From Micromonospora sp. MW-13 (lineage in GTDB: Bacteria > Actinomycetota > Actinomycetes > Mycobacteriales > Micromonosporaceae): a stretch of DNA of 64,000 nt. A program made the position numbers and the translations under genes. Each line of letters starts with the position of its first letter. The first letter of the stretch is position 1. Shown here piece by piece: positions 1-64,000 of the stretch. Under the pieces are notes generated by a model. It did no database searches. It was not told the DNA's origin and saw nothing but the letters and a program-made list of their open reading frames with translations. Location: the NCBI RefSeq assembly GCF_003434305.1, contig NZ_QKKX01000009.1, positions 248,001 through 312,000 on the forward strand, in the 5' to 3' direction.

Positions 1-706
1 GCTCCGAGCCGAGCATCGCCTCGATGGCCAGGGCGGCCGTCACGTCGGCCATGGCGAGTAGGTGCGCCGCGTCGTTGATGGCCAGCAGCAGCATGCCGAG
101 CATGCCGTCGGTGCCGTTGATCAGCGCCAGCCCCTCCTTGGCGGCCAGCTCCACCGGGGTCAGCCCGGCCCCGCGCAGCGCGTCGGCGGCGTCGATCCGC
201 TCGCCGGCCGGGCCGAGCACCCAGCCCTCGCCGAGCAGCACCAGCGCGCAGTGCGCCAGCGGGGCCAGGTCGCCGGACGCGCCGAGCGAACCGTGCTCCG
301 GCACCCACGGGGTGACGTCGTGGTTGAGCAGGTCGACCAGGGCCTCGGCGACCAGCGGGCGGACCCCGGAGCGGCCCAGCGCCAGCGAGCGGACCCGCAG
401 CAGCATCATCGCCCGGACCACCTCGCGCGGCATCGGCGCGCCCACCCCGGCGGCGTGCGAGCGGATCAGCGCGTGCTGGAGCTCCGCGCGCCGCTCCGGC
501 GCGACGAAGGTGTTCGCGAGGGCCCCGAAGCCGGTGGAGACGCCGTACACGGGCCGGCCGGCGGCCTCGATCCGGTCCACGATGGACCGGCTGGTCGCCA
601 TCGCGTCCACGGTGGCCGGGTCGAGGGCGACCCGGGCGCTGCCGCGGGCCACGGCGAGCACGTCGGCGGGGGAGATCCCGGTGGGCTGGACGGTCACGAT
701 CGACAT
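1..706 (-). CDS. hutH: Histidine ammonia-lyase, N-terminal part (runs off the left edge)
   Basis: Catalyses the first step of histidine degradation, non-oxidative removal of ammonia from L-histidine to give trans-urocanate in the cytosol. About 235 of the usual ~510 residues are visible, starting [16 protein letters not shown]. The Ala-Ser-Gly triplet that cyclises to the MIO electrophile is present in [12 protein letters not shown] at about residues 143-145, and the substrate-loop motif YGVSTGFG lies upstream. The ATG overlaps the end of hutI by 13 bp, so it is probably translationally coupled as the last visible gene of the operon. The truncation is only the window edge. Confidence 0.96.
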
Positions 707-1896
707 TGCGGCACTCCGTTGTGCAGAACCTGGCGGATCAGTGGGACACCGGGCCGGTAGGCCAGGTGCAGGTGCGACGGCGCGTCGAGGATGGTCAGGT
801 CGGCCCGGGCGCCGGGCCGCAGCACCCCGACATCGGTGCGGCGCAGCGCCCGCGCGCCCCCGGCGGTCGCGGCCCAGACCGCCTCCGCCGGGGTCATCCG
901 CATCTCGCGGACGGCGAGCGCCACGCAGAACGGCATCGACGAGGTGTACGACGACCCGGGGTTGCAGTCCGTGGCCAGCGCCACGGTGACGCCGGCGTCG
1001 AGCAGCCGGCGCGCGTCCGGGTACGGCGAGCGGGTGGAGAACTCCGCCCCGGGCAGCAGCGTCGCGACGGTGGTCGTCCCCGACCCGTCGGCTGCGGTCG
1101 AGCCCGCGAGGGCGGCCACGTCCGCGTCGTCGAGGTGGGTGCAGTGGTCGACGCTGGCCGCCCCCAGCTCCACCCCGAGCCGTACGCCCGGCCCGGGGCC
1201 GAGCTGGTTGGCGTGCAGCCGCACCCCGAGCCCGGCCGCCTGCCCGACGGTGAGGATGGCCCGGGCGTGGTCGGCGTCGAACGCGCCCCGCTCGCAGAAC
1301 ACGTCCACCCAGCGGGCGTACGGGGCGGCGGCGGCGAGCATCGGCCCGCACACCAGCCCCACGTAGTCGTCGGGGCGGTCGGCGTACTCGGCGGGGACGA
1401 CGTGCGCGCCGAGGAACGTCGTCTCGTCGCTCACCTCGGCGGCGATCCGCAGCGACCGGGCCTCGTCGGCGACGGTCAGCCCGTACCCGCTCTTGATCTC
1501 GATCGTGGTGGTGCCCTGCCGCATCGTCTCGCCGACCAGCCGGCGCACGGTGGCCCGCAGCGTGTCGTCGGAGGCCGCCCGGGTCGCGCCGACCGTGGTC
1601 CGGATGCCCCCGCCGGTGTACGGCTGGCCGGCCATCCGGGCGGCGAACTCGGCGGCCCGGTCCCCGGCGAACACCAGGTGGGCGTGGCTGTCCACGAACC
1701 CCGGCAGCGCCGCCGCCCCCTCGGCGTCGATCCGCCGGTCGGCGGCGGGGGCGTACCGGGCGGGGCCGATCCAGGCGATCCGCCCCTCCTCGACCAGCAG
1801 AGCCGCGTCGCGGCGCAGTCCGAGCGGGCTGCCGTCGCCGGTGCCGGCGACGTTGGTCACCAGCTCACCGATGTTGTCGACCAGCAGGCTGCTCAC
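694..1896 (-). CDS. hutI: Imidazolonepropionase
   Basis: Third enzyme of histidine degradation: hydrolyses 4-imidazolone-5-propanoate to N-formimidoyl-L-glutamate. It is a metal-dependent amidohydrolase of 400 residues, the normal length. The first metal pair is HxH in [14 protein letters not shown] (about His71 and His73), another ligand is probably the His of VRLHANQLG, and the catalytic Asp is likely the one in [11 protein letters not shown]. The GTG start overlaps the hutF stop as GTGA, and its own end overlaps the hutH start, so the genes are tightly coupled. Confidence 0.95.
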
Positions 1897-3248
1897 CGGG
1901 TCACCGCCTCGATCGCCGTACGCAGCTCGCGCGGCACGTCCACGCTCAGGTGCCGCCCGTCGGCGACCACCTGCCGGCCGTCCACGACGACCGAGGCGAC
2001 GTCGGCGGCGGTCGCCGCGAAGAACGCCCCCACCGGCGGCACCCCGGCCGTGCGGGCGCTGTCCAGCCGCACGGTGACCAGGTCGGCGCGGTCGCCGACG
2101 GCGATCCGGCCGGCGTCGCGCCAGCCGAGCGCGGCGTGCCCGGCGGCGGTCGCCGCGACCAGCAGCTCCGCCGGGGTGAAGTGGCCGCGGCGGCGGGTGC
2201 GCAGCCGCTCGTCCAGCTCCACCGCGCGGGCCTCCTCGAACAGGTCGACCACGGCGTGGCTGTCGCTGCCCAGGCTCAGCGCGACGCCCGCCTCGGCCAG
2301 CCGGCGGGCCGGCCCGATCCCGTCGGCGAGGTCCCGTTCGGTGGTGGGGCAGAGGCAGACCCCGGTGCCGGTGTCGCCGAGCAGCGTCACGTCGGCGCTG
2401 GTGGGGTGGGTGGCGTGCACGGCGACGGTGCCCGGGCCGAGCACCCCGTGGTCGGCCAGCAGCCGGGCCGGCGTGCGGCCGTGCGCGGCCCGGCAGGCGT
2501 CGTTCTCGGCGGGCTGCTCGGACAGGTGCACGTGCAGCGGCGCCCCGCGCCGGTCGGCCCAGCCGGCCACGGTGGCGAGCTGCTGTGCCGGCACTGCGCG
2601 GACCGAGTGCACCGCCGCCCCGAGCAGCGCGTGGGCCCTGCCCGGGGTGAACGCCGAGGCCCGGTCGGCCCAGCGCTGCGCGTCGCCGTCGCCGAACCGC
2701 CGCTGCGGCCCGGCCAGCGGCTCGCCGTCCACCGTGGCGGTCAGGTAGCAGGTGTCGAGCAGGGTGAGCCGGATCCCGGCCTGCGCGGCGGCCTCGACCA
2801 GCGCCGCTCCCATCGCGTTCGGGTCGGCGTACGGCGTGCCGTCGGGGCCGTGGTGCAGGTAGTGGAACTCACCGACGCAGGTGACGCCGGACAGCGCCAT
2901 CTCGGCGTACGAGGCCCGGGCCAGGGCCAGGTAGCTGTCCGGGTCGAGCCGGGCGGCCACGTCGTACATGGCGGTCCGCCAGCTCCAGAAGTCGCCCCGG
3001 GCGTGGGTGCGCCCGCGTAGCGCCCGGTGGAACGCGTGCGAGTGGGCGTTGGCCAGCCCGGGCAGGGTCAGCCCGGGCAGCCGGGTGGCATCGCCGAGCA
3101 CCTCCACCCCGGCGGTGGGCGTGCCCGTGCCGCCGAGCGGGGTGACGGCCGTGATCCGGCCGTCCTCGGCCTCGATCAGCACGTCGGCGGTGGGCTCGGC
3201 CCGGTCGGGCAGCCACGCGTACTCGGCGAGCCAGCGGGTCCCGGTCAT
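1893..3248 (-). CDS. hutF: Formimidoylglutamate deiminase
   Basis: Converts N-formimidoyl-L-glutamate to N-formyl-L-glutamate and ammonia, the branch used by organisms that avoid formimidoylglutamase (HutG of the EC 3.5.3.8 type). The protein has 451 residues with the amidohydrolase fold: metal-binding [14 protein letters not shown] near residue 65 and the late [18 protein letters not shown] motif. The ATG at 3248 was chosen because a GGAAGAG ribosome-binding site lies just upstream and homologues start near [12 protein letters not shown]; a longer reading frame to 3476 runs through a palindromic repeat and is unlikely to be coding. It is separated from the upstream operon gene by a 256-bp gap that holds the repeat. 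Confidence 0.93.
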
Positions 3249-3258
3249 CTCTTCCACC

Positions 3259-3389
3259 CCCTTTGGAGCTGAGTCGTTCGTGACATCGGTGCCGTCCGCG
3301 ATATCGGCCGGTCGGGACGGCGGGGGAACGCAGGCGACGTCGGCCGGTCGCGGTGCCGCCGATTCGTTCGTGACATCAGCTCCAAAGGG
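3259..3389. repeat. Intergenic repeat, family 1 (inverted outer arms, direct inner arms)
   Basis: The outer arms CCCTTTGGAGCTGA (3259-3272) and TCAGCTCCAAAGGG (3376-3389) are perfect inverted repeats of 14 nt. Just inside them TCGTTCGTGACATC (3274-3287 and 3364-3377) occurs twice in the same orientation. The same architecture recurs at 49404-49519, and a solitary arm lies at 40711-40740. The element fills the 256-bp gap between the M20 amidohydrolase gene and hutF, so it could attenuate or process the operon transcript. No coding sequence is needed to explain this gap. Confidence 0.8.
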
Positions 3390-3504
3390 CCCGCCGGGGC
3401 ATGCCGGCCCCGGGCCGAACAGGTCGAGCCGGGCGAAGGCGGCGTAGAGCCCCGGCGCCGGCCACCCCCGACCCACCCGCTCACCCGCCTGCTCATCCGC
3501 ATGC

Positions 3505-4761
3505 TCATCCGCACGTCAGCTCTTCGAGGACCCGGGCCAGGGCGGTCACCCCGGCGGCGCAGTCGGCGTCGGTGGCCGCCTCGGCGGGGGAGTGCGACAC
3601 CCCGGTCGGGTTGCGCACGAACAGCATCGCGGTGGGCAGGTGCCCGGCCAGCACCCCGGCGTCGTGACCCGCCCCGGTGGGCAGCACCGGCGCGCCCAGC
3701 AGCGCCGCCAGCCGCCCGCCGAGGCCGCCGTCGAAGGCGACCAGCGGGGTCGCCGACTCCTCGGTGAGGGTGACCTCGGTGCCGTCCCGACCGGCCCGCT
3801 CGGCGGCCCTGGCGCGCACCGCGTCGACCAGGCCGGTCAGCGTGTCCGGCTCGGCCGCGCGGGCGTCCAGCCAGCCGGTCACCCTCGACGGGATCGCGTT
3901 GGTGGCGTTCGGCTCGACCCGGACCCGGCCGACCGTGGCGTGCGCGCCGCGCAGCCGGGCCTCCTTGTTCGCCGCGAGCACGGTGAACGCGTACGTGAGC
4001 ATGGGGTCGCGGCGATCGGCCATCCGGGTCGTACCGGCGTGGTTGCCCTCGCCGTGGAAGTCGAAGCGCCAGCGACCGTGTGGCCAGATGGCGCTGGCGA
4101 CCGCGACCGGCGCGTCCCGCTCGACCAGCGCGCGGCCCTGCTCGACGTGCAGCTCCACGAAGCACGAGAACCCGCCCAGCAGGTCGGGGCGGGCGCCCGC
4201 GGGCCGGTCGCCCAGCGCCTCGGCCAGGCTCACCCCGTCGGCGTCGCGCAGCCGGGCCGCGCGGCCGGGGTCGAGCGCGCCGGTGAGCAGCCGGGACCCC
4301 AGACACGGTACGCCGAACCGGGCCCCCTCCTCCTCGGCGAAGGCGGCCACGACGAGGGGGCGGGCCGGGGTGGCCCCGGCGGCGCGCAGCTCGTCGACGG
4401 CGAGGAACGCGCTGACGATGCCGAGCGGCCCGTCGTACGCGCCGCCGTGCGGCACCGAGTCGAAGTGGCTGCCGGTCAGCACGGCGTCCCCGGCGTCCGG
4501 GTCGCCCCAGCGGGCGAAGAGGTTGCCGTTGCCGTCGGCGGTGACCGGCATGCCCCGGCGGGCGGCCTGCGCCCGGAACCAGTCGCGCAGCGCCAGCTCC
4601 GGCTCCGTGAACGCGTACCGCAGGTAGCCGCCGCTGCCCGGGTCCCGGCCGACCGGGGCGATGGAGTCCCAGAGCGCCCGGAACCGGCCGGCCAGGTCTG
4701 CGAGCTCTGCGAGGTCTGCGTGCTCCGCGTGGCCTGCGCGGCCTGCGTGGCCCGCCGTCAC
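3505..4761 (-). CDS. M20-family amidohydrolase (allantoate amidohydrolase / N-carbamoyl amino acid hydrolase type)
   Basis: A dinuclear zinc amidohydrolase of 418 residues. Visible motifs are [19 protein letters not shown] (first metal His and bridging Asp), [14 protein letters not shown] (catalytic Glu pair), [21 protein letters not shown] and the late PTGAGHDAG. The GTG start overlaps the hutU stop as GTGA. The first ~25 residues ([20 protein letters not shown]) are low complexity and come from a run of short DNA repeats, so the true start could lie slightly later. Homologues are usually named allantoate amidohydrolase, but no ureide genes are near. Its place between hutU and hutF, with no HutG visible, suggests it hydrolyses N-formyl-L-glutamate to glutamate and formate; that is inference. 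Confidence 0.85.
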
Positions 4762-6413
4762 GCCGGGCCCTCCGCCATCGGCACCCGCACGCCGGTGTGG
4801 TCGGCGACCTCGCGGGCGGCGTCGTAGCCGGCGTCGACGTGCCGGATCACGCCCATCGCCGGGTCGTTGGTCAGCACCCGTTCGATCTTCTGCCCGGCGA
4901 GCGTGGTGCCGTCGGCGACGCAGACCTGGCCGGCGTGGATGGACCGGCCGATGCCGACCCCGCCGCCGTGGTGCATGGACACCCAGGACGCCCCGCTGGC
5001 GGTGTTGACCAGCGCGTTGAGCAGCGGCCAGTCGGCGATCGCGTCGGAGCCGTCGGCCATCGCCTCGGTCTCCCGGTAGGGGCTGGCCACGCTGCCGCAG
5101 TCCAGGTGGTCCCGGCCGATGACGACCGGCGCGCTCAGCTCGCCGGAGGCGACCATCTCGTTGAACCGTACCCCCGCCCTGTCCCGCTCGCCGTAGCCGA
5201 GCCAGCAGATCCGGGCCGGCAGGCCCTGGAAGGCGACCCGCTCGCCGGCCAGCCGGATCCACCGGGCGAGGGACTCGTTCTCCGGGAACAGGTCGAGGAT
5301 CGCCCGGTCGGTCGCGGCGATGTCGGCCGGGTCGCCGGAGAGCGCCGCCCAGCGGAACGGGCCCTTCCCCTCGCAGAACAGCGGCCGGATGTACGCCGGC
5401 ACGAAACCGGGGAAGTCGAACGCCCGCTCGTACCCGCCGAGGCGCGCCTCGCCCCGGATCGAGTTGCCGTAGTCGAACACCTCGGCCCCGGCGTCGAGGA
5501 AGCCGACCATCGCCTCGACGTGCCTGGCCATCGACGCCCGGGCCCGGTCGGTGAACTCGGCCGGCTTCGCCTTCGCGTAGTCCCGGGCGTCGGCCAGCTC
5601 CACCCCCTCCGGCAGGTACGAAAGCGGGTCGTGGGCGCTGGTCTGGTCGGTGACGATGTCGATCGGCACGCCCCGGCGCAGCAGCTCGGGGAAGACGGTG
5701 GCGGCGTTGCCCACCACGCCGACGCTGAGCGCCCGACGGTCCCGCTTCGCGGCGAGCGCCCGCTCCACCGCGTCGTCGAGGGAGTCGGCCACCTCGTCGA
5801 GGTAACGGTCGTGCACCCGGCGGTCCAACCGGGTGCGGTCCACGTCGACGATGAGGCAGGCGCCGCCGTTCATGGTCACCGCGAGGGGCTGTGCCCCGCC
5901 CATCCCGCCGCAGCCGGCGGTCAGCGTCAGCGTCCCGGCCAGGCTTCCACCGAATCGTTTCGCGGCGACGGCGGCGAACGTCTCGTACGTGCCCTGGAGG
6001 ATGCCCTGGGTGCCGATGTAGATCCACGACCCGGCGGTCATCTGCCCGTACATGGTCAGGCCGAGCTGCTCCAGGCGGCGGAACTCCGGCCAGGTGGCCC
6101 AGTCGCCGACCAGGTTGGAGTTGGCCAGCAGCACCCGGGGCGCCCACTCGTGGGTGCGCAGCACGCCGACCGGCCGGCCGGACTGCACCAGCATCGTCTC
6201 GTCGTCCCGCAGGTCGGTCAGCGTGCGCACCAGCGCGTGGTACGACGGCCAGTCCCGCGCGGCCTTCCCGGTGCCGCCGTAGACGACCAGGTCGTCCGGC
6301 CGCTCGGCCACCTCGGGGTCGAGGTTGTTCATCAGCATCCGCAGGGCGGCCTCCTGCGGCCACCCCCGGGCGGTCAGCGTGGCGCCTCGGGCGGCGCGGA
6401 CGGGCTCGGGCAT
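4758..6413 (-). CDS. hutU: Urocanate hydratase
   Basis: Second enzyme of histidine degradation: adds water to urocanate to give imidazolonepropionate using tightly bound NAD+ as electrophile. It has 551 residues, the usual length. Typical segments are [19 protein letters not shown] near the N-terminus, the glycine-rich [15 protein letters not shown] that binds NAD+, [10 protein letters not shown], and a C-terminal [17 protein letters not shown]. The ATG has a GAGGAG ribosome-binding site. It begins 13 bp after the regulator gene ends, so both are likely on one transcript. Confidence 0.97.
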
Positions 6414-6426
6414 CTCGGGTCTCCTC

Positions 6427-7281
6427 TCAGCCGAGGAACAACTGGCGACGGGCGGCGGAGGACTCGAACGCCTCCAGCCGGCGCTGCGTCTCGGCGGGCG
6501 CGGCGTCGCAGATGGCCTGGAGCACCACCATCGCCAGGGTCATCGGGGCGGTGTGCAGGTCGAACACGAGGTCGGTGCCGACGGCGGCGGCGAGCACCAC
6601 CTCGGCGTGCTCGCCTGCCGGGCTGACCGGCGAGTCGGTGATGGCCACCACGGTCAGCCCGGCGGCCTGCGCCTCGCGCAGCGCGTCCAGGGTCTCCCGG
6701 GGATAGCGGGGCAGCACGAACGCCAGCAGGGCGCTCGCCCCGGCCTCGGCGGCCTGCTCCAGGCGGTCGGTGAGCAGGCTGCCGCCGTCGTCGAGCACCC
6801 GCACGTCCGGGTGCACCTTGGCCGCGAAGTACGCGAAGTACGCGGCCAGCGGCGCGGCGGCCCGCAGCCCGAGCACCGGCAGCGGGCGGCTCGCGGCCAG
6901 CAGCCTGCCAGTCTCGGCGATCCGGTCCCGGTCTGCGAGCTGCCCGGCCAGCCGCTCCAGGCTGCCCAGCTCGGCCCGGACGGCGCGTTGCAGCTCGTTG
7001 CCGCCACCGGAGGCCCCGCCCGGGGCCGCGCCGACCAGCTCGCGCAGCCGGCGGCGCAGCGCCGGGTACCCGTCGTGGCCGAGCGCCACGGCGAACCGGG
7101 TCACCGACGGCTGGCTGACCCCGGCCAGCTCGGCCACCTCGGCCGCGGAGAGGTACGCCGCGGCGGCGGCGTGCTGCACCAGGCTGTGCGCGATCCGGCG
7201 CTGCGTCGGGGTGAGCCGGACGCCCCGGAACAGGTCGGCCACCCGGTCGGCGGATGCCGCGCTGGTGCCTGGCTCATTCAT
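6427..7281 (-). CDS. RpiR/MurR-family transcriptional regulator of the hut operon
   Basis: A 284-residue regulator with an N-terminal helix-turn-helix (about residues 15-90, including [15 protein letters not shown] and [17 protein letters not shown]) and a C-terminal SIS sugar-isomerase-like domain (about 120-260). It is the first gene of the hut operon and probably senses a histidine-pathway intermediate, in place of the HutC or HutP regulators of other bacteria. A candidate operator lies in its own promoter, so autoregulation is likely. The ATG sits 6 nt after a good -10 box, so the transcript appears leaderless. Confidence 0.87.
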
Positions 7282-7316
7282 GCGGCGACTCTATGCATCA
7301 AAACTTTCAGAGGCAA
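7282..7316 (-). promoter_or_regulatory. hut operon promoter with candidate regulator site
   Basis: Read on the minus strand: -35 TTGCCT (7311-7316), 17-bp spacer, -10 TAGAGT (7288-7293), then 6 nt to the ATG at 7281, which predicts a leaderless mRNA. The spacer holds the imperfect dyad TGAAAGTTTTGA (7298-7309), well placed for a repressor to block RNA polymerase. A near-identical 12-mer occurs at 19298-19309. Promoter hexamers and spacing are seen directly; use as an operator is inference. Confidence 0.6.
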
Positions 7317-7387
7317 CCCGTGAGCACCGTCGTTGTCGCGCTGTCTCTGTACTATCCGCACGGCGGGTGAGCAGAGGAGTGGGGCAC

Positions 7388-8659
7388 ATGCAGCCGGACG
7401 GTCCGTACAGGTTCACCGAGGTGATGGGGGCTTGCCAGGTCGGCCGGGCCTGGTCCGCGCTGGATGGTCAGGGGCGGCCCGCGCTCGTGGTGGTGCTGGA
7501 CGGCGCAGCGGCGGCGGACCAGCGCTGGCGGGAGGCCTTCGCGAACGCGGTGAACGCGCTCGCCCAGGCGGCCGACGGCCACCGCTACCTCGCCGCCGAC
7601 TTCTACGCCGCCCACCCCTGGGCGGCCTACCCGCCGGAGGAGTCCGGCGTGCCGCACCGGCTGTTCCAGACCCTCGGCATGGACTACCGGCCGGTGGCGG
7701 GCGGCACGCCACCCCCGCCGGCCCCGGTCCAGCCGGTCTCGGCCTCGCCGCAGCCGGTCTCGGCCTCGCCGCAGCCGGTCTCGGCGGCGCCGCAGCCGGT
7801 CTCGGCCTCGCCGCTGCCCACGTCGGCGCCGCCCCAGCCGGTGTCGGTGCCCCCGCAGCCGACGTCGGGCCCGCCCCAGCTGCCCTGGGTGCCCCAGCCG
7901 TGGGCGGTGACGCCGCAGCCGGTCTCCGGCGCGCCGCTCTCACCGGCCGCCGAGCCGACGCCCGGCAGCTCCCCGCCGTACGACACGTTCTCCGCGCCCG
8001 GCCGGCGGATCACGCCGGTGGAGCCGCCCCGGCGCAACCGTACCGGTCTCTGGGTCGCGATGGTGGTGCTGGCGGCGGTCGTCGCGGGCGGCGCCGGGGT
8101 GTTCGCCGGCACCACCCTCGGCGACGACGGGGCCGCTCCCGGCCCGGCCCCCTCGACCAGCCCCACCCTGGCGCCGTTCGAGGCGAACCAGTTCTCCCTC
8201 AACAAGGCCAAGTTCGAGGGCGACCTCGCGCCGCTGGCCGAGCCCTGGCTGTCCCGGATGGGTGGCTGCGCGGCCGACACCGAGGTCGGTGGGCCGAAGC
8301 GGCCGGCGGACGAGAAGCGGCACGTGTTCTGCCGCTACGGCGGGCTGTCCCTGCACTTCGGCCTCTACGACGTCAGGTCCACCAAGGACGCCGCGCGGGC
8401 CTACCGGCAGCAGCTCAACCTGGCCGGCGGCTCCCTCGCCCCCGGCCTGCGCGAGGCCACCCGGACCACCGGCGGCGTCAGCGGGGCCGCCGGCAGCTAC
8501 GTCGAGTACGCCTTCAAGGGTGACGACGGCCGGACGATCTGCGGGGTGTGGTGGGACCGCGACGACGGGCTCGGGGCGCTCTACCTGGAGACCCTCTGCG
8601 AGGCCGGCGTCGGCGGGAACTGGGACGCGCTGCGGGACCTGTGGCGGCGCACCAGCTGA
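7388..8659 (+). CDS. Single-pass membrane protein with Pro-rich repeat linker, function unknown
   Basis: A 423-residue protein I cannot name. Residues 1-~105 form a compact domain (YRFTEVMGACQVGRAWSALD followed by a VVVLDG strand) that faintly resembles the glycine-loop strands of a protein-kinase N-lobe, but no catalytic kinase motif follows. Residues ~110-215 are a Pro/Ser linker built from QPVSASP-type repeats encoded by 21-bp DNA repeats (about 7732-7810). A basic stretch (RRNRTGLW) and one membrane helix (WVAMVVLAAVVAGGAGVFAG) follow, then a ~170-residue probably extracellular domain with three cysteines. The ATG is 8 nt after GAGGAG. It stands alone between divergent hut genes and the EPS promoter. 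Confidence 0.75.
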   Translation: MQPDGPYRFTEVMGACQVGRAWSALDGQGRPALVVVLDGAAAADQRWREAFANAVNALAQAADGHRYLAADFYAAHPWAAYPPEESGVPHRLFQTLGMDYRPVAGGTPPPPAPVQPVSASPQPVSASPQPVSAAPQPVSASPLPTSAPPQPVSVPPQPTSGPPQLPWVPQPWAVTPQPVSGAPLSPAAEPTPGSSPPYDTFSAPGRRITPVEPPRRNRTGLWVAMVVLAAVVAGGAGVFAGTTLGDDGAAPGPAPSTSPTLAPFEANQFSLNKAKFEGDLAPLAEPWLSRMGGCAADTEVGGPKRPADEKRHVFCRYGGLSLHFGLYDVRSTKDAARAYRQQLNLAGGSLAPGLREATRTTGGVSGAAGSYVEYAFKGDDGRTICGVWWDRDDGLGALYLETLCEAGVGGNWDALRDLWRRTS

Positions 8660-8674
8660 CGGCCGTCGCGGGAG

Positions 8675-8703
8675 TTGACAACGGTTGCGGCGGCGTCATT
8701 AAT
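8675..8703 (+). promoter_or_regulatory. Vegetative promoter for the exopolysaccharide operon
   Basis: A perfect -35 TTGACA (8675-8680), 17-bp spacer and -10 ATTAAT (8698-8703) lie upstream of the first glycosyltransferase. A start site near 8710 gives a leader of about 105 nt before the ATG at 8817. This is the best housekeeping-type promoter seen in the window and suggests the plus-strand EPS genes are one unit to 14958. Confidence 0.65.
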
Positions 8704-8816
8704 GGACACGGCCGTCGGGGGACCGGTGTGACACCGCCCGTCCAGGCGGATCCGTGGGCGCCCGGTCCGAGGTGGCGCCCCGTGTCCCTGGGGAGCATCG
8801 GGTTGGGCGACAAGTC

Positions 8817-9959
8817 ATGACGGCGGTCGAGAACGTCGGCCCCGTGCCGGCCCCGAGCGTCGGCCCGCCGCTGTTGGCCGGGCGCTCCGTCGCGCTCGTC
8901 CACGAGTGGTTCAGCGCGGCCGGCGGCTCCGAGAACGTCTTCCTGGCCATCGCCGACCTGGTCCCGCACGCCGACCGGTTCGTGCTCTGGGCCGAGTCCG
9001 ACGTCCCCCGGGACCGGCTGCGCCTGCGGGAGTCCTGGCTGGCCCGGACGCCGCTGCGCCGCAGCAAGGCCCTCGCCCTGCCGTTCCTGCCGCTGGCCTG
9101 GCGTGCCGCCCGTCCCGCCGGGTACGACGTGGTGATCTCCTCCAGCCACGCCTTCGGCCACACGGCCCGGTTCGGTCCGCCCGAGCGGACGCGGCACCTG
9201 AGCTACGTCCACTCGCCCGCCCGGTACGTCTGGAGCCCCGACTTCGACGGGCGCGGCGCGGGGCGGCTGCTGAGCGGGCCACGACGGGCCCTGCAGGCGG
9301 TGGACGTCCGGCTCAGTCGACACGTGCACGCCTACGCCGCGAACTCCCGTGAGGTCCAGGCCCGCATCCGCCGGTACTGGGGGCGCGACGCGGTGGTCAT
9401 CCACCCACCCGTCGACGTCGACTTCTTCGCCGCCCCGCCGGCCGCCGAGCGGAACCAGAACCGCGAGTACCTGCTCGGGGTCGGGCGGTGGATCCCGTAC
9501 AAGAACTTCGACCTGATGATCGCGACGGCAGCCGAGGCGGGCCTGCCGCTCGTCCTCGCCGGGGGTGGCCCGGAGGAGGCCCGCCTGCGCCGGCTGGCCG
9601 CGCGGGCGCGCGTCCCGGTGACGTTCGAGTCGCGGCCCGGCCGGGAGCGGCTCCGGGAGTTGTACTGGGGTGCCCGAGCCCTGCTGTTCCCCGCGCACGA
9701 GGACTTCGGCATCATCCCGGTCGAGGCCCAGGCGTGCGGCACCCCGGTCGTCGGCCTGCGCGCAGGTGGGCTGCTGGAGACCGTCGTGGAGGGCGAGACG
9801 GGGTTCCTCGTCGCGTCGCGGGACCCGACCCGCCACGCCGCAGCGCTGCGACGGCTCGACGGGCTCGACCCCGACCGGGCCCGCCGACACGCGGTCGGGT
9901 TCGGGCGGGACAGCTTCGCGGCCCGGATGGCCGAGTGGGTCGCGCATGAGTCCGGCTGA
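8817..9959 (+). CDS. Glycosyltransferase family 4-type (EPS)
   Basis: A GT-B fold retaining glycosyltransferase of 380 residues. The N-terminal half has SVALVHEWFSAAGGSENVF (acceptor side). The C-terminal half has VGRWIPYKNFDLMI, VLAGGGPEE and the nucleotide-sugar signature FPAHEDFGIIPVEAQACGTPVVG with its conserved Glu-x7-Glu region. It should add a sugar to a lipid-linked oligosaccharide at the inner membrane face. The ATG at 8817 matches where homology to the family begins; an in-frame ATG at 8754 would add 21 unlikely residues. It is the first gene of the plus-strand EPS operon and its end overlaps the next gene by 14 bp. Confidence 0.9.
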   Translation: MTAVENVGPVPAPSVGPPLLAGRSVALVHEWFSAAGGSENVFLAIADLVPHADRFVLWAESDVPRDRLRLRESWLARTPLRRSKALALPFLPLAWRAARPAGYDVVISSSHAFGHTARFGPPERTRHLSYVHSPARYVWSPDFDGRGAGRLLSGPRRALQAVDVRLSRHVHAYAANSREVQARIRRYWGRDAVVIHPPVDVDFFAAPPAAERNQNREYLLGVGRWIPYKNFDLMIATAAEAGLPLVLAGGGPEEARLRRLAARARVPVTFESRPGRERLRELYWGARALLFPAHEDFGIIPVEAQACGTPVVGLRAGGLLETVVEGETGFLVASRDPTRHAAALRRLDGLDPDRARRHAVGFGRDSFAARMAEWVAHESG

Positions 9960-11061
9960 GCGGGTCGGCACGACCGTCGTCGAGTGCAGCGGCGTCGGGG
10001 ACGGCGGGATCACCCGGGTGCTCACCGAGGTCGTCCGGCACTGGCCCGGCCCGCAGCGGCTCCGGGTCGTCGCCGCGCCACCCGACTGGGTCGTCCCCCC
10101 GACCGACCCGGCCGTCCAGGTCGAGGTGGTCAGCCGGCAGCCGGCCGACCGGGCCCGGGCGATCGCGTCCGCGGCCACCGCCCTGCGCGGCGTCACCGGC
10201 CGCGTCGACCGGGGTGCCGCCCCCGCCACCAGGGTGCTGTCGCTGAGCCCGTCGCTCGCCGTGCGGGGCAGCCGGCTGCCCGTCACCACGGTCGTGCACG
10301 ACCTCGCGTTCCGGCTCTGGCCGCACGGGCTGTCGGGCGCCGTCCGGCAGTACCGGCGGATCAGCTACGGCACCGCGATCGGCCGGTCCGCGCGGCTGCT
10401 CTGCGTCAGCGCCCGCACCCGGCACGACCTCCTCGGCCTGTACGGCGTCCGCGACGACCGCACTGCGGTCTGGCACCCGGGCAGCAGCCTCGACACCGCC
10501 CCCGGCCCGTTGCCCGCCCCGCTGGCCGCGCGGGTCGCTGGCGGCGGGCGCTACCTGGCGGTGACCGGGCACGCCGCGCACAAGGGCGTCGAGATCGCCG
10601 TCGACGCCCTGCCCGACCTGCCCGGGTACGTGCTCGCGGTGCTCACCGGCGGGCAGCGGGTGCCGGAGTTCGAGGCCGCCGTCGCCCGCTGCGCCGCGAC
10701 GGAGCGGGTGCTGTTCCTGGACCGGCTCCCCGAGGACGGGTATGCCGCCACGATCGCCGGCGCCGCCGCGTTCCTGATGCCCAGCCACTTCGAGGGCTAC
10801 GGGCTGCCGGCGGCCGAGGCACTGCGGCTCGGCACGCCGGTGGTCGTCTCCCCCGATCCGGCCCTGCACGAGGCCACCGGCGGGCGGGCGGCCCGGATGA
10901 CGAGCTGGACGCCGCGCGCCCTCGTCGACGCCGTGACCGAGGCGACGACCGCGCCCAGGCCGCCGGTGGGGGAGTGCGGCCGGTCCTGGCGTACCGCGAC
11001 AGCCCACCTCGCCGACCTGCTCGCCGGGGTACCGGCGGACGCCCGCCCGGCCGGGCGGTGA
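9946..11061 (+). CDS. Glycosyltransferase family 4-type (EPS)
   Basis: A second GT-B glycosyltransferase of 371 residues, starting at an ATG inside the end of the preceding gene (MSPAERVGTTVVECSG). Features are an N-terminal acceptor domain with VVHDLAFRLWPHGLSG, a linker, and a C-terminal donor domain with LAVTGHAAHKGVEI and the signature MPSHFEGYGLPAAEALRLGT (EX7E Glu pair). It likely adds another sugar during repeat-unit assembly on undecaprenyl diphosphate. The sugar specificity cannot be read from sequence. Translational coupling is suggested by overlaps at both ends. Confidence 0.88.
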   Translation: MSPAERVGTTVVECSGVGDGGITRVLTEVVRHWPGPQRLRVVAAPPDWVVPPTDPAVQVEVVSRQPADRARAIASAATALRGVTGRVDRGAAPATRVLSLSPSLAVRGSRLPVTTVVHDLAFRLWPHGLSGAVRQYRRISYGTAIGRSARLLCVSARTRHDLLGLYGVRDDRTAVWHPGSSLDTAPGPLPAPLAARVAGGGRYLAVTGHAAHKGVEIAVDALPDLPGYVLAVLTGGQRVPEFEAAVARCAATERVLFLDRLPEDGYAATIAGAAAFLMPSHFEGYGLPAAEALRLGTPVVVSPDPALHEATGGRAARMTSWTPRALVDAVTEATTAPRPPVGECGRSWRTATAHLADLLAGVPADARPAGR

Positions 11062-12239
11062 CAGCCGTGCGGATCGCCATGGTGCACTCCGGCTTCGCCG
11101 TCCGCGGCGGCGCGGAGCGGTACGTCCGGGACCTGTCCCGGGCGCTCGCCGACCGCGGCCACGAGGTCCGCGCCTACAGCCGGACGCCCGACGGGGAGCA
11201 CCCGGAGGACCGGCCGGTCGGCGAGCGGCTCTCAGCCCGCCTGACCCGGCTCGCCCCCCGGCTGGCCAAGCTCTTCACCCACCTGGGCGACCTGGTCGAC
11301 CCTACCGGACTGGGCCCGGACGACCTGCGCGACTTCGACCCCGACGTGGTGCACCTGCACAACTGGCAGGGGCTCGGCGTCCGGCCGGTGGCGCGGCTGT
11401 CGCGGCGGTGGCCCACCTGCCACTCCGTGCACGACCACGCCGTCCGCGACCCCAACAACGCCCTGGGCAACCTGGGCCGTTCGGCCGCTCTGGACGCGCT
11501 GCTGCGGCTGCGGTCCCGGTGGGTGCTGCGGCAACTCGGGCGTTGCACCCTGCTGTTCCCCTCCGAACGCACCCGCCAGCGGGTCCTGGCCGGCGCCCCG
11601 GGGGCGCGGCCGGCCACCCGGCTCCTGCCGCTGGCCGTGCCGCTGCCGCCCGGGCCGCGCGACTGGCCACCCGGCGACCGCCGCGTCTTCCTCTACCTCG
11701 GTGCCCTGGACCGGCACAAGGGCGTGGACCTGTTGCTCGACGCCTGGGCGGACGCCGTTGACGCGGTCGGCGGCACGCTGCTCGTCGGCGGCGACGGCCC
11801 GCTGCGCGCCGAGGTCGAGCGGGCGGCCGAGCGGTCCCGCTCCGTGCGGTACCTCGGCTACCTCGACGCCGAGGGCAAACGAGCGGCGTTCCTGCGGGCT
11901 GGCTGGCTCGTCTTCCCCAGCCAGTGCGCCGAGACGTTCGGCCTGGTCTGCGCGGAGGCGCTGACGGCGGCGCGACCCATCATCGCCAGTGACACGGCCC
12001 GGCCGCCGATGGCCGAGGACGCCTCGGTCCTGGTCTTCCGCACCCGGGACGAGCTGGCAGAACTGCTGCGCCGCGCCGCCCGGACACCCGACGACGAGTA
12101 CGCGGCGATGTCCGCGTCGGCCGGCGCGGACGGGGCGCGCCTCGACTGGGACCGGCACGTCGACGCCGTCGTCGAGACCTACCGGACGGTCGGCGTCCGT
12201 GCCGGTGCCGACCAGCGACCCGAGGTGAGCCGCCAATGA
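11058..12239 (+). CDS. Glycosyltransferase family 4-type (EPS)
   Basis: A third GT-B transferase of 393 residues with a GTG start overlapping the previous stop (GTGA). The N-terminus IAMVHSGFAVRGGAERYV is the glycine-rich acceptor-side loop, VVHLHNWQGLGVRPV follows, and the donor domain has YLGALDRHKGVDLLLDAW, LLVGGDGPLR and FPSQCAETFGLVCAEALTAA. It works with the two upstream transferases on one repeat unit. The stop overlaps the polymerase start as ATGA. Confidence 0.9.
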   Translation: MTAVRIAMVHSGFAVRGGAERYVRDLSRALADRGHEVRAYSRTPDGEHPEDRPVGERLSARLTRLAPRLAKLFTHLGDLVDPTGLGPDDLRDFDPDVVHLHNWQGLGVRPVARLSRRWPTCHSVHDHAVRDPNNALGNLGRSAALDALLRLRSRWVLRQLGRCTLLFPSERTRQRVLAGAPGARPATRLLPLAVPLPPGPRDWPPGDRRVFLYLGALDRHKGVDLLLDAWADAVDAVGGTLLVGGDGPLRAEVERAAERSRSVRYLGYLDAEGKRAAFLRAGWLVFPSQCAETFGLVCAEALTAARPIIASDTARPPMAEDASVLVFRTRDELAELLRRAARTPDDEYAAMSASAGADGARLDWDRHVDAVVETYRTVGVRAGADQRPEVSRQ

Positions 12240-13720
12240 GCCCCGACACCGGACGCCGGCCCGCCGCGACGGCATCCGGAACGGCGCCGCTCCGCCGCCG
12301 GCGGCCCACCCCCTGGCTGATCGGCGGCGGGCTGCTCCTGCTGGCCGTCGCCGGCTGCGCGCTGGCCGGCGTCTCCCCGGTGGCGCCCCTCTTCCTGGCC
12401 GGCCTCGGCGTCGTCGCGGTCCGCCCGGTGCCCGGCCTGGTGTACGTGCTGATCGTGCTCAACGCCCCGCTGGGGCTCTGGATGACCGGCGTCCAGGGGC
12501 TCGTCGGCGACGCGTTCGGGGGCCGCGAGTACGTGCTCAGCGTCTCCGCCACCGCGGTGGTCGGCGTCCTCTTCGCTCGCACCGCGCTGCGCGGCCGGTG
12601 GACCCGGACCCGGCTCCTCGCCGGCGCGGCGGTGCTGCTGGTCGTGGCGGTGTGGAGCCTGATCGGCGTCGCCCACCACGGGGTGGCCCAGACCCTCGTC
12701 GGCGTCCGGCTGACCCTGGTCCCGCTGCTGCTGCTCGTGGTGCTCGCCGCGCTGGCCCGGCCCCAGGTGCGCACGGTGCTGACCGCCCTGTCCTGGCTGC
12801 TGGTGGCCAACGCCGTGGCGGCGGTCGGGGAGTTGGCGGTCGGCCCGGCCCGGCTGGTGCGGTGGGGCTTCGAGGAGGACCGGGCGGTCCGCTACATCGG
12901 CGACACCTTCCGGGTGCCCGGCCTCACCGAGTTCAACGGCGAGCTGGGCATCCTGGCCGGCGCGTACCTGCTCGGCTACGTGACCCTGTGGCTGGTCCGG
13001 CGCGCCCGGCGTGCCCCGTGGCCCTGGCACGCCGGAGGGCTCGCCGCCGTTGCCTGCCTGGCCCTGAGCACCAGCCGGTCGGGGGCGCTGCTGGTGGTGG
13101 CGGGGGTGCTCGCGGCCGTGCTGCTCGACCGCTCCGGCGGGGCCGCCGGTCGCCGCCGCGCGCGGCTGGTGGGCCTGGGCGTGGTCGTCTGCGTGGCCGT
13201 GGGCTTCGCGGCCGTCGGCGCCACCGGCGCCCGCAGCCTCTTCGAACGGTTCGACGTCTGGGCCGGGCTGCTCGGCGGCGACCTGCCGCCCTGGGGGCTC
13301 GGGATCGGCGGGGTCGGCGCGGCCACCACGTCCCGGGTGACGACCGGCCCGCAGGTCTTCGTCGACAACTACTTCGTCAGCGTCGGCCTCCAGTACGGCC
13401 TGTGGGCGATGGTCGTCCTGGTCGCCGGCATCGGGTACGGACTGGTGCGGCTGTGGCGGCGCACCGCCGACCACCCGGCGTCCGTGCTGCACGTCGCGGT
13501 GCTGGCCGGCCTGGCCGCCGCGTTCCTGGTGATCGAGGCGTGGGAGTACCCGGGCGCGATGATGTGCCTGGCCGCGTTCGTGGCGTACGGCCTGCGCCTG
13601 GACGACCCGCCCTCGCCCGCCCCCTGGCCCGCCTCGTGGCCCGTCGCCTGGCTCGCCCCCGCCCCCGACTCCGCCCCCGACATCTCCGGCACCCCCGGCA
13701 CCGACGCGCGGCGGGCCTGA
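12236..13720 (+). CDS. O-antigen ligase/polymerase-type membrane protein (Wzy-like)
   Basis: An integral membrane protein of 494 residues with about 10-12 hydrophobic segments and a large periplasm-facing loop around residues 210-250 (RYIGDTFRVPGLTEFNGELG), the layout of Wzy polymerases and O-antigen ligases. The segment LALSTSRSGALLVVAG matches the conserved Ser-Arg-Gly region of the O-antigen ligase domain. It should join repeat units on the outer face of the membrane. It lies between the three glycosyltransferases and the flippase, as expected. The C-terminal ~40 residues are Pro/Ala-rich and probably disordered. Confidence 0.85.
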   Translation: MSPDTGRRPAATASGTAPLRRRRPTPWLIGGGLLLLAVAGCALAGVSPVAPLFLAGLGVVAVRPVPGLVYVLIVLNAPLGLWMTGVQGLVGDAFGGREYVLSVSATAVVGVLFARTALRGRWTRTRLLAGAAVLLVVAVWSLIGVAHHGVAQTLVGVRLTLVPLLLLVVLAALARPQVRTVLTALSWLLVANAVAAVGELAVGPARLVRWGFEEDRAVRYIGDTFRVPGLTEFNGELGILAGAYLLGYVTLWLVRRARRAPWPWHAGGLAAVACLALSTSRSGALLVVAGVLAAVLLDRSGGAAGRRRARLVGLGVVVCVAVGFAAVGATGARSLFERFDVWAGLLGGDLPPWGLGIGGVGAATTSRVTTGPQVFVDNYFVSVGLQYGLWAMVVLVAGIGYGLVRLWRRTADHPASVLHVAVLAGLAAAFLVIEAWEYPGAMMCLAAFVAYGLRLDDPPSPAPWPASWPVAWLAPAPDSAPDISGTPGTDARRA

Positions 13721-13722
13721 GC

Positions 13723-14958
13723 GTGCGACCGCTGCTCGCCGTCGGGGCGCGGCTACAGGGCTCGCAGTTGTCGGTGCAGGCGCTCACCCGGCTGTGCAGC
13801 GTCTACGTCTTCCTGCTGGCGTCCTGGGCGGACACCGACCGGCTGCCGGCGGTGGCGTTGCAGGGCGCGCTGCTCGCCGTCCCGTACACGCTGCTGGAGG
13901 CCCTGGTCGGCCGGCCCCTCTCCGCCGGCCTGGTCCCGGCGGACTGGCACGTGGAGAGCTGGGCGGGCCGAGTCGCCGCCGCGACGCTCGCGCCGGTCGC
14001 CGTGCTGGGCTACCTGTGCGCCACGGTGGCGCTGCCGGACACCGGCGCCGCCGACCGGTTGTTCCTGCTCGCCCCGGTGCTCCTGCAACTGCCGCTGGAG
14101 GCGTTCTTCTGGGCCACCGCGGGCACCCGCACGCCCCGCCGGGCGAACCTCGTCCCGCAGTTGACCGCGGTCGGGACCCTGCTCGGCGGCGCCGTGTTCG
14201 TCGCCCTCGACCTGCGGGTCGACGTCGTCGCGGTGCCCGCCCAGGTCGCCGTCCTGGCCTGGGTGCTGCTGCGCCGCCCCGCCGCCGCGCCCACGGCGGT
14301 CCGCCCCGGCCTGCGGCGCGGGTTGGGGGTGGGCTCGGTGTACTGCGTCGCCGCGGCCGTCGACCTGTCGTACACCGTCACGCTGCCCTCGGTGGCCGGC
14401 GCCGTGGCGGGACCGGCAGCCGTCGTCGTCCTGCGGGCGATGGACCTGGTCTTCGGCCCGTTCCACGTCGTGCTGTCGGCCAGTGTCCGGGAGGACGTCG
14501 TCGCCGGCCGGCGCGGCCGTTGGCGGACCGGCACCCGGGCGTTGACCGTGGCGGCGTTGGTGGCGGTGTCGGCGGTGGTGCTCGCCAGCGGGCCGCTGCG
14601 GGCCCTCGTCGCCCCCGACCTGGCCACCGTCGGCGTCGGGGTGATCGCCCTGTACTGCGGCTACAAGGCGCTGCTCACGGCGGCGACCTGGCTGTCCACC
14701 CGGCACATGGTCTGGGCGGCGCCGCGCCGCTACCTCGTCTCAGCCGTCGGGTCGCGGGTCCTCGCGTTCGGCGGGCTCGCGGCGTCGGCCCTCTGGGTCA
14801 CCGGGGTCGCCGGCCTGGTCGGTCAGTTGCTGGTCGCCGAGGCGGTGGTGGTCTGCTGGTTCCTCGCCCGGATGCGGCCGTGGACCGCCGACGAGCCCGT
14901 CGCGGAACCGGCCCGGGACCGGGCTGCGGTGCCGACCGGGGGCGGTGCCGGGCCCTGA
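13723..14958 (+). CDS. Polysaccharide flippase-like membrane protein (Wzx-like)
   Basis: A 411-residue protein with about 12 predicted membrane helices and no catalytic motif, starting at a GTG 2 bp after the polymerase stop. Size, topology and position as the last gene of the glycosyltransferase-polymerase set suggest the Wzx/MOP-type exporter that moves undecaprenyl-linked repeats across the membrane. Sequence similarity to classical Wzx is not obvious by eye, so the call rests largely on context. It ends 40 bp from a convergent gene; a short TGACC-CGGG-GGTCA hairpin in that gap could stop transcription. Confidence 0.7.
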   Translation: MRPLLAVGARLQGSQLSVQALTRLCSVYVFLLASWADTDRLPAVALQGALLAVPYTLLEALVGRPLSAGLVPADWHVESWAGRVAAATLAPVAVLGYLCATVALPDTGAADRLFLLAPVLLQLPLEAFFWATAGTRTPRRANLVPQLTAVGTLLGGAVFVALDLRVDVVAVPAQVAVLAWVLLRRPAAAPTAVRPGLRRGLGVGSVYCVAAAVDLSYTVTLPSVAGAVAGPAAVVVLRAMDLVFGPFHVVLSASVREDVVAGRRGRWRTGTRALTVAALVAVSAVVLASGPLRALVAPDLATVGVGVIALYCGYKALLTAATWLSTRHMVWAAPRRYLVSAVGSRVLAFGGLAASALWVTGVAGLVGQLLVAEAVVVCWFLARMRPWTADEPVAEPARDRAAVPTGGGAGP

Positions 14959-14997
14959 CCCGCCACCCGGCCCGGCCGCCGGCTCCTGACCCGGGGG

Positions 14998-16383
14998 TCA
15001 TGGCTCGGTCGCGAGCACCTGCACCGCGCCGCTGGGGAACAGCGCGCACAACTGCGTGCGACCGCCGACGTCCCGCGCGAAGACGCGCACCGAGCCGTCG
15101 CCCGGGCGGCCGGGCTCGGCCTCGGCCCGCAGGTCGAACGCGGGCCGCACCACGAGGTTCTTGTCCGGGTGCCCGAGGCCCTGGGTGATCTCGACCAGCG
15201 TGGTCGGCGCCGGCGTGCCGATCCAGCCGCGGCCGGTGCCGGGGATGCGCCGGCCGTCGGCGTCCACGGCACCCGGCTGGGACAGGCTCACCCGGACGCT
15301 GGACAGCCCCCGCTCCGCGCCGAAGTCCACGGCCGCCGTGCCGCAGTTCACCACCTTGCTGTCCACCAGGCAGCCGGAGGGCTCCTCGGGCTGGACGCCG
15401 GGCACGAACTGGATCCCGATCTCCGGGTGCGGGTCGGTGTGGTTGTAACCCAGCACCAGCCCGCCGATCCAGCGGATGTCGTTGCGGGAGATCCGGACGC
15501 CGACCCCGCCGTTGAGGTCGGCGTAGCAGCTGGAGCAGCTGATCCCGGTGGCGGCCAGGTCGAACGAGACGTTCTGCTTGATTCCCCAGGCATGGCAGTT
15601 GACCATCGACGTGCCCATCGAGTCGCCGGCCAGCCGGAACCCGCTCGCCCCGTTCTCGAACGTCAGGCAGTTGATGAACATCGAGTCGTGCGGGCCGTGG
15701 AAGTTGATCCCGTGCCCGTCGTTGCCGTGCGTGCGCACCGCCGACAGCCGGGCCTCCATCTGGTGCGAGGGCGCCGGCAGCGCCCCGGCCGGCCCCCACT
15801 CGCTGACGATGCCGTCGTTGCGGCAGTTGAAGACGATGACCTCGGAGAGCTCGTAACCGTAGCCGTAGACGCGCAGCCCGTACCCGGCGGAGGGGTTCTG
15901 CTCCTTGTTGCCGTCCAGGGTGAGATCACGCACGCTGAACAGCGTGATCCCCTGGTCGGACCGGGTGCCGGCAAGTCGGGAGAACCCGTCGGACTCGACG
16001 ATGGCCGAGTTCGCCCCGGCGCGCAGCCGCAGGACGGTCGCGTCGCCGCCCGAGCCGCGCAGGTGCACCCGGGAGCGGAGGGTCAGCCGCCCGGTGAGGT
16101 ACGTCCCCGGCGGGAAGAAGACGATGCCCCCGGCCCGGCCCGCGGCGTCGATGGCCCGTTGCAGGGGCGCCGTGTCGTCGCTGCGCCCGTCGCCCCGCGC
16201 GCCGTGCTCACGGACGTCGACCACGCCCTGGCCGCCGGAGCCGTCCGACGACCAGGGGCCCATCGCGGCGACGCCCACCGCCGCGGTGCCCAGGCCGGCG
16301 GCGACGGCCCCGCCGCGCAGCAGCGCGCTGCGCCGGCTGACGCCCGATGTCCCCGACGGGCCGTCGGGGTCTCCGTGGGCCAT
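14998..16383 (-). CDS. Tat-exported right-handed beta-helix protein (pectate lyase/GH28-like)
   Basis: A 461-residue secreted protein. The N-terminus has a twin-arginine signal (SRRSALLRGG then a hydrophobic AAGLGTAAVGVAAMG), so export is folded via Tat. The mature part opens with VVDVREHGARGDGRSDDTAP and LQRAIDAAGRAGGIVFFPPG, the hallmark start of pectate-lyase-3 and polygalacturonase-like beta-helices, followed by repeating rungs with many His/Asn/Cys to ~residue 390 and a C-terminal cap. Catalytic residues cannot be assigned. In an EPS locus it may trim, epimerise or bind the polymer. The ATG follows a GGGAGGGGAC ribosome-binding site. Confidence 0.82.
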   Translation of the reverse strand: MAHGDPDGPSGTSGVSRRSALLRGGAVAAGLGTAAVGVAAMGPWSSDGSGGQGVVDVREHGARGDGRSDDTAPLQRAIDAAGRAGGIVFFPPGTYLTGRLTLRSRVHLRGSGGDATVLRLRAGANSAIVESDGFSRLAGTRSDQGITLFSVRDLTLDGNKEQNPSAGYGLRVYGYGYELSEVIVFNCRNDGIVSEWGPAGALPAPSHQMEARLSAVRTHGNDGHGINFHGPHDSMFINCLTFENGASGFRLAGDSMGTSMVNCHAWGIKQNVSFDLAATGISCSSCYADLNGGVGVRISRNDIRWIGGLVLGYNHTDPHPEIGIQFVPGVQPEEPSGCLVDSKVVNCGTAAVDFGAERGLSSVRVSLSQPGAVDADGRRIPGTGRGWIGTPAPTTLVEITQGLGHPDKNLVVRPAFDLRAEAEPGRPGDGSVRVFARDVGGRTQLCALFPSGAVQVLATEP

Positions 16384-16481
16384 CTGGTCCCCTCCCGTGA
16401 ACCGGCCTGGTCAACGATCTGGACCGGCCCGGACCGATGATCCCACGACCCGGCCGGGCAGAGGACGGGCGGCACCGGCCG

Positions 16482-18035
16482 TCAGTGCCGGCCGCCGCGG
16501 AACAACTCCGCCACCGTCCGGAGGATCACCTTGATGTCCAGCCACAGTGACCAGTTCTCGATGTAGTAGTTGTCGAAGCGCGCCCGGTCGGAGATCGGAG
16601 TGTCCCCGCGCAGGCCGCTCACCTGCGCCAGCCCGGTCAACCCGACCGGGACCCGGTGGCGCATCGCGTACTGCGGGTACTGCGCCGAGAACTGCTCGAC
16701 GAAGTGTGGCCGTTCGGGGCGCGGCCCGACCACGCTCATGTCGCCCCGGAGGATGTTCCACAGCTGGGGCAGCTCGTCCAGGGACGTCCGGCGGAGGAAC
16801 CGGCCGACCGGGCCGACCCGCCGGTCGTGCGCGATCGACCAGGTGGTGCGCGACTCGTGCTCGTCGGCCGGGCGCATGGAGCGGAACTTGACGACCCGGA
16901 AGAGCCGCCCGTGCCGGCCCACCCGCTCCTGGAGGAAGAAGATCCCGCGCCGGTCCTCCAGGTACGTGGCGAGGGCGCAGAGCAGCAGGACGGGGCTCAG
17001 CACCACCAGCGCGACCGCGGCGATCACCACGTCGGAGGCCCGCTTGACCGCCCACTTCGGACCCGAGAACGTGGTGTCGCCGACCTTGACGATCGGGATG
17101 GCCCCGATGTGGTCCGGGTTCCCGTCGTGGGTGCGGGACCCCCACAGCCGGGGCACCGCCCACAGGTCGCACCCGGCGCTGGCCGGGCGGCGGAGCAGCT
17201 CCATCAGGGCCGGCTCCGGGCAGGACGGGTCGGCGATGATCAGCACCTCGCACTCGACCAGCTCGACCAGCCGCTCCAGGTCGTCCAGCGTGCCGATCAC
17301 CGGCAGCCGGCCCGGCGAGTGTGCCCCCGTGGCGTCGACGCAGCCGACGAAGCGCAGGCCGTACCGCGGGTAGCGGCGCAGCATCCGGGCCAGCTCGGCG
17401 GCGACCGGCCCGCTGCCGATGACGAGCGCGTTGTGCTCGACCCAGCGGCGCCTGCGGGCCATGTCGGCGAGGGTCCGGGTGACCGCCCGGCTGACGATGA
17501 CCAGGGCGGCGCAGACCCCCACCCCGCGCATGAAGCCGGCGGCGTCGTCCGCCGGGTCGTGCCGCACCGCCGCGATGATGGCGACGATCGCCCCGCAGGC
17601 CAGCAGCCGCCCGGTGAGGCTGGGCAGCTCGTCCAGGAGGCTGGTGTGCCGGCGGGCCCGGTAGAGCCCGCCCACCGCGAAGACGGTCACCGTCAGGGCG
17701 GCCATGACCAGGGTGCCGCGCCAGAACCGCGTGGTCAGCAGCAGCGGAGCCAGGAGCGCGGCCAGGTCGGCCGGGGCGGTGATCATCCACGCCCGCAGCC
17801 CCCGGGTGCGCCGCGACGCCCGCGATCCCGCGTACGGCAGCACCGCAGTGGTGTCGAGGCCCGGCCGGGCCGGGGCGGCCTCCGCCGGTGGGGACGCGCC
17901 CGCCCGGTCGCCCGGCGGCGGGGGCTCGGCGTCGGTGCTCTCGTCGTCGGCGGGCGGCACCCCGGCCGGCCGCGGCCCCCCGCCGGCGTGGGCGGCGACC
18001 GCGACGTCCCGGCTCACCGTGGGTTGGCTGGACAT
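16482..18035 (-). CDS. Exopolysaccharide polyprenyl glycosylphosphotransferase (initiating enzyme)
   Basis: Transfers a sugar 1-phosphate from a nucleotide sugar to undecaprenyl phosphate, the first step of repeat-unit synthesis. 517 residues: a disordered N-terminus (~1-75), four or five membrane helices (~80-200), a nucleotide-binding-like middle domain (ALVIGSGPVAAELARML), one further helix (VVIAAVALVVLSPVLLL) and the conserved catalytic domain with VKFRSMRPADEHE, RRTSLDELPQLWNILRGDMS and VGPRPERPHFVEQF. This is the full PssY/WbaP-type layout. The ATG has GGGGGAGG upstream. Confidence 0.94.
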   Translation of the reverse strand: MSSQPTVSRDVAVAAHAGGGPRPAGVPPADDESTDAEPPPPGDRAGASPPAEAAPARPGLDTTAVLPYAGSRASRRTRGLRAWMITAPADLAALLAPLLLTTRFWRGTLVMAALTVTVFAVGGLYRARRHTSLLDELPSLTGRLLACGAIVAIIAAVRHDPADDAAGFMRGVGVCAALVIVSRAVTRTLADMARRRRWVEHNALVIGSGPVAAELARMLRRYPRYGLRFVGCVDATGAHSPGRLPVIGTLDDLERLVELVECEVLIIADPSCPEPALMELLRRPASAGCDLWAVPRLWGSRTHDGNPDHIGAIPIVKVGDTTFSGPKWAVKRASDVVIAAVALVVLSPVLLLCALATYLEDRRGIFFLQERVGRHGRLFRVVKFRSMRPADEHESRTTWSIAHDRRVGPVGRFLRRTSLDELPQLWNILRGDMSVVGPRPERPHFVEQFSAQYPQYAMRHRVPVGLTGLAQVSGLRGDTPISDRARFDNYYIENWSLWLDIKVILRTVAELFRGGRH

Positions 18036-18146
18036 GGTTGCGTGACCTCCCCCGTCACGGCCACGGCGGCGACGGGATCCACCAGGCCGAAGGCAGGATA
18101 CGGCCGGTCCCCGCCGGTCGCCATACCCGGACGGGCCATCCGATCG

Positions 18147-19226
18147 CTACGACCCGGCCTTGAGGATGTCCGGCACCGAGTCCCGGCGGACCGCGTCGAA
18201 GAAGGACCGGGCCCTGGCGCTGTCGGCGAACACCACGCTCTCGCTGCCGACCCGGCCGGTGCCCCGGGTCGGGCAGGTGAAGAACCCGAGGTTGCCGCTG
18301 CGCAGGTGCCGGGTCTCCGTGGCCAGGTCCACCAGGGACAGTGACCTGTCGACGGCGACCGCGTCGGTGGTGGCCCGCACGAACGCGTTGAGCCGGGCCG
18401 GGTTCGTCAGCAGCCCGCCCGACGCGGCCTTGTCCAGGATGGCCCTGATGACCTGTTGCTGGTGGCGGATGCGGGCGAAGTCGCCGTCGGGGAACGCGTA
18501 GCGCTCCCGCGCGTAGTCCAGCGCGGCGGCGCCGTCGAGGGTCTGCCGGCCCTGCGCGAACGTGCGCCGGCTGTCCGGGTTGAGCGAGTGGGTCGAGGTG
18601 AAGCCGCGCTCGATGTCGACCTCGATGCCGTCCAGCGCGTCGACGATCTCCTTGAAGCCGGCGAAGTCGACCATCGCCACGTGGTCGATCCGCACCCCGG
18701 TGAACTTCTCCACCGTCTGCACCATCAGCGGCACCCCGCCCCAGGCGAACGCGGCGTTGATCTTCGCCTCCCGGCCGCCGTGCCGGCCGTCCTTCGAACG
18801 GGGGACCGGCACCCAGGTGTCCCGGGGAATCGAGATCAACTGAGCGCTCGACCGGTCCTTCGGCAGGTGGGCCAGGATGATCGTGTCGGTCCGCGAGCCG
18901 GAGCTGTTCTCCGGGTCCCGGGAGTCGCTGCCCAGGACCATGATGTTCAGCGCACCCCGGACCACGGGCTCGGGCCGGGCCTCCTCCGGCACGTCGGTGA
19001 ACGCGTCCACCCGGTCGATGCCCTGCTCGACCGACCGCAGCCACAGCACGCCGGCGACCGTGCCGCCCGCGCCGAGCAGCGCCACCACCAGCACGGTCAC
19101 GAGCGCGATCCGCCGCCACCGGCGGCGCTTCGCCGGCCGCGCTGCCGGCTGTGCGCCGGCACCCGCCCGCGTCGACCCGACCGGGATTTCCTCGGCCGGC
19201 TCCGCGACCTGCTGGGGACGAGACAT
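18147..19226 (-). CDS. LytR-CpsA-Psr family glycopolymer transferase
   Basis: LCP enzymes move undecaprenyl-linked glycopolymers onto peptidoglycan outside the cell. This 359-residue protein has a basic N-terminus, one membrane helix (IALVTVLVVALLGAGGTVAG) and the extracellular LCP domain, with LNIMVLGSDSRDPENS, RTDTIILAHLPKDR, ISIPRDTWVPVP (pyrophosphate-binding Arg-Asp) and YARERYAFPDGDFARIRHQQQ. It probably anchors the polymer made by the adjacent EPS genes. The ATG is 7 nt from a -10 TAGCAT, so the mRNA is probably leaderless. Confidence 0.93.
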   Translation of the reverse strand: MSRPQQVAEPAEEIPVGSTRAGAGAQPAARPAKRRRWRRIALVTVLVVALLGAGGTVAGVLWLRSVEQGIDRVDAFTDVPEEARPEPVVRGALNIMVLGSDSRDPENSSGSRTDTIILAHLPKDRSSAQLISIPRDTWVPVPRSKDGRHGGREAKINAAFAWGGVPLMVQTVEKFTGVRIDHVAMVDFAGFKEIVDALDGIEVDIERGFTSTHSLNPDSRRTFAQGRQTLDGAAALDYARERYAFPDGDFARIRHQQQVIRAILDKAASGGLLTNPARLNAFVRATTDAVAVDRSLSLVDLATETRHLRSGNLGFFTCPTRGTGRVGSESVVFADSARARSFFDAVRRDSVPDILKAGS

Positions 19227-19346
19227 GGCGGCGATGCTACTGATTCGGCGCGCCGCCCACGTGCCCGGACCGGCCCCGGCGACGGCCGCGGGGTGAATCG
19301 AAACTTTCATCACCTCGCGTTCTCCTGGACCTGGTAGAACCCTCCC
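19227..19346. promoter_or_regulatory. Divergent promoter region with a candidate operator
   Basis: Two leaderless-type promoters face away from each other: on the minus strand -10 TAGCAT (19234-19239) 7 nt from the LCP ATG, and on the plus strand -10 TAGAAC (19335-19340) 6 nt from the methyltransferase GTG. Between them TCGAAACTTTCA (19298-19309) matches 11 of 12 positions of the candidate site at the hut promoter (7298-7309). The -10 boxes are direct observation; a shared regulator is inference. Confidence 0.5.
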
Positions 19347-20180
19347 GTGGACGCGACGAAGCTGCGCCGGGCCATCGCCCGTACCCGACTCGCCCCGGTC
19401 GCCGCCTTCCCCAAGCGGTTCGCCCGGGTGGCCCGGCACGACGCCAAGGTGCTGCGCGCCTCCGCCCGATGGCTGGTCACCTCGCGGGAGCACCACAACT
19501 ACACGTACGAGCTGACCAGGCTGAGCCGGCAGCACCTGGCCTGGTTCGTCAGCGTCGCGTGCGACGTGCCGGTGGCCCGGGTCCGGGGCTGGTTCGCCGA
19601 GATCGAGGGCGACGAGGAACTGCGCCGGCATATCGAGCGGGCCACCGCCGAGGCGTCCCGCCGGGGCCTGGCCGACCGGCAGGTCCGCTACGCCCGCCGG
19701 ATCGGCTGGTACGCCATGGTCCGCGCCACCCGCCCCGCGCACGTGGTGGAGACCGGCGTCGACAAGGGACTGGGTAGCTGCGTGCTGGCCGCCGCCCTGC
19801 TGCGCAACGCCGCCGAGGGGCACCCCGGCCGGCTCACCTCGCTGGACATCAACCCCGAGGCCGGCTACCTGGCCCGCACCGCGCCCTGGTCGGCGGTGGT
19901 CGACATGGTCGTCGGCGACTCCATCGCCTCGATCGAGGCCCTCGACCGGCCCGTCGACCTCTTCCTGCACGACAGCGACCACAGCCGGGCACACGAGAAG
20001 CGCGAGTTCGACGCGGTCGAGCCGAAGCTCGCCCCCGGCGCACTGCTGCTCACCGACAACGTCACCACCACCAACGTCCTCGCCGAACACGCCGAACGCA
20101 CCGACCGGCGCTTCCTCGCGTACCGGGAGACCCCGGCCCGGCACTGGTACCCGGGCGACGGGATCGGGGTCGCCTGGTGA
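19347..20180 (+). CDS. Class I SAM-dependent methyltransferase
   Basis: A 277-residue protein. The SAM-binding core begins at HVVETGVDKGLGSCVLAAAL (motif I), followed by LTSLDINPEAG (acidic end of strand 2), VVGDSIASIEAL, and LFLHDSDHSRAHEKREFDAVEPKL, resembling O-methyltransferases of the Methyltransf_24 type. The first ~100 residues are helical and basic. The substrate is unknown; divergence from the LCP gene suggests a sugar or lipid-linked substrate. The GTG start is supported by a -10 TAGAAC 6 nt upstream. Its stop overlaps the MOSC gene start (GTGA). Confidence 0.83.
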   Translation: MDATKLRRAIARTRLAPVAAFPKRFARVARHDAKVLRASARWLVTSREHHNYTYELTRLSRQHLAWFVSVACDVPVARVRGWFAEIEGDEELRRHIERATAEASRRGLADRQVRYARRIGWYAMVRATRPAHVVETGVDKGLGSCVLAAALLRNAAEGHPGRLTSLDINPEAGYLARTAPWSAVVDMVVGDSIASIEALDRPVDLFLHDSDHSRAHEKREFDAVEPKLAPGALLLTDNVTTTNVLAEHAERTDRRFLAYRETPARHWYPGDGIGVAW

Positions 20181-20983
20181 GGCTCGCGGCCGTGCACACG
20201 TACCCGGTCAAGGGCTGCCACCGGCTGGACCACGACGGCGCCCGGGTGGAACCGTGGGGCCTGGCCGGCGACCGGCGCTGGCTGGTGGTCGACGCCGACG
20301 GCGTCGGCATCACCCAGCGGGAGACCACCGCGCTGGTCGGGCTGCGGGCCGTGCCCCGTGACGACGGCCTGGTGCTGCGCGCCGCCGGCCGCCCCGACCT
20401 GGACGTCGCCGAGCCGACCGGCGCGCCGCCGCTGCCCGTGCGGGTGTTCCGCAACCGGCTGCCGGTCCCCGCGCTCCCCGCCGGGCGGGCCGCCGACGAC
20501 TGGCTCGGCGCCCTGCTCGGCCGCCCGGTCCGCCTGGCCCGGCCCACCCGGCACCTGGCACCCGGCGACCGCGCCCACGACACCGGCGATCGGGTCAGCT
20601 TCGCCGACGAGTACCCCCTGTTGCTGGCCGCCACGGCGTCCCTCGACGCGCTCAACGCCTGGCTCGCCGGGGCCGGCGAGGAGCCCGTGCCGATGAGCCG
20701 GTTCCGGCCCAACCTGGTCGTCACCGGCATCCCCGCCTGGGCCGAGGACGACTGGGCCGGCCGGCGGCTGCGGATCGGCTCCGCCCGGTTCCGCGCCGCC
20801 GGGTCCTGCGGTCGCTGCGTGGTCACCACCACCGATCAGGAGACCGGGGCGCGCGGAAAGGAGCCGCTGCGAACCCTTGGGCGGCACCGCAGCATCGGCG
20901 GAAAGCTGCTGTTCGGCCTGCACCTCGTCCCCGACGGGCCGGGCGTGGTGCGCGTCGGCGACCCGGTGGAGCCGACGGACTGA
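20177..20983 (+). CDS. MOSC domain protein (MOSC N-terminal beta barrel plus MOSC)
   Basis: A 268-residue protein with an N-terminal MOSC-N barrel (VHTYPVKGCHRL, GDRRWLVVDADGVGITQRE) and a C-terminal MOSC domain containing SRFRPNLVVTG and the conserved cysteine motif GSCGRCVVTTTDQETG. Such proteins bind molybdenum cofactor or carry sulfur, as in MOCO sulfurase C-terminal domains and mARC/YcbX. A redox N-reductase role like YcbX is possible, though no ferredoxin domain is fused here. It is translationally coupled to the methyltransferase gene. Confidence 0.88.
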   Translation: MRLAAVHTYPVKGCHRLDHDGARVEPWGLAGDRRWLVVDADGVGITQRETTALVGLRAVPRDDGLVLRAAGRPDLDVAEPTGAPPLPVRVFRNRLPVPALPAGRAADDWLGALLGRPVRLARPTRHLAPGDRAHDTGDRVSFADEYPLLLAATASLDALNAWLAGAGEEPVPMSRFRPNLVVTGIPAWAEDDWAGRRLRIGSARFRAAGSCGRCVVTTTDQETGARGKEPLRTLGRHRSIGGKLLFGLHLVPDGPGVVRVGDPVEPTD

Positions 20984-21112
20984 CCGCGACCGGTGGACCG
21001 ACCAGGTCGACGGACTGACCGTCCCGGGCCGGCCCCGCCGCCGCTCGCGTCCCGGTTTCGGCCTCGGCCGAGTTGTCCCCGGCGCCGCTGGTCCGGCAGC
21101 ATCGACCGGCAT

Positions 21113-21233
21113 GTCACGTCGCCGGGTTGGGGGCGGCCCGTCGGGGGTCACGTCGCCGGGTTGGCGGGCTGTCCGTCGGGGGTCACGTCGCCGGGTTGAC
21201 GGGCCGGCCGTCGGAGGTCACGTCGCCGGGTTG
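21113..21233. repeat. Tandem 34/35-bp repeat, 3.5 copies, at the end of a GNAT gene
   Basis: The 17-mer GTCACGTCGCCGGGTTG starts at 21113, 21147, 21182 and 21217, giving periods of 34, 35 and 35 bp with near-identical spacers. The minus-strand GNAT gene ends inside the array at 21183. Since 35 is not a multiple of three, each unit is read in a new frame, and the stop TGA falls within the second repeat met by the ribosome. Spacing and spacer similarity are those of a minisatellite, not a CRISPR. Confidence 0.88.
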
Positions 21234-21758
21234 CCTGCCGGCAGTCAGGTCGAGCCACATGAGGATCTCGTCCCGGTCGTCGCCCGGGGCGACCCGCAGC
21301 GCGCCCGGCAACCGGCCCACCTCTCGGTAGCCGAGCCGCGTGTAGAACCGCTCCAGCCCCAGCCCGCCGCGTACGGTCACGTGCAGCGCCTCCCGGCCCA
21401 GCTTCCGTCCGAGCCGCTCCGCCTCACGCATCAGTGCCAGCCCGTGCCCCCGGCCCTGGGTGTCGGGGTGCACCATCACCCGCTTCAGCACGCACCAGTG
21501 CGCCTTGAGGTGGAACCGGTTGTCGGCGAAGACCAGCACGGCCACCGGGTGTGCGTCGTCGTACCCGACGAGCAGCCGGTCCGGGCCGTCGACGACGTCG
21601 GCGAAGGTCGTCTCGGCGACGGGGCGGACGTCGGCAACGGTGACCGGCGCGACGAAGCCGACCGCGCCGCCGGCGTTGGTGACGTCGACCCAGAGGCGGA
21701 CGATCTCCTCGCGCAGTTCGGGGGTCAGCTCGGGGTCGAGGACGAAGTGCAGACTCAC
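21183..21758 (-). CDS. GNAT family N-acetyltransferase
   Basis: A 191-residue acetyltransferase. The core has VLKRVMVHPDTQGRGHGLAL, the acetyl-CoA pyrophosphate loop (Q/R-x-x-G-x-G/A), then LHVTVRGGLGLERFYTRLGY (late helix and strand). The acceptor is unknown. The GTG at 21758 (VSLHFVLDPELTP) is preferred over an ATG at 21797 because family-like sequence begins there. The last ~14 residues are encoded by a 35-bp tandem repeat, so the C-terminus is repeat-derived and probably variable between strains. Confidence 0.83.
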   Translation of the reverse strand: MSLHFVLDPELTPELREEIVRLWVDVTNAGGAVGFVAPVTVADVRPVAETTFADVVDGPDRLLVGYDDAHPVAVLVFADNRFHLKAHWCVLKRVMVHPDTQGRGHGLALMREAERLGRKLGREALHVTVRGGLGLERFYTRLGYREVGRLPGALRVAPGDDRDEILMWLDLTAGRQPGDVTSDGRPVNPAT

Positions 21759-21847
21759 GCCGCCATCCTGCCCAGCGGCCACGGGGACCGTCCCCATCGA
21801 GTGACGCGTCCGACACCGCCCTGGACGGGCGGTGAGGTGGGTAGAAG

Positions 21848-21922
21848 TAGGGCCGACGGGATTCGAACCCGCACTGGTGCGGACCTAAACCGCATGCCTC
21901 CTGCCAGTTGGGCTACGGCCCC
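21848..21922 (-). tRNA. tRNA with anticodon UAG and short variable loop (Leu by codon), overlapping the HNH gene
   Basis: A complete 75-nt cloverleaf: 7-bp acceptor stem (GGGGCCG with CGGCCCT, G1-U72 at the end), T8/A9, D arm of 18 nt with G18-G19, anticodon stem TGCGG/CCGCA around loop TTTAGGT (anticodon UAG), 5-nt variable loop CCAGT, T arm with loop TTCGAAT, discriminator A73. CCA is not encoded. Tertiary contacts T8-A14, A15-T48, G19-C56 and T54-A58 are all possible. The anticodon reads leucine CUA (and by wobble CUG), yet bacterial tRNA-Leu normally has a long variable arm; the D arm resembles a Leu-type arm (three pairs, TGGCAG). T8-A9-G10 is the stop codon of the HNH gene. Charging and function are unknown. 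Confidence 0.82.
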
Positions 21923-22509
21923 TTGACCATGTACACCGTCATTCTCCACGACCACTCACGCGGTTGACGAAGTCGCCTACCGATCGGGAAACCGGTTGGT
22001 GTCACGGCCTTCGGATCGTAGACCACATCGGGCGCGACCACACCCGCCCGGCGGGCACCGGCGTACGTGGCGGTCTGGCTGTGGCAGTTGGGGCAGAGCA
22101 GCCGGAGGTTGTGCGGCCGGTTGTCCAGGAAGTCGCCGTTGATGTGATCGACGTGCAGGGTGAGTGCCGCTCCCTGCCAGATCGGGCCGGTGCCACACCC
22201 CTCGCACTCCTCGGGCAGCCCGATCAGCGCGAGTGCGCGTTTCAGCCGGGTGCCGGCGACCCGTCGCGCCCCCTCGGGTCGCTGGGTCAGCAGCGCCGAC
22301 GCAGGAATCCGTACCCTGCGCTCGCCCCGGTTGTGCGCTTGCCCGGTGAAGTGCGAGGTGTCGATGCCGAAGCGCTTGAGCTGGCGGCTGATGTGGGCGT
22401 GCGAACCCCCGCTGAGGCGGACGCCCAGCAGTCGCAGCACCTCGGTGACGCTGCGCGCCTGCACTGCCGCGGCGGCCAACGCCTCTGGCGGGTACTTGTA
22501 ACGGGCCAC
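21913..22509 (-). CDS. HNH endonuclease whose stop codon lies inside a tRNA
   Basis: A 198-residue protein. The N-terminal part (~1-60) looks like a DNA-binding helix-turn-helix (LAAAAVQARSVTEVLRLLGV, then HAHISRQLKRFGID). The C-terminal nuclease has zinc pairs CEGC (102/105) and CPNC (139/142) framing the HNH residues His122 (LHVDHINGD), Asn134 and His143. The family occurs in phages and actinobacterial chromosomes. The final codons GGG-CCG-TAG form nucleotides 2-10 of the downstream tRNA (first G is tRNA position 2), so RNase P cleavage of a joint transcript would remove the stop codon. No phage genes are nearby. Confidence 0.88.
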   Translation of the reverse strand: MARYKYPPEALAAAAVQARSVTEVLRLLGVRLSGGSHAHISRQLKRFGIDTSHFTGQAHNRGERRVRIPASALLTQRPEGARRVAGTRLKRALALIGLPEECEGCGTGPIWQGAALTLHVDHINGDFLDNRPHNLRLLCPNCHSQTATYAGARRAGVVAPDVVYDPKAVTPTGFPIGRRLRQPREWSWRMTVYMVKGP

Positions 22510-22540
22510 GTGCGAACGGTAGCGGCCCGGTACGACGCGT

Positions 22541-23017
22541 TCAGTCCAGCCCGAGGTCGCGGCGCAGCTTGGCGACGTGGCCGGTGGCCTTGACGTTGTA
22601 GAGCGCCCGCTCGATCTTCCCGTCCGGGTCGATGACGAAGGTGGAGCGGATCACCCCGGTCACGGTCCGGCCGTAGGACTGCTTCTCGCCGTACGCGCCG
22701 TACGCGGTGAGCACCGCCTTGTCGGCGTCGGCGACCAGCGGGAAGGTGATGGCGTCCCGCTCGCGGAACTTGGCCAGCTTCTCCGGCTTGTCGGGGGAGA
22801 TGCCGACCACCTCGTAGCCGGCCGCCTGGAGCGAGGCGAGCGAGTCGCGGAAGTCACACGCCTGCTTGGTGCAGCCGGGCGTCATCGCGGCGGGGTAGGC
22901 GTACAGGATCACCTTCCGGCCGCGCAGGTCGGCCAGCGAGAGGGTGTCGCCGGTGTCGGTCGGCAGGGTGAACTCGGGCGCGGGGTCACCGGGGTTGAGG
23001 CGGGCGGGCGCGGTCAT
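22541..23017 (-). CDS. bcp: Thioredoxin-dependent peroxiredoxin Bcp
   Basis: A 158-residue AhpC/TSA-fold peroxidase that reduces hydrogen and organic peroxides in the cytosol. The peroxidatic Cys49 is in AMTPGCTKQAC and the resolving Cys54 five residues later, the arrangement of atypical 2-Cys BCP enzymes. Downstream are VVGISPDKPEKLAKF and STFVIDPDGKIE. The ATG is 7 nt from a -10 TAGGGT (23025-23030), so the transcript is probably leaderless. Confidence 0.95.
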   Translation of the reverse strand: MTAPARLNPGDPAPEFTLPTDTGDTLSLADLRGRKVILYAYPAAMTPGCTKQACDFRDSLASLQAAGYEVVGISPDKPEKLAKFRERDAITFPLVADADKAVLTAYGAYGEKQSYGRTVTGVIRSTFVIDPDGKIERALYNVKATGHVAKLRRDLGLD

Positions 23018-23094
23018 GGCGGAAACCCTACCGCCGCCGGGGCGCGAGCCGGCGGGGACGACGCGCCAGGCATCGTGTTCAACCTCATCCCTTG

Positions 23095-23134
23095 TTGCAA
23101 GGTCTTGGCAACAGTAGTGCAGCGGAAATAGGCT
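23095..23134 (+). promoter_or_regulatory. Promoter with Nur-type nickel operator
   Basis: TTGCAA-N5-TGGCAA (23095-23111) differs by one base from the nickel-uptake regulator (Nur) consensus of actinomycetes (TTGCAA-N5-TTGCAA), and the outer arms TGTTGC/GCAACA are perfect inverted repeats. It overlaps a -35 TTGGCA (23105-23110) that is 18 bp from a -10 TAGGCT (23129-23134). The transcript would start about 55 nt before the transporter start. No cobalamin riboswitch is visible in this short leader, which favours nickel as substrate. Confidence 0.65.
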
Positions 23135-23195
23135 GAGCCCGTCGGCGTTGGACCCGCCCCGCCGCGCCCCGGGAGGTCGAGTGGAAACCCTGGCG

Positions 23196-23900
23196 ATGCA
23201 CATCTCGAACGGGATCGTCAACGGTCCCGTCGCCGCGGTCTTCGCCGCCTTCGCCCTGGCGGTGCTGACCCTGTGCGTGCTGCGCGGCCGGCGTGACCTG
23301 GACGACCGGCTCGCCCCGATGGCCGGCCTGGTCGCCGCGTTCATCTTCGCCGTCCAGATGCTCAACTTCCCGATCTTCACCGCCGGGGTGAGCGGTCACC
23401 TGCTCGGCGGCGCGCTCGCCGCGCTGCTGGTCGGCCCGTGGGTCGGCGCGCTCTGCGTGGCGGTCGTGCTGGTCGTGCAGGCGCTGGTCTTCGGGGACGG
23501 CGGGGTGGCCATGCTCGGGCTGAACATCACCAACATGGCCGTCCTCGGCACCGCCGTCGGGTACCTGCTGATCGCCCTGCTGCTGCGGGTGCTGCCCCGC
23601 ACGCCGGTCGGGCTCGCCGTGACCGCCTTCGTCTCCGCGCTGGTCAGCGTGGTGGTCGCGTCCCAGGGCTTCGTGCTCCAGTACTGGCTGGGCGGCACCA
23701 CCGACCTGGGCGGCAACCTGGCCGGCCTGGCCGGCACCATGGCCGGCGCCCACCTGCTGATCGGAATCGGCGAGGGCCTGATCACCGCGACCACCGTGGT
23801 CACCGTCGCGAAGGTCCGCCCCGATCTCGTGTACGCGCTGCGTGCCCTGAAGCCGGCCGCGCCGGCTCCCGTCGTCCCGGTCGCCGGAGGTGCCCGATGA
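23196..23900 (+). CDS. nikM: Nickel/cobalt ECF transporter substrate-binding protein (NikM/CbiM)
   Basis: Membrane S-component that captures Ni2+ or Co2+. It begins MHISNGIVNGPVAA; in this family the N-terminal amine and His2 are metal ligands, which favours the ATG at 23196 (234 residues). A GTG at 23181 with a better-spaced GGAGG would add five residues and bury the ligand unless they are removed, so the start is uncertain. About six membrane helices follow, with AGVSGHLLGGALAALLVGPW and LNITNMAVLGTAVG being typical. First gene of a four-gene operon with ATGA overlaps, probably Nur-controlled. Confidence 0.88.
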   Translation: MHISNGIVNGPVAAVFAAFALAVLTLCVLRGRRDLDDRLAPMAGLVAAFIFAVQMLNFPIFTAGVSGHLLGGALAALLVGPWVGALCVAVVLVVQALVFGDGGVAMLGLNITNMAVLGTAVGYLLIALLLRVLPRTPVGLAVTAFVSALVSVVVASQGFVLQYWLGGTTDLGGNLAGLAGTMAGAHLLIGIGEGLITATTVVTVAKVRPDLVYALRALKPAAPAPVVPVAGGAR

Positions 23901-24358
23901 GCAAGCGTCCCTGGGGCTTCGTCGTCGGCGGCCTGCTGGTCGCCCTGCTGCTGGCCGGCGTCGTCAGCAACTACGCCTCGTCGCACCCGGACGGGCTGGA
24001 CTCGTCGCTGCTCAAGGGCTGCACGGTCGACGCCGAGGGCGAGATCACCGGCGGCACCTGCCCGGCCCAGCAGACGCGGGACCACGAGCTGGCCGACAGC
24101 CCGCTGGCCGACTACGGCGTCCGGGGCCTGGACAACGACTTCCTCTCCACCGGCCTCTCCGGCGTCCTCGGGGTGCTGCTCACCTTTGCCGTCGGCGGTG
24201 GCGTGTTCTGGCTGCTGCGCCGCCGGGGCCCGCGGCCGGGCGCCGGCCACGTCGCCGGACCGGCCGGCGGCGACGGGGCGGTGGGCGACCGGGCCGGCGG
24301 CGACCCGGCCGGCGGCGGGCACGGCGACGACGCCTCGCGCGTGGCGAACAGCCGGTAG
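23897..24358 (+). CDS. nikN: ECF transporter small membrane subunit (NikN/CbiN-like)
   Basis: A 153-residue protein with an N-terminal helix (FVVGGLLVALLLAGVVSNYA), an extracytoplasmic loop with SSHPDGLDSSL, and a second helix (GVLGVLLTFAVGGGVFWLL), the two-helix plan of CbiN/NikN, which stabilises the metal-loaded S-component. The C-terminal tail is Gly/Asp-rich and longer than usual. The ATG overlaps the nikM stop. Confidence 0.85.
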   Translation: MSKRPWGFVVGGLLVALLLAGVVSNYASSHPDGLDSSLLKGCTVDAEGEITGGTCPAQQTRDHELADSPLADYGVRGLDNDFLSTGLSGVLGVLLTFAVGGGVFWLLRRRGPRPGAGHVAGPAGGDGAVGDRAGGDPAGGGHGDDASRVANSR

Positions 24359-24370
24359 GCGGGGACGGCG

Positions 24371-25141
24371 ATGGGGGCCGGCCATGCCCACGTGCTCTAC
24401 CGGGAGTCGACCTCGCCGGTGCACCGCCTGCCGCCCGAGGTGAAGATCGCCGCGATGGTGTTGTTCACCCTCGCGGTGGTGGCCACCCCGCGCGCGGCGT
24501 TCTGGGCCTTCGGCGGGTACGCCCTGCTGGTCGCGGTGGTGGCCGGGCTGGCCCGGGTGGGGCCGGGCTGGCTGCTCAGCCGGGCGGCGATCGAGCTGCC
24601 GTTCGTGCTGTTCGCGTTCGCGCTGCCGTTCCTCGGGGCGGGCGAGCGGGTCGACGTGGCGGGGCTGAGCCTCTCCGTCGACGGGCTGCTCGGCGGCTGG
24701 AACATCATCGCCAAGGGCACCCTCGGCGTACTGGCGTCGCTGCTGCTCGCGGCGACCACGACGACCCGGGACCTGATCGTCGGCCTGGACCGGCTGCGCT
24801 GCCCACAGATCCTCACCCAGATCGCCACCTTCATGCTGCGCTACCTGGACGTGCTGGTCGGCGAGGCCCGCCGGATGCGGGTGGCCCGGGTCTCCCGGGG
24901 CGACGACCCGCGCTTCCTGTGGCAGCTACGCGGCTTCGCCGCCGGCGTCGGGGCGCTGTTCCTGCGCGCGTTCGAGCGCGGCGAGCGGGTCTACCTGGCG
25001 ATGGTTTCGCGCGGCTACTCCGGCCGGATGCCGGCGGTCTGGCAGGGCGCCGGCGCGGCGACCGCCGGGCAGTGGCTGGTCGGGGCGGCGGTGCCGCTGG
25101 TCGCGGCCACCATCGCCGCGACCGCCGTCGCCCTGACATGA
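24371..25141 (+). CDS. nikQ: ECF transporter T-component (NikQ/CbiQ, EcfT)
   Basis: Integral membrane coupling subunit of 256 residues. It has about five or six helices and the two cytoplasmic Ala-Arg-Gly-type coupling motifs, seen as RMRVARVSRG (about residue 178) and ERVYLAMVSRGYSG (about 217), which contact the ATPase. The N-terminal HAHVLYRESTSPVHRLPPEVK is typical of CbiQ. It lies between nikN and the ATPase gene, overlapping the latter by ATGA. Confidence 0.92.
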   Translation: MGAGHAHVLYRESTSPVHRLPPEVKIAAMVLFTLAVVATPRAAFWAFGGYALLVAVVAGLARVGPGWLLSRAAIELPFVLFAFALPFLGAGERVDVAGLSLSVDGLLGGWNIIAKGTLGVLASLLLAATTTTRDLIVGLDRLRCPQILTQIATFMLRYLDVLVGEARRMRVARVSRGDDPRFLWQLRGFAAGVGALFLRAFERGERVYLAMVSRGYSGRMPAVWQGAGAATAGQWLVGAAVPLVAATIAATAVALT

Positions 25142-25911
25142 TCGGGTACGTGCAGAACCAGGCTCCGGTCTCCCTCGACGTGCGCGGCGTGCGGTACGCC
25201 TACCCGGACGGGCACGTCGCCCTGCACGGGGTGGACCTGGCCGTGCCGCGCGGCGAACGGGTGGCGCTGCTCGGCCCGAACGGCGCCGGCAAGACCACCC
25301 TGGTGCTGCACCTCAACGGCATCCTCACCGCCACCGAGGGCACGGTGCGCGTCGGCGGGCTGACCGTCAGCCGGGACCGGGGCACCCTCGCGGAGATCCG
25401 CCGCCGGGTGGGCATCGTCTTCCAGGACCCGGACGACCAGCTCTTCCTGCCCACCGTCGCCGAGGACGTGGCGTTCGGCCCGGCCAACCTGGGGCTGCGC
25501 GGTGCGGAGCTGGCGGCCCGGGTGGACGAGGCGCTGGCGGCGGTGGGGATGGGCGAGCACCGGGACCGTGCCCCGCACCACCTGTCGTTCGGCCAGCGCC
25601 GCCGGGTGGCGGTGGCGACCGTGCTGGCCATGCGCCCGGAGATCCTGGTGCTCGACGAGCCGTCGTCGAACCTCGACCCGGCGGCACGGCGGGAGCTGGC
25701 GGAGATCCTGCGCAGCCTGTCGGTGACGCTGCTGATGGTCACCCACGACCTGCCGTACGCGCTGGAGCTGTGCGACCGCTCGGTCATCCTCGACGAGGGC
25801 CGCATCGTCGCCGACGCCCCCACCCGCACCCTCCTGGCGAACCAGGAGCTGCTGTCGACCCACCGCCTGGAACTCCCCTACGGCTTCACCCCCCACACCC
25901 CCCACCCCTGA
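25138..25911 (+). CDS. nikO: ECF transporter ATPase (NikO/CbiO)
   Basis: Energises metal uptake. 257 residues with Walker A LLGPNGAGKTTLVL, Q-loop FQDPDDQLF (typical of ECF-type ATPases), signature LSFGQRRRVAVA (a variant of LSGGQ), Walker B LVLDEPSSNLDP and switch His in MVTHDL. Last gene of the nik operon, ending 56 bp before a convergent gene with a palindromic repeat between and across their ends. Confidence 0.94.
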   Translation: MIGYVQNQAPVSLDVRGVRYAYPDGHVALHGVDLAVPRGERVALLGPNGAGKTTLVLHLNGILTATEGTVRVGGLTVSRDRGTLAEIRRRVGIVFQDPDDQLFLPTVAEDVAFGPANLGLRGAELAARVDEALAAVGMGEHRDRAPHHLSFGQRRRVAVATVLAMRPEILVLDEPSSNLDPAARRELAEILRSLSVTLLMVTHDLPYALELCDRSVILDEGRIVADAPTRTLLANQELLSTHRLELPYGFTPHTPHP

Positions 25912-25932
25912 CCGGGGCTGCCCTCCCGGCGC

Positions 25933-26004
25933 CGATCAAGGAGCCGTGGTGCCCGGTAGCTGGGGTTCTAGGACGATTTGTTCCCCAGCGCGACTCCATG
26001 ATCG
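25933..26004. repeat. Intergenic palindromic repeat, family 2 (likely bidirectional terminator)
   Basis: Outer arms CGATCAAGGAG (25933-25943) and CTCCATGATCG (25994-26004) pair at 10 of 11 positions; an inner stem GCTGGGG/CCCCAGC sits within. CGTGGTGCCCGGT next to the left arm is shared with the element at 60618-60700. It lies between convergent nikO and the 25968-27083 gene and overlaps that gene's last ~37 bp. A termination role is inferred. Confidence 0.75.
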
Positions 26005-27083
26005 ACGTCGGAGGCGGTCGGGGTGGGGCGGGTCGCGGCGGCGCGGAGGCGGAGGACGCCCGCGGCGGTGGCACCGGCACCGGCGGCCAGGACCAGGGTG
26101 ACCAGGAGGCGGGCCAGGCCACCGGACCAGGGGGCAGGGGGTACCGAGCGGTCGAGGACGCCGAGGTTGGTGACGCCGACGAACAGGGCCAGGCAGGCCC
26201 CGGCCAGCGCCAGCGCGAAGTCGGCGGCGGGGCGACGGGCCAGCGCGTACCCGCCCGCCGCGAGCGCCCCCAGGCCGGTGAGCAGCGCCCAGACCTGCCC
26301 GGTGAGCAGGCCGGCCAGCACCGCACCGACCCCGGACGCCCCGGCGTCCAGCTCCCGGCCGACGGTGAGCCCGATCGCGGCCACCCCGCCGACGGCCAGC
26401 GCCGCGCCGACCCCGGCCAGCGCCCGCACCCCCGCCGCGGTGCCGGCGGCCAGCAGCCCGGCGGCGCCCAGCGCCAGGAAGCCGAGCGTGGCCGCCACCC
26501 ACCAGGGGTACGGGTCCGGCGGCGGCACCCAGTCGAGGGTGCCCCGGATCTCCACGGGCTCGGTGCCGTCGCGCAACGGCACCGCCCAGTCCAGGACCCG
26601 CTGCTCCCGGGCCGGGGCGGCGCGCACCTGCGCGGGCGGGTCGGGCTCCTGCCACCGGATGCGCCGGTCGTGCCAGCGGGCGGCCGTCCCGTCGTCGATC
26701 CGCCGCCAGTCCGGGGCGGCGGCCGGGTCGGCCTTGGCGGGCAGGGTGGCGTCCCCCGACAGGGTCCGGTTCAGGTACGTCGCCGGGGAGCGGGTGTTCT
26801 CGAACACCCCGTCCGGCCCGACCCGCAGGTACGGCTCCCCGGAGTAGCCGACCACCTCGACCGGCCGCCCGGTGCGGTTGACCAGTTCCAGCCGGGCCCC
26901 CGCCTCGACCACCCGGACGGTCAGCCCTGGGCGGGCCGGGGTGACCCCGGTCACCCCGGCCCGGTAGTCGGTGCCGTCCGGGGCCTCCCCGCCGTGCGCG
27001 GCGGCCGGCGTGGTGGTGCCGAGGACGGCGACCAGCGCGGCGGCCACGACCAGCCCGAACCGGCGCGGCGGTACGGGGGTCAC
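25968..27083 (-). CDS. Exported/membrane protein with N-terminal ectodomain, possibly copper-related
   Basis: A 371-residue protein of unknown function. A signal peptide (FGLVVAAALVAVLGTTTPAAA) is followed by HGGEAPDGTDYR, so cleavage after Ala would leave an N-terminal His. Residues ~30-205 form a beta-rich ectodomain (VEVVGYSGEPYLRVGPDGVF, FENTRSPATYLN) and ~210-355 contain about five or six membrane helices. The GTG overlaps the DsbA-like stop (GTGA), so it is the last gene of the sigma-MauE-DsbA operon. Neighbours suggest a metal or redox role; the function is not established by sequence. Confidence 0.75.
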   Translation of the reverse strand: MTPVPPRRFGLVVAAALVAVLGTTTPAAAHGGEAPDGTDYRAGVTGVTPARPGLTVRVVEAGARLELVNRTGRPVEVVGYSGEPYLRVGPDGVFENTRSPATYLNRTLSGDATLPAKADPAAAPDWRRIDDGTAARWHDRRIRWQEPDPPAQVRAAPAREQRVLDWAVPLRDGTEPVEIRGTLDWVPPPDPYPWWVAATLGFLALGAAGLLAAGTAAGVRALAGVGAALAVGGVAAIGLTVGRELDAGASGVGAVLAGLLTGQVWALLTGLGALAAGGYALARRPAADFALALAGACLALFVGVTNLGVLDRSVPPAPWSGGLARLLVTLVLAAGAGATAAGVLRLRAAATRPTPTASDVDHGVALGNKSS

Positions 27084-27796
27084 TTGCCGGCCGCCGCCAC
27101 CGCCGCCGTGATGCCCTCGGGGCTGCGGTCGGAGAGCTCCTTGCCGTTGACCTTGATCGTCGGCGTGCCGGTGATCCCGGCCTTGCTCGCGTCCTCGGTG
27201 ACGTGCTCGGTCCACGCCCGGTACGTGCCGTCGGAGACGCAGGAGGAGAAGTCGTCCCTGTCCAGCCCGACGCCGGCGCCGATGTCGACCAGTTCGTCGT
27301 TGCTCAGCCCGGCGCCGCCCTCCGGTGGCTGCCGGTCGAACAGCGCGGCGGCGAACTCCCGGAACTTGCCGCCCTTGGCCGCGCAGCCGGAGGCGGCCGA
27401 GGACCGGGTGGAGTACTCGGTGGTCGAGAACCGGTTGAGGTAGGCCACCGGGTGGAAGACGACCCGGGCCTTGCCCTCGTTGACCAACTGTTCGATCGTC
27501 GCGCCGCTGGTCTGCTGGAACTGCTTGCAGGCCGGGCAGAGGAAGTCCTCGTACAGGTCGATGGTGGCCGGCCCGGTCCCGTACGCGACGCCGGTGCCGT
27601 TCTCGGTCGCGCCGGGCGGGGCGGTGAAGGTGCTGGAGCGCTGGCTGGACCAGACGGCCCAGCCGATCCCGCCGGCGATCACCAGCACGGCGACCGCCGC
27701 CACCGAGGTCCAGAGGGTCCGCCGTCGGCGGCGCTCCCGGGCCAGTTGCTGCCGGACCACCCGGGCGGCGTCCCGCTGTCCCTTGCGACTACTCAT
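27080..27796 (-). CDS. DsbA-like membrane-anchored thiol oxidoreductase
   Basis: A 238-residue protein with a basic cytoplasmic N-terminus, one membrane helix (~30-50) and an extracellular thioredoxin-fold domain. The active site is CPAC (Cys87 and Cys90) in YEDFLCPACKQF, with the insertion helices of DsbA and a cis-Pro in GITGTPTIKVNG. Two further cysteines are in SAASGCAAKG and FSSCVSDG. It should make or reshuffle disulfides in exported proteins. It overlaps the MauE-like gene, a frequent partner that could supply electrons. Confidence 0.92.
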   Translation of the reverse strand: MSSRKGQRDAARVVRQQLARERRRRRTLWTSVAAVAVLVIAGGIGWAVWSSQRSSTFTAPPGATENGTGVAYGTGPATIDLYEDFLCPACKQFQQTSGATIEQLVNEGKARVVFHPVAYLNRFSTTEYSTRSSAASGCAAKGGKFREFAAALFDRQPPEGGAGLSNDELVDIGAGVGLDRDDFSSCVSDGTYRAWTEHVTEDASKAGITGTPTIKVNGKELSDRSPEGITAAVAAAGK

Positions 27797-28310
27797 CCTC
27801 GTCCTCCACGGATGCGCCCGCGAGCCAGCCGTCCACGGAGACGGGGGTGCGGGGCCAAATCAACAGGAATCCGGCCAGCGCCAGGAATCCCAGGTCCCGG
27901 AGGATCTCCGGGAGGTAGCTCGGGGTCTGCCCGGCGGCGAGCTGCCCGCCGCTGCCGAAGCAGCCGCAGTCGATGGCCAGGCCGCGGGACCAGGCCGAGA
28001 CGATGCCGGCGACGAAGACCACCAGCAGCGCGGCCGACACCCCGGCGGCCAGCCGGGTGGCCAGCCCCACCAGCAGCAGCAGTCCCAGGGCCAGCTCGAC
28101 GAAGGGCAGCGCCGCGCCGACCACCGTCGCGGCGTCGTACGGCAGCACCTGGTACGCGTTGACGGCGCGCCCGGAGGCGGCCAGGTCGCCGACCTTGGCC
28201 CCGCCGGCGACCAGCCAGACGGTGGCGAGCCCGAGCCGGACGGCGACGCCCAGCCACGGGCGGACGGCGGGCCAGCGGACGGCCCCGGTGCGTCGTACGG
28301 TCATGGTCAT
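27789..28310 (-). CDS. MauE/DoxX-like membrane protein
   Basis: A 173-residue protein with four predicted membrane helices (starting GLATVWLVAGGAKVGDLAAS) and a DCGCFGSGG motif after helix 3, the conserved cysteine pair of MauE-type proteins that support disulfide formation. Paired with the DsbA-like gene, it probably reoxidises or reduces it through the membrane. Two in-frame ATG codons (28310 and 28304) are possible starts. Confidence 0.85.
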   Translation of the reverse strand: MTMTVRRTGAVRWPAVRPWLGVAVRLGLATVWLVAGGAKVGDLAASGRAVNAYQVLPYDAATVVGAALPFVELALGLLLLVGLATRLAAGVSAALLVVFVAGIVSAWSRGLAIDCGCFGSGGQLAAGQTPSYLPEILRDLGFLALAGFLLIWPRTPVSVDGWLAGASVEDEDE

Positions 28311-28341
28311 TGGTCGCCCCGGCTCCGACGGAAGTTCCCGG

Positions 28342-28977
28342 TCATCCGGCGAGCGCGTCGCCGGCCGCCTCGACCAGGTCGGCGCGGGCCCGGGCCACCC
28401 GGGAGCGGATGGTGCCGACGGGCACCCCCTCCACGGTGGCGGCCTCCGCGTACGACAGGCCGAGGAGCTGGGTGAGCACGAACGCCCCGCGCCGTTCGGC
28501 GGGCAGCCGGCGGACCAGGTCGGCGGCGCCGAGCTGCCCGGCGGGGTCCGGGTACGGGCGGTCGGTGTGCGCGTGGGTGACCAGCCGCTCGGCGAGCCGC
28601 CGCCGGCGGACCACGGTGCGCAGGTGGTCGGCGCAGGCCCGGCGGGCGATGCCGAGCAGCCAGGTCCGGGCGCTGGAGCGCCCCTCGAAGCGGGGCAGCG
28701 CCCGGAACGCGCGCAGGTAGGTCTCCTGGGTGAGGTCGTCGGCGCTGTCCCGGTCGACCAGCGCGGCGGCGAACCGCCACACCTCGGCCTGGGTGGCCCG
28801 GACGAACGCCGCCTGGGCGACCGGGTCGCCGCCGCGCGCGGCCAGCGCCCAGTCGGTCGCCGCATCCTGAGGGGCCGTCGTCGCGTCCCGGGGGGCGGGC
28901 GTCGCCGGGCCCCGGGCACCAGCGCCCGTGGCGTCGGGCGGACCGACGGCGGCAGGGTGGCGGGGTGCGGGGATCAC
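28342..28977 (-). CDS. ECF sigma factor, SigC-like
   Basis: A 211-residue extracytoplasmic-function sigma factor. After a disordered ~40 residues, region 2 spans ~45-110 (FVRATQAEVWRFAAALVDRD, ADDLTQETYLRAFRALPRF) and region 4 ~150-205 (LLGLSYAEAATVEGVPVGTI). The segment SARTWLLGIARR and overall pattern resemble mycobacterial SigC, a sigma factor linked to copper acquisition and lacking a conventional anti-sigma partner. It heads the operon MauE, DsbA-like and 25968-27083 gene. The GTG lies 8 nt after -10 TACCCT (28986-28991). A fragment of a zinc-finger anti-sigma-like gene starts on the other strand. Confidence 0.9.
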   Translation of the reverse strand: MIPAPRHPAAVGPPDATGAGARGPATPAPRDATTAPQDAATDWALAARGGDPVAQAAFVRATQAEVWRFAAALVDRDSADDLTQETYLRAFRALPRFEGRSSARTWLLGIARRACADHLRTVVRRRRLAERLVTHAHTDRPYPDPAGQLGAADLVRRLPAERRGAFVLTQLLGLSYAEAATVEGVPVGTIRSRVARARADLVEAAGDALAG

Positions 28978-29049
28978 GTCACACCAGGGTACGCGGCACA
29001 GCGTGGCCGGGCAGGGTCCTTCGGCCCTTCCATGGCGTGGCCCACTCGG

Positions 29050-29075
29050 GGAACTTTTCCGGTGCCCGGCCCGAC
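29050..29075 (+). promoter_or_regulatory. ECF-type promoter
   Basis: GGAAC (29050-29054), a 17-bp spacer and CGAC (29072-29075) fit a generic ECF sigma promoter, 9 nt before the ATG of the short zinc-finger remnant and upstream of the CopC-CopD gene. The adjacent SigC-like factor is the obvious candidate reader, but this is inference. Confidence 0.4.
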
Positions 29076-29084
29076 TACCCGCTC

Positions 29085-29192
29085 ATGAACTGCGACGACG
29101 TGCGCGCGGCGCTGTCGGCGCGGCTGGACGGCGAGGACCCGCAGGCGCCGTCGGCGGCGCTGGGCGTCGCCGTCGCGGCGGGGCGCGGGTGA
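29085..29192 (+). pseudogene. Truncated zinc-finger anti-sigma-like gene (zf-HC2 N-terminus)
   Basis: A 35-codon reading frame, MNCDDVRAALSARLDGED, matches how short zf-HC2 proteins begin in actinobacteria, where it would continue to a helix and the HxxxCxxC zinc site. Here the sequence turns into Ala/Gly-rich residues and stops at 29192, and no HxxxCxxC is found in any frame before the next gene. It looks like a decayed or truncated gene; a functional micro-protein is possible but unsupported. Confidence 0.55.
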
Positions 29193-29284
29193 GGCCGATG
29201 CTCCCGCTGGGTGCCCCCGGGCGCCGGGCCAGGGTCGACGTGGGTGCCGGCCCGGGTCGCCGATCGGCCCCCGCGTCGGCGAGC

Positions 29285-30961
29285 ATGGCCCGCATGACTG
29301 CTGCCAATATCCGGCCTCCCCGCCGCCGGCTCGCGCGGGTGGCCGCGCTCGCCGGCCTGCTGGTCACCGTCGTTGCCCTGCTGCTGGCCCCGGCCACCCC
29401 CGCGAGCGCCCACGCGGTGCTGGTGAGCAGCAGTCCCGCCGCGTCCGCCGTGGTGCCCAGCGGGCCGGCCGAGGTGGTGCTGACGTTCAGCGAGCCGGTG
29501 CGCAAGGTGGCCGGGAAGATCAGGATCATCGCCCCGGACGGCGCGCGGGCCGACCGGGGGGAGCCGTCCTTCGAGGGCGGGGTGGTGACCGTGCCGGTGG
29601 ACCCGTCCGCCGGGCGGGGTACGTACCTGATCAGCTACCGGGTGATCTCGGCGGACAGCCACCCGGTGTCCGGCGCGTTCACCTACTCGGTGGGCGCGCC
29701 GTCGACGCCGCCAACGGACACCGGCTCCGACAACCGGGCCGACCCGGTGGTGGAGAGCGGGGTCAAGGTCGCCAAGTACCTCGGGTACGCGGGGCTGCTG
29801 CTGCTGGTCGGCCCGGCGCTGGTGCTCGGCGCGCTGTGGCCGCGCCGGCTCTCCCGCCGGGGGCCGGCCCGGCTGGCCTGGACGGGGTCGGGCCTGCTGA
29901 CGTTCGCCACGCTCGCCGAGCTGTGGTTGCAGGTGCCGTACACCGCCGGGGGCGGGCTGTTCGACGTGACCGGGGCGGGCCTCGGCGACGTGCTGGGCAG
30001 CACGTACGGGATGACGCACCTGGTCCGGCTGGGCCTGCTCGCGGCGGCGGCGTTCCTGCTCCGTCCGCTCTTCGCCGGGCCGGTGGGCCGCACCGACGCG
30101 GTGATCCTGGCGGTCCTCGGCGGCGCGGCGCTGCTCACCTGGCCGCTGGCCGGGCACCCGGCCGCCTCACCCGCCCCGGCCGTGTCGGTGGTCGTCGACG
30201 CGGTGCACCTGGGCAGCATGGCGGTCTGGCTGGGCGGGCTGGTGATGCTCGGCGGGTTCCTGCTGCGCCGGGCCGACGAGCGGGAGCTGGACGCGATCCT
30301 GCCGATCTGGTCGCGCTGGGCCGCGCTGGCCGTCGCGGCGCTGCTGCTCGCCGGCACGGTGCAGGCGTTGATCGAGGTGGCCACCCCGGCCGCCCTGGTC
30401 GACACCACGTACGGGCGGCTGGTGCTGGCCAAGATCGTGCTGTTCGCCCTGGTGATCGGCGTGGCCGCGTACTCCCGGGCGCTGGTGCGCCGGCGCACCG
30501 CCCCGGGGCGGCCGGCCCCGGTGCGGCGGGCGGTCTGGGCGGAGCTGGCGATCACCGCGGTGGTGCTCGCGGTGACGGCGACCCTGGTGCAGACGCCGCC
30601 GGCCCGCACCGCCGGCGCCGACGTGACCGGCACGCAGGCCGGCCTGTTCACCACCACGCTGTCCAGCCCGCTCTACTCCCTCCAGGTCGAGATGGACCCG
30701 GCCGAGCGGGGCAACAACTCGCTGCACCTGTACGCGTACACGAAGGACAACCGCCCGCAGCCGGTGGAGGAGTGGACGGCCACCGCCGCGCTGCCGTCGG
30801 CCGGGATCGAGCCGATCGAGATTCCGTTGCTGCCGCTGACCGACAACCACGTGACCGGGGAGATCAACCTGCCCGCCGCGGGGGAGTGGCAGCTCCGCTT
30901 CACCGTCCGGACCTCGGACGTCGACCAGGCCACGGTGAGTGCCACCGTGAACATCCGCTAG
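29285..30961 (+). CDS. CopC-CopD fusion, copper-binding/transport protein
   Basis: A ~558-residue fusion. A signal peptide ends ATPASA, and mature CopC starts HAVLVSSSPAASAVV, whose N-terminal His is the Cu(II) brace ligand; the second ligand region is VISADSHPVSGAFTYSVG. Residues ~170-440 are eight or so CopD helices, and the last ~100 residues form an extra exported beta domain (FTTTLSSPLYSLQVEMDP). It likely takes copper from outside into the cytoplasm or to cuproenzymes. Start is ATG 29285 or 29294; neither has a clear ribosome-binding site. YcnI follows 15 bp downstream, likely co-transcribed. Confidence 0.92.
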   Translation: MARMTAANIRPPRRRLARVAALAGLLVTVVALLLAPATPASAHAVLVSSSPAASAVVPSGPAEVVLTFSEPVRKVAGKIRIIAPDGARADRGEPSFEGGVVTVPVDPSAGRGTYLISYRVISADSHPVSGAFTYSVGAPSTPPTDTGSDNRADPVVESGVKVAKYLGYAGLLLLVGPALVLGALWPRRLSRRGPARLAWTGSGLLTFATLAELWLQVPYTAGGGLFDVTGAGLGDVLGSTYGMTHLVRLGLLAAAAFLLRPLFAGPVGRTDAVILAVLGGAALLTWPLAGHPAASPAPAVSVVVDAVHLGSMAVWLGGLVMLGGFLLRRADERELDAILPIWSRWAALAVAALLLAGTVQALIEVATPAALVDTTYGRLVLAKIVLFALVIGVAAYSRALVRRRTAPGRPAPVRRAVWAELAITAVVLAVTATLVQTPPARTAGADVTGTQAGLFTTTLSSPLYSLQVEMDPAERGNNSLHLYAYTKDNRPQPVEEWTATAALPSAGIEPIEIPLLPLTDNHVTGEINLPAAGEWQLRFTVRTSDVDQATVSATVNIR

Positions 30962-30976
30962 AGAGAGGCAGTTCCC

Positions 30977-31717
30977 ATGCTCCGTCACCGGCGTTCCGCA
31001 ACCGCGGCCGTCCTCGCCCTCGGCGTCGCCGCCGTGGTGCTCGGCGTGGCCGCGCCCGCCTCCGCGCACGTCTCGGTCAACCCGAAGGAGGCGACCCAGG
31101 GCGGCTACGGCCGGTTCGCGTTCCGGGTGCCGAACGAGAGCGACGAGGCGTCGACGACCAAGGTCGAGGTGGTGCTGCCGGAGAACGCGCCGGTCGGTTC
31201 GGTGTCCACCATGCCGGTGCCGGGCTGGACGGTGACGATGGAGAAGCGCAAGGTGGACCCGCCGGTGCAGGTGCACGGCAGCGAGGTCACCGAGGCGGTG
31301 TCGAAGATCACCTGGACGGCGACCGGCGACGCGGCGGTCAAGCCGGGCCAGTTCCAGGAGTTCCCGGTCTCGATGGGGCCGCTGCCGCAGGTCGACACGA
31401 TGGTGTTCAAGGCGCTCCAGACGTACTCGGACGGCAACGTGGTGCGCTGGATCGAGGAGCCGACCCCCGGGGCCGAGGAGCCGGCGAAGCCCGCGCCGGT
31501 GCTCACCCTGACCGCGGCGGCCCCCTCGGCGGCTCCCTCGGCGGGGGCGTCGACGCCGGCCGTGGCAGCCGCCGGCGCGGACGCCGACGATGACGACTCC
31601 GACGGCGGCGCGGGCACCGCGTTCGGGGTGGCGGGGCTGGTCGCCGGGCTGGCCGGCCTGGTCCTGGGCGGCCTCGCGTTCGCCCGTACCCGGCGGGGGC
31701 CGGCCGCGAGGTCCTGA
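30977..31717 (+). CDS. ycnI: YcnI-family (DUF1775) exported copper-binding protein
   Basis: A 246-residue protein with a signal peptide ending APASA, then HVSVNPKEATQGGYGRFAF. The N-terminal His is the Cu(II) ligand in YcnI proteins. The YcnI domain occupies ~30-170 (MPVPGWTVTMEKR, GQFQEFPVSMGPLPQ), followed by a Pro/Ala linker and a C-terminal membrane helix (GVAGLVAGLAGLVLGGLAF) ending in an Arg-rich anchor. It follows the CopC-CopD gene with a GAGAGAGG ribosome-binding site. Confidence 0.94.
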   Translation: MLRHRRSATAAVLALGVAAVVLGVAAPASAHVSVNPKEATQGGYGRFAFRVPNESDEASTTKVEVVLPENAPVGSVSTMPVPGWTVTMEKRKVDPPVQVHGSEVTEAVSKITWTATGDAAVKPGQFQEFPVSMGPLPQVDTMVFKALQTYSDGNVVRWIEEPTPGAEEPAKPAPVLTLTAAAPSAAPSAGASTPAVAAAGADADDDDSDGGAGTAFGVAGLVAGLAGLVLGGLAFARTRRGPAARS

Positions 31718-31870
31718 GCCGTCCCTCCGTCCGCTGGCCCGCCGGTCCGTACCGGCGGGCCAGTCCCGTTTTCCGCGCCGCCGCACGCCGTTGCTGGTGA
31801 TATCGGGTGATTGTGCGATTTGCCTCGGTATGGTCGTCCGGGTACCCGGCCACGGAAGGAAACGACACGG

Positions 31871-32470
31871 ATGCGGTTCGCTCGCGCGCTCGTCGGCATG
31901 CTGCTGCTCACCATCGGGATCCCGGCGCTGCTGGCCGGCGCCGCGCTCGGCCTCGCCGCCCGGCGGGTCGACCCCGTCGGCGGCCTCGCCGCCCGGATCG
32001 GCGCGGTGGACCTCCGGGCGGAACCCGCCGCCGGGTGGCTCCCCGTGGCCGTGTGGGTGCTGATCGTCCTGGGTGGCCTGCTGGTGGTGTCCGCCGTGCT
32101 CCTGCTTCGACCGGTGCGCCCCCGCGAGGTGGTCTTCGTGGTCGAGCCCGACCAGGTGCCGGTGCTCGCCGGCCGGCTCGGGGTGACCTCGCTCGACGCG
32201 CTCGGTGCCGGCCCCGCCCCGGCCCCGGCGGTCCCCGCCGAACGGCAACTGGTGGCGGTGGGTCCGCCCGCCGGCCGGCCCCGCCCGGCGCTGGGGCCGG
32301 CCCCGGCCCGCCGCCCGGCCACCCTGGCCGACCTCGGCCAGCCGTCCCGGCCGGCGCCACTGGCCTGGCCGCCGCTGACCCCGGAGGCCACGGCCCGGCC
32401 GGTGCGCATCGAGCCCCGCCGCATCCGCCCGGCCGCGCCCGGTCCGGTCCGCACCCGCCAGCCCTCCTGA
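31871..32470 (+). CDS. Two-helix membrane protein, unknown
   Basis: A 199-residue protein with two hydrophobic segments (about residues 5-30 and 57-82), a short external loop and a long Pro/Ala/Arg-rich cytoplasmic tail. The layout is similar to the Asp23/Gls24-linked alkaline-shock membrane proteins of actinobacteria, but no such partner is adjacent. AAGGAAA lies 9 nt before the ATG. The A+T-richer stretch around 31795-31835 probably holds its promoter. No function can be assigned. Confidence 0.65.
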   Translation: MRFARALVGMLLLTIGIPALLAGAALGLAARRVDPVGGLAARIGAVDLRAEPAAGWLPVAVWVLIVLGGLLVVSAVLLLRPVRPREVVFVVEPDQVPVLAGRLGVTSLDALGAGPAPAPAVPAERQLVAVGPPAGRPRPALGPAPARRPATLADLGQPSRPAPLAWPPLTPEATARPVRIEPRRIRPAAPGPVRTRQPS

Positions 32471-32485
32471 CCGGTGCCCGGCGAA

Positions 32486-32516
32486 CGGCCCTCCGCGCTG
32501 CCGACGCGGAGGGCCG
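32486..32516. terminator. Bidirectional terminator hairpin
   Basis: A perfect 12-bp stem, CGGCCCTCCGCG (32486-32497) with CGCGGAGGGCCG (32505-32516), and a 7-nt loop lie between two convergent genes (31871-32470 and 32583-33872). There is no clear T-run, as is common for actinobacterial terminators. Confidence 0.75.
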
Positions 32517-32582
32517 CCTGCACCGGGGGATCGGTGCCACGGGGCATGCCCGAGGTATGGGAAAGGTTAGCCGGTATCGGCG

Positions 32583-33872
32583 CTACTTGGGAGTTCTGTC
32601 CATTTGGTGCGATTTCTTGTCCTGGGTGGCGGTCGGCCTGCCCCGTCGGGCGACCGGCAGGGCCGCCAGCAGCAGCAGGCTCAGCAGCACGTACGTGTTG
32701 CGGACCAGGAACTCCCCGGGCGAGTCCGTACGCACCGGGGCCACCCCCCAGTCGTGGAACGAGACCACGCCGTAGATGATCACCGCGCCGGTGAACACGG
32801 CCAGCCCGGTCAGCCACCGGCGCCGTCGCGCCCCGCCGGGCGTGGCCGGGTCCACGGCCAGCGCCGCGTCGGCCAGCGCCACCACCGCCGGGACGAACCA
32901 GTAGATGTGGTGGGTCCAGGTGATCGGGCTGACCAGCGCGCCGACCAGCCCGCTCAGGGTCAGGCCGGTGAGCGCGTCCCCGGCCGAGGCGGCGCGGGCG
33001 GCCCGCCACAGCCCGTACCCGGCGACGAGCAGGGCCAGCGCGAGCCACAGCGCCCGGTTCGGCTCGGCCGGCGCGGTGAGCCGGCTGAGCAGCCCGAACA
33101 GTGACTGGTTGCCGGTGTAGTCGGTGCGCCCGACCCGGTTGGTCGCCCACAGCTCGTGGGTCCAGAACCGCCACGAGTCGGACGGGGCCACGGCCGCCGC
33201 GAGCAGCGTCGCCCCGGCGGCGGTCACCGACGCCACCGCCGCGTCCCGCCAGCGGCGGGTCGCCAGCAGGTAGACGATGAAGATGCCGGGGTAGAGCTTC
33301 AGTGCGGTGGCCAGCCCGACGCCCACCCCCGCCCAGCGCCGCCCCTGCGGCACCGCGAAGAGCAGGTCCGCCAGGATCAGCACGACCAGCAGCATGTTGA
33401 TCTGTCCGAAGGTGATCGTCTCCCGGGTGCTCTCCACCGCGAAGACCAGCAGCACCGCGACGGTGAGCGTGAACGTCCGGGGCAGGCCGTGCCGGGCGAT
33501 GACGGGGGCGAGCAGCCACCGGGTGGTCACCACCACGGCGAGCGCGGTCAGGATCGTGAAGACCGCGATCGTGAGGCCCAACGGCAGCAGCGCGAACGGG
33601 CGCAGCAGCAACGCGCTCAGCGGCGGGTAGGTGAAGTACAGCTCGCCCTGGACCCGGTCCGGCTGCGCGTAGTCGTAGAGCGGGTGGCCGTCGGCCCACC
33701 AGTGCATCGCCCGCATGTAGATCTTCAGGTCGAAGAAGTCGTGCACCAGCCCGGGCAGGTACAACGCCGGGAGAACGGCCGCCAGGGCCAGCGCCGTGAC
33801 CAGCCGGCGGACCCTGCGGCCGCCCGGCTCGTCGGCGGTGACGGAGGGTGGCGCGATCGGTTCAGCTGGCAC
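32583..33872 (-). CDS. GT87-family polyprenol-phosphate-mannose-dependent mannosyltransferase (DUF2029)
   Basis: A 429-residue GT-C glycosyltransferase with about 10-12 helices. Family motifs are DFFDLKIYMRAM in the first external loop (catalytic Asp), YFTYPPLSALLLRP, ITFGQINMLL, GLATALKLYPG, GNQSLFGLLSRL and SPITWTHHIYW. Relatives in mycobacteria add alpha-1,2-mannose to lipomannan from polyprenyl-phosphomannose on the outer side of the membrane. The GTG is 6 nt from a -10 TAGGGT (33879-33884), so it is probably leaderless. Divergent from orn. Confidence 0.9.
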   Translation of the reverse strand: MPAEPIAPPSVTADEPGGRRVRRLVTALALAAVLPALYLPGLVHDFFDLKIYMRAMHWWADGHPLYDYAQPDRVQGELYFTYPPLSALLLRPFALLPLGLTIAVFTILTALAVVVTTRWLLAPVIARHGLPRTFTLTVAVLLVFAVESTRETITFGQINMLLVVLILADLLFAVPQGRRWAGVGVGLATALKLYPGIFIVYLLATRRWRDAAVASVTAAGATLLAAAVAPSDSWRFWTHELWATNRVGRTDYTGNQSLFGLLSRLTAPAEPNRALWLALALLVAGYGLWRAARAASAGDALTGLTLSGLVGALVSPITWTHHIYWFVPAVVALADAALAVDPATPGGARRRRWLTGLAVFTGAVIIYGVVSFHDWGVAPVRTDSPGEFLVRNTYVLLSLLLLAALPVARRGRPTATQDKKSHQMDRTPK

Positions 33873-33945
33873 GGGGAAACCCTAACGGTCCGATCCGCCG
33901 ACAGTGCCGAGGCGCGTGGGCGTGGGCTGCGCGTAGGCTGTGCCC

Positions 33946-34536
33946 GTGGCTGATCTCCTCGTCTGGATCGACTGTGAGATGACCGGGTTGGACCTCGGCA
34001 GGGACGCCCTGATCGAGGTCGCCGCGCTCGTCACCGACCCCGACCTCAACGTGCTCGGTGACGGCGTCGACGTGGTGATCCACGCCGACGAGGCGGCGCT
34101 GGCGGGGATGCCGGAGATCGTCCGGACCATGCACGGCAAGTCCGGTCTCACCGAGGAGGTCCGGCGCTCGGCCGTGACCCTGGCCGAGGCCGAGGACCTG
34201 GTGCTCGACTACGTCACCAGCCACGTCCGGGATCCGCGCACCGCGCCGCTGTGCGGCAACTCGATCGCCACCGACCGGGGCTTCATCACCCGGGACATGC
34301 CGCGCCTGGACGCGCACCTGCACTACCGGATGATCGACGTCTCCTCCATCAAGGAGCTGTGCCGGCGCTGGTACCCGCGGGTGTACTTCGGGCAGCCGCA
34401 GAAGGGGCTGGCCCACCGGGCGCTGGCCGACATCCGGGAGAGCATCCGCGAGCTGGAGTACTACCGGCGGACCATCTTCGTCCCGCTGCCCGGCCCCGAC
34501 GTGGACAGCGCCAAGGCCATCGCCGCCGAGCTCTGA
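33946..34536 (+). CDS. orn: Oligoribonuclease
   Basis: A DEDDh 3'-5' exoribonuclease of 196 residues that degrades 2-5-nt RNAs and pGpG. The catalytic residues are in [12 protein letters not shown] (Asp, Glu), [16 protein letters not shown] (Asp) and [11 protein letters not shown] (His-x4-Asp). The GTG at 33946 is 6 nt after a -10 TAGGCT (33934-33939), fitting a leaderless mRNA; a GTG at 33940 is the alternative. Single-gene unit by context. Confidence 0.96.
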
Positions 34537-34553
34537 GCCCCGTCCGCGTCGGC

Positions 34554-34757
34554 TCAGCGGGCGGTGAGGCCGCGCCGGGTGGAGACGCCGGCCGGCAGCC
34601 GGTTCAGCTCCGCCCAGGACAGCGCGGGCTCCGTGTGGCGCGCGTCGCGCACCTCGCGGTACGCCGGCTGCGTGGGGAACCGCCCACCTCCGGCCCCCCG
34701 CCAGTGGCGCTCGGTGTCCTGCTGATACCGGTCATCAGGCAGATTCGGCATGACCAT
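34554..34757 (-). CDS. Small hypothetical protein
   Basis: A 67-residue reading frame (MVMPNLPDDRYQQDTERHWR at the N-terminus), polar and charged, with no signal or membrane helix, and normal high-G+C codon use after the first few codons. It ends 17 bp after orn on the other strand. The upstream 34760-34800 patch is unusually A+T-rich for this genome and could hold its promoter. I do not recognise the family; a real small gene is likely but not certain. Alternative starts exist at 34751 and 34835. Confidence 0.5.
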   Translation of the reverse strand: MVMPNLPDDRYQQDTERHWRGAGGGRFPTQPAYREVRDARHTEPALSWAELNRLPAGVSTRRGLTAR

Positions 34758-35032
34758 ACCGTCCCAGAGAAAGTTGTACATGTATGAAAATAGGTATGAC
34801 GTTCGATCGATGAGTCCGGTTCCCGCCATCGGCAACCGGACGACGAACCGACAGCCGTCGGTGGATGCTCTGCACGTCTACCCGCCCGCCGGGCGACTCA
34901 ATCCGCCAAGGGCCCGACGGGGGCGAACCGGTGCCCCGCACAGCCACCTGGTCGTCGCCCCGGGGAGTCGGTCCGTCACGAGGTTCTTCCGACCCGGCCC
35001 GCCCGGGGCCCGGCCGGCCTAGCCTGGTCGGG
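34758..35032 (+). promoter_or_regulatory. Intergenic region with A+T-rich patch and leaderless promoter of the epimerase
   Basis: Positions 34765-34800 hold an A+T-rich patch (TACATGTATGAAAATAGG) unlike its surroundings, with the dyad GTACATGTA close to it. Further right, -10 TAGCCT (35020-35025) is 7 nt before the epimerase GTG. No gene or RNA that I could support lies in the remainder. Confidence 0.5.
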
Positions 35033-36112
35033 GTGCGGATCCTGCTCACCGGCGCGGCCGGTTTCATCGGCTCACACGTCGCCGACCTGCTGGTCGCCCA
35101 CGGGCACCAGGTGGTCGCGCTGGACGCCCTGCTGCCCGAGGCGCACGGCGCGGCGGCGCCGCCCTGGTCGGCCCGGCACGACCTGGTGCGCGGCGACGTG
35201 CGCGACCCGGAGCTGTTGGACCGGCTGCTGCCCGGGGTGGACGCCGTCTGCCACCAGGCCGCGATGGTCGGCCACGGCCTCGACCCGTCCGACGCCCCCG
35301 CGTACGCCGGGCACAACGACCTCGGCACCGCCGTGCTGCTCGCCGCGCTGCACCGGGCCGGCGTGCGGCGGCTGGTGCTGGCCAGCTCGATGGTGGTCTA
35401 CGGCGAGGGGCGCTACCACTGCCCGCAGCACGGTGTGGTCCGCCCCGGCCGTCGCCGCGACGCCGACGTCGCCGCCGGCCGGTACGACCCGACCTGCCCC
35501 GGGTGCGGCGTCGCCCTCACCCCCGGGCTGGTGCCCGAGGACGCGCCGCTGGAGCCGCGCAGCACGTACGCGGCCACCAAGTTGGCCCAGGAACACCTGG
35601 CCGGGGCGTGGGCGGCGCAGACCGGCGGCAGGGTGTGGGCGCTGCGCTACCACAACGTGTACGGCCCCCGGATGCCCCGCGACACCCCGTACGCCGGGGT
35701 GGCCTCGATCTTCCGGTCGGCGCTGGCCGGCGGGCGTGCCCCCCGGGTGCTGGAGGACGGCCGGCAGCGCCGCGACTTCGTGCACGTCGCCGACGTGGCC
35801 CGGGCCAACCTGCTGGCGCTGAGCACCGAGGCCCCGCAGCCGCTGACCCCGGTCAACGTCTGCTCCGGTGAGCCGCACACCATCGGCGAGCTGGCCCGGG
35901 AGCTGGCTGCCGCGATGGCCGGCCCGGATCCGGAGGTGGTCGGCGGCGCGCGGACCGCCGACGTGCGGCACGTGGTGGCCGACCCGTCCCGGGCCGCCGA
36001 CCTGCTCGGCTACCGGGCCCGGGTCGGCTTCGCCGAGGGGGTGGCCGGGTTCGCCACCGCCGAGCTGCGCGAGCCGGCGACCGTCAGGACACCGTCCAGA
36101 GCAGGTGGTTGA
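35033..36112 (+). CDS. NAD-dependent nucleotide-sugar epimerase/dehydratase
   Basis: An extended short-chain dehydrogenase of 359 residues. NAD binding by ILLTGAAGFIGSHVADLL, catalytic SSMVVYGE and Tyr-x3-Lys in STYAATKLAQEHL, plus RYHNVYGPRMP and RRDFVHVADVA typical of GalE/RmlB-type enzymes. Unusual is an insertion at ~125-165 with CPQH...CPGCG cysteines that could bind zinc. It probably makes a nucleotide sugar for the neighbouring glycosyltransferases. Leaderless GTG start. Its 3' end overlaps the convergent membrane gene by 29 bp. Confidence 0.88.
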   Translation: MRILLTGAAGFIGSHVADLLVAHGHQVVALDALLPEAHGAAAPPWSARHDLVRGDVRDPELLDRLLPGVDAVCHQAAMVGHGLDPSDAPAYAGHNDLGTAVLLAALHRAGVRRLVLASSMVVYGEGRYHCPQHGVVRPGRRRDADVAAGRYDPTCPGCGVALTPGLVPEDAPLEPRSTYAATKLAQEHLAGAWAAQTGGRVWALRYHNVYGPRMPRDTPYAGVASIFRSALAGGRAPRVLEDGRQRRDFVHVADVARANLLALSTEAPQPLTPVNVCSGEPHTIGELARELAAAMAGPDPEVVGGARTADVRHVVADPSRAADLLGYRARVGFAEGVAGFATAELREPATVRTPSRAGG

Positions 36113-37505
36113 CCGCCAGCGCGACGGCCGCCTGCCCGGCCAGCCACCACCGCCGGTCGACGGCCGGCAGCCGGGCGGCGGCGACCGGCAGCCAGACCGC
36201 GAACGGCAGCCAGATCCGCTCCACCTCGGCCTTGGACAGCCCGGAGGCGTCGGCGGCGAGCACCGCCACGGCGGCGGCCACCGGCAGCCACACCGCCGGG
36301 TCGCGCCGGACCGGTGACCCGGTGGCCGGTCCGTCCGCGCGCCGGACGCGGGCGGCGGCCAGGGCGCGGCGCGCGTCCGCCACGGCCGGTCCCACCGCCC
36401 GGGCCAGCGCCGGGCCGGCCACCGGGCCGGCGGCCAGCAGCAGGGCGGCCAGGTTCGCCCACACCCAGTAGCCGTACGGGCGGTCCGCGGCCCAGCCCTG
36501 GTAGTAGCGCTCGACGACCAGGTGGTACCCGTCCAGCCACCAGAAGCCGGCGGCCACGAAGGCCCCGGTCACGGCGGCGACCCCCGCCCCGGCCAGCGCC
36601 AGCGTCCGCCACCGGTCGGCCGGCCGCAGCGTCACCACGGCCAGCGCCAGCACCCCGGCCAGCACCAGCCCGTACGACAGGTGCAGCGCGTATCCGAGCA
36701 GCAGGCCGGCCGGCAGCGCCGCCCATCGCCCGGGGCGGGCCAGCAGCGCCAGCCCGGCCGCCACCACGGCGGCGAAGATCCCGTCCGCCGACGCGCCCAC
36801 CCACACCGCGCCGGGCAGCAGCACCAGCAACGGCAGCGCCGCCCGCGCGGCGGCCTCGGCGCCGAGCGCCCGCAGGGCGACCGGCACCGACACGCTGACC
36901 GTTGCCCCGGCCAGCACGCAGGCCAGCGCCGCCCAGGCGCCCCCGCCCAGCCCGATCCGGTCCAGCCCGACGAAGATCAGCAGCGCGCCCGGCGGGTGGG
37001 CGGCGGTGTGGGTGGACCACGAGTCGGGGCCGAAGTCGAGGATCCGGCCGGTGAATCCGGCCAGCATCGCCGGCACGTCCCGCACCCCGGGCACCTCGTG
37101 CAGGTACTCCGCCTGCACGGTGAGCCGCCGGGTGAGCCCGGCCGACCAGCCGTCCACCAGCGCCAGGCTCAGCGTCCAGGCCAGGGTGGCGAGGTAGCCG
37201 GCGGCCAGCAGCCGGGCCCACGGGGCACGGCGGGCCAGCCCCGGGCCGTACCGGACGACGACGGCGGCGACCAGCAGGGCCGGCCCGGTGCCCCAGCCGA
37301 CGTGCGGTCGCCAGGTGGCGTACAGCGGGGCGGCGTCGGCGTGCAGGCCGGCGCCGCGCGCGTTGAGCACCGCGCCGACGACGACCGCCGCGCCGAGCAG
37401 CGCCGCCTCGACCGCCAGCACGGTCAGGTCGCGGCGCCGGCCGGCGGCCGGGCGGGCGGGGCCGGCCGGCCGGTGGGCGGTCGTCCGGGGCGGGTGGGTG
37501 GTCAT
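36084..37505 (-). CDS. GT-C type membrane glycosyltransferase-like protein
   Basis: A 473-residue membrane protein with about 11-12 helices after a basic N-terminus. Loop motifs RILDFGPDSWSTHTAAHPPG and VERYYQGWAADRPYGYW, and the AHPPGALLIF sequence resemble polyprenyl-phosphate-sugar-dependent GT-C enzymes (PMT/GT39-like), which work outside the membrane. Substrate unknown. The minus-strand ATG lies 10 nt after -10 TAGCCT. It is convergent and slightly overlapping with the epimerase gene and divergent from the GT2 gene, so it belongs to the same conserved neighbourhood. Confidence 0.8.
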   Translation of the reverse strand: MTTHPPRTTAHRPAGPARPAAGRRRDLTVLAVEAALLGAAVVVGAVLNARGAGLHADAAPLYATWRPHVGWGTGPALLVAAVVVRYGPGLARRAPWARLLAAGYLATLAWTLSLALVDGWSAGLTRRLTVQAEYLHEVPGVRDVPAMLAGFTGRILDFGPDSWSTHTAAHPPGALLIFVGLDRIGLGGGAWAALACVLAGATVSVSVPVALRALGAEAAARAALPLLVLLPGAVWVGASADGIFAAVVAAGLALLARPGRWAALPAGLLLGYALHLSYGLVLAGVLALAVVTLRPADRWRTLALAGAGVAAVTGAFVAAGFWWLDGYHLVVERYYQGWAADRPYGYWVWANLAALLLAAGPVAGPALARAVGPAVADARRALAAARVRRADGPATGSPVRRDPAVWLPVAAAVAVLAADASGLSKAEVERIWLPFAVWLPVAAARLPAVDRRWWLAGQAAVALAVNHLLWTVS

Positions 37506-37593
37506 GGTGAGCGCGAGGCTACGGCCCGTTCGGTGCGTCGGCGGGCCGATCCGTCGGACCGTCGGGGACTCGTAACAATCCGCCGGAGCATAA

Positions 37594-37607
37594 GGGTTCC
37601 GTAACCC
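37594..37607. promoter_or_regulatory. Dyad in the divergent promoter region of the glycosylation genes
   Basis: GGGTT-CCGT-AACCC is a perfect 5-bp inverted repeat located between the divergent GT-C gene (ATG 37505) and GT2 gene (ATG 37653). The plus-strand promoter has -10 TACCGT at 37640-37645, 7 nt from the ATG. A regulator-binding role is plausible but untested. Confidence 0.35.
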
Positions 37608-37652
37608 CGAAAGTGGCTCTGAGCTGGGGTGCGGCGGCCTACCGTCCGATTC

Positions 37653-38387
37653 ATGGATACCTGGATCGACGTGGTGCTGCCGTGCCTGGACGAGGCCGCG
37701 GCCCTGCCGGGCGTGCTCGCCGGGCTGCCGCCCGGCTACCGCGCCCTGGTGGTGGACAACGGCTCCACCGACGGCTCCCCCGAGGTGGCCGCCCGGCACG
37801 GCGCCCGGGTGGTGCACGAGCCCCGGCGCGGCTACGGGGCGGCGGTGCACACCGGGCTGCTGGCCGCCGAGAGCGAGCTGGTCTGCGTCCTCGACGCGGA
37901 CGGCTCGTTCGACCCGGCCGAGCTGCCCCGGCTCGCCGCCCCGGTGACGCGGGGCCGGGCCGACCTGGTGGCCGGCCGGCGCCGCCCGGTGTCGGTGACT
38001 GCCTGGCCGTGGCACGCCCGGGCCGGCAACGCGCTGATCGCCGCCGGGCTGCGCCGCCGGGGCGTACCGGTGCACGACCTGAGCCCGATCAGGGTGACCC
38101 GCAGGGCGGCGCTGCTGGAACTGGGCGTCGCGGACCGGGCCTTCGGGTACCCGCTGGAGCTGCTGCTGCGCGCGGCCACCGCCGGCTGGCGGATCGTCGA
38201 GCTGGACGTGCCGTACGCCCCGCGCGCCGCCGGCACCCGCTCCAAGGTCTCCGGCTCGGTACGCGGCACCGCCCGCGCCGTGCGGGACATGGCCGCCGTG
38301 CTGCGCGCCGGGGTGCGGCCGGCCACCGGCGGCCCGCCGGAGCCCGACCCGGCCGTGGCCGTGGCCCCCGGGGGTGAGGCCCGGTGA
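37653..38387 (+). CDS. Glycosyltransferase family 2 (dolichyl-phosphate-mannose-synthase-like)
   Basis: A GT-A fold enzyme of 244 residues. DVVLPCLDEAAALPGVL and LVVDNGSTDGSPEVA form the nucleotide-binding region, VCVLDADGSFDP is the DxD metal site, and DLSPIRVTRRAALLEL with YPLELLLRAATAG matches polyprenyl-phosphate sugar synthases. It has no membrane tail. A plausible role is loading a sugar on polyprenyl phosphate for the GT-C enzyme. Leaderless ATG (MDTWIDVVLP). The stop overlaps the next start (GTGA). Confidence 0.88.
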   Translation: MDTWIDVVLPCLDEAAALPGVLAGLPPGYRALVVDNGSTDGSPEVAARHGARVVHEPRRGYGAAVHTGLLAAESELVCVLDADGSFDPAELPRLAAPVTRGRADLVAGRRRPVSVTAWPWHARAGNALIAAGLRRRGVPVHDLSPIRVTRRAALLELGVADRAFGYPLELLLRAATAGWRIVELDVPYAPRAAGTRSKVSGSVRGTARAVRDMAAVLRAGVRPATGGPPEPDPAVAVAPGGEAR

Positions 38388-39241
38388 CCGTGCTGCTGGT
38401 GCTCGCAAAGGCCCCGGTGCCCGGCCGGGTGAAGACCCGGCTCTGCCCGCCGGCCGATCCCGCCGGCGCGGCCGAGGTGGCCGCGGCGGCGCTGCTGGAC
38501 ACCCTGGACGCGGTCCGCGCCGTGCCCGACGCCGTCCCCGTGCTGGCCCACGCCGGCCGGCTGGCCGGGGCGGTACGCGCGCCGCAGATCCGGGCCGCGC
38601 TGGCTGGCTGGCACCTGCTGCCGCAGCGCGGCGTCGGACTCGACGAGCGCCTCGCCCACGCGCACGCCGACGCCGGGGCGGCGTTCCCCGGCCGCCCGGT
38701 CCTCCAGATCGGCATGGACACCCCGCAGCTCGGCCCGGACCTGTTGGCCGCGGCAGCGTCCCGGCTGGTCGGGGCGGACGCCCCGGACGCCCTGCTCGGG
38801 CCCGCCGCCGACGGCGGCTGGTGGGCGCTGGGCCTGCGCGACCCCGAGGCGGCGGCGGCCCTACGCGGCGTGCCGATGTCGACGCCGGACACCGGACGGC
38901 TGACCCGGGCGGCCCTGGTCGGGCGGGGACTGCGGGTCGCCCTGTTGCCCACCCGCTCCGACGTGGACGACTGGGCGACCGCGCTGGCCGTCGCCCGGGA
39001 GGCCGCCGAGAGCCGGTTCGCCCGCGCCGTCCGGCGGATCGCCGCCGGCCTGCCCCGGGTCGCCGGTCTGCCCCCGGTCGCCGACCTGTCACCAGTTCCC
39101 GGTCCGTCGCCGGCTCTCGGGGGCGGCGACGCGCGAGGGGTGCCCGACGCCGCCGAGCCCGGTGGGGTGGGGTCCGCCGGCGAACCTGGTCCCGCCGCGC
39201 CTTCCTCCCGGCGGCGACTCCGGGCGGGAGGTGCCCGGTGA
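38384..39241 (+). CDS. TIGR04282/DUF2064-family glycosyltransferase-like protein
   Basis: A 285-residue nucleotidyl/glycosyltransferase-fold protein with LLVLAKAPVPGRVKTRLCPP at the start, then LQIGMDTPQLGPDLL (metal-binding Asp) and LGPAADGGWWALGL, the signature of the DUF2064 (rSAM/selenodomain-associated transferase 1) family, related to CofC/MobA. Residues after ~215 are a Pro/Gly-rich tail absent from most relatives. Coupled to GT2 upstream and the methyltransferase downstream by GTGA overlaps. The reaction is not known. Confidence 0.85.
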   Translation: MTVLLVLAKAPVPGRVKTRLCPPADPAGAAEVAAAALLDTLDAVRAVPDAVPVLAHAGRLAGAVRAPQIRAALAGWHLLPQRGVGLDERLAHAHADAGAAFPGRPVLQIGMDTPQLGPDLLAAAASRLVGADAPDALLGPAADGGWWALGLRDPEAAAALRGVPMSTPDTGRLTRAALVGRGLRVALLPTRSDVDDWATALAVAREAAESRFARAVRRIAAGLPRVAGLPPVADLSPVPGPSPALGGGDARGVPDAAEPGGVGSAGEPGPAAPSSRRRLRAGGAR

Positions 39242-39990
39242 CCGGGCCGGCCGTGCTGTTCGGCGGGTTCGAGGAGGCGCTGGCCGAGCCGCCGGAGACC
39301 GACGGGTGGTGTCTGGTGACGGACGACGGCGCCCGGGTGCCGCTTCCGGTGCGCCGCTGGCACGGGCGGCCGGAGCCGGCGCTGGCGGCGGTGGTGGAGC
39401 ACTGCGTCGGCCCCACCATCGACCTCGGCTGCGGACCGGGCCGGCTCGCGGCGGCGCTGACCGCACGCGGCCTGGTCGCCCTCGGTGTGGACGTCTCGGC
39501 GGCGGCGGTCCGGCTCGCCCGGGCCCGGGGCGCGGTCGCGCTGCGCCGTGACCTCTTCGGTCCGCTGCCCGGCGAGGGCCGCTGGGCGCACGCGCTGCTG
39601 GTCGACGGCAACCTGGGCATCGGCGGCGACCCGGTCCGCCTGCTGCGCCGCTGCGCCGGGCTGGTCCGTCCGGGGGGCAGCGCCCTGGTCGAGTTCGGCC
39701 CGCCGGGTTCCGGGCTGTGGCGCGGCGGGGCCCGGCTCACCTTCGGCCCGTCCGGTGGTTCCAGCCCGTCCGGTGGTTCCAGCCCGTCCGGTGGGTCCAG
39801 GCCATCCGGTGGCACTGGCCCGCCGGCCGGTTCCGGCCTGTCCGATGATGCCAGGGCGGTTGGGCCACCCTTCCGCTGGGCGCGGGCCGGGGTGGAGCTG
39901 GCCCGGCCGCTGGCAGTGGCCGCCGGGCTGACGGTCGCGGCCGTGCTGCCGGCCGACGGCCGCTGGTTCGTCGAACTGGTCCGGCCGTGA
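39238..39990 (+). CDS. Class I SAM-dependent methyltransferase with repeat insertion
   Basis: A 250-residue methyltransferase: SAM motif I in TIDLGCGPGRLAAALT, LGVDVSAAAVRLARARG, then LVDGNLGIGGDP and LVRPGGSALVEFG. Between strands 5 and 6 there is a low-complexity insertion of SPSGG repeats encoded by 18-bp DNA repeats (39747-39836). The insertion is probably a flexible loop and not catalytic. It is the last gene of the GT2-DUF2064-methyltransferase set, to which it is coupled by a GTGA overlap; the substrate is probably a sugar or lipid of the same pathway. Confidence 0.85.
   Translation: MTGPAVLFGGFEEALAEPPETDGWCLVTDDGARVPLPVRRWHGRPEPALAAVVEHCVGPTIDLGCGPGRLAAALTARGLVALGVDVSAAAVRLARARGAVALRRDLFGPLPGEGRWAHALLVDGNLGIGGDPVRLLRRCAGLVRPGGSALVEFGPPGSGLWRGGARLTFGPSGGSSPSGGSSPSGGSRPSGGTGPPAGSGLSDDARAVGPPFRWARAGVELARPLAVAAGLTVAAVLPADGRWFVELVRP
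39747..39836 (+). repeat. 18-bp tandem repeat inside the methyltransferase gene
   Basis: Five units based on CCCGTCCGGTGGTTCCAG: the first two are identical, the third differs by one base and the last two drift more. The period is a multiple of three, so copy number can change without breaking the frame; it encodes a Ser/Pro/Gly loop. Confidence 0.9.
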
Positions 39991-40047
39991 CCGGCCGTGG
40001 GCTGACCGACCGGCGCTCCGCTGATGCTGAATAGTGACGGACATCGC

Positions 40048-40074
40048 TTGGCATATACCCCTAGGGGGTATGCG
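40048..40074 (+). promoter_or_regulatory. CsoR-type operator in the DUF4396 promoter
   Basis: TACCCCTAGGGGGTA (40056-40070) is a near-perfect GC-tract palindrome with T-A ends, the form bound by CsoR/RcnR-family metal repressors. It sits just after a -35-like TTGGCA (40048-40053) and over the -10 region, so repressor binding would block transcription of the DUF4396 gene that starts at 40084. No csoR gene is within the window, so the regulator would act from elsewhere. Confidence 0.7.
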
Positions 40075-40083
40075 GTCGCCGGC

Positions 40084-40620
40084 ATGGAGAACGCGAATCT
40101 CACCCGGCTTGCCGTCGCGGCCACCCTGCACTGCCTCACCGGCTGCGCCATCGGCGAGGTGCTCGGCATGGTCATCGGCACCGCCCTGGGCTGGTCGACC
40201 CTGCCGACCGTCCTGCTCGCCGTGGTCCTGGCCTTCCTCTTCGGGTACTCGCTGACCATCCGGCCGGTGCTGCGCTCGGGTGTGCCGCTGCGCCAGGCGG
40301 CCGGGGTGGCGCTGGCCGCCGACACGGTGAGCATCCTGGTCATGGAGGTGGTCGACAACGGCGTGGTGCTGGCCGTCCCCGGCGCCATGGAGGCCGGCCT
40401 GACCAGTTGGCTGTTCTGGGCCAGCCTGGTCGGGGCGCTGGCCGTGGCCTTCCTGGTCACCGTCCCGGTCAACCGGGCGCTGATCGCCCGGGGACGCGGC
40501 CACGCGGCCGTGCACCACTACCACCACGGCCCCGACCACGACCACCACGGCCCCGACCACCACGGCCGCGATTCCCGGACACCTGTCGACCACGCAGGCG
40601 TCGACCCCTCCGGCCACTGA
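40084..40620 (+). CDS. DUF4396 membrane protein with His-rich cytosolic or exposed tail
   Basis: A 178-residue protein with four predicted helices. The first carries Cys/His/Glu residues in ATLHCLTGCAIGEVLGMVIG, and the third has ADTVSILVMEVVDNGV, typical of DUF4396. The last ~45 residues are dominated by His and Asp (HHYHHGPDHDHHGPDHHGRD), a likely metal-binding tail. With the CsoR-like operator, this suggests a copper-inducible role in metal binding or export. The ATG at 40084 (MENANLTRLAV) is chosen because the in-frame upstream codons run through the operator. Confidence 0.85.
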   Translation: MENANLTRLAVAATLHCLTGCAIGEVLGMVIGTALGWSTLPTVLLAVVLAFLFGYSLTIRPVLRSGVPLRQAAGVALAADTVSILVMEVVDNGVVLAVPGAMEAGLTSWLFWASLVGALAVAFLVTVPVNRALIARGRGHAAVHHYHHGPDHDHHGPDHHGRDSRTPVDHAGVDPSGH

Positions 40621-40710
40621 CCCCCGCCGACCGAACGCCGGCCGACCACTCCGACCATCGCCCGCCGCCCCGCCGCCCCGCCGCCCGCCACCCGCCGCCC
40701 GCCACCCGGC

Positions 40711-40740
40711 TCCTTTGGAGCTGATGTCGTGGGTGGATCG
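40711..40740. repeat. Solitary arm of repeat family 1
   Basis: CTTTGGAGCTGATGTCGTGG matches the reverse complement of the right arm at 3364-3389 in its outer 12 bases plus the conserved TGATGTC step, but no partner arm is nearby. The stretch before it (40621-40710) is C-rich low-complexity DNA with CCGCC/CCACC units and no gene. Confidence 0.65.
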
Positions 40741-40787
40741 GCGCCAGGCAGCCGCGCCCCGCACCCTCCGGCCCCTCCCGGCTCCGG

Positions 40788-40845
40788 TGATCAAGGAGTT
40801 TGCGTCACGGAGACGTTCCCCGTTGACGTAAACCTCTTGATCAAC
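40788..40845. repeat. Palindromic repeat related to family 2
   Basis: TGATCAAGGAGTTTGCGTCA pairs with TGACGTAAACCTCTTGATCA over a 58-bp element with only a mismatch and small bulge. The outer TGATCAAGGAG is the same as in the element at 25933. It lies in the 318-bp gap between the DUF4396 and GNAT genes and could form a strong hairpin; otherwise I see no gene in this gap. Confidence 0.75.
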
Positions 40846-40938
40846 AGGTCGGGCGGGGACGGGTGGGGCCGGGGCGGCGTACGGTGATCTTGTTGGGCCG
40901 GCGCGGGGTGCGGGCCGGCGGCGCGGAGGGGGTGACCG

Positions 40939-41601
40939 GTGCTCGACCGGCGGCTGTACCTGCACCTGGTGGCCTGGCTCGGGCAGTGGCCGGCCGGTCC
41001 CGGGCTGCACGTGGTCCGCTCGTACCGGCGTGCGCTGCCCGCCTGGGACGGCCGGCTTCGCCCGGCGATCGCGGTCGGCGACGGCCACGGCACGGTGCTC
41101 TCGGTGGCGCCCCGGCACGTCCCGGCGGTCCGGGCGCTGTCCGCAGGGTCGCAGCGGCGGCTGTTCGCCGGCCTGCCGGCCACCGTGGACCACCCAGGGT
41201 GGGTGTGCCACGAGGACGTGTTCCGGTGGACCCTGGCCCCCGCACCGCTGCCCGACGTGGGGGAGTGGATCGCACCGACCGAGCCGGGCCTGCCCCGCTG
41301 GTTGCGGCTGTTCGATCGTGACGTGCTCGTGGTGCGGGACGCCGACGGGCGGTATCTGGCCGGCGCGGCGATCAAGCGGCACGACGCGCACGGCCACGAG
41401 TTGGCGGTCGGCACCGTGCCTGCCGCCCGGGGGCGGGGACTGGCCCGCAGGCTGGTCGCCCGGGCCGCCCGGCGGGTGCTCGACGAGGGCGCGGTGCCGA
41501 CGTACCGGCACGACCCGGCGAACGTCGCGTCGGCGCGGGTCGCGCAGGCCGCCGGTTTCCCGGACCGGGGCTGGCGGTCGTTCGGGGTCTACCCGCCGTG
41601 A
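40939..41601 (+). CDS. GNAT-type acetyltransferase
   Basis: A 220-residue protein whose C-terminal ~90 residues are a GNAT core: HELAVGTVPAARGRGLARRLVARAARRVL contains the acetyl-CoA loop, then TYRHDPANVASARVAQAAGF. The N-terminal ~110 residues resemble a partial or distant GNAT repeat. The substrate is unknown. The GTG lies 10 nt after GGAGGGG. It stands alone between intergenic repeats. Confidence 0.8.
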   Translation: MLDRRLYLHLVAWLGQWPAGPGLHVVRSYRRALPAWDGRLRPAIAVGDGHGTVLSVAPRHVPAVRALSAGSQRRLFAGLPATVDHPGWVCHEDVFRWTLAPAPLPDVGEWIAPTEPGLPRWLRLFDRDVLVVRDADGRYLAGAAIKRHDAHGHELAVGTVPAARGRGLARRLVARAARRVLDEGAVPTYRHDPANVASARVAQAAGFPDRGWRSFGVYPP

Positions 41602-41724
41602 ACCGTTGACCGGGCCGGGCATTGGCCCGCCCTGGCCGTGGGTTCGGCCCGGCCCCGGCCCTGGATCGGCCGGGCTCGGCGCTCCGGACCGGCGCTGACG
41701 GCGCGCGGGGCGCACCGGCAGGGC

Positions 41725-41760
41725 GCGGACCGTGGATCCCGGGCCGGATCCACGGTCCGC
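41725..41760. terminator. Perfect 15-bp hairpin in a 365-bp intergenic gap
   Basis: GCGGACCGTGGATCC (41725-41739) and GGATCCACGGTCCGC (41746-41760) are perfect complements around a CGGGCC loop. It lies between convergent GNAT and GH3 genes (gap 41602-41966), so a shared terminator is likely. I see no other feature in the gap. Confidence 0.7.
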
Positions 41761-41966
41761 AGCCTTCCCCCAGGTCCTTCCGTGGGACGACCGGTGGCTT
41801 CGACGGCCGCCGTCCCGCCCATGACGCTACGTATCGAGCATGGGTCGGGCAATAGGTGAACGGCGGGTCGACGGTGTCGTCTAGCGGACTTGACCTGCGG
41901 CGCAGCGATCCGGGCGGTTCTCCGGTGTTGGTGACACTGCGTGCGGGTCGTCGGTGCCCCGGCCGG

Positions 41967-43418
41967 TCAGCCGGCCAGGCCGAGCGCCTCGGCCGCAGCC
42001 CGCCCGTTGGCGTGGCTGGCCCCGTACGTGGTGACGAACGCCCGGGCGCCGGCCGGCCGCCACCGGCCCGGCCAGCCCATCTCGACCACGGTCACCGGGT
42101 GCGTGGCGGCCAGCGCGTCGACCAGGCCGGCGCCCCCGGGGAGCCGGTGCAGGTGCCGGCCCACCAGCACGATGGGCCGGGCCCCGGCGAGCCCGCGCAG
42201 GGACGCCGGGTCGGTCTCGGCGGCCACCACCCGCAGCTCCTCCAGCCCGGCCAGGTGCGGGCCGAGCCCCCACGGCACCCGCCCCTCGGCGATCGTGGAC
42301 GCCGCGTGCAACTGCACCACCAGCGGCCGGTCCAGCCCGGTGACATCGCCCTCGACGCGGACGGCGCGCCGCGCGGCGGCGTACCCCAGGTCGGCAGGGG
42401 TGGGGGTCGGCGCGCTGGCGGCCCGGGTCCAGGCGGCGAGCGCCGCGGCCCGACCGGCGGCATCCTCGACCCGGGCCCGGTCCAGCCGGCCGTCACCGAG
42501 CGCGTCGACGATCTCGGCGACCACCCGTTCGACCAGTTCGGCGTCGACTCTGAAACCGATGCAGAGCAGGTCCGCCCCGGCGGCGAGCGCACGGACCGCG
42601 GCCGGGCCGATGCCCCCGGCGGCGAGCGCCGCGCCCTTCATCTCCAGCGCGTCGGTGATCACGGTCCCGGTGAAGCCGTACTCACGGCGCAGCAGGTCGA
42701 CCAGGACCGCCCGGCTGAAGGTGGCCGGGTCGTCCCCGGTCAGCGCGGGTACCCGGATGTGCGCCGTCATGATCGACCGCACCCCGGCCTCGACGACCGC
42801 GGCGAACGGCGGCAGGTCCCGCTCGCGGAGGACGGCCGACGGCACGTCCACGGTCGGCAGCTCGTGATGGGAGTCGGCGATCGTCGCGCCGTGGCCGGGG
42901 AAGTGCTTGGCGCAGGCGGCGACGCCGGTCGACTGGAGGCCGGCGACGGCGGCGGCCGAGTGCACGGCCACCCGGGCCGGGTCGGCGCCGAACGAGCGGG
43001 TGCCGATCACCGGGTTCTCGTCGGCGGTGTTCACGTCCACGGTCGGCGCCAGGTCGACGGTGATCCCGAGCGCGGCCAGCTCGGCCCCGATGGCCGCGTA
43101 CACCAGCTCGGTCAGCGCCGGGTCGTCGACCGCGCCGAGCGCGGCGTTGCCCGGGTACGGGCTGCCGGTGGCGTGGGCCAGCCGGGTGACGTCGCCACCC
43201 TCCTCGTCGATGGCGACCAGCACGTCGGGCCGGGCCGCGCGCAGCGCTGCCGTGCTCGCCGCGACCTGGGCGGTGTCGTGCACGTTCGTGCCGAACAGGG
43301 TGTGCCCGGCCAGCCCCTCGCCGACCAGGTCGACTGCCCAGCCCGGCGGTACCGGCCCCGGGTACGCGGCGAGCAGGGTGCCCAGCGCGAGTCGGCGCAG
43401 TCCTGGATCGGTCCCCAC
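41967..43418 (-). CDS. nagZ: Glycoside hydrolase family 3, NagZ-like beta-N-acetylglucosaminidase
   Basis: A 483-residue GH3 enzyme. The TIM barrel (~1-340) has LVAIDEEGGDVTRLAH, the NagZ signature KHFPGHGATIADSHHELP with its catalytic Asp-His dyad, and the nucleophile Asp in GTVITDALEMKGAA. The remaining ~140 residues match the alpha/beta C-terminal domain seen in Gram-positive NagZ. No signal peptide, so it probably acts on cytoplasmic muropeptides or GlcNAc glycosides. Divergent from a ROK regulator, suggesting control by it. Confidence 0.92.
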   Translation of the reverse strand: MGTDPGLRRLALGTLLAAYPGPVPPGWAVDLVGEGLAGHTLFGTNVHDTAQVAASTAALRAARPDVLVAIDEEGGDVTRLAHATGSPYPGNAALGAVDDPALTELVYAAIGAELAALGITVDLAPTVDVNTADENPVIGTRSFGADPARVAVHSAAAVAGLQSTGVAACAKHFPGHGATIADSHHELPTVDVPSAVLRERDLPPFAAVVEAGVRSIMTAHIRVPALTGDDPATFSRAVLVDLLRREYGFTGTVITDALEMKGAALAAGGIGPAAVRALAAGADLLCIGFRVDAELVERVVAEIVDALGDGRLDRARVEDAAGRAAALAAWTRAASAPTPTPADLGYAAARRAVRVEGDVTGLDRPLVVQLHAASTIAEGRVPWGLGPHLAGLEELRVVAAETDPASLRGLAGARPIVLVGRHLHRLPGGAGLVDALAATHPVTVVEMGWPGRWRPAGARAFVTTYGASHANGRAAAEALGLAG

Positions 43419-43568
43419 GAGATTGTCCCCTTCCGGTGCCCCGAGGGCACGAACGTCGCGCGGGGCCGCCGGCGGGACCCTGGCGGCTGCCGGGTCGTCC
43501 GACCACCCCGTTTCCGGGCGGCCGTTACGCTACGGGCACCCGTCTGCAGGTCGGTTAGTGGTTAGCAA

Positions 43569-43583
43569 AGTTTACGGAAAACT
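43569..43583. promoter_or_regulatory. Candidate ROK-regulator operator
   Basis: AGTTTACGGAAAACT has perfect 5-bp arms AGTTT/AAACT with a 5-bp centre and lies 12 bp before the ROK ATG in the divergent nagZ-ROK region. Palindromes of this composition are known for ROK repressors. It suggests autoregulation and control of nagZ; not tested. Confidence 0.5.
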
Positions 43584-43595
43584 AGAGGACGTGGC

Positions 43596-44765
43596 ATGAG
43601 TGCGACTCGGCTGCCCGGCACCCCCCGCCTGTTACGGGCGCTCAACGATCGTGCGGCGCTGGAGCTGCTCCTCGAACGCGGGCCGCTGACCCGGGCCCGG
43701 ATCGGCGAGCTGACCGGGCTGTCCAAGGTCACCGCGTCCCAGCTGGTCGAGCGGCTGGAGGGACGCGGGCTGGTCACCCGGGTCGGCGAGCAGGCCGGCG
43801 GGCGGGGCCCGAACGCCCAGCTCTACGCCGTCCGGCCCGGCAGCGCGTACGTGGTGGGGGTGGAGGTGGGCGCGGAGCGGGTGGTCGCGGCCTGCGCGGA
43901 CATCACCGGCGCGGTGAGCGGTCGGGTGGAGCAGTCCACCGGGGACACCGACGACCCGGTTGGCGTGGTGCACAAGGCCGTCGTCCAGGCCGCGAGCAGC
44001 GCCGGGGCCGAACTGTCCAGCGTGCGCCGGGTGGTGCTGGGCACCCCCGGTCTGGTCGATCCGGGCACCGGTGACATCACCTTCGCGTTCAACCTGCCGC
44101 GCTGGCACCGGGGCCTGCTCGCCGCGCTGCGCGAGGACCTGGACACCCCGGTGGTCTTCGAGAACGACGTCAACCTGGCCGCCGTGGCCGAGGCGCAGTC
44201 CGGCGCGGCCCGAGAGCTGAGCGACTTCGTGCTGGTCTGGGTGGGCGCGGGCGTCGGCCTGGCGATCATGCTGGGCGGCCGGCTGCACCACGGCAGCAGC
44301 GGCGCGGCCGGCGAGATCGGCTACCTGCCGGTGCCCGGGGCGCCGATCCCGCGCGACGTGTCCCGGCGGGCCAAGCCGGCCTTCCAGCAGCTCGCCGGTG
44401 CCGACGCGGTGCTGGCGGTGGCCGGGGAGCACGGCTTCGTCGCCGACGACGCCGCCGGCGCGGTACGCGCGGCGGTCGAGGCCGACGCCGCCCCGGTGCT
44501 CGACGAGCTGGCCCGTCGGCTGGCGCTGGGCGTGGCGAGCACCTGCGTGGTGCTCGACCCGCCGCTGGTGGTGCTGGCGGGGGAGGTCGGGCAGGCCGGG
44601 GGCACGGCGCTGGCCGAGCGGGTGCAGCGCGAGGTGGCCGCGATAACCCTGGTCCGTCCCCGGGTGGTGCCGACCGGGCTGACCGAGGAGCCGATCCTGA
44701 ACGGCGCGCTGCGCACCGCCCTCGACGCCGTGCGGGACGAGGTGTTCGGCAGCACCGTGGGCTGA
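43596..44765 (+). CDS. ROK-family transcriptional regulator without zinc motif
   Basis: A 389-residue repressor: winged helix at ~10-75 (LLERGPLTRARIGELTGLSK, VTASQLVERLEGRGL) and a sugar-kinase-like ROK domain at ~85-385 (VLGTPGLVDPGTGDI, VFENDVNLAAVAEAQSG, WVGAGVGLAIMLGGRLHHG). The usual CxCGxxGCxE zinc-binding loop is replaced by YLPVPGAPIPRDVSRR, so zinc is not bound there. The kinase catalytic Asp environment (ENDVN) remains. Likely ligand is an amino sugar, given nagZ. Confidence 0.9.
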   Translation: MSATRLPGTPRLLRALNDRAALELLLERGPLTRARIGELTGLSKVTASQLVERLEGRGLVTRVGEQAGGRGPNAQLYAVRPGSAYVVGVEVGAERVVAACADITGAVSGRVEQSTGDTDDPVGVVHKAVVQAASSAGAELSSVRRVVLGTPGLVDPGTGDITFAFNLPRWHRGLLAALREDLDTPVVFENDVNLAAVAEAQSGAARELSDFVLVWVGAGVGLAIMLGGRLHHGSSGAAGEIGYLPVPGAPIPRDVSRRAKPAFQQLAGADAVLAVAGEHGFVADDAAGAVRAAVEADAAPVLDELARRLALGVASTCVVLDPPLVVLAGEVGQAGGTALAERVQREVAAITLVRPRVVPTGLTEEPILNGALRTALDAVRDEVFGSTVG

Positions 44766-44801
44766 CCGCGCGTCCGTCACGCGGAGGAATTCTTCACCAT
44801 T

Positions 44802-44837
44802 GCCCGGGGCGCTGCAACAAGTTGCCGCACCCCGGGC
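44802..44837. terminator. Bidirectional terminator hairpin
   Basis: GCCCGGGG (44802-44809) pairs with CCCCGGGC (44830-44837), and an inner GCAAC-AA-GTTGC stem fits within the loop. It sits between convergent ROK and ABC permease genes. Confidence 0.75.
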
Positions 44838-44842
44838 GCGGG

Positions 44843-45850
44843 TCAGATCAGGTCGCGGCGGCGGAACGCGGCGAACGCGGCCACCGTCAGCCCGCCGGTC
44901 AGCGCCAGCAGGACCGCCAGCCCGAGCCCCCAGCCGAGCTGGTAGCTGCCGTCGCAGTAGCCGGACACGCCCTGGCACGTGGTGGCGTCGGCGAGCCGGG
45001 CCTCGCCGGTCAGCCAGGCGTCGAGGTAGGTGGAGAGCATCCAGTCCTCGCCCCGCGGGATGTTCACCACCTCCATGACCACCCGCAGGCCGAGTTCCCA
45101 CACCACCGCGTACGCGGTCACCGCGCCGAGCGCCGCCGCCGTCCGCCGGCCGAGGGTGGCGATGGCGAAGCCGGCCGTCGCGGCGAACAGCACCAGCACC
45201 ACCCCGCGCGCCCAGAGCAGCCCCAGCGACGGCCAGAAGTCCCCGTCGGTCACGCCGGGCATCCCGGCGGTCTGCCCCACCAGCCAGAACGCGCCCAGGT
45301 ACGCCGCCGACGCCAGCACCGACACCACCGTCAGCGCGCCGAGCAGCGTGCCCAGCTTCGCGCCGAACACGGCGATCCGCCGGGGCCGCCAGATCAGCAG
45401 GTTGACCACCCCGCCGGTGGACAGGTCCGCCCCGATGTACGAGGCGCCGACCAGGAATCCGAACAGCACCAGGAAGAGGATCAGGAAGTACAGCAGCGGG
45501 CGGGCCTGGTTGGCGAAGTTGAACACCCCCTGGAGGTGGTCGGCGGCCACCGGCAGCCGGTCCCGCTGGGCAGAGTCGAACGCCGTGCAGTCGTCCGGGA
45601 AGCTGTCCGCCTCCTCCGGCGGCAGGGTGCCCCGCACGGCCGCCAGGCACCGCTGGTACGTGGCCTCCAGGGCCTGCCGCTCCTGGGCCGCCGCCTGCTG
45701 GGCCTCGGCGACCTCGGTCGGCGACGGCCGGTGCGAGCCGACCAGGGTGGTCACCGCGGTCACCGCGAACGCCAGCACCAGCAGCGCCAGCATGAGCTGG
45801 ACGAAGCGGCGCACGGCCAGTCGCTCCAGCTCGGCCCGTACCAGGTTCAC
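44843..45850 (-). CDS. ABC-2 type transporter permease
   Basis: A 335-residue membrane protein: one helix near the N-terminus (LMLALLVLAFAVTAVTTLVG), a ~100-residue extracytoplasmic region with two cysteines and a possible short coiled coil (AEAQQAAAQERQALEATYQR), then five more helices, and a second loop with Cys. This is the ABC-2 permease layout. The GTG overlaps the ATPase stop. The exported substrate is unknown. Confidence 0.88.
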   Translation of the reverse strand: MNLVRAELERLAVRRFVQLMLALLVLAFAVTAVTTLVGSHRPSPTEVAEAQQAAAQERQALEATYQRCLAAVRGTLPPEEADSFPDDCTAFDSAQRDRLPVAADHLQGVFNFANQARPLLYFLILFLVLFGFLVGASYIGADLSTGGVVNLLIWRPRRIAVFGAKLGTLLGALTVVSVLASAAYLGAFWLVGQTAGMPGVTDGDFWPSLGLLWARGVVLVLFAATAGFAIATLGRRTAAALGAVTAYAVVWELGLRVVMEVVNIPRGEDWMLSTYLDAWLTGEARLADATTCQGVSGYCDGSYQLGWGLGLAVLLALTGGLTVAAFAAFRRRDLI

Positions 45851-46872
45851 GCCCTCGCCCCCCTGGCGTCGTCGACGGTCACGTCGAGGTCGATGAGCCG
45901 GCCCTCGCCGGGACCGGCGGGCGCCGGCTCGTAGGCCGGTCCGGGCAGCTCGGGACGCTCCATCCCGTCGCCGGTCAGCTCCAGGAAGACGCTCTCCAGG
46001 TCGGGCCGCAGCGGCATCAGCTCGCGGACCCACAGCCCCTGCTCGCCGAGCAGCCGACTGATCTCGCCGGCGTCCGGCACCCCACCGACGACGAGGTGTC
46101 CGGGGTGCTCGTCCACCGGCAGCCCGGCCCGGCGCAGCAGCTCCGCCGCCCGCCCCTGCTCGGGCACCCCGACCCGCCACTCGTGCTGGTCGTGGCCGGC
46201 CAGCACGCCCTCCACCGGGCCCGCGGCCACCTGCCGCCCCCGGGAGATGATCGTCACGTGGTCGCAGATCAGCTGGATCTCGCCGAGGATGTGGCTGGAC
46301 AGCAGCACGGTCACCCCGGCGTCGGCCAGGTCCCGCATCAGGTCCCGCATCTCCCGGATGCCCCCCGGGTCCAGCCCGTTCGCCGGCTCGTCCAGGATCA
46401 GCAGCTCCGGCTCCTTGAGCAGGGCCGAGGCCACCGCCAGCCGCTGCCGCATGCCCAGCGAGTAGCCCTTGACCTCGTCCTGGCCCCGACCGCGCAGCCC
46501 CACCTGCTCCAGCACCTCGTCCACCCGTCGGGTCGGCACCCCGCCGGCCAGGGCGAGCAGCCGCAGCGTGCGGTGCCCGGTGAAGTTGCCGAAGAACTGC
46601 GGCGTCTCCACGATCGCGCCGACCCGCCCGGCCACCGCCGCCGACCGGCGCGGCACGTCCTCGCCGAACAGCCGCATCCGGCCCGCGTCGGCCCGGACCA
46701 GCCCGAGCAGGGCGCGCAGCGTGGTGGTCTTGCCCGAACCGTTCGGCCCCAGGAAGCCGTGGATCTCACCCCGCCCCACCAGCAGGTCGAAGCCGTCGAC
46801 GGCGACCTGGCGGCTGCGGTACGGGCCGCGGAACGTCTTGCGCAGCCCCTCGATCTCGATGACGGCGCTCAC
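45847..46872 (-). CDS. ABC transporter ATPase
   Basis: A 341-residue nucleotide-binding protein: Walker A FLGPNGSGKTTTLRALLG, Q-loop VETPQFF, signature YSLGMRQRLAVASALL, Walker B LLILDEPANGLDP and switch His in LSSHILGEI. The ~100 extra C-terminal residues are typical of bacitracin/ABC-2-type exporters. The GTG start (VSAVIEIEGLRKTF) follows GGGAG. It forms an exporter with the overlapping permease. Confidence 0.93.
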   Translation of the reverse strand: MSAVIEIEGLRKTFRGPYRSRQVAVDGFDLLVGRGEIHGFLGPNGSGKTTTLRALLGLVRADAGRMRLFGEDVPRRSAAVAGRVGAIVETPQFFGNFTGHRTLRLLALAGGVPTRRVDEVLEQVGLRGRGQDEVKGYSLGMRQRLAVASALLKEPELLILDEPANGLDPGGIREMRDLMRDLADAGVTVLLSSHILGEIQLICDHVTIISRGRQVAAGPVEGVLAGHDQHEWRVGVPEQGRAAELLRRAGLPVDEHPGHLVVGGVPDAGEISRLLGEQGLWVRELMPLRPDLESVFLELTGDGMERPELPGPAYEPAPAGPGEGRLIDLDVTVDDARGARA

Positions 46873-47003
46873 CCGAGGCGCTCCCGACAGCGGTACGGCA
46901 TCTGCGTCCTCCCCCGTGCGGTGACCAACGCCACGGCGCCCCACCCTATGGCGTGGCCGCTGCCCGTGGGGGGCGGCGTGGCGGTGCGTGGTTGGATGGG
47001 CAG

Positions 47004-47846
47004 GTGACTGGTGACCTGATCCCCGGCGCCGTCGGCGTCGCCCCCGCCACCGCCCCTGTGGACGCGGATCTGGTGGTCAGCCTGGACGGTGTGGGCGTAC
47101 GCCGGTCCGGCACCGCGCTGCTGCGCGACGTGGACTGGCGGGTCGAGCTGGACGAGCGCTGGGTCGTGCTGGGCCCCAACGGGGCCGGCAAGACGACGCT
47201 GCTGAGCCTGGCCGCCGGTCGGCTGCACCCGACCACCGGCACGGCGCACGTGCTCGGCGAGCGGATCGGCCGGACCGACGTCAACGAGCTGCGGACGCGG
47301 ATCGGCCTGTCCACCGCGGCCCTCGCCGAGCGGGTGCCCGCCGAGGAGCGGGTCGCCGACGTGGTGGTCACCGCCGCCTGGTCGGTGGTCGGGCGCTGGC
47401 GGGAGAGCTACGACCGCACCGACGAGTCCCGGGCCCACGCCCTGCTCGGCCAGTTCGGCATCGGCCACCTCGCCGACCGGGCGTACGGCACCCTGTCGGA
47501 GGGGGAGCGCAAGCGGGTGCAGATCGCCCGGGCGCTGATGACCGATCCCGAGCTGCTGCTGCTGGACGAGCCCGCCGCCGGGCTCGACCTGGGCGGGCGT
47601 GAGGACCTGGTGGCCCGGCTGGCCGAGCTGGCGTACGACCCGGACGCTCCGGCCCTGGTCCTGGTCACCCACCACGTGGAGGAGATCCCGCCGGGCTTCA
47701 CCCACGCCCTGTTGCTGCGCGAGGGCGGCGTGGTGGCCCAGGGGCTACTCACCGACACCCTGACCGCCGACAACCTCTCCAAGACCTTCGGCCTGCCCCT
47801 GACGGTCGACCGGGTCGGCGACCGCTGGACGGCCCGCGCCGCCTGA
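47004..47846 (+). CDS. ABC-type ATP-binding protein (MolF/YlmA-like)
   Basis: A 280-residue ATPase without a nearby permease. Walker A VLGPNGAGKTTLLSLAAG, signature TLSEGERKRVQIARAL, Walker B LLLLDEPAAGLDLGG and switch His in LVTHHVEEIPPGF; the last resembles the ModF/YlmA group, often found alone. GTG start after a TTGGAT -10-like box (6 nt), suggesting a leaderless message. Divergent from the ABC exporter operon. The function is uncertain. Confidence 0.88.
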   Translation: MTGDLIPGAVGVAPATAPVDADLVVSLDGVGVRRSGTALLRDVDWRVELDERWVVLGPNGAGKTTLLSLAAGRLHPTTGTAHVLGERIGRTDVNELRTRIGLSTAALAERVPAEERVADVVVTAAWSVVGRWRESYDRTDESRAHALLGQFGIGHLADRAYGTLSEGERKRVQIARALMTDPELLLLDEPAAGLDLGGREDLVARLAELAYDPDAPALVLVTHHVEEIPPGFTHALLLREGGVVAQGLLTDTLTADNLSKTFGLPLTVDRVGDRWTARAA

Positions 47847-47865
47847 GCCGCGAGGAGTGTCGAGC

Positions 47866-48765
47866 GTGCAGCAGACCCGGGTGGTCGTGGTGGGCAGCGC
47901 CAACATGGACCTGGTCGCCACCGCGCCGGCCCTGCCGCGTCCCGGTGAGACGCTGCTCGGCAGCGACTTCGTGATGGTCCCGGGCGGCAAGGGCGCCAAC
48001 CAGGCCGTCGCCGCCGTGCGGGCCGGCGCGTCCTGCGCGTTCCTCGGCGCGATCGGCTCCGACGCGTTCGGGGTCACCCTCAAGGCCCGGATCACCGCGG
48101 CCGGCGTCGACACCGGTCAGCTCCGGGTCGTGTACGGGGCGTCCGGCGTAGCCCTGGTCATGGTCAGCGCCGACGGCGAGAACGCGATCCTGGTCACCCC
48201 GGGGGCGAACACCGCGTTCACCGGTCTCACCGAGGGCGAGCTGGCCGCCGTGCGCGCGGCGGACGTGCTGGTCGCCCAACTGGAGATCCCGGTCGCGACG
48301 GTGACCGAGGCGGCGCTGGCCGCCCGCGCCGCCGGCACCCGGGTGATCCTCAACGCGGCGCCGGCCCGGCGGGTGCCGGACGAACTGCTCGCCGCCGTCG
48401 ACCTGCTCGTGGTCAACGAGAACGAGGCGCTGGCGCTGACCGGGCACGGCCGGGACGACCCGGGCGCGCTGCTGGCGCTCGTGCCCCGGGCGGTGCTGAC
48501 CCTCGGCGGGGACGGCGCCTGGTACGTCGAGCGGGACGCAGAGGCCGTGTACGTGCCGGCGGTGCGGGTCGACGTGGTCGACTCGACCGCCGCCGGGGAC
48601 GCGTTCACCGCCGCGCTCGCGGTGGCCTGGGGCGAGGGGCGGGACCTGCTGGCCGCGGTGCGCTGGGCGGCGGCGGCCGGCGCGGCCTGCGCGCGGCGGC
48701 TGGGCGCGTCCGTGGCGCTGCCCCGGCGAACCGAGATCGACCAGCTCTACGCCCCACCGTCCTGA
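47866..48765 (+). CDS. rbsK: Ribokinase-like PfkB-family sugar kinase
   Basis: A 299-residue kinase. RVVVVGSANMDLVATAPALP and MVPGGKGANQAVAAVRAGA are the N-terminal ribokinase motifs; LVVNENEALALTG and the C-terminal VDVVDSTAAGDAFTAALAVA carry the catalytic Asp and anion hole. It should phosphorylate D-ribose or a related sugar at O5. A GAGGAG site lies 8 nt before the GTG at 47866. It follows the ABC ATPase gene by 19 bp and may be co-transcribed. Confidence 0.9.
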   Translation: MQQTRVVVVGSANMDLVATAPALPRPGETLLGSDFVMVPGGKGANQAVAAVRAGASCAFLGAIGSDAFGVTLKARITAAGVDTGQLRVVYGASGVALVMVSADGENAILVTPGANTAFTGLTEGELAAVRAADVLVAQLEIPVATVTEAALAARAAGTRVILNAAPARRVPDELLAAVDLLVVNENEALALTGHGRDDPGALLALVPRAVLTLGGDGAWYVERDAEAVYVPAVRVDVVDSTAAGDAFTAALAVAWGEGRDLLAAVRWAAAAGAACARRLGASVALPRRTEIDQLYAPPS

Positions 48766-48841
48766 GCGGCGTCGTCGGTCAGCTTCTCGCCCCGGCGGCG
48801 GAGCATGCCCAGGCCGGGGATTCCGGCGCCTCGACCTCCGG

Positions 48842-49324
48842 TCACCGGTGCTCCCCCTGCTGCTCGACGGCGCGCTGCACGGCGCGGTAGATCTGCCCGA
48901 ACCGCAGCGCGTCGGGCGTGCGCAGCAGCATCACCTCCTGGCCGTGGTGCTGCACCCACAGCTCGTGCACCCGGTTGCCCCGCTCGTAGGACCGGTCCAG
49001 CCAGCCGAGCGGCACCTCCAGGAACGGGGTCAGCGCCAGCGCCCCTACCGCGCAGCCGGCGAGGATGATCAGGGCCAGTGTCCAGTTGCCCCGGTCCTGC
49101 GCCGACCAGGCGAGCGAGACCACGCAGACCAGTGCCACCAGCGGCGGCAGCGACAGCAGCAGCACCAGCACGCCCCGGCCGACGACCCGGCCCCGCACGG
49201 CGAGCGTGGTCCGCCCGCGCGCGTGCCAGACGTACGTGACGTCGGCGATCGGGATGGAGTGGCCGCCCGCCCGGATCGACTCGGAGGTCACCTGCACCGC
49301 GTCGTCCCGGTAATAGAGGGTCAT
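48842..49324 (-). CDS. DUF6232-type membrane protein, paralogue A
   Basis: A 160-residue protein: N-terminal soluble part (MTLYYRDDAVQVTSESIRAG, VTYVWHARGRTTLAV), two adjacent hydrophobic stretches (~55-80 and ~90-110), then a cytoplasmic part with LWVQHHGQEVMLLRTPDALRFGQIYRAVQRAV. Its neighbour at 49651-50202 has the same architecture and the same RFGQIYRAVQRAVE motif, so they are tandem paralogues. Function unknown. The ATG is 5 nt from a -10 TAGCCT. Confidence 0.8.
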   Translation of the reverse strand: MTLYYRDDAVQVTSESIRAGGHSIPIADVTYVWHARGRTTLAVRGRVVGRGVLVLLLSLPPLVALVCVVSLAWSAQDRGNWTLALIILAGCAVGALALTPFLEVPLGWLDRSYERGNRVHELWVQHHGQEVMLLRTPDALRFGQIYRAVQRAVEQQGEHR

Positions 49325-49403
49325 CACTAAGGCTAACCGGCCGCCGGGCTTCTCCGCCCGCTGCGGCCTCGATGTCTCCGAAGGTGGACGGTTGGTCGGC
49401 ATC

Positions 49404-49519
49404 CCCTTTGGAGTTGAATCGTCTGCGACATCACGGGCCTGGATTCGCCGGCTCGGGGTCGTCCGCTCGGTGTGGGGCGTCCAGCTAGCTCCGATCCATC
49501 GGCGACATCAGCTCCACAG
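49404..49519. repeat. Intergenic repeat, family 1, second full copy
   Basis: Outer arms CCCTTTGGAGTTGA (49404-49417) and TCAGCTCCACAG (49508-49519) are inverted repeats with two mismatches to the copy at 3259-3389; inside them AATCGTCTGCGACATC and GATCCATCGGCGACATC face the same way. It lies in the 326-bp gap between the two DUF6232 genes. Nearby a 27-bp direct duplication (GGCCAGGTCGGCCCGGGCGG) occurs at 49580 and 49607. Confidence 0.75.
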
Positions 49520-49650
49520 CGACGGGAATGGGGCCGGCCGCCGGGCCCCGGTGGGGCTGCGGAGGACCCGGAGACCTGCGGCCAGGTCGGCCCGGGCGGG
49601 GCCGTCGGCCAGGTCGGCCCGGGCGGGGCCGGTGCTCGCGCAGGAGGCGG

Positions 49651-50202
49651 TCAGCCGGGCCGGCGTCTCGTGGGGGTGCCCGACGAAGAGTTGCCCGACG
49701 GAGAGTTGCCCGGCGGGCCGGTCGGCTTCTGGGCCGGGTGGGCCGGGGCCGGCCCGGCCTCCACCGCCCGCTGTACGGCCCGGTAGATCTGCCCGAAGCG
49801 CAGCGCGTCGCGGGTGCTCAGCAGCAGCACCGGGTGGTCCCCCCACCGGACCCACAGCTCGAGCTGCCGGCTGCCCCGGGCGTACGAGCGGTCCAGGTGC
49901 TCGAAGAGAAAGTCGGCGACCGGCCCGACGGCGAGCCCGACCAGCACCGATGCCCCCACGATGGCGATCGTCACGGTCAGCGAGCGGTGCAGCCACAGCG
50001 CCAGCGCCACCCCCAGTGCGGCGGCGACGAGCGGCCCAGCGAGCGCGGCGCCGATCGCGCCCCGGCCGGCGAGCACCCGCCAGGACCGGCTGCCCCGCAG
50101 GTGCCAGACCATGCTGATCTCGGCCAGCGGGTACGACCGGCCGTCCACCCGGACCGCGGCGGAGGTGACCTGCACCGACCTGTCGTCGAAGTACGTGACC
50201 AT
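49651..50202 (-). CDS. DUF6232-type membrane protein, paralogue B
   Basis: A 183-residue protein parallel to paralogue A: MVTYFDDRSVQVTSAAVRVD and ISMVWHLRGSRSWRVL at the start, two hydrophobic stretches, then LWVRWGDHPVLLLSTRDALRFG and IYRAVQRAVE. The Pro/Ser-rich C-terminal tail (~35 residues) is extra. GGGAG precedes the ATG and a -10 TAGTCT lies at 50231-50236. A recent duplication is likely. No known function. Confidence 0.8.
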   Translation of the reverse strand: MVTYFDDRSVQVTSAAVRVDGRSYPLAEISMVWHLRGSRSWRVLAGRGAIGAALAGPLVAAALGVALALWLHRSLTVTIAIVGASVLVGLAVGPVADFLFEHLDRSYARGSRQLELWVRWGDHPVLLLSTRDALRFGQIYRAVQRAVEAGPAPAHPAQKPTGPPGNSPSGNSSSGTPTRRRPG

Positions 50203-50299
50203 GGCGGACTCCCGGTGGTGGGGCGGACACCAGACTACGTGGCCCAACGATCCGGGCCGTAAGGTTGGCACGCGACTTCGACGAGGAAGTGAGGGCAGC

Positions 50300-51073
50300 G
50301 TGAGCGAGTTCGTGCGGCTGGAGACCAGGGACGGCATCGGCACCATCCGGCTGGACCGGCCGCCGATGAACGCGCTGAACAAGCAGGTCCAGGAGGAGTT
50401 GCGCGCCGCCGCGGCCGAGGCCGCCGGCGACCCCGGGGTCCGCGCCGTCATCGTGTACGGCGGGGAGAAGGTCTTCGCCGCCGGCGCGGACATCAAGGAG
50501 ATGGCCGACATGTCCTACGTGGACATGGCGGAGCGGGCCGCGGGCCTGTCCAGCGCGCTCGGCGAGTTCGCCCGGATCCCCAAGCCGGTGGTCGCCGCGA
50601 TCACCGGGTACGCCCTCGGCGGTGGCTGCGAGCTGGCCCTGGCCTGCGACTGGCGGGTGGTGGCCGAGGACGCCAAGCTCGGCCAGCCGGAGATCAAGCT
50701 CGGCATCATCCCCGGCGCGGGCGGCACCCAGCGGCTCGCCCGGCTCGTCGGGCCGGCGCGGGCCAAGGACCTGATCATGTCGGGCCGGATGGTGGACGCC
50801 CAGGAGGCGCTGCGGATCGGCCTGGCCGACCGGGTGGTCCCGGCCGCCGAGGTGTACACCGCCGCCGTCGAGCTGGTGAAGCCGTACCTGACCGGGCCGG
50901 TGCAGGCGCTGCGCGCGGCGAAGCTCGCGGTCGACGGCGGCCTGGACATGGACCTCACCTCCGGCCTGGCCTGGGAGAGTCAGCTCTTCGCGGCGCTGTT
51001 CGCCACCGACGACCGTAGCGAGGGGATGGCCGCGTTCGTGGCGAAGCGCAAGCCGGACTTCACCGGCCGCTGA
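50300..51073 (+). CDS. Enoyl-CoA hydratase/isomerase family protein
   Basis: A 257-residue crotonase-fold enzyme. The oxyanion-hole segments FAAGADIKEMADM and ITGYALGGGCELALACD are present, with Glu residues at the two catalytic positions (GGGCELALA and QPEIKLGIIPGAGGTQRL). It should hydrate trans-2-enoyl-CoA in beta-oxidation or a related path. GTG start 4-6 nt after GAGGG; promoter -10 TAAGGT near 50258. Nearby etfBA could serve the same pathway, though the genes are not linked. Confidence 0.93.
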   Translation: MSEFVRLETRDGIGTIRLDRPPMNALNKQVQEELRAAAAEAAGDPGVRAVIVYGGEKVFAAGADIKEMADMSYVDMAERAAGLSSALGEFARIPKPVVAAITGYALGGGCELALACDWRVVAEDAKLGQPEIKLGIIPGAGGTQRLARLVGPARAKDLIMSGRMVDAQEALRIGLADRVVPAAEVYTAAVELVKPYLTGPVQALRAAKLAVDGGLDMDLTSGLAWESQLFAALFATDDRSEGMAAFVAKRKPDFTGR

Positions 51074-51143
51074 CCCGAGGGCGGTTCACATTCCGTCTAC
51101 CGGCCAGTAGCGTGTGACTCCGGCCATGGACGAGGGAGCGGCG

Positions 51144-52766
51144 ATGACGGAGCGGGTCGAAGGTCACGGCGGGGAGTTGGCGCTCGCGGCGCTGCGCGCG
51201 CACGGCGTACGGGAGATGTTCACCCTCTCCGGCGGGCACGTCTTCCCGCTCTACGACGCGGCCCACAAGTCCGGATTCCCGCTCTACGACGTCCGGCACG
51301 AGCAGTCGGCGGTCTTCGCGGCGGAGGCGGTGGCCAAGCTCAACCGCCGCCCCGGCCTCGCCGTGCTCACCGCCGGCCCCGGCGTCACCAACGGCGTCTC
51401 GGGGTTGACCAGCGCGTTCTTCAACGCCTCGCCGGTGCTGGTGCTCGGGGGCCGGGCCCCGCAGTTCCGCTGGGGCTCCGGCAGCCTCCAGGAGATGGAC
51501 CACCTGCCCCTGGTCGCCCCGGTCACCAAGCACGCCGCGACGGTGTTCAGCGCCGACGACATCCCGGGTGCGGTCAGCGCGGCGCTGACCACCGCGCTCA
51601 CCCCGCACCGGGGCCCGGTCTTCCTGGACTTCCCCCTCGAAGCGGTGTTCTCCGTCGGCGACGCCGAGCTGCCCGAGGTCGCCCCGCCCGCGCCGGTCGA
51701 GGCCGACCCGGCGGAGGTGGCGCGGGCCGCCGGGCTGATCGCCGCCGCCCGCCGTCCGGTGATCATCGCCGGCTCCGACGTGTACGCCGGGGACGCCGTC
51801 GACGCCCTGCGGGCCGCCGCCGAGGCGTTGCAGGTGCCCGTCTTCACCAACGGCATGGGCCGGGGCGCCCTGCCGCCGAGCCACCCGCTCGCCTTCGCCA
51901 AGGCCCGCCGGGTCGCCCTGCGCAACGCCGACGTGGTGGTCGTGGTCGGCACCCCGCTGGACTTCCGGCTGGCCTTCGGCGACTTCGGCGACGCGCAGGT
52001 GGTGCACGTGGTGGACGCGCCCAGCCAGCGCGCCACCCACGTCCAGCCGGCCGCCTCGCCCGCCGGCGACCTGCGGCTGGTCCTCACCGCGTTCGCCGAC
52101 CACTCCGGCGACCGGGCCGACCACGCCGACTGGGTCGCCGAGCTGCGGGTCGCCGAGGACGCCGCGAAGGCCCGCGACGCCGAGGAGATGGCCGCCGAGA
52201 CCGACCCGATCCGCCCGGCCCGGGTCTACGGCGAGCTGCGCCGGGTCCTCGCCCCGGACGCCATCACCATCGGCGACGGCGGCGACTTCGTCTCGTACGC
52301 GGGGAAGTACCTGGAGCCGGCCCAGCCAGGCACCTGGCTCGACCCCGGTCCGTACGGCTGCCTCGGCACCGGCATGGGCTACGCCATGGGGGCCCGGGTC
52401 AGCCACCCGGACCGGCAGGTCTGCGTGCTGATGGGCGACGGCGCGGCCGGGTTCTCGCTGATGGACGTGGAGTCGCTGGTCCGCCAGCAGCTTCCGGTGG
52501 TGATCGTGGTCGGCAACAACGGCATCTGGGGCCTGGAGAAGCACCCGATGCGCGCCATGTACGGCTACGACGTCGCCGCCGACCTCCAGCCCGGGCTGCG
52601 CTACGACAGGGTGGTCGAGGCCCTCGGCGGCGCGGGGGAGACGGTCGAGAAGGCCGGCGACCTCGCCCCCGCCCTGGAGCGGGCCTTCGCCTCCGGCGTG
52701 CCGTACCTGGTCAACGTGCTCACCGACCCGGCCGACGCCTACCCCCGCTCCTCGAACCTGGCCTGA
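51144..52766 (+). CDS. Thiamine-diphosphate enzyme, acetolactate synthase-like
   Basis: A 540-residue ThDP enzyme with PYR domain (~1-170; catalytic Glu in VRHEQSAVFAAEAV), central domain (~180-320) and PP domain (~345-530) with GDG-x-N metal-binding motif MGDGAAGFSLMDVESLV...VVGNNGIWG. Overall like acetolactate synthase or oxalyl-CoA decarboxylase, but the FAD-binding region is poorly conserved and no ilvN follows. Lone ilvB-like proteins are common in actinomycetes; the substrate is uncertain. ATG 51144 is 5 nt after GAGGGAG. Confidence 0.85.
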   Translation: MTERVEGHGGELALAALRAHGVREMFTLSGGHVFPLYDAAHKSGFPLYDVRHEQSAVFAAEAVAKLNRRPGLAVLTAGPGVTNGVSGLTSAFFNASPVLVLGGRAPQFRWGSGSLQEMDHLPLVAPVTKHAATVFSADDIPGAVSAALTTALTPHRGPVFLDFPLEAVFSVGDAELPEVAPPAPVEADPAEVARAAGLIAAARRPVIIAGSDVYAGDAVDALRAAAEALQVPVFTNGMGRGALPPSHPLAFAKARRVALRNADVVVVVGTPLDFRLAFGDFGDAQVVHVVDAPSQRATHVQPAASPAGDLRLVLTAFADHSGDRADHADWVAELRVAEDAAKARDAEEMAAETDPIRPARVYGELRRVLAPDAITIGDGGDFVSYAGKYLEPAQPGTWLDPGPYGCLGTGMGYAMGARVSHPDRQVCVLMGDGAAGFSLMDVESLVRQQLPVVIVVGNNGIWGLEKHPMRAMYGYDVAADLQPGLRYDRVVEALGGAGETVEKAGDLAPALERAFASGVPYLVNVLTDPADAYPRSSNLA

Positions 52767-52780
52767 CCGGCGCTGTTCAG

Positions 52781-52800
52781 CCCCGGCAGATCTGCCGGGG
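52781..52800. terminator. Terminator hairpin after the ThDP enzyme gene
   Basis: CCCCGGCAGATCTGCCGGGG is a perfect 20-bp palindrome 14 bp after the stop codon, followed by GGATAATT. Confidence 0.75.
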
Positions 52801-52915
52801 GGATAATTCAGCGGAATCTCAGCGCCCGTCGTCGTAACGTCAGCCGCGGCTCGGCCGTTTGTCAGTGCCGTCGGCCATGGTGGCGTGACCAGCGAAAGAC
52901 GACGGGAGCTTTTCC

Positions 52916-53890
52916 ATGACGTACGCGATCCGGGCGGAGGGTCTGGTGCGGCGCTTCGGCGCCACCACGGCCCTTGCCGGAGTCGACCTCGCGGTCCCCA
53001 CCGGGACCGTGTTCGGGCTGCTGGGGCCGAACGGCGCCGGGAAGACCACCACCGTGCGGGTGCTGGCCACCCTGCTCGCCGCCGACGAGGGCCACGCCTC
53101 CGTCGGCGGGTACGACGTCCGCCGTGACGCCCACCGGGTCCGTCAGCTCATCGGCCTCACCGGCCAGTACGCCTCGGTCGACGAGGCCCTCACCGGCACC
53201 GAGAACCTGCTGCTGATCGGGCGGCTGCTCGGGCAGAGCCGGGCCGACGCCCGGGCCCGGGCCCGCGAGCTGCTGGCCCGGTTCCAGCTCACCGACGCCG
53301 CCGACCGGGCAGCGAAGACCTACTCCGGCGGGATGCGCCGCCGCCTGGACCTGGCCGCCAGCCTGGTCGGCCGGCCGCAGGTGCTCTTCCTCGACGAGCC
53401 GACCACGGGGCTGGACCCGCGCAGCCGCAACGAGCTGTGGGACACGGTCCGCGACCTGGTCACCGACGGGGTGACCGTGCTGCTGACCACGCAGTACCTG
53501 GAGGAGGCCGACCAGTTGGCCAGCGAGATCGCCGTGGTCGACCACGGCCGGGTGATCGCCCAGGGCACCCCGGAGGAGCTGAAGGCCAAGACCGGCGGCC
53601 AGGTGCTCACGGTCCGCCCGGCGGACCCGGCCGACCTGGCGACCGTGGTGGCCATCGCCGGCGAGGTCGCCGCCGCCACCCCCGAGGTCGCCCACACCAC
53701 CGTCACCGTCCCCGTGAACGACACCGGGGTGCTGCCCGCCGTGGTCCGCCGCCTCGACGCCGCCGAGGTCGCAGTGGCCGAGCTGGCCCTGCGCGGCTCC
53801 AGCCTCGACGAGGTCTTCCTCTCCCTCACCGGCCACCGCGCCGAGTCCGACGCCCCCACCGGGGCCGACCTGGAAAGGACGCCGGCATGA
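52916..53890 (+). CDS. DrrA-like ABC exporter ATPase
   Basis: A 324-residue ATPase of the daunorubicin-resistance family. Walker A LLGPNGAGKTTTVRVLATLL, signature YSGGMRRRLDLAASLVG, Walker B LFLDEPTTGLDPRSRNELW, switch region LLTTQYLEEADQLA, and the DrrA C-terminal domain with VAELALRGSSLDEVFLSLTG. With the overlapping permease it forms an ABC-2 exporter, likely for a drug or a lipid-like compound. Confidence 0.94.
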   Translation: MTYAIRAEGLVRRFGATTALAGVDLAVPTGTVFGLLGPNGAGKTTTVRVLATLLAADEGHASVGGYDVRRDAHRVRQLIGLTGQYASVDEALTGTENLLLIGRLLGQSRADARARARELLARFQLTDAADRAAKTYSGGMRRRLDLAASLVGRPQVLFLDEPTTGLDPRSRNELWDTVRDLVTDGVTVLLTTQYLEEADQLASEIAVVDHGRVIAQGTPEELKAKTGGQVLTVRPADPADLATVVAIAGEVAAATPEVAHTTVTVPVNDTGVLPAVVRRLDAAEVAVAELALRGSSLDEVFLSLTGHRAESDAPTGADLERTPA

Positions 53891-54702
53891 GCGCCGCCAC
53901 CGTCACCGCCGACACCCCGCTGGCCCCGGCCCGCCGGCTCGGCGTCGCCGCCGGGCTGCGGCACACCCTCACCCTGGCCTGGCGCAGCCTGGTGCAGATC
54001 AAGCACAACCCGATGGAGCTGCTCGACCTGAGCATCCAGCCGGTGATGTTCGTGCTGCTGTTCACGTACGTCTTCGGCACCGCGATCTCCGGCTCGCCGG
54101 GGGAGTACCTGACGTTCGCGCTGCCCGGCATCATCGTGCAGAACGCCCTGTTCGCCACCATGACCACCGGGTTCGGGCTGAACACCGACCTCACCAAGGG
54201 CGTGTTCGACCGGCTGCGCGCCCTGCCGATCGCCCGCTGGTCCCCGCTGGCCGGGCGGATCCTCGCCGACACGGTCAAGCAGGCCTGGTCGGTCTCCCTG
54301 CTGATCGGGGTCGGCGCGGTCCTCGGCTTCCGGCTGGGCAACGGGCTGCTCGGGCTGCTCGGGGCGTTCGTCCTGCTGCTCGGCTTCTCGCTGGCCGCCG
54401 CGTGGATCTCCGTCCTGGTCGGGGTGCTGGTCAGCGAGCCGGACAAGGTGCAGATCTTCGGCTTCATGGTGATCTTCCCGCTCACCTTCACCAGCAACGT
54501 CTTCGTCCCGACGGACCGGATGCCGGGCTGGCTCCAGCACTGGGTCGAGGTCAACCCGGTGACCATCCTGGCCGACGCCCTGCGCGGCATGCTGGTCGGC
54601 GGCCCGGTGGCCGGCCCGGCCGCCCTGTCGATGCTCTGGGCCGTCGCCCTCGCCGCCGTCTTCGCGCCGCTGGCGGTCCGGGCGCTCAGGCGCCGAGTGT
54701 AG
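53887..54702 (+). CDS. DrrB-like ABC-2 exporter permease
   Basis: A 271-residue membrane protein with six helices. Family features are the N-terminal amphipathic LTLAWRSLVQIKHNPMELL, IQPVMFVLLFTYVFGTAI, LPGIIVQNALFATMTTGFGL and the late FTSNVFVPTDRMPGWLQHW. ATG overlaps the drrA-like stop. Substrate unknown. Confidence 0.94.
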   Translation: MSAATVTADTPLAPARRLGVAAGLRHTLTLAWRSLVQIKHNPMELLDLSIQPVMFVLLFTYVFGTAISGSPGEYLTFALPGIIVQNALFATMTTGFGLNTDLTKGVFDRLRALPIARWSPLAGRILADTVKQAWSVSLLIGVGAVLGFRLGNGLLGLLGAFVLLLGFSLAAAWISVLVGVLVSEPDKVQIFGFMVIFPLTFTSNVFVPTDRMPGWLQHWVEVNPVTILADALRGMLVGGPVAGPAALSMLWAVALAAVFAPLAVRALRRRV

Positions 54703-54722
54703 GCCGGGGCACCCGCCCCGGC
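54703..54722. terminator. Bidirectional terminator hairpin
   Basis: GCCGGGGC-ACCC-GCCCCGGC, a perfect 8-bp stem immediately after the DrrB-like stop codon and before the convergent PLDc_N gene. Confidence 0.7.
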
Positions 54723-54735
54723 GGAGGCCGCCGCG

Positions 54736-55149
54736 TCAGGCCCCCGGCCGGTCGTCCTCCCGGGGCGGGTCGCCCTCCTTGCGGCGCAGGTCGTCCTCGC
54801 GCCGGCGCAGGTCCTCCTCCCAGCGGCGGAACAGCTCCCGGTCCTGCTCGCGGGAGCGCTCGGCGAGGGAGCTGAGGAACTCCGGGTCGTCGTCCGGGGC
54901 GACGGGCCGGCGGCGCTCGGCGGGAGGGCGGCCGAGCGGCCCGGCCGCCCGGGGGCGCCCAGCGGCGGGCTCCCGGCCCGCGACGAACCAGGCGATCGAG
55001 CCGACCAGCGGGAAGATCAGGATGACCAGCACCCAGGCGATCCGGGGCAGGCCGCGGACCTGGCCCTCCTCGGCGGAGAGACAGCTGATCAGCGCGCAGA
55101 CCGCGAGGACGATCTGGACCAGGAAGAGTAGGACGTACAGCCGGGCCAT
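54736..55149 (-). CDS. PLDc_N domain membrane protein with charged coiled-coil tail
   Basis: A 137-residue protein: two helices of the phospholipase-D nuclease N-terminal type (LYVLLFLVQIVLAVCALISC and IAWVLVILIFPLVGSIAWFV, with the GREP after it) and a long hydrophilic tail rich in Arg/Glu/Asp likely forming a coiled coil (LFRRWEEDLRRREDDLRRKE). There is no catalytic PLD domain, so it is probably a structural or regulatory membrane protein. Start at 55149 or 55167. Confidence 0.82.
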   Translation of the reverse strand: MARLYVLLFLVQIVLAVCALISCLSAEEGQVRGLPRIAWVLVILIFPLVGSIAWFVAGREPAAGRPRAAGPLGRPPAERRRPVAPDDDPEFLSSLAERSREQDRELFRRWEEDLRRREDDLRRKEGDPPREDDRPGA

Positions 55150-55177
55150 CCACCCATCATGGCGCACCCGCGCCCGA

Positions 55178-55477
55178 TCACCACAGCCCGCGTACCGCCA
55201 GCAGCACCCCCAGCGTGGCCTGCCCGACGGCGGCGAGGGCGACCACGGGCATGGTCCGCGACGTGCCGCGCACCGGTCCCGAGCCGACGGCCCGCCTCCA
55301 GCAGAGGGCCAGCGTCGCCGCCCAGCCGGCGATCGCCACGCCGGCCAGCACCGCCCCGGCCGCGTCCCCGGTGAGGGCCAACCGGACGGTCAGCACGGTG
55401 ACCACGGTGAGCGCGAGCAGGGTGCGCCGCCAGGCCAGCCGGGTCCGTTCGGGTTGCAGCCCCGGGTCCCCGGTCAC
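55178..55477 (-). CDS. Small DUF202-type membrane protein
   Basis: A 99-residue protein with LQPERTRLAWRRTLLALTVV at the start (the R-x-x-x-A-W-x-R motif of DUF202) and three helices. The GTG overlaps the stop of the upstream DUF202 gene, so the two probably form a complex. No function is known for the family in bacteria. Confidence 0.85.
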   Translation of the reverse strand: MTGDPGLQPERTRLAWRRTLLALTVVTVLTVRLALTGDAAGAVLAGVAIAGWAATLALCWRRAVGSGPVRGTSRTMPVVALAAVGQATLGVLLAVRGLW

Positions 55478-55866
55478 CGGCCGCCGACCGCCCGGGCGAG
55501 CACGGCCACCACCAGCAGCAGCGCGCCCAGCCCCACGGCGAGGGCGAGGACGGCGGGGAAGCGGGACGCCGGCAGTTCCTCGCCGAGCCGGATGGCCCGC
55601 TCGGTGCGGGCCCAGTGGTCCACGGCCCGCACCGCCACCGTCCCGCCGAGCAGCAACAGCGCGACGGCGATCGCCTCGCGCAGGTGCGCCAGCGGCAGCG
55701 GCGGCAGGAACTGGGCGGCGGCCAGCCCGCCGGCGACCAGCGCCAGCCCGGTGCGCAGCCAGGCCAGGAACGTCCGCTCGTTGGCCAGGGAGAACCGGTA
55801 GTCGGGCGTGCTGCCCACCGACCTCAACTCCCGCGGGTCGAACCACCGCCGCACCGTCTCCCACAC
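55474..55866 (-). CDS. DUF202/YidH-type membrane protein
   Basis: A 130-residue protein: cytoplasmic start (YRFSLANERTFLAWLRTGLAL, the DUF202 core motif) and three helices with HLREAIAVALLLLGGTVAVR and VLALAVGLGALLLVVAVL. GTG start lies 7 nt after a -10 GATAAT, predicting a leaderless transcript. Divergent from a GNAT gene. Confidence 0.87.
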   Translation of the reverse strand: MWETVRRWFDPRELRSVGSTPDYRFSLANERTFLAWLRTGLALVAGGLAAAQFLPPLPLAHLREAIAVALLLLGGTVAVRAVDHWARTERAIRLGEELPASRFPAVLALAVGLGALLLVVAVLARAVGGR

Positions 55867-55907
55867 GAAGCCGATTATCCGCTTTGCCCCGGGCTTAGCC
55901 TGGACCG

Positions 55908-56705
55908 GTGACGGATCTTGACGTGATGACGCTGCGCGAGGCGTACGACAACCAGCTGAGGGCCTCGGTGCCGGACCCGCTGCCGGCCGGGGTGACCGTG
56001 GAGCGGGACGGGCCGCTGGTCCGCATCCTCGGCCTGGACCACGGGGGTTTCCTCAGCTACCGGGACCTGGGCGGCCTGACCGGGGCGGCGCTGGACGAGC
56101 TGATCGCCCGGCAGGTGGAGGTCTTCCGGACCCGGGGCGAGCCGGTGGAGTGGAAGCTGCACGGCCACGACGAGCCGGCCGACCTGCCCGACCGGCTGCG
56201 GGCCGCCGGGTTCGTCCCGGAGGAGCGGGAAGCCGTCGTGATCGGCCCGGTCGCGCCGCTGGCCGCCGCCCTCCCGGTGGTCCCCGAGGGGATACGCCTG
56301 CGCGAGGTGACCGCCCGCGCCGACCTGGACCGGATCGTGGTCATGGAGGAGGAGGTCTGGGGCGGCAGCCGGGGCCACCTCGCCGACGGGCTGGAGCGGG
56401 AGATCGCCACCGACCCGCAGTCGATCACGGTGGTGGTCGCCGAGGCGGGGGAGACCGTGGTCAGCGCCGGCTGGGTGCGCTACGTCCCCGGCACCGGCTT
56501 CGCCACGCTCTGGGGCGGCTCGACGCTTCAGGGTTGGCGCCGCCGGGGCGTCTACCGGGCGCTGGTCAGTCACCGGGCGCGGCTGGCCGCCCAGCGGGGC
56601 CGCACCCTGCTCCAGGTGGACGCCTCCGACGACAGCCGGCCGATCCTGGAGCGGCTCGGCCTCGTCCCGGTCACCACCACCACGCCCTACATCTACACTC
56701 CGTGA
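55908..56705 (+). CDS. GNAT N-acetyltransferase with N-terminal extension
   Basis: A 265-residue protein. Residues ~1-125 form an N-terminal GNAT-like domain (DGPLVRILGLDHGGFLSYR, KLHGHDEPADLPDRLRAAGF), and ~125-265 a C-terminal GNAT domain with LWGGSTLQGWRRRGVYRALV (acetyl-CoA loop) and LLQVDASDDSRPILERLG. The GTG is 6 nt after -10 TAGCCT (55896-55901). Substrate unknown. Its stop overlaps the next start. Confidence 0.88.
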   Translation: MTDLDVMTLREAYDNQLRASVPDPLPAGVTVERDGPLVRILGLDHGGFLSYRDLGGLTGAALDELIARQVEVFRTRGEPVEWKLHGHDEPADLPDRLRAAGFVPEEREAVVIGPVAPLAAALPVVPEGIRLREVTARADLDRIVVMEEEVWGGSRGHLADGLEREIATDPQSITVVVAEAGETVVSAGWVRYVPGTGFATLWGGSTLQGWRRRGVYRALVSHRARLAAQRGRTLLQVDASDDSRPILERLGLVPVTTTTPYIYTP

Positions 56706-57115
56706 CCATGGAGCAGCGACTGACGGACGACGAGCGACTCACCCTGAAGACCGGCGCGTTCGGCGCGGTCTTCCTGGTCTCGAACGCCGATCCGGGCATG
56801 CTCGCGTTGCTGCGGGAGAGCTTCGCCGCGTCCGGGGCGATGGCGCAGGCGAGCGGCCCGGTGAAGGAGGCGCTCACCACCGGCCCGCTGCCGACGTTGC
56901 CCCGGGACTCGGCCCTGGAGGTCGAGTCGGTGGTGCTGCCGGCGCTCGGTCGGGCGGTGCAGATCCTGCGGGAGAAGTCCCCGGGGGACGTGGCCGGCTA
57001 CCAGGCGCTGGTGCTCGCCGCCGCCGACCGGGTGGCCCGGGCGCACCGGGGCGTGGTGCCGGCCGAGACGGCGGCGATCGACAAGATCAGGGCAGCACTG
57101 GCCGAGCCGGCCTGA
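56702..57115 (+). CDS. Hypothetical protein of about 137 residues
   Basis: A helical protein with LTDDERLTLKTGAFGAVFLV at the start, and LVLAAADRVARAHRGVVPAE near the end; no membrane helix or signal is evident. Small proteins starting with LKTGAFGAV and found next to GNAT genes occur across actinobacteria, but no function is known to me. GTG overlapping the GNAT stop is preferred; the ATG at 56708 is the alternative. Confidence 0.75.
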   Translation: MTMEQRLTDDERLTLKTGAFGAVFLVSNADPGMLALLRESFAASGAMAQASGPVKEALTTGPLPTLPRDSALEVESVVLPALGRAVQILREKSPGDVAGYQALVLAAADRVARAHRGVVPAETAAIDKIRAALAEPA

Positions 57116-57349
57116 CCTGCGCCGTGCCCGGCCCCGCCGGGCCGCGGGCCGGTGCGCCGACCCGGATCCGTGGCGTGCGGTGAGCTGTGTCACTCCGAGG
57201 TTCCCGAGAGTCGATGCTACTTGTGGGTAACATTGCTCGTGGGCAATTGCACAGCAGCCTGCGGTTGACCGGGCGTCAACGGACGCGCGAGGCTGCGCCC
57301 GAGACCGGGTGAGCATGGCAACACCAACAGGAGGGGTCGTCGAAGCGCG
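57116..57349 (+). promoter_or_regulatory. Leader and promoter region of etfBA
   Basis: The 234-bp gap has a -10-like TAACAT (57228-57233) within TACTTGTGGGTAACATTG, which looks like a half-conserved TetR-type fatty-acid regulator site, and a GTTGAC-N5-GTCAAC dyad (about 57263-57279). AGGAGGGG precedes the etfB ATG. None of these has been tested; no gene or riboswitch was found. Confidence 0.35.
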
Positions 57350-58129
57350 ATGAACATCGTCGTACTCGTCAAGCAGGTGCCCGATTCGGGCGCGGACCGC
57401 AACCTGCGTTCTGACGACAACACCGTCGACCGCGGTTCGGCGAACAACGTCATCAACGAGATGGACGAGTACGCCATCGAGGAGGCGTTGAAGATCAAGG
57501 AGGCGCACGGCGGTGAGGTCACCATCCTGACCATGGGTCCGGACCGGGCGACCGAGTCGATCCGCAAGGCGCTGTCCATGGGGCCGGACAAGGCGGTGCA
57601 CGTCGTCGACGACGCCCTGCACGGTTCCTGTGCCGTGGCCACCTCGAAGGTGCTCGCCGCGGCGCTCGGTCGGCTGGGCGCCGACCTGGTGATCTGTGGG
57701 GCCGAGTCGACCGACGGCCGGGTGCAGGTGATGCCGCACATGATCGCGGAGCGCCTCGGCGTCGCCGCGCTGACCGGCGCGCGCAAGCTCACCGTCGACG
57801 GCTCGACCCTGACCGTCGAGCGGCAGACCGAGGAGGGCTACGAGGTGGTCGCCGCCTCGACCCCGGCCGTGGTCTCCGTGTGGGACACCATCAACGAGCC
57901 GCGCTACCCGTCGTTCAAGGGCATCATGGCCGCCAAGAAGAAGCCGGTGCAGACGCTCGCCCTGGCCGATCTCGGTGTGGCCCCCGCCGAGGTGGGCTTC
58001 GACGGTGCCACCAGCGTCGTGCTGGAGCACAGCAAGCGTCCGCCGCGCTCGGGCGGCGCGAAGGTCACCGACGAGGGCGACGGCGGCGTCAAGCTGGTCG
58101 AGTTCCTCGCCACCGAGAAGTTCGTGTGA
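57350..58129 (+). CDS. etfB: Electron transfer flavoprotein subunit beta
   Basis: A 259-residue subunit: MNIVVLVKQVPDSGADRNLR at the start, DEYAIEEALKIKEAHGGEVT, then VVDDALHGSCAVATSKVLAA and ICGAESTDGRVQVMPHMIAERLG, which contacts AMP, and the EtfB signature region near VSVWDTINEPRYPSFKGIMAA. The heterodimer carries electrons from acyl-CoA dehydrogenases to ETF:quinone oxidoreductase. Followed by etfA after 11 bp. Confidence 0.97.
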   Translation: MNIVVLVKQVPDSGADRNLRSDDNTVDRGSANNVINEMDEYAIEEALKIKEAHGGEVTILTMGPDRATESIRKALSMGPDKAVHVVDDALHGSCAVATSKVLAAALGRLGADLVICGAESTDGRVQVMPHMIAERLGVAALTGARKLTVDGSTLTVERQTEEGYEVVAASTPAVVSVWDTINEPRYPSFKGIMAAKKKPVQTLALADLGVAPAEVGFDGATSVVLEHSKRPPRSGGAKVTDEGDGGVKLVEFLATEKFV

Positions 58130-58140
58130 GGGGTCTGGAC

Positions 58141-59100
58141 ATGTCTGAGGTTCTCGTCGTCGTCGAAGCCACCCGGGAGTTCGGCGTCAAGAAGGTCACC
58201 CTGGAGATGCTCACCCTCGCCCGCGAGCTGGGCACGCCGAGCGCGGTCGTGCTCGGCGGGCCCGGTGCCGCCGAGGCGCTGAGCGCGAAGCTGGGCGAGT
58301 ACGGCGCGGAGAAGATCTACGCCGCCGAGAGCGAGGAGATCGACGGCTACCTGGTGGCCCCCAAGGCCAGCGTGCTGGCCGAGCTGGTCAAGCGGGTGCA
58401 GCCCGCCGCCGTGCTGCTCGCCTCCGCCCAGGAGGGTAAGGAGATCGCCGCCCGGCTGGCGGTCAGGCTGGACAACGGCATCCTGACCGACGTGGTCGGC
58501 CTGGCCGCCGACGGTACCGCCACCCAGGTCGCGTTCGCCGGCTCGGCCATCGTGAAGTCGAAGGTCACCAAGGGCCTGCCGCTGGTCACCGTCCGGCCGA
58601 ACTCGGTCACCCCGGTGCCGGCCGCCGCCACCCCGGCCGTCGAGCAGCTCAGCGTGTCGGTCACCGACACCGACAAACTGGCCAGGGTCGTCGACCGGGT
58701 CGCCGAGCAGAAGGGCTCGCGTCCGGAGCTGACCGAGGCCGGCGTGGTCGTCTCCGGTGGTCGCGGCGTCGGCAACGCCGACAACTTCAAGCTGGTCGAG
58801 GAGCTGGCCGACCTGCTCGGTGGTGCCGTCGGCGCGTCCCGCGCGGCCGTCGACTCGGGCTTCTACCCGCACCAGTTCCAGGTGGGCCAGACCGGTAAGA
58901 CGGTCTCCCCGCAGCTCTACGTCGCGCTGGGCATCTCCGGGGCGATCCAGCACCGGGCCGGCATGCAGACCTCGAAGACGATCGTCGCCGTGAACAAGGA
59001 CGGCGAGGCCCCGATCTTCGAGCTGGCCGACTTCGGCGTCGTCGGCGACCTGTTCAAGGTCGTCCCGCAGGCCGCCGAGGAGATCCGCAAGCGCAAGTGA
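58141..59100 (+). CDS. etfA: Electron transfer flavoprotein subunit alpha
   Basis: A 319-residue subunit with an N-terminal domain ([20 protein letters not shown]) and the C-terminal FAD domain: [43 protein letters not shown] and [40 protein letters not shown]. It binds FAD. GAGGGGT precedes the ATG. Ends 30 bp before a perfect terminator. Confidence 0.97.
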
Positions 59101-59130
59101 ACGACGCCCCGGGGGACCCGGGTGCGGACA

Positions 59131-59158
59131 GGGGCCACCCGGATCGGGTGGCCCCTTT
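59131..59158 (+). terminator. Intrinsic terminator of etfBA
   Basis: GGGGCCACCCG-GAT-CGGGTGGCCCC, a perfect 11-bp stem with a 3-nt loop, followed by TTT. Confidence 0.85.
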
Positions 59159-59178
59159 CGCGTGCCGCCGCAAGGGAG

Positions 59179-59219
59179 CTGATCGGCGGGCCGGGGAGCT
59201 GAGCCGGCCCGCCGATCAG
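59179..59219. repeat. Second strong hairpin downstream of etfBA
   Basis: CTGATCGGCGGGCCGG (59179-59194) pairs perfectly with CCGGCCCGCCGATCAG (59204-59219) around GGAGCTGAG. It follows 21 bp after the etf terminator. The rest of the gap to 59435 shows no gene I would support; a -10 TAGGCT at 59422-59427 is the cysteine desulfurase promoter. Confidence 0.75.
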
Positions 59220-59435
59220 CCCGTCAGGGTGCCCCTCAGCAGGCTGTCGCCGCAGTGGGCGCTCCGGATCGATGTGCCCGACCTCGTAGTACCCGGGAAT
59301 CTCCGGGAGATTCGCCACATGTAGGTGCAGTTGCCCGTCGGTGCAGGCCCGCCCGCCCCGGTCTCTGACCGTGCCTGGGCGGGGGTGCCCTCCGGGGTCG
59401 GGCCGCCGATGCCCCGGTCAGTAGGCTGACCGGTG

Positions 59436-60611
59436 ATGGCATACCTGGATCACGCCGCGACGACGCCAATGCTCGACGAGGCACTGGCGGCGTACCTGGC
59501 CGCAGCCCGCGAGGTCGGCAACGCGTCGGCACTGCACGCGGCCGGCCGGCGTGCCCGGCGTCGGGTGGAGGAGTCCCGCGAGCGGGTGGCTGCCGCGCTG
59601 GGTGCCCGCCCGTCCGAGGTGATCTTCACCGGCGGCGGCACGGAGAGCGACAACCTGGCGGTCAAGGGCATCTTCTGGGCCCGTCGGTCGGCGTCCCCGG
59701 GCCGGCGGCGGGTGGTCTCCAGCGCCGTCGAGCACCACGCCGTGCTCGACGCGGTCGACTGGCTGGTCGACCACGAGGGAGCCGAGGTGGGCTGGCTGCC
59801 GGTGGACGCCGCCGGTCGGCTCGCCCCGGAGGCGCTGCGCGCCGAGTTGGCCGCGCACGGCGACGGGGTCGCCGTGGTCACCGCGATGTGGGCCAACAAC
59901 GAGGTGGGCACCCTCCAGCCGGTCGCCGCGCTGGCCGCCGTCGCCGCCGAGTACGGCGTGCCGTTCCACACCGACGCGATCCAGGCCGTCGGCCAGGTGC
60001 CGGTGGACTTCGCGGCCAGCGGCGTCTCCGCGCTCACCGTCACCGGGCACAAGCTGGGCGGCCCCGCGGGCGTCGGCGCGCTGCTGCTCGCCCGGGACGT
60101 CGCGGCCACCCCGCTGCTGCACGGCGGCGGGCAGGAGCGCGACGTCCGCTCCGGCACGCTGGACACCGCCGGCATCGTGGCCTTCGCGGTCGCGGTGGAG
60201 GCGGCCGTGAAGGGCCAGCAGGAGTACGCGGCCCGGGTGGCCGCCCTCCGCGACGACCTGGTGGAGCGGGTCCGGTACGCCGTCCCCGAGGTGGTCTTCA
60301 ACGGCGACCCGGCCGACCGGCTCCCGGGCAACGCGCACTTCTCCTTCCCCGGCTGCGAGGGCGACGCCCTGCTCCTGCTGCTCGACGCCCAGGGCATCGC
60401 CTGCTCCACGGGCTCGGCCTGCTCGGCCGGCGTGGCCCAGCCCTCGCACGTGCTGATCGCGATGGGCGCCGACGACGACCGCGCCCGTTCCTCACTCCGC
60501 TTCACCCTCGGCCACACCAGCACCCAGGCCGACATCGACGCCCTGGTGACGGCCCTCCCGGCCGCAGTCGACCGCGCCCGCCGCGCCGCCGCCCTCCGCA
60601 CCCCCCGTTAA
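59436..60611 (+). CDS. Cysteine desulfurase
   Basis: A PLP enzyme of 391 residues ([20 protein letters not shown]) that releases sulfur from cysteine for tRNA thiolation and Fe-S clusters. The PLP Lys is in [12 protein letters not shown], the His in [10 protein letters not shown], and the catalytic Cys in [12 protein letters not shown]. IscS/NifS-like, class with a long loop. It lies just before mnmA, so its likely partner is MnmA. The -10 TAGGCT is 8 nt before the ATG (a GTG at 59433 is an alternative start), so leaderless. Confidence 0.94.
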
Positions 60612-60617
60612 CCTCCA

Positions 60618-60700
60618 CCCCGTCGATCATGGACGCGTGGTGCCCGGTTCGACATCATGCGCGTCATCCGTCCCCCCGCACGGCTCCATGATCGACGGGG
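60618..60700. repeat. Intergenic palindromic repeat, family 2, third copy
   Basis: CCCCGTCGATCATGGA (60618-60633) and TCCATGATCGACGGGG (60685-60700) are perfect 16-bp inverted repeats. Next to the left arm lies CGTGGTGCCCGGTT, as in the element at 25933. It sits between the desulfurase and mnmA genes, which might otherwise be one operon, and so may act as terminator or attenuator. Confidence 0.8.
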
Positions 60701-60746
60701 CGGAGGGCGGGGGCCGGTAGGCTCGGGGGGAAAGGAGCGTGACGGG

Positions 60747-61820
60747 GTGAGGGTTCTTGCGGCCATGTCCGGTGGGGTGGACTCCGCCGTGGCGGCGGCG
60801 CGGGCCGTGGCGGCCGGGCACGACGTGACGGGCGTGCACCTAGCGCTGGCCCGCAATCCGCAGACGTACCGGACCGGGGCGCGCGGGTGCTGCACGCTGG
60901 AGGACTCCCGGGACGCCCGGCGGGCCGCCGACGTGATCGGCATCCCGTTCTACGTGTGGGACATGGCCGACCGGTTCCACGCCGACGTGGTCGACGACTT
61001 CGTCGCCGAGTACGCGGCCGGCCGTACCCCGAACCCCTGCCTGCGCTGCAACGAGAAGATCAAGTTCGCCGCGGTGCTGGACCGGGCCGTGGCCCTGGGC
61101 TTCGACGCGGTGGTCACCGGCCACCACGCCCGGCTCGGCCCGGACGGCCTGCTCCGCCGCAGCGTCGACCTCGCCAAGGACCAGTCGTACGTGCTGGCGG
61201 TGCTGACCCGCGCCCAGCTCGACCGGTCGATCTTCCCGCTCGGCGACTCGACCAAGGCGCAGGTCCGCGAGGAGGCGGCCCGTCGTGGGCTCGCCGTGGC
61301 CGACAAGCCGGACTCGCACGACATCTGCTTCATCGCCGACGGCGACACCCGGGGCTTCCTGGCCGGCCGGCTCGGCGAGGCCCCGGGCGACGTGGTCGAC
61401 GCGCTCACCGGCGCGGTGGTCGGCAGCCACACCGGCGCGTACGCGTACACGGTGGGGCAGCGGCGCGGCCTGCACCTGGACCGGCCCGCCCCGGACGGCC
61501 GGCCGCGCTACGTGCTCTCGATCACGCCGAAGACCAACACCGTCACCGTGGGGCCGGCCGAGGCGCTGGAGGTCTCCTCGGTGCGCGCCGAGCGTCCGGT
61601 GTGGACCGCAGGCGCCCGGCCGGCCGGGCCGTTCGGGTGCGAGGTGCAGCTACGCGCCCACGGCGACGTGGTGCCGGCCACCGTCGAGCTGACCGGGGAC
61701 ACGCTGCGCGCCGAGCTGCGCCGCCCGGTGCGCGGCGTCGCCGCCGGCCAGGCCGTGGTGGCGTACCGACCGGACCCGGCCGGCGACGTGGTGCTCGGCT
61801 CCGCCACCATCACCGGCTGA
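60747..61820 (+). CDS. mnmA: tRNA-specific 2-thiouridylase MnmA
   Basis: Makes the 2-thiouridine at U34 of tRNA Lys, Glu and Gln. 357 residues with the PP-loop [11 protein letters not shown] in the N-terminus, [12 protein letters not shown] (catalytic nucleophile Cys), [21 protein letters not shown] and [19 protein letters not shown] (second catalytic Cys). The C-terminal beta-barrel ends [23 protein letters not shown] is 9 nt before the GTG. Works with the upstream cysteine desulfurase. Confidence 0.97.
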
Positions 61821-61838
61821 TCCGTATACCCTTCGCCC

Positions 61839-62843
61839 GTGACAGATCTCGCATGGTCCTGGCCGGCCGGCGCGGCGACCGGCATCGGTTCGCTGCCCGG
61901 CACCGACGTGGCCGAGGCGCAGCGGGTCGTCCTCGGCGAGCTGCCCGCCCTGCCCCACCTGCCCGAGCTGCCCGCACGCGGGCCGGGGGCGGACCTGATC
62001 GGGCGCACCGGGGGCCTGCTGGCCGAGCTGCCCGTCGAGCTGTACGCGGCCCGCTGGCGGGTCGCCTCCCGGCCGGGCCGGGACCTGCGCCGGGCGCGGG
62101 ACCTGATGGAACGCGATCTCGACCAACTCGCCGAGCAGGCCGAGGAGTACGCAGGGACGGTCAAGGTGCAGGCGGCCGGCCCGTACACCCTGGCCGCCTC
62201 GCTCGACCTGCCGATCGGCGGCCGGATGCTGCGCGACCCGGGCGCGGTGCGGGACCTCACCGGCTCCCTCGCCGAGGGGCTGCGCGGGCACGTCGCCGCT
62301 GTCGCCCGCCGGCTGCCCCGGGCCACGGTGCTGCTCCAGCTCGACGAGCCGTCCCTGCCGGCCGTGCTGGCCGGGCGGGTGCCCACGGAGAGCGGCTTCG
62401 GCACGTACCGTCCGGTGCCGCAGTCCGACGCGGCGGACCTGCTGCGCACCGTGGTCGAGGCGGTCGGGGTCCCGGTCGTGGTGCACTGCTGCGCGCCGGA
62501 CCTCCCGCTGGAGCTGGTCCGCTCGGCCGGCGCCGCCGCGGTCGCGCTGGACCTGAGCCTGGTGAAGGACCTGGACCCGCTCGGCGAGGCGATCGACGCC
62601 GGGCTCGGGCTGCTGGCCGGTGCCGCCCCGGCCACCCCGCCGCCGGACGGTCGCGCGCCGACCTCCGCCCAGGTCGCCGACCGGGTACGTCAGCTCTGGG
62701 ACCGCCTCGGCTTTCCCCGCCGCCGGCTCACCGAGCAGGTGGTGGTCACCCCCGCCTGCGGCCTCGCCGGAGCCACCCCGCAGTACGTCCGGGCGGTGCT
62801 CGCCGCATGCCGGGACGCGGGGCGGCGACTCGCCGAGGACTGA
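61839..62843 (+). CDS. Methionine synthase MetE-like (C-terminal domain) / UROD-MetE family protein
   Basis: A 334-residue protein of the UROD/MetE superfamily. ATGIGSLPGTDVAEAQR, VKVQAAGPYTLAASL, LLQLDEPSLPAVLAG and zinc-ligand motifs VVHCCAPDLP (His, Cys) and TPACGLAG (Cys) are visible. It is half the size of full MetE, lacking the N-terminal barrel, as in many actinobacterial relatives, so the methyl donor is uncertain. It is preceded by a -10 TATACC (61825-61830) and a GTG start 8 nt on, suggesting a leaderless mRNA. Confidence 0.88.
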   Translation: MTDLAWSWPAGAATGIGSLPGTDVAEAQRVVLGELPALPHLPELPARGPGADLIGRTGGLLAELPVELYAARWRVASRPGRDLRRARDLMERDLDQLAEQAEEYAGTVKVQAAGPYTLAASLDLPIGGRMLRDPGAVRDLTGSLAEGLRGHVAAVARRLPRATVLLQLDEPSLPAVLAGRVPTESGFGTYRPVPQSDAADLLRTVVEAVGVPVVVHCCAPDLPLELVRSAGAAAVALDLSLVKDLDPLGEAIDAGLGLLAGAAPATPPPDGRAPTSAQVADRVRQLWDRLGFPRRRLTEQVVVTPACGLAGATPQYVRAVLAACRDAGRRLAED

Positions 62844-62879
62844 GGTTTCCTGTCGTACCCGGCGGGCAGAATGACGCCC

Positions 62880-63248
62880 ATGGTTGGACAACTGCGTTCT
62901 ACGGTGATCGACTGCCCCGACCCCCGGGCCCTCGCGGCGTTCTACGCCGAGCTGCTGGGCCTGCCGGTGGCGGAGGAGGACTCCGAAGGCGACGAGTGGG
63001 TGGTGCTCGGCGGCCCGGCGGGCCGCCATCCCCGGCTCGCCTTCCAGCGGGCACCCGAGCTGCCCCCGCCGACCTGGCCCGACCCGGAGCGGCCCCAGCA
63101 GTTCCACCTCGACGTCACCGTCTCCGACATCGAGGCCGCCGAGAAGGCGGCGCTGGCCCTGGGCGCGCGGCGGCTGCCCGGCGAGGGCGAGGACTTCCGG
63201 GTCTACGCCGACCCAGCCGGTCACCCGTTCTGCCTCGTCTGGGAGTGA
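62880..63248 (+). CDS. VOC-family (glyoxalase/bleomycin resistance) protein
   Basis: A 122-residue paired beta-alpha-beta-beta-beta fold: LRSTVIDCPDPRALAAFYAE, FHLDVTVSDIEAAEKAAL, and FRVYADPAGHPFCLVWE. Similar to actinobacterial VOC proteins; the metal ligands are only partly conserved, so the enzyme activity is unclear. ATG at 62880 lies 7 nt after CAGAAT; an ATG at 62871 is possible. Confidence 0.86.
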   Translation: MVGQLRSTVIDCPDPRALAAFYAELLGLPVAEEDSEGDEWVVLGGPAGRHPRLAFQRAPELPPPTWPDPERPQQFHLDVTVSDIEAAEKAALALGARRLPGEGEDFRVYADPAGHPFCLVWE

Positions 63249-63290
63249 CCCGCGCTCCCGTAGCGGGGCTTGCTGCCGCCGGGCATGATC

Positions 63291-64000
63291 ATGGGGGTGA
63301 TCGACTCCTCGCTCCGGCGGGCCTCCGGCTCGCTCTTCGGCCTCGCCTACGGTGACGCGCTGGGCCGGCCGACCGAGTTCCTGACCGTCGCCGAGATCCA
63401 CCGCCGGTACGGCCCGTCCGGCCCGCGCGAGCTGGAGGGCGACCCGGCGCTGGTCACCGACGACACCCAGATGGCGCTCGCGGTGGGCTGGGCGCTGCAC
63501 GACGCGCCGGCGTTCACCCCGGAGGCGGTCGAGCCGCTGCTGCGGGAGCGCTTCCTGGCCTGGTCGGTCAGCCCGGACAACAACCGCGCCCCGGGGATGA
63601 CCTGCCTGCGGGCCTGCGCCGAGCTGTCCCGGGGGGTGCGCTGGCAGGAGGCGACCGTGGCCGGCTCGAAGGGCTGCGGCGCCAACATGCGGGTCACCCC
63701 GATCGGGCTGCTCCCCGTCGACCTGGACACCCTGGCCGGCCTCGCCCAGCTCCAGGCCGGGCTGACCCACGGCCACCCCACCGGGCTGGCCGCCAGCGAG
63801 CTGACCGCGTACGCGGTTCGGCTGCTGCGCGACGGTGCCGTCTTGGCCGAGCTGCCGGCGCTGCTCGCCGAGCGGGCCCGCGGGCAGCGCCGGGTCTACC
63901 GGGCGGACTGGCTCGGCGACCTGTGGCAGCGCCCGGGCGTGGACTCCCCGGAGGACTTCATCGCCCGTGGTTGGGACGAGTGCCTGGCCGTCCTGGGCCG
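63291..64000 (+). CDS. ADP-ribosylglycohydrolase family protein, N-terminal part (runs off the right edge)
   Basis: About 236 residues are visible of the usual ~300. SGSLFGLAYGDALGRPTEF and LVTDDTQMALAVGWALHD carry the conserved Gly-Asp and Asp-Asp-Thr metal-binding residues, and SVSPDNNRAPGMTCLRACAE follows. The family removes ADP-ribose from proteins or cofactors (DraG, ARH). Possible starts are ATG 63285, ATG 63291 or GTG 63297. The rest lies beyond the window; frame is open to the end. Confidence 0.92.
   Translation, partial: MGVIDSSLRRASGSLFGLAYGDALGRPTEFLTVAEIHRRYGPSGPRELEGDPALVTDDTQMALAVGWALHDAPAFTPEAVEPLLRERFLAWSVSPDNNRAPGMTCLRACAELSRGVRWQEATVAGSKGCGANMRVTPIGLLPVDLDTLAGLAQLQAGLTHGHPTGLAASELTAYAVRLLRDGAVLAELPALLAERARGQRRVYRADWLGDLWQRPGVDSPEDFIARGWDECLAVLG

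What the first reader, a model, noticed from the sequence alone, without database searches (positions are those of the whole stretch)
21848..21922. A well-folded tRNA with UAG anticodon but no long variable arm
The 75-nt gene folds as a complete type I tRNA with all main tertiary contacts possible, yet its anticodon UAG belongs to leucine, which in bacteria is read by tRNAs with long variable arms. It would read CUA and by wobble CUG. Discriminator A73 and a Leu-like D arm suggest leucylation is possible, but another amino acid would mean reassignment of CUG or CUA. Such a molecule could be a regulatory or mistranslating tRNA. Seen in sequence: structure. Inference: charging and function.
Basis: partly seen in the sequence, partly recalled or inferred. 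Interest (0 to 1): 0.8.

Follow-up and report, generated by a model that had tools for sequence, protein, structure and literature searches.

The report
Short tRNA-Leu(UAG), the only CUA reader
This bacterium seems to have lost the normal long-armed transfer RNA that reads the leucine codon CUA and uses a short-armed, virus-like version in the same chromosomal place, next to a gene for a DNA-cutting enzyme that may move it; related species have swapped the two versions many times.

Summary
Window 21848-21922 (minus strand) is a real tRNA-Leu(UAG) with a 5-nt variable loop. It is not an extra, regulatory or recoding tRNA: it is the only tRNA-Leu(UAG) found in the genome. In 61 genomes, 21 carry this short form and the other 40 the normal long-armed form; none has both, none neither. 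CUA codons of short-form genomes align with leucine (66.2 of 71 sites where the reference codon is not CUA), so the code is unchanged. The tRNA keeps the leucine identity set known from E. coli. In the genus (Micromonospora, by inference) both forms sit at one orthologous locus behind a peroxiredoxin gene. The form needs at least 9 changes on a tree of the flank, 8 forced by supported branches, and in four readable sister pairs the difference is confined to about 0.25-0.55 kb around the tRNA. An HNH endonuclease gene overlaps the tRNA's 5' end here and in relatives; the same HNH family overlaps tRNA genes in phages, where short tRNA-Leu also occurs. Best reading: a phage-type tRNA-Leu replaced the host's sole CUA decoder by short allelic replacement, possibly promoted by the HNH enzyme. 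Charging, expression and HNH cleavage are inferred, not shown.

The parts
21848..21922 (-). class I (short variable loop) tRNA-Leu(UAG) gene, 75 nt, no encoded CCA
   Evidence: ARAGORN, RF00005 50.1 bits, covariation in 108 relatives, sequence
21913..22509 (-). HNH endonuclease gene (198 aa, GTG start); its stop codon TAG is U8-A9-G10 of the tRNA, a 10-nt overlap
   Evidence: ORF; Pfam HNH_3 5.7e-6, above its cut-off; phrog_10822 2.4e-42; stop ends at +10 of the tRNA in 6 of 7 short-form genus genomes with an HNH hit
22015..22020 (-). TACGAT, a -10-like element inside the HNH 3' end; candidate tRNA promoter (inference)
   Evidence: GTGGTYTACGATCC is present upstream of the tRNA in 11 of 11 short-form genomes of the genus, including the 4 without an HNH hit
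22541..23017 (-). bcp-type peroxiredoxin (start codon by my choice of ATG), upstream neighbour of tRNA-Leu(UAG)
   Evidence: Pfam AhpC-TSA 5.6e-40; upstream in 36 of 37 genus genomes and in G037, G039, G045
21183..21797 (-). GNAT acetyltransferase, the downstream flank
   Evidence: Pfam Acetyltransf_1 1.4e-10; found downstream in 36 of 37 genus genomes, mostly within 250 nt of the tRNA start, up to +4451 in G026

Best explanation
The gene is a working tRNA-Leu(UAG) of class I architecture. It is the only tRNA-Leu(UAG) found in this genome and so the decoder of CUA (and perhaps a second decoder of CUG). It is charged with leucine by the ordinary LeuRS through A73, A15-U48, G18G19 and A20a (inferred from the identity set and from CUA = Leu). 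It belongs to a tRNA-Leu lineage that also occurs in phages and mobile tRNA arrays, and it stands in place of the canonical long-armed tRNA-Leu(UAG) at the same chromosomal slot behind bcp. Shown by comparison: alternation at one locus, mutual exclusion, short replacement tracts, unchanged codon meaning. Inferred: the replacement is promoted by the overlapping HNH gene acting as a free-standing homing endonuclease that cuts an allele without it, with the tRNA carried along by co-conversion. My confidence is about 0.9 for the sole-decoder and in-place replacement part and about 0.5 for HNH as the driver.
For: Sole decoder: RF00005 finds 51 tRNAs in G000, all 51 were read, and the long Leu genes are CAA, UAA, CAG and GAG only (and for the window's own). 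Over 61 genomes: short form 21, long form 40, both 0, neither 0; chance of no overlap at these totals 8e-17, ignoring relatedness. Single-contig genomes G002 and G019 are among the 21. Code unchanged: CUA = Leu at 66.2 of 71 sites when reference CUA codons are left out, 84.0 of 88 with them in. Same locus: bcp upstream in 36 of 37 genus genomes. Repeated change: at least 9 changes of form among 35 genomes, 8 forced by well-supported branches. Short tracts: sisters G019(I)/G021(II) differ over about -120 to +120; G029/G034, G030/G028 and G009/G022 over about -420 to +120, with flanks mostly above 90%. HNH: the stop codon lies inside the tRNA in the window and in Gordonia phage Sixama, Pseudomonas phage PPSC2 and Vibrio phage D69. 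Of the 80 best viral HNH relatives, 45 have a same-strand tRNA starting -40 to +150 from the HNH stop, 20 of them overlapping it. Leucine identity elements: PMC9976931 passages; U48 in 105 and A73 in 108 of 108.
Against: No RNA, charging or cleavage data. Only 7 of 11 short-form genomes in the genus have an HNH hit, and 10 of 26 long-form ones do too, so HNH does not track the form. Of 120 viral loci with the short tRNA-Leu(UAG), 5 have an HNH hit and 1 has it adjacent. In the 80 viral HNH loci a tRNA also ends just upstream of HNH in 38, so part of the adjacency reflects tRNA arrays, and 35 of 80 have no tRNA close behind. Plain homologous recombination between species could move the tRNA without HNH. 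LeuRS acting on a class I tRNA-Leu was not tested. The flank tree is a local tree, itself open to recombination.
Confidence: 0.82

Rival explanations
1. Reassigning or mistranslating tRNA: it carries another amino acid to CUA or CUG.
For: Class I body with a leucine anticodon; in yeast mitochondria an unusual tRNA-Thr with anticodon UAG reassigns CUN (PMC7609411 passage).
Against: CUA sites align with Leu, 66.2 of 71; no other residue exceeds 1.6. Complete leucine identity set. Short relatives carry the other Leu anticodons too, which fits an anticodon-blind LeuRS.
Confidence: 0.03
2. Accessory, regulatory or decoy tRNA beside a canonical tRNA-Leu(UAG).
For: In two mycobacteria a cluster-borne short tRNA-Leu(TAG) does sit beside a normal one (PMC6582537 passage).
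Against: No canonical gene found in any of 21 short-form genomes among 61, and no long-form pattern match in any of 34 short-form genomes of a class-wide sample.
Confidence: 0.04
3. In-place shortening: the long tRNA lost its variable arm repeatedly by deletion.
For: Same locus, and much the same D-loop sequence AA..GGCAGA in both forms.
Against: Acceptor stem, D-stem pair 12-23, anticodon stem and upstream sequence differ. The short genes of scattered genus species are 93-99% identical to the window's and share an HNH-derived upstream segment, which points to one incoming lineage.
Confidence: 0.05
4. Replacement by ordinary homologous recombination between species, with the HNH gene only a hitchhiker.
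For: HNH is missing or broken in many genomes of both forms; flanks are conserved enough for recombination.
Against: HNH overlaps the tRNA in a class-specific way, and its family sits beside tRNA genes in distant phages. In three pairs the replaced tract begins inside the HNH gene.
Confidence: 0.4
5. Escape from tRNA-cutting toxins or defence nucleases that attack the long variable arm drives the change.
For: Septu and retron-Eco7 cut tRNA-Tyr at its variable loop, and phage T5 tRNA-Tyr resists retron-Eco7 through its distinctive variable loop (PMC13096335 passages). Short tRNA-Leu genes occur in actinophages.
Against: No such nuclease against tRNA-Leu was sought here. Phages also carry long tRNA-Leu, and the other four tRNA-Leu genes of G000 are long.
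Confidence: 0.25

Closest known systems
Canonical bacterial class II tRNA-Leu(UAG)
   Same: Anticodon, A73, A15-U48, D-loop AA..GGCAGA (in most), codon read, chromosomal slot behind bcp
   Different: 5-nt variable loop instead of a long arm; different acceptor stem; A9 (113 of 118) instead of G9 (51 of 52); phage-type relatives
Cluster-borne short tRNA-Leu(TAG) of two mycobacteria, MmucT and MphoT (PMC6582537, passages)
   Same: Short variable loop, same anticodon, HNH gene in the cluster, suspected phage origin
   Different: There an addition beside a normal gene; here the only such gene, in place of the normal one. Sequences were not compared; its supplement was not open to me.
SegB of T4-like phages, a homing endonuclease tied to tRNA genes (PMC13096335, abstract and passages)
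   Same: Free-standing nuclease beside tRNA genes that promotes their inheritance or amplification
   Different: Acts in phages; not compared in sequence here; in the window the nuclease gene overlaps the tRNA at a chromosomal locus holding the sole isoacceptor
HNH endonuclease genes in mycobacterial tRNA arrays (PMC5966550, passages)
   Same: HNH genes were the most widespread protein genes among the array groups, and were suggested to act on tRNA content
   Different: Arrays of many tRNAs on chromosomes, plasmids and phages; not a single tRNA in place of the normal gene
Animal mitochondrial tRNA-Leu
   Same: Leucine tRNA without a long arm, charged by LeuRS (PMC9976931 passage)
   Different: Organelle; no relationship of locus

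Membership tests
tRNA (RF00005) | covariance-model score and conserved cloverleaf | tested here: met
   50.1 bits against 29; 2157 of 2160 cells paired, 15 of 20 pairs with two-sided changes
bacterial tRNA-Leu | leucine identity set A73, A15-U48, G18G19, A20a | tested here: met
   Window sequence by my numbering; A73 in 108 of 108, U48 in 105 of 108; in 33 BLAST-selected short Leu genes A15 in 33, U48 in 32, A73 in 33, one doubtful row dropped
bacterial tRNA-Leu | reads a leucine codon as leucine | tested here: met
   CUA aligned with Leu at 66.2 of 71 sites; indirect, since no protein was sequenced
bacterial tRNA-Leu | long variable arm (class II) | tested here: not met
   5-nt loop in 108 of 108; so it works as a tRNA-Leu but is not a class II tRNA-Leu
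bacterial tRNA-Leu | charged by LeuRS | not testable with these tools
   needs an aminoacylation assay
allo-tRNA (8/4 or 9/3 arms) | acceptor/T arm of 8/4 or 9/3 base pairs | tested here: not met
   7/5 arms
free-standing HNH homing endonuclease | HNH nuclease domain | tested here: met
   PF13392 above its cut-off (26.3 against 24.8 bits), PF01844 just below (20.5 against 21.4); phrog_10822 2.4e-42
free-standing HNH homing endonuclease | present or absent at one locus among relatives, with decayed copies | tested here: met
   hit in 17 of 37 genomes; truncated or frameshifted in G010, G014, G022
free-standing HNH homing endonuclease | cuts the allele that lacks it and spreads by co-conversion | not testable with these tools
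   short replacement tracts fit it but do not show cleavage

The most novel reading that the evidence does not exclude
Two rival selfish cassettes, each an HNH endonuclease gene overlapping its own tRNA-Leu(UAG), compete for one chromosomal site. Each carries a complete replacement for the host's only CUA decoder, so the host cannot lose the tRNA half. The short-armed version also evades nucleases that attack long-armed tRNAs.
Probability: 0.25. Interest if true: 0.88.

Novelty: new variant of a known kind. Interest (0 to 1): 0.74.

Why it matters
[quoted passage not shown] Here free-living bacteria appear to rely on a short tRNA-Leu as the only reader of a sense codon, and the short and long forms replace each other at one locus within a genus. 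That gives natural pairs of close relatives for testing how LeuRS tells tRNA-Leu from other tRNAs, whether the long arm has any essential role, and how a gene that should be essential can be exchanged by mobile nucleases.

Tried and rejected
Reassignment of CUA and an accessory tRNA were tested and rejected. A dedicated second LeuRS was considered: each of the 61 genomes shows one full-scoring LeuRS, except G000 with two (C30, C46), so a second LeuRS does not go with the short form (the list is cut among weak matches). That actinophage tRNA-Leu are always short was rejected: long ones occur too. That the HNH family is specific for tRNA-Leu(UAG) was rejected: of 45 adjacent tRNAs, 22 are tRNA-Leu, 8 of them UAG, and the rest are many kinds. 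Folding energy was uninformative.

Left unfinished: whether short tRNA-Leu(UAA) replaced the long one in G038, G053 and G044. One BLAST query found no long form there, but it found none in G042 either, and the RF00005 list was cut before all class II genes. For Thermobifida fusca (L267, handle G448) 49 of 52 tRNAs were listed; of 8 low-scoring ones read, the UAG gene is short and the long Leu genes are CAG, CAA and GAG. That no long UAG gene is among the 3 unlisted is likely, not shown.

Limits of counts. Of the 40 long-form genomes, 33 were read by ARAGORN and 7 of other families (G043, G044, G047, G055, G057, G059, G060) rest on the matched text. The class-wide patterns match neither form in 140 of 394 genomes, because the long-form pattern misses some families. 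That scan's pattern fixes A14, A15, G18, G19 and A20a, so only U48 and A73 are free there. G001 and G025 (too little flank) and G037, G039, G045 (other families) were left out of the flank tree; G023 filled 45% of its columns. Genes for the codon test were called by my own base-composition rule; the 71 sites come from 7 genomes, 51 of them from G000 and G002. The 8 phage HNH regions opened were picked by me from 25 listed of 152 records, and four of the five positive ones are two pairs of related phages.

Full report
What is there. The window holds one tRNA gene, at 21848-21922 on the minus strand. It has a UAG anticodon, a 5-nt variable loop and A73. Across 108 distinct relatives 2157 of 2160 stem cells are standard pairs and 15 of 20 pairs show two-sided changes, so the structure is under selection. 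The three D-stem pairs are fixed by the search pattern for most rows and say nothing.

It is the sole tRNA-Leu(UAG) found. In the window's own assembly RF00005 finds 51 tRNAs; all were read, and the long-armed leucine genes are CAA, UAA, CAG and GAG. In 61 genomes (37 of the same genus, 24 of the same order) the short form is in 21. The long form is in the other 40: 26 seen by a loop pattern and 14 by BLAST followed by ARAGORN. None has both and none has neither. Nineteen of the 21 short-form genomes gave one CAG and one GAG gene as long-form matches; G045 gave one match (CAG) and G050 two GAG matches; none gave UAG. In a class-wide sample of 394 genomes the short pattern hits 34, the long pattern 220 and both 0, with 140 matching neither. 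In one family with good coverage (f35) the count, made by eye from those tables, is 9 short, 31 long, 0 both and 2 neither of 42. The hypergeometric values (8e-17, 1e-13, 1e-7) ignore relatedness.

The code is unchanged. Reading frames called by base composition in 14 short-form genomes (11 of the genus, G037, G039, G045) were compared with long-form relatives. CUA sites align with leucine at 84.0 of 88 sites, or 66.2 of 71 when reference CUA codons are left out, from 7 genomes. The reverse control gives 113.1 of 128. A review (passages read) gives the E. coli leucine identity set as A73, A15-U48, G18G19 and A20a, with neither the long arm nor the anticodon needed. By my numbering the window tRNA has all of these. 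Among 38 other class I tRNAs of G000, 27 have G15 and 27 have C48.

Same place, two forms. In the genus, tRNA-Leu(UAG) of either form lies behind bcp in 36 of 37 genomes (G001 is cut by a contig edge), and the GNAT gene lies downstream in 36 of 37 (G035 has no hit). bcp also precedes the short form in G037, G039 and G045. Among the 119 short-form stretches of the capped genome-contig scan, bcp lies on the same strand within 1 kb upstream in 34, counted by eye from the rows, for example in Thermobifida fusca, Nocardioides lacusdianchii, Asanoa ishikariensis, Micromonospora orduensis and M. wenchangensis (names). In most of the rest no bcp hit lies there, so the slot is not universal. The genus name for the window is my inference from the last two, which share its flanks. 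On a tree of 3.3 kb of flank from 35 genomes the form needs at least 9 changes, 8 forced by well-supported branches; shuffled labels need 9.6 on average, so the form is not clustered at all.

Replacement tracts. Identity in 60-nt steps: G019(I)/G021(II) differ over about -120 to +120 around the tRNA start; G029/G034, G030/G028 and G009/G022 over about -420 to +120, with flanks mostly above 90%. G009/G033 is similar but falls earlier, near -600 to -540. In G000/G006, G010/G032 and G026/G018 at most one edge can be read, because insertions spoil the alignment. The same-form pairs G000/G011 and G002/G029 show no such drop, apart from 70-73% just behind the tRNA in the first. Acceptor stems, anticodon stems and upstream sequence differ between the forms, so this is replacement and not trimming of an arm.

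The HNH gene. A 198-aa HNH protein gene lies between bcp and the tRNA and ends inside it: its stop TAG is U8-A9-G10. Six of seven short-form genomes with a hit have exactly this; G010 has a longer HNH gene upstream plus a remnant of the tail. Long-form genomes carry an HNH protein that shares roughly the first 160 residues and has another C-terminus; in G017, G028, G033, G034 and the shortened G014 it ends at position 15 of the long tRNA (U13-A14-A15 where the tRNA was printed: G014, G028, G034), while in G008, G012, G018, G020 and G022 it ends elsewhere. Hits occur in 17 of 37 genomes, 7 of 11 short and 10 of 26 long. In the four short-form genomes without a hit, GTGGTYTACGATCC from the HNH 3' end is still there, perhaps as the tRNA promoter. 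The family is phrog_10822. In Gordonia phage Sixama it ends at the same U8-A9-G10 of a short tRNA-Leu(UAG); in Pseudomonas phage PPSC2 at U8-G9-A10 of a short one; in Vibrio phage D69 at U13-A14-A15 of a long one. Of eight phage regions opened, five have tRNA-Leu(TAG) directly behind HNH. Of the 80 best viral relatives, 45 have a same-strand tRNA starting -40 to +150 from the stop, 20 of them overlapping, and 35 have none; tRNAs also end just upstream in 38 of 80. Among the 119 short-form genome stretches 13 have an HNH hit and in 12 it ends within 60 nt of the tRNA start (counted from the rows). Against a role of HNH as the usual vehicle: of 120 viral stretches with the short tRNA-Leu(UAG) only 5 have an HNH hit and 1 has it adjacent.

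Where the short form comes from. The window tRNA matches 86 phage records, mostly actinophages, and 2 plasmids. Short tRNA-Leu genes with UAG, UAA, CAA, CAG and GAG anticodons sit in the actinophages opened and in chromosomal tRNA arrays, beside tRNA-Ser and tRNA-Tyr genes that keep long arms; some arrays also hold long tRNA-Leu (L026, L027, L257). Within the genus short tRNA-Leu(UAG) genes are 93-99% identical to the window's; in other families 81-92%. One import of an HNH-tRNA cassette into the genus followed by spread between species fits best; the direction of each change is not settled.

What is known. Eight of the nine literature searches bore on this question (one search was on phage T5). 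In their listings and in the passages I read, the one mention found of a short bacterial tRNA-Leu is in PMC6582537: a cluster-borne tRNA-Leu(TAG) with a short variable loop beside a normal one. Its supplement and most subscription papers were not open to me. [quoted passage not shown] PMC11555353 (passages) shows phage tRNAs countering such nucleases; PMC5966550 (passages) reports HNH genes in mycobacterial tRNA arrays. A sole short isoacceptor that replaces the long one in place was not found in these searches.

Verdict. A real and unusual feature: a class I tRNA-Leu(UAG) as the sole CUA decoder found, alternating with the class II form at one locus, with an overlapping tRNA-associated HNH gene. 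Charging, expression and HNH activity remain to be shown.

Noticed in passing
G000:C46:72502-74940 and G000:C30:82928-85702: The window's genome has two LeuRS genes of different type; the other 60 genomes show one full-scoring LeuRS each. The extra one could be a resistance-type LeuRS (guess).
   Followed up: no
L022, L023, L024 (CAA); L025, L030 (UAA): Lone short tRNA-Leu genes with CAA or UAA anticodons; they may have replaced those isoacceptors too.
   Followed up: partly
L026-L029: Dense tRNA arrays in genomes of the genus (16-25 tRNAs in about 3 kb) holding short tRNA-Leu(CAG), (GAG) or (CAA); L026 and L027 also hold a long tRNA-Leu(CAG).
   Followed up: no
L082 and L112-L122: Long tRNA-Leu(UAG) of the genus falls into several diverged subtypes; the GGCGTAA subtype has U13, which supplies the HNH stop codon in some genomes.
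   Followed up: partly
L257 (Nonomuraea plasmid NZ_CP107854.1): Plasmid tRNA array with short tRNA-Leu(AAG) and (CAG) and a long tRNA-Leu(CAA).
   Followed up: no
L068 (G000:C47:67693-67765): A weak tRNA-like gene (40.9 bits) that ARAGORN reads with a four-base anticodon gcaa.
   Followed up: no
L177 (G026): The GNAT gene lies about 4.3 kb further from the tRNA than in most relatives, suggesting an insertion right behind the short tRNA.
   Followed up: no
window 21073-21330: Frames here repeat GGHVAGL/VTSPG-like units, suggesting a short tandem repeat beyond the GNAT gene.
   Followed up: no
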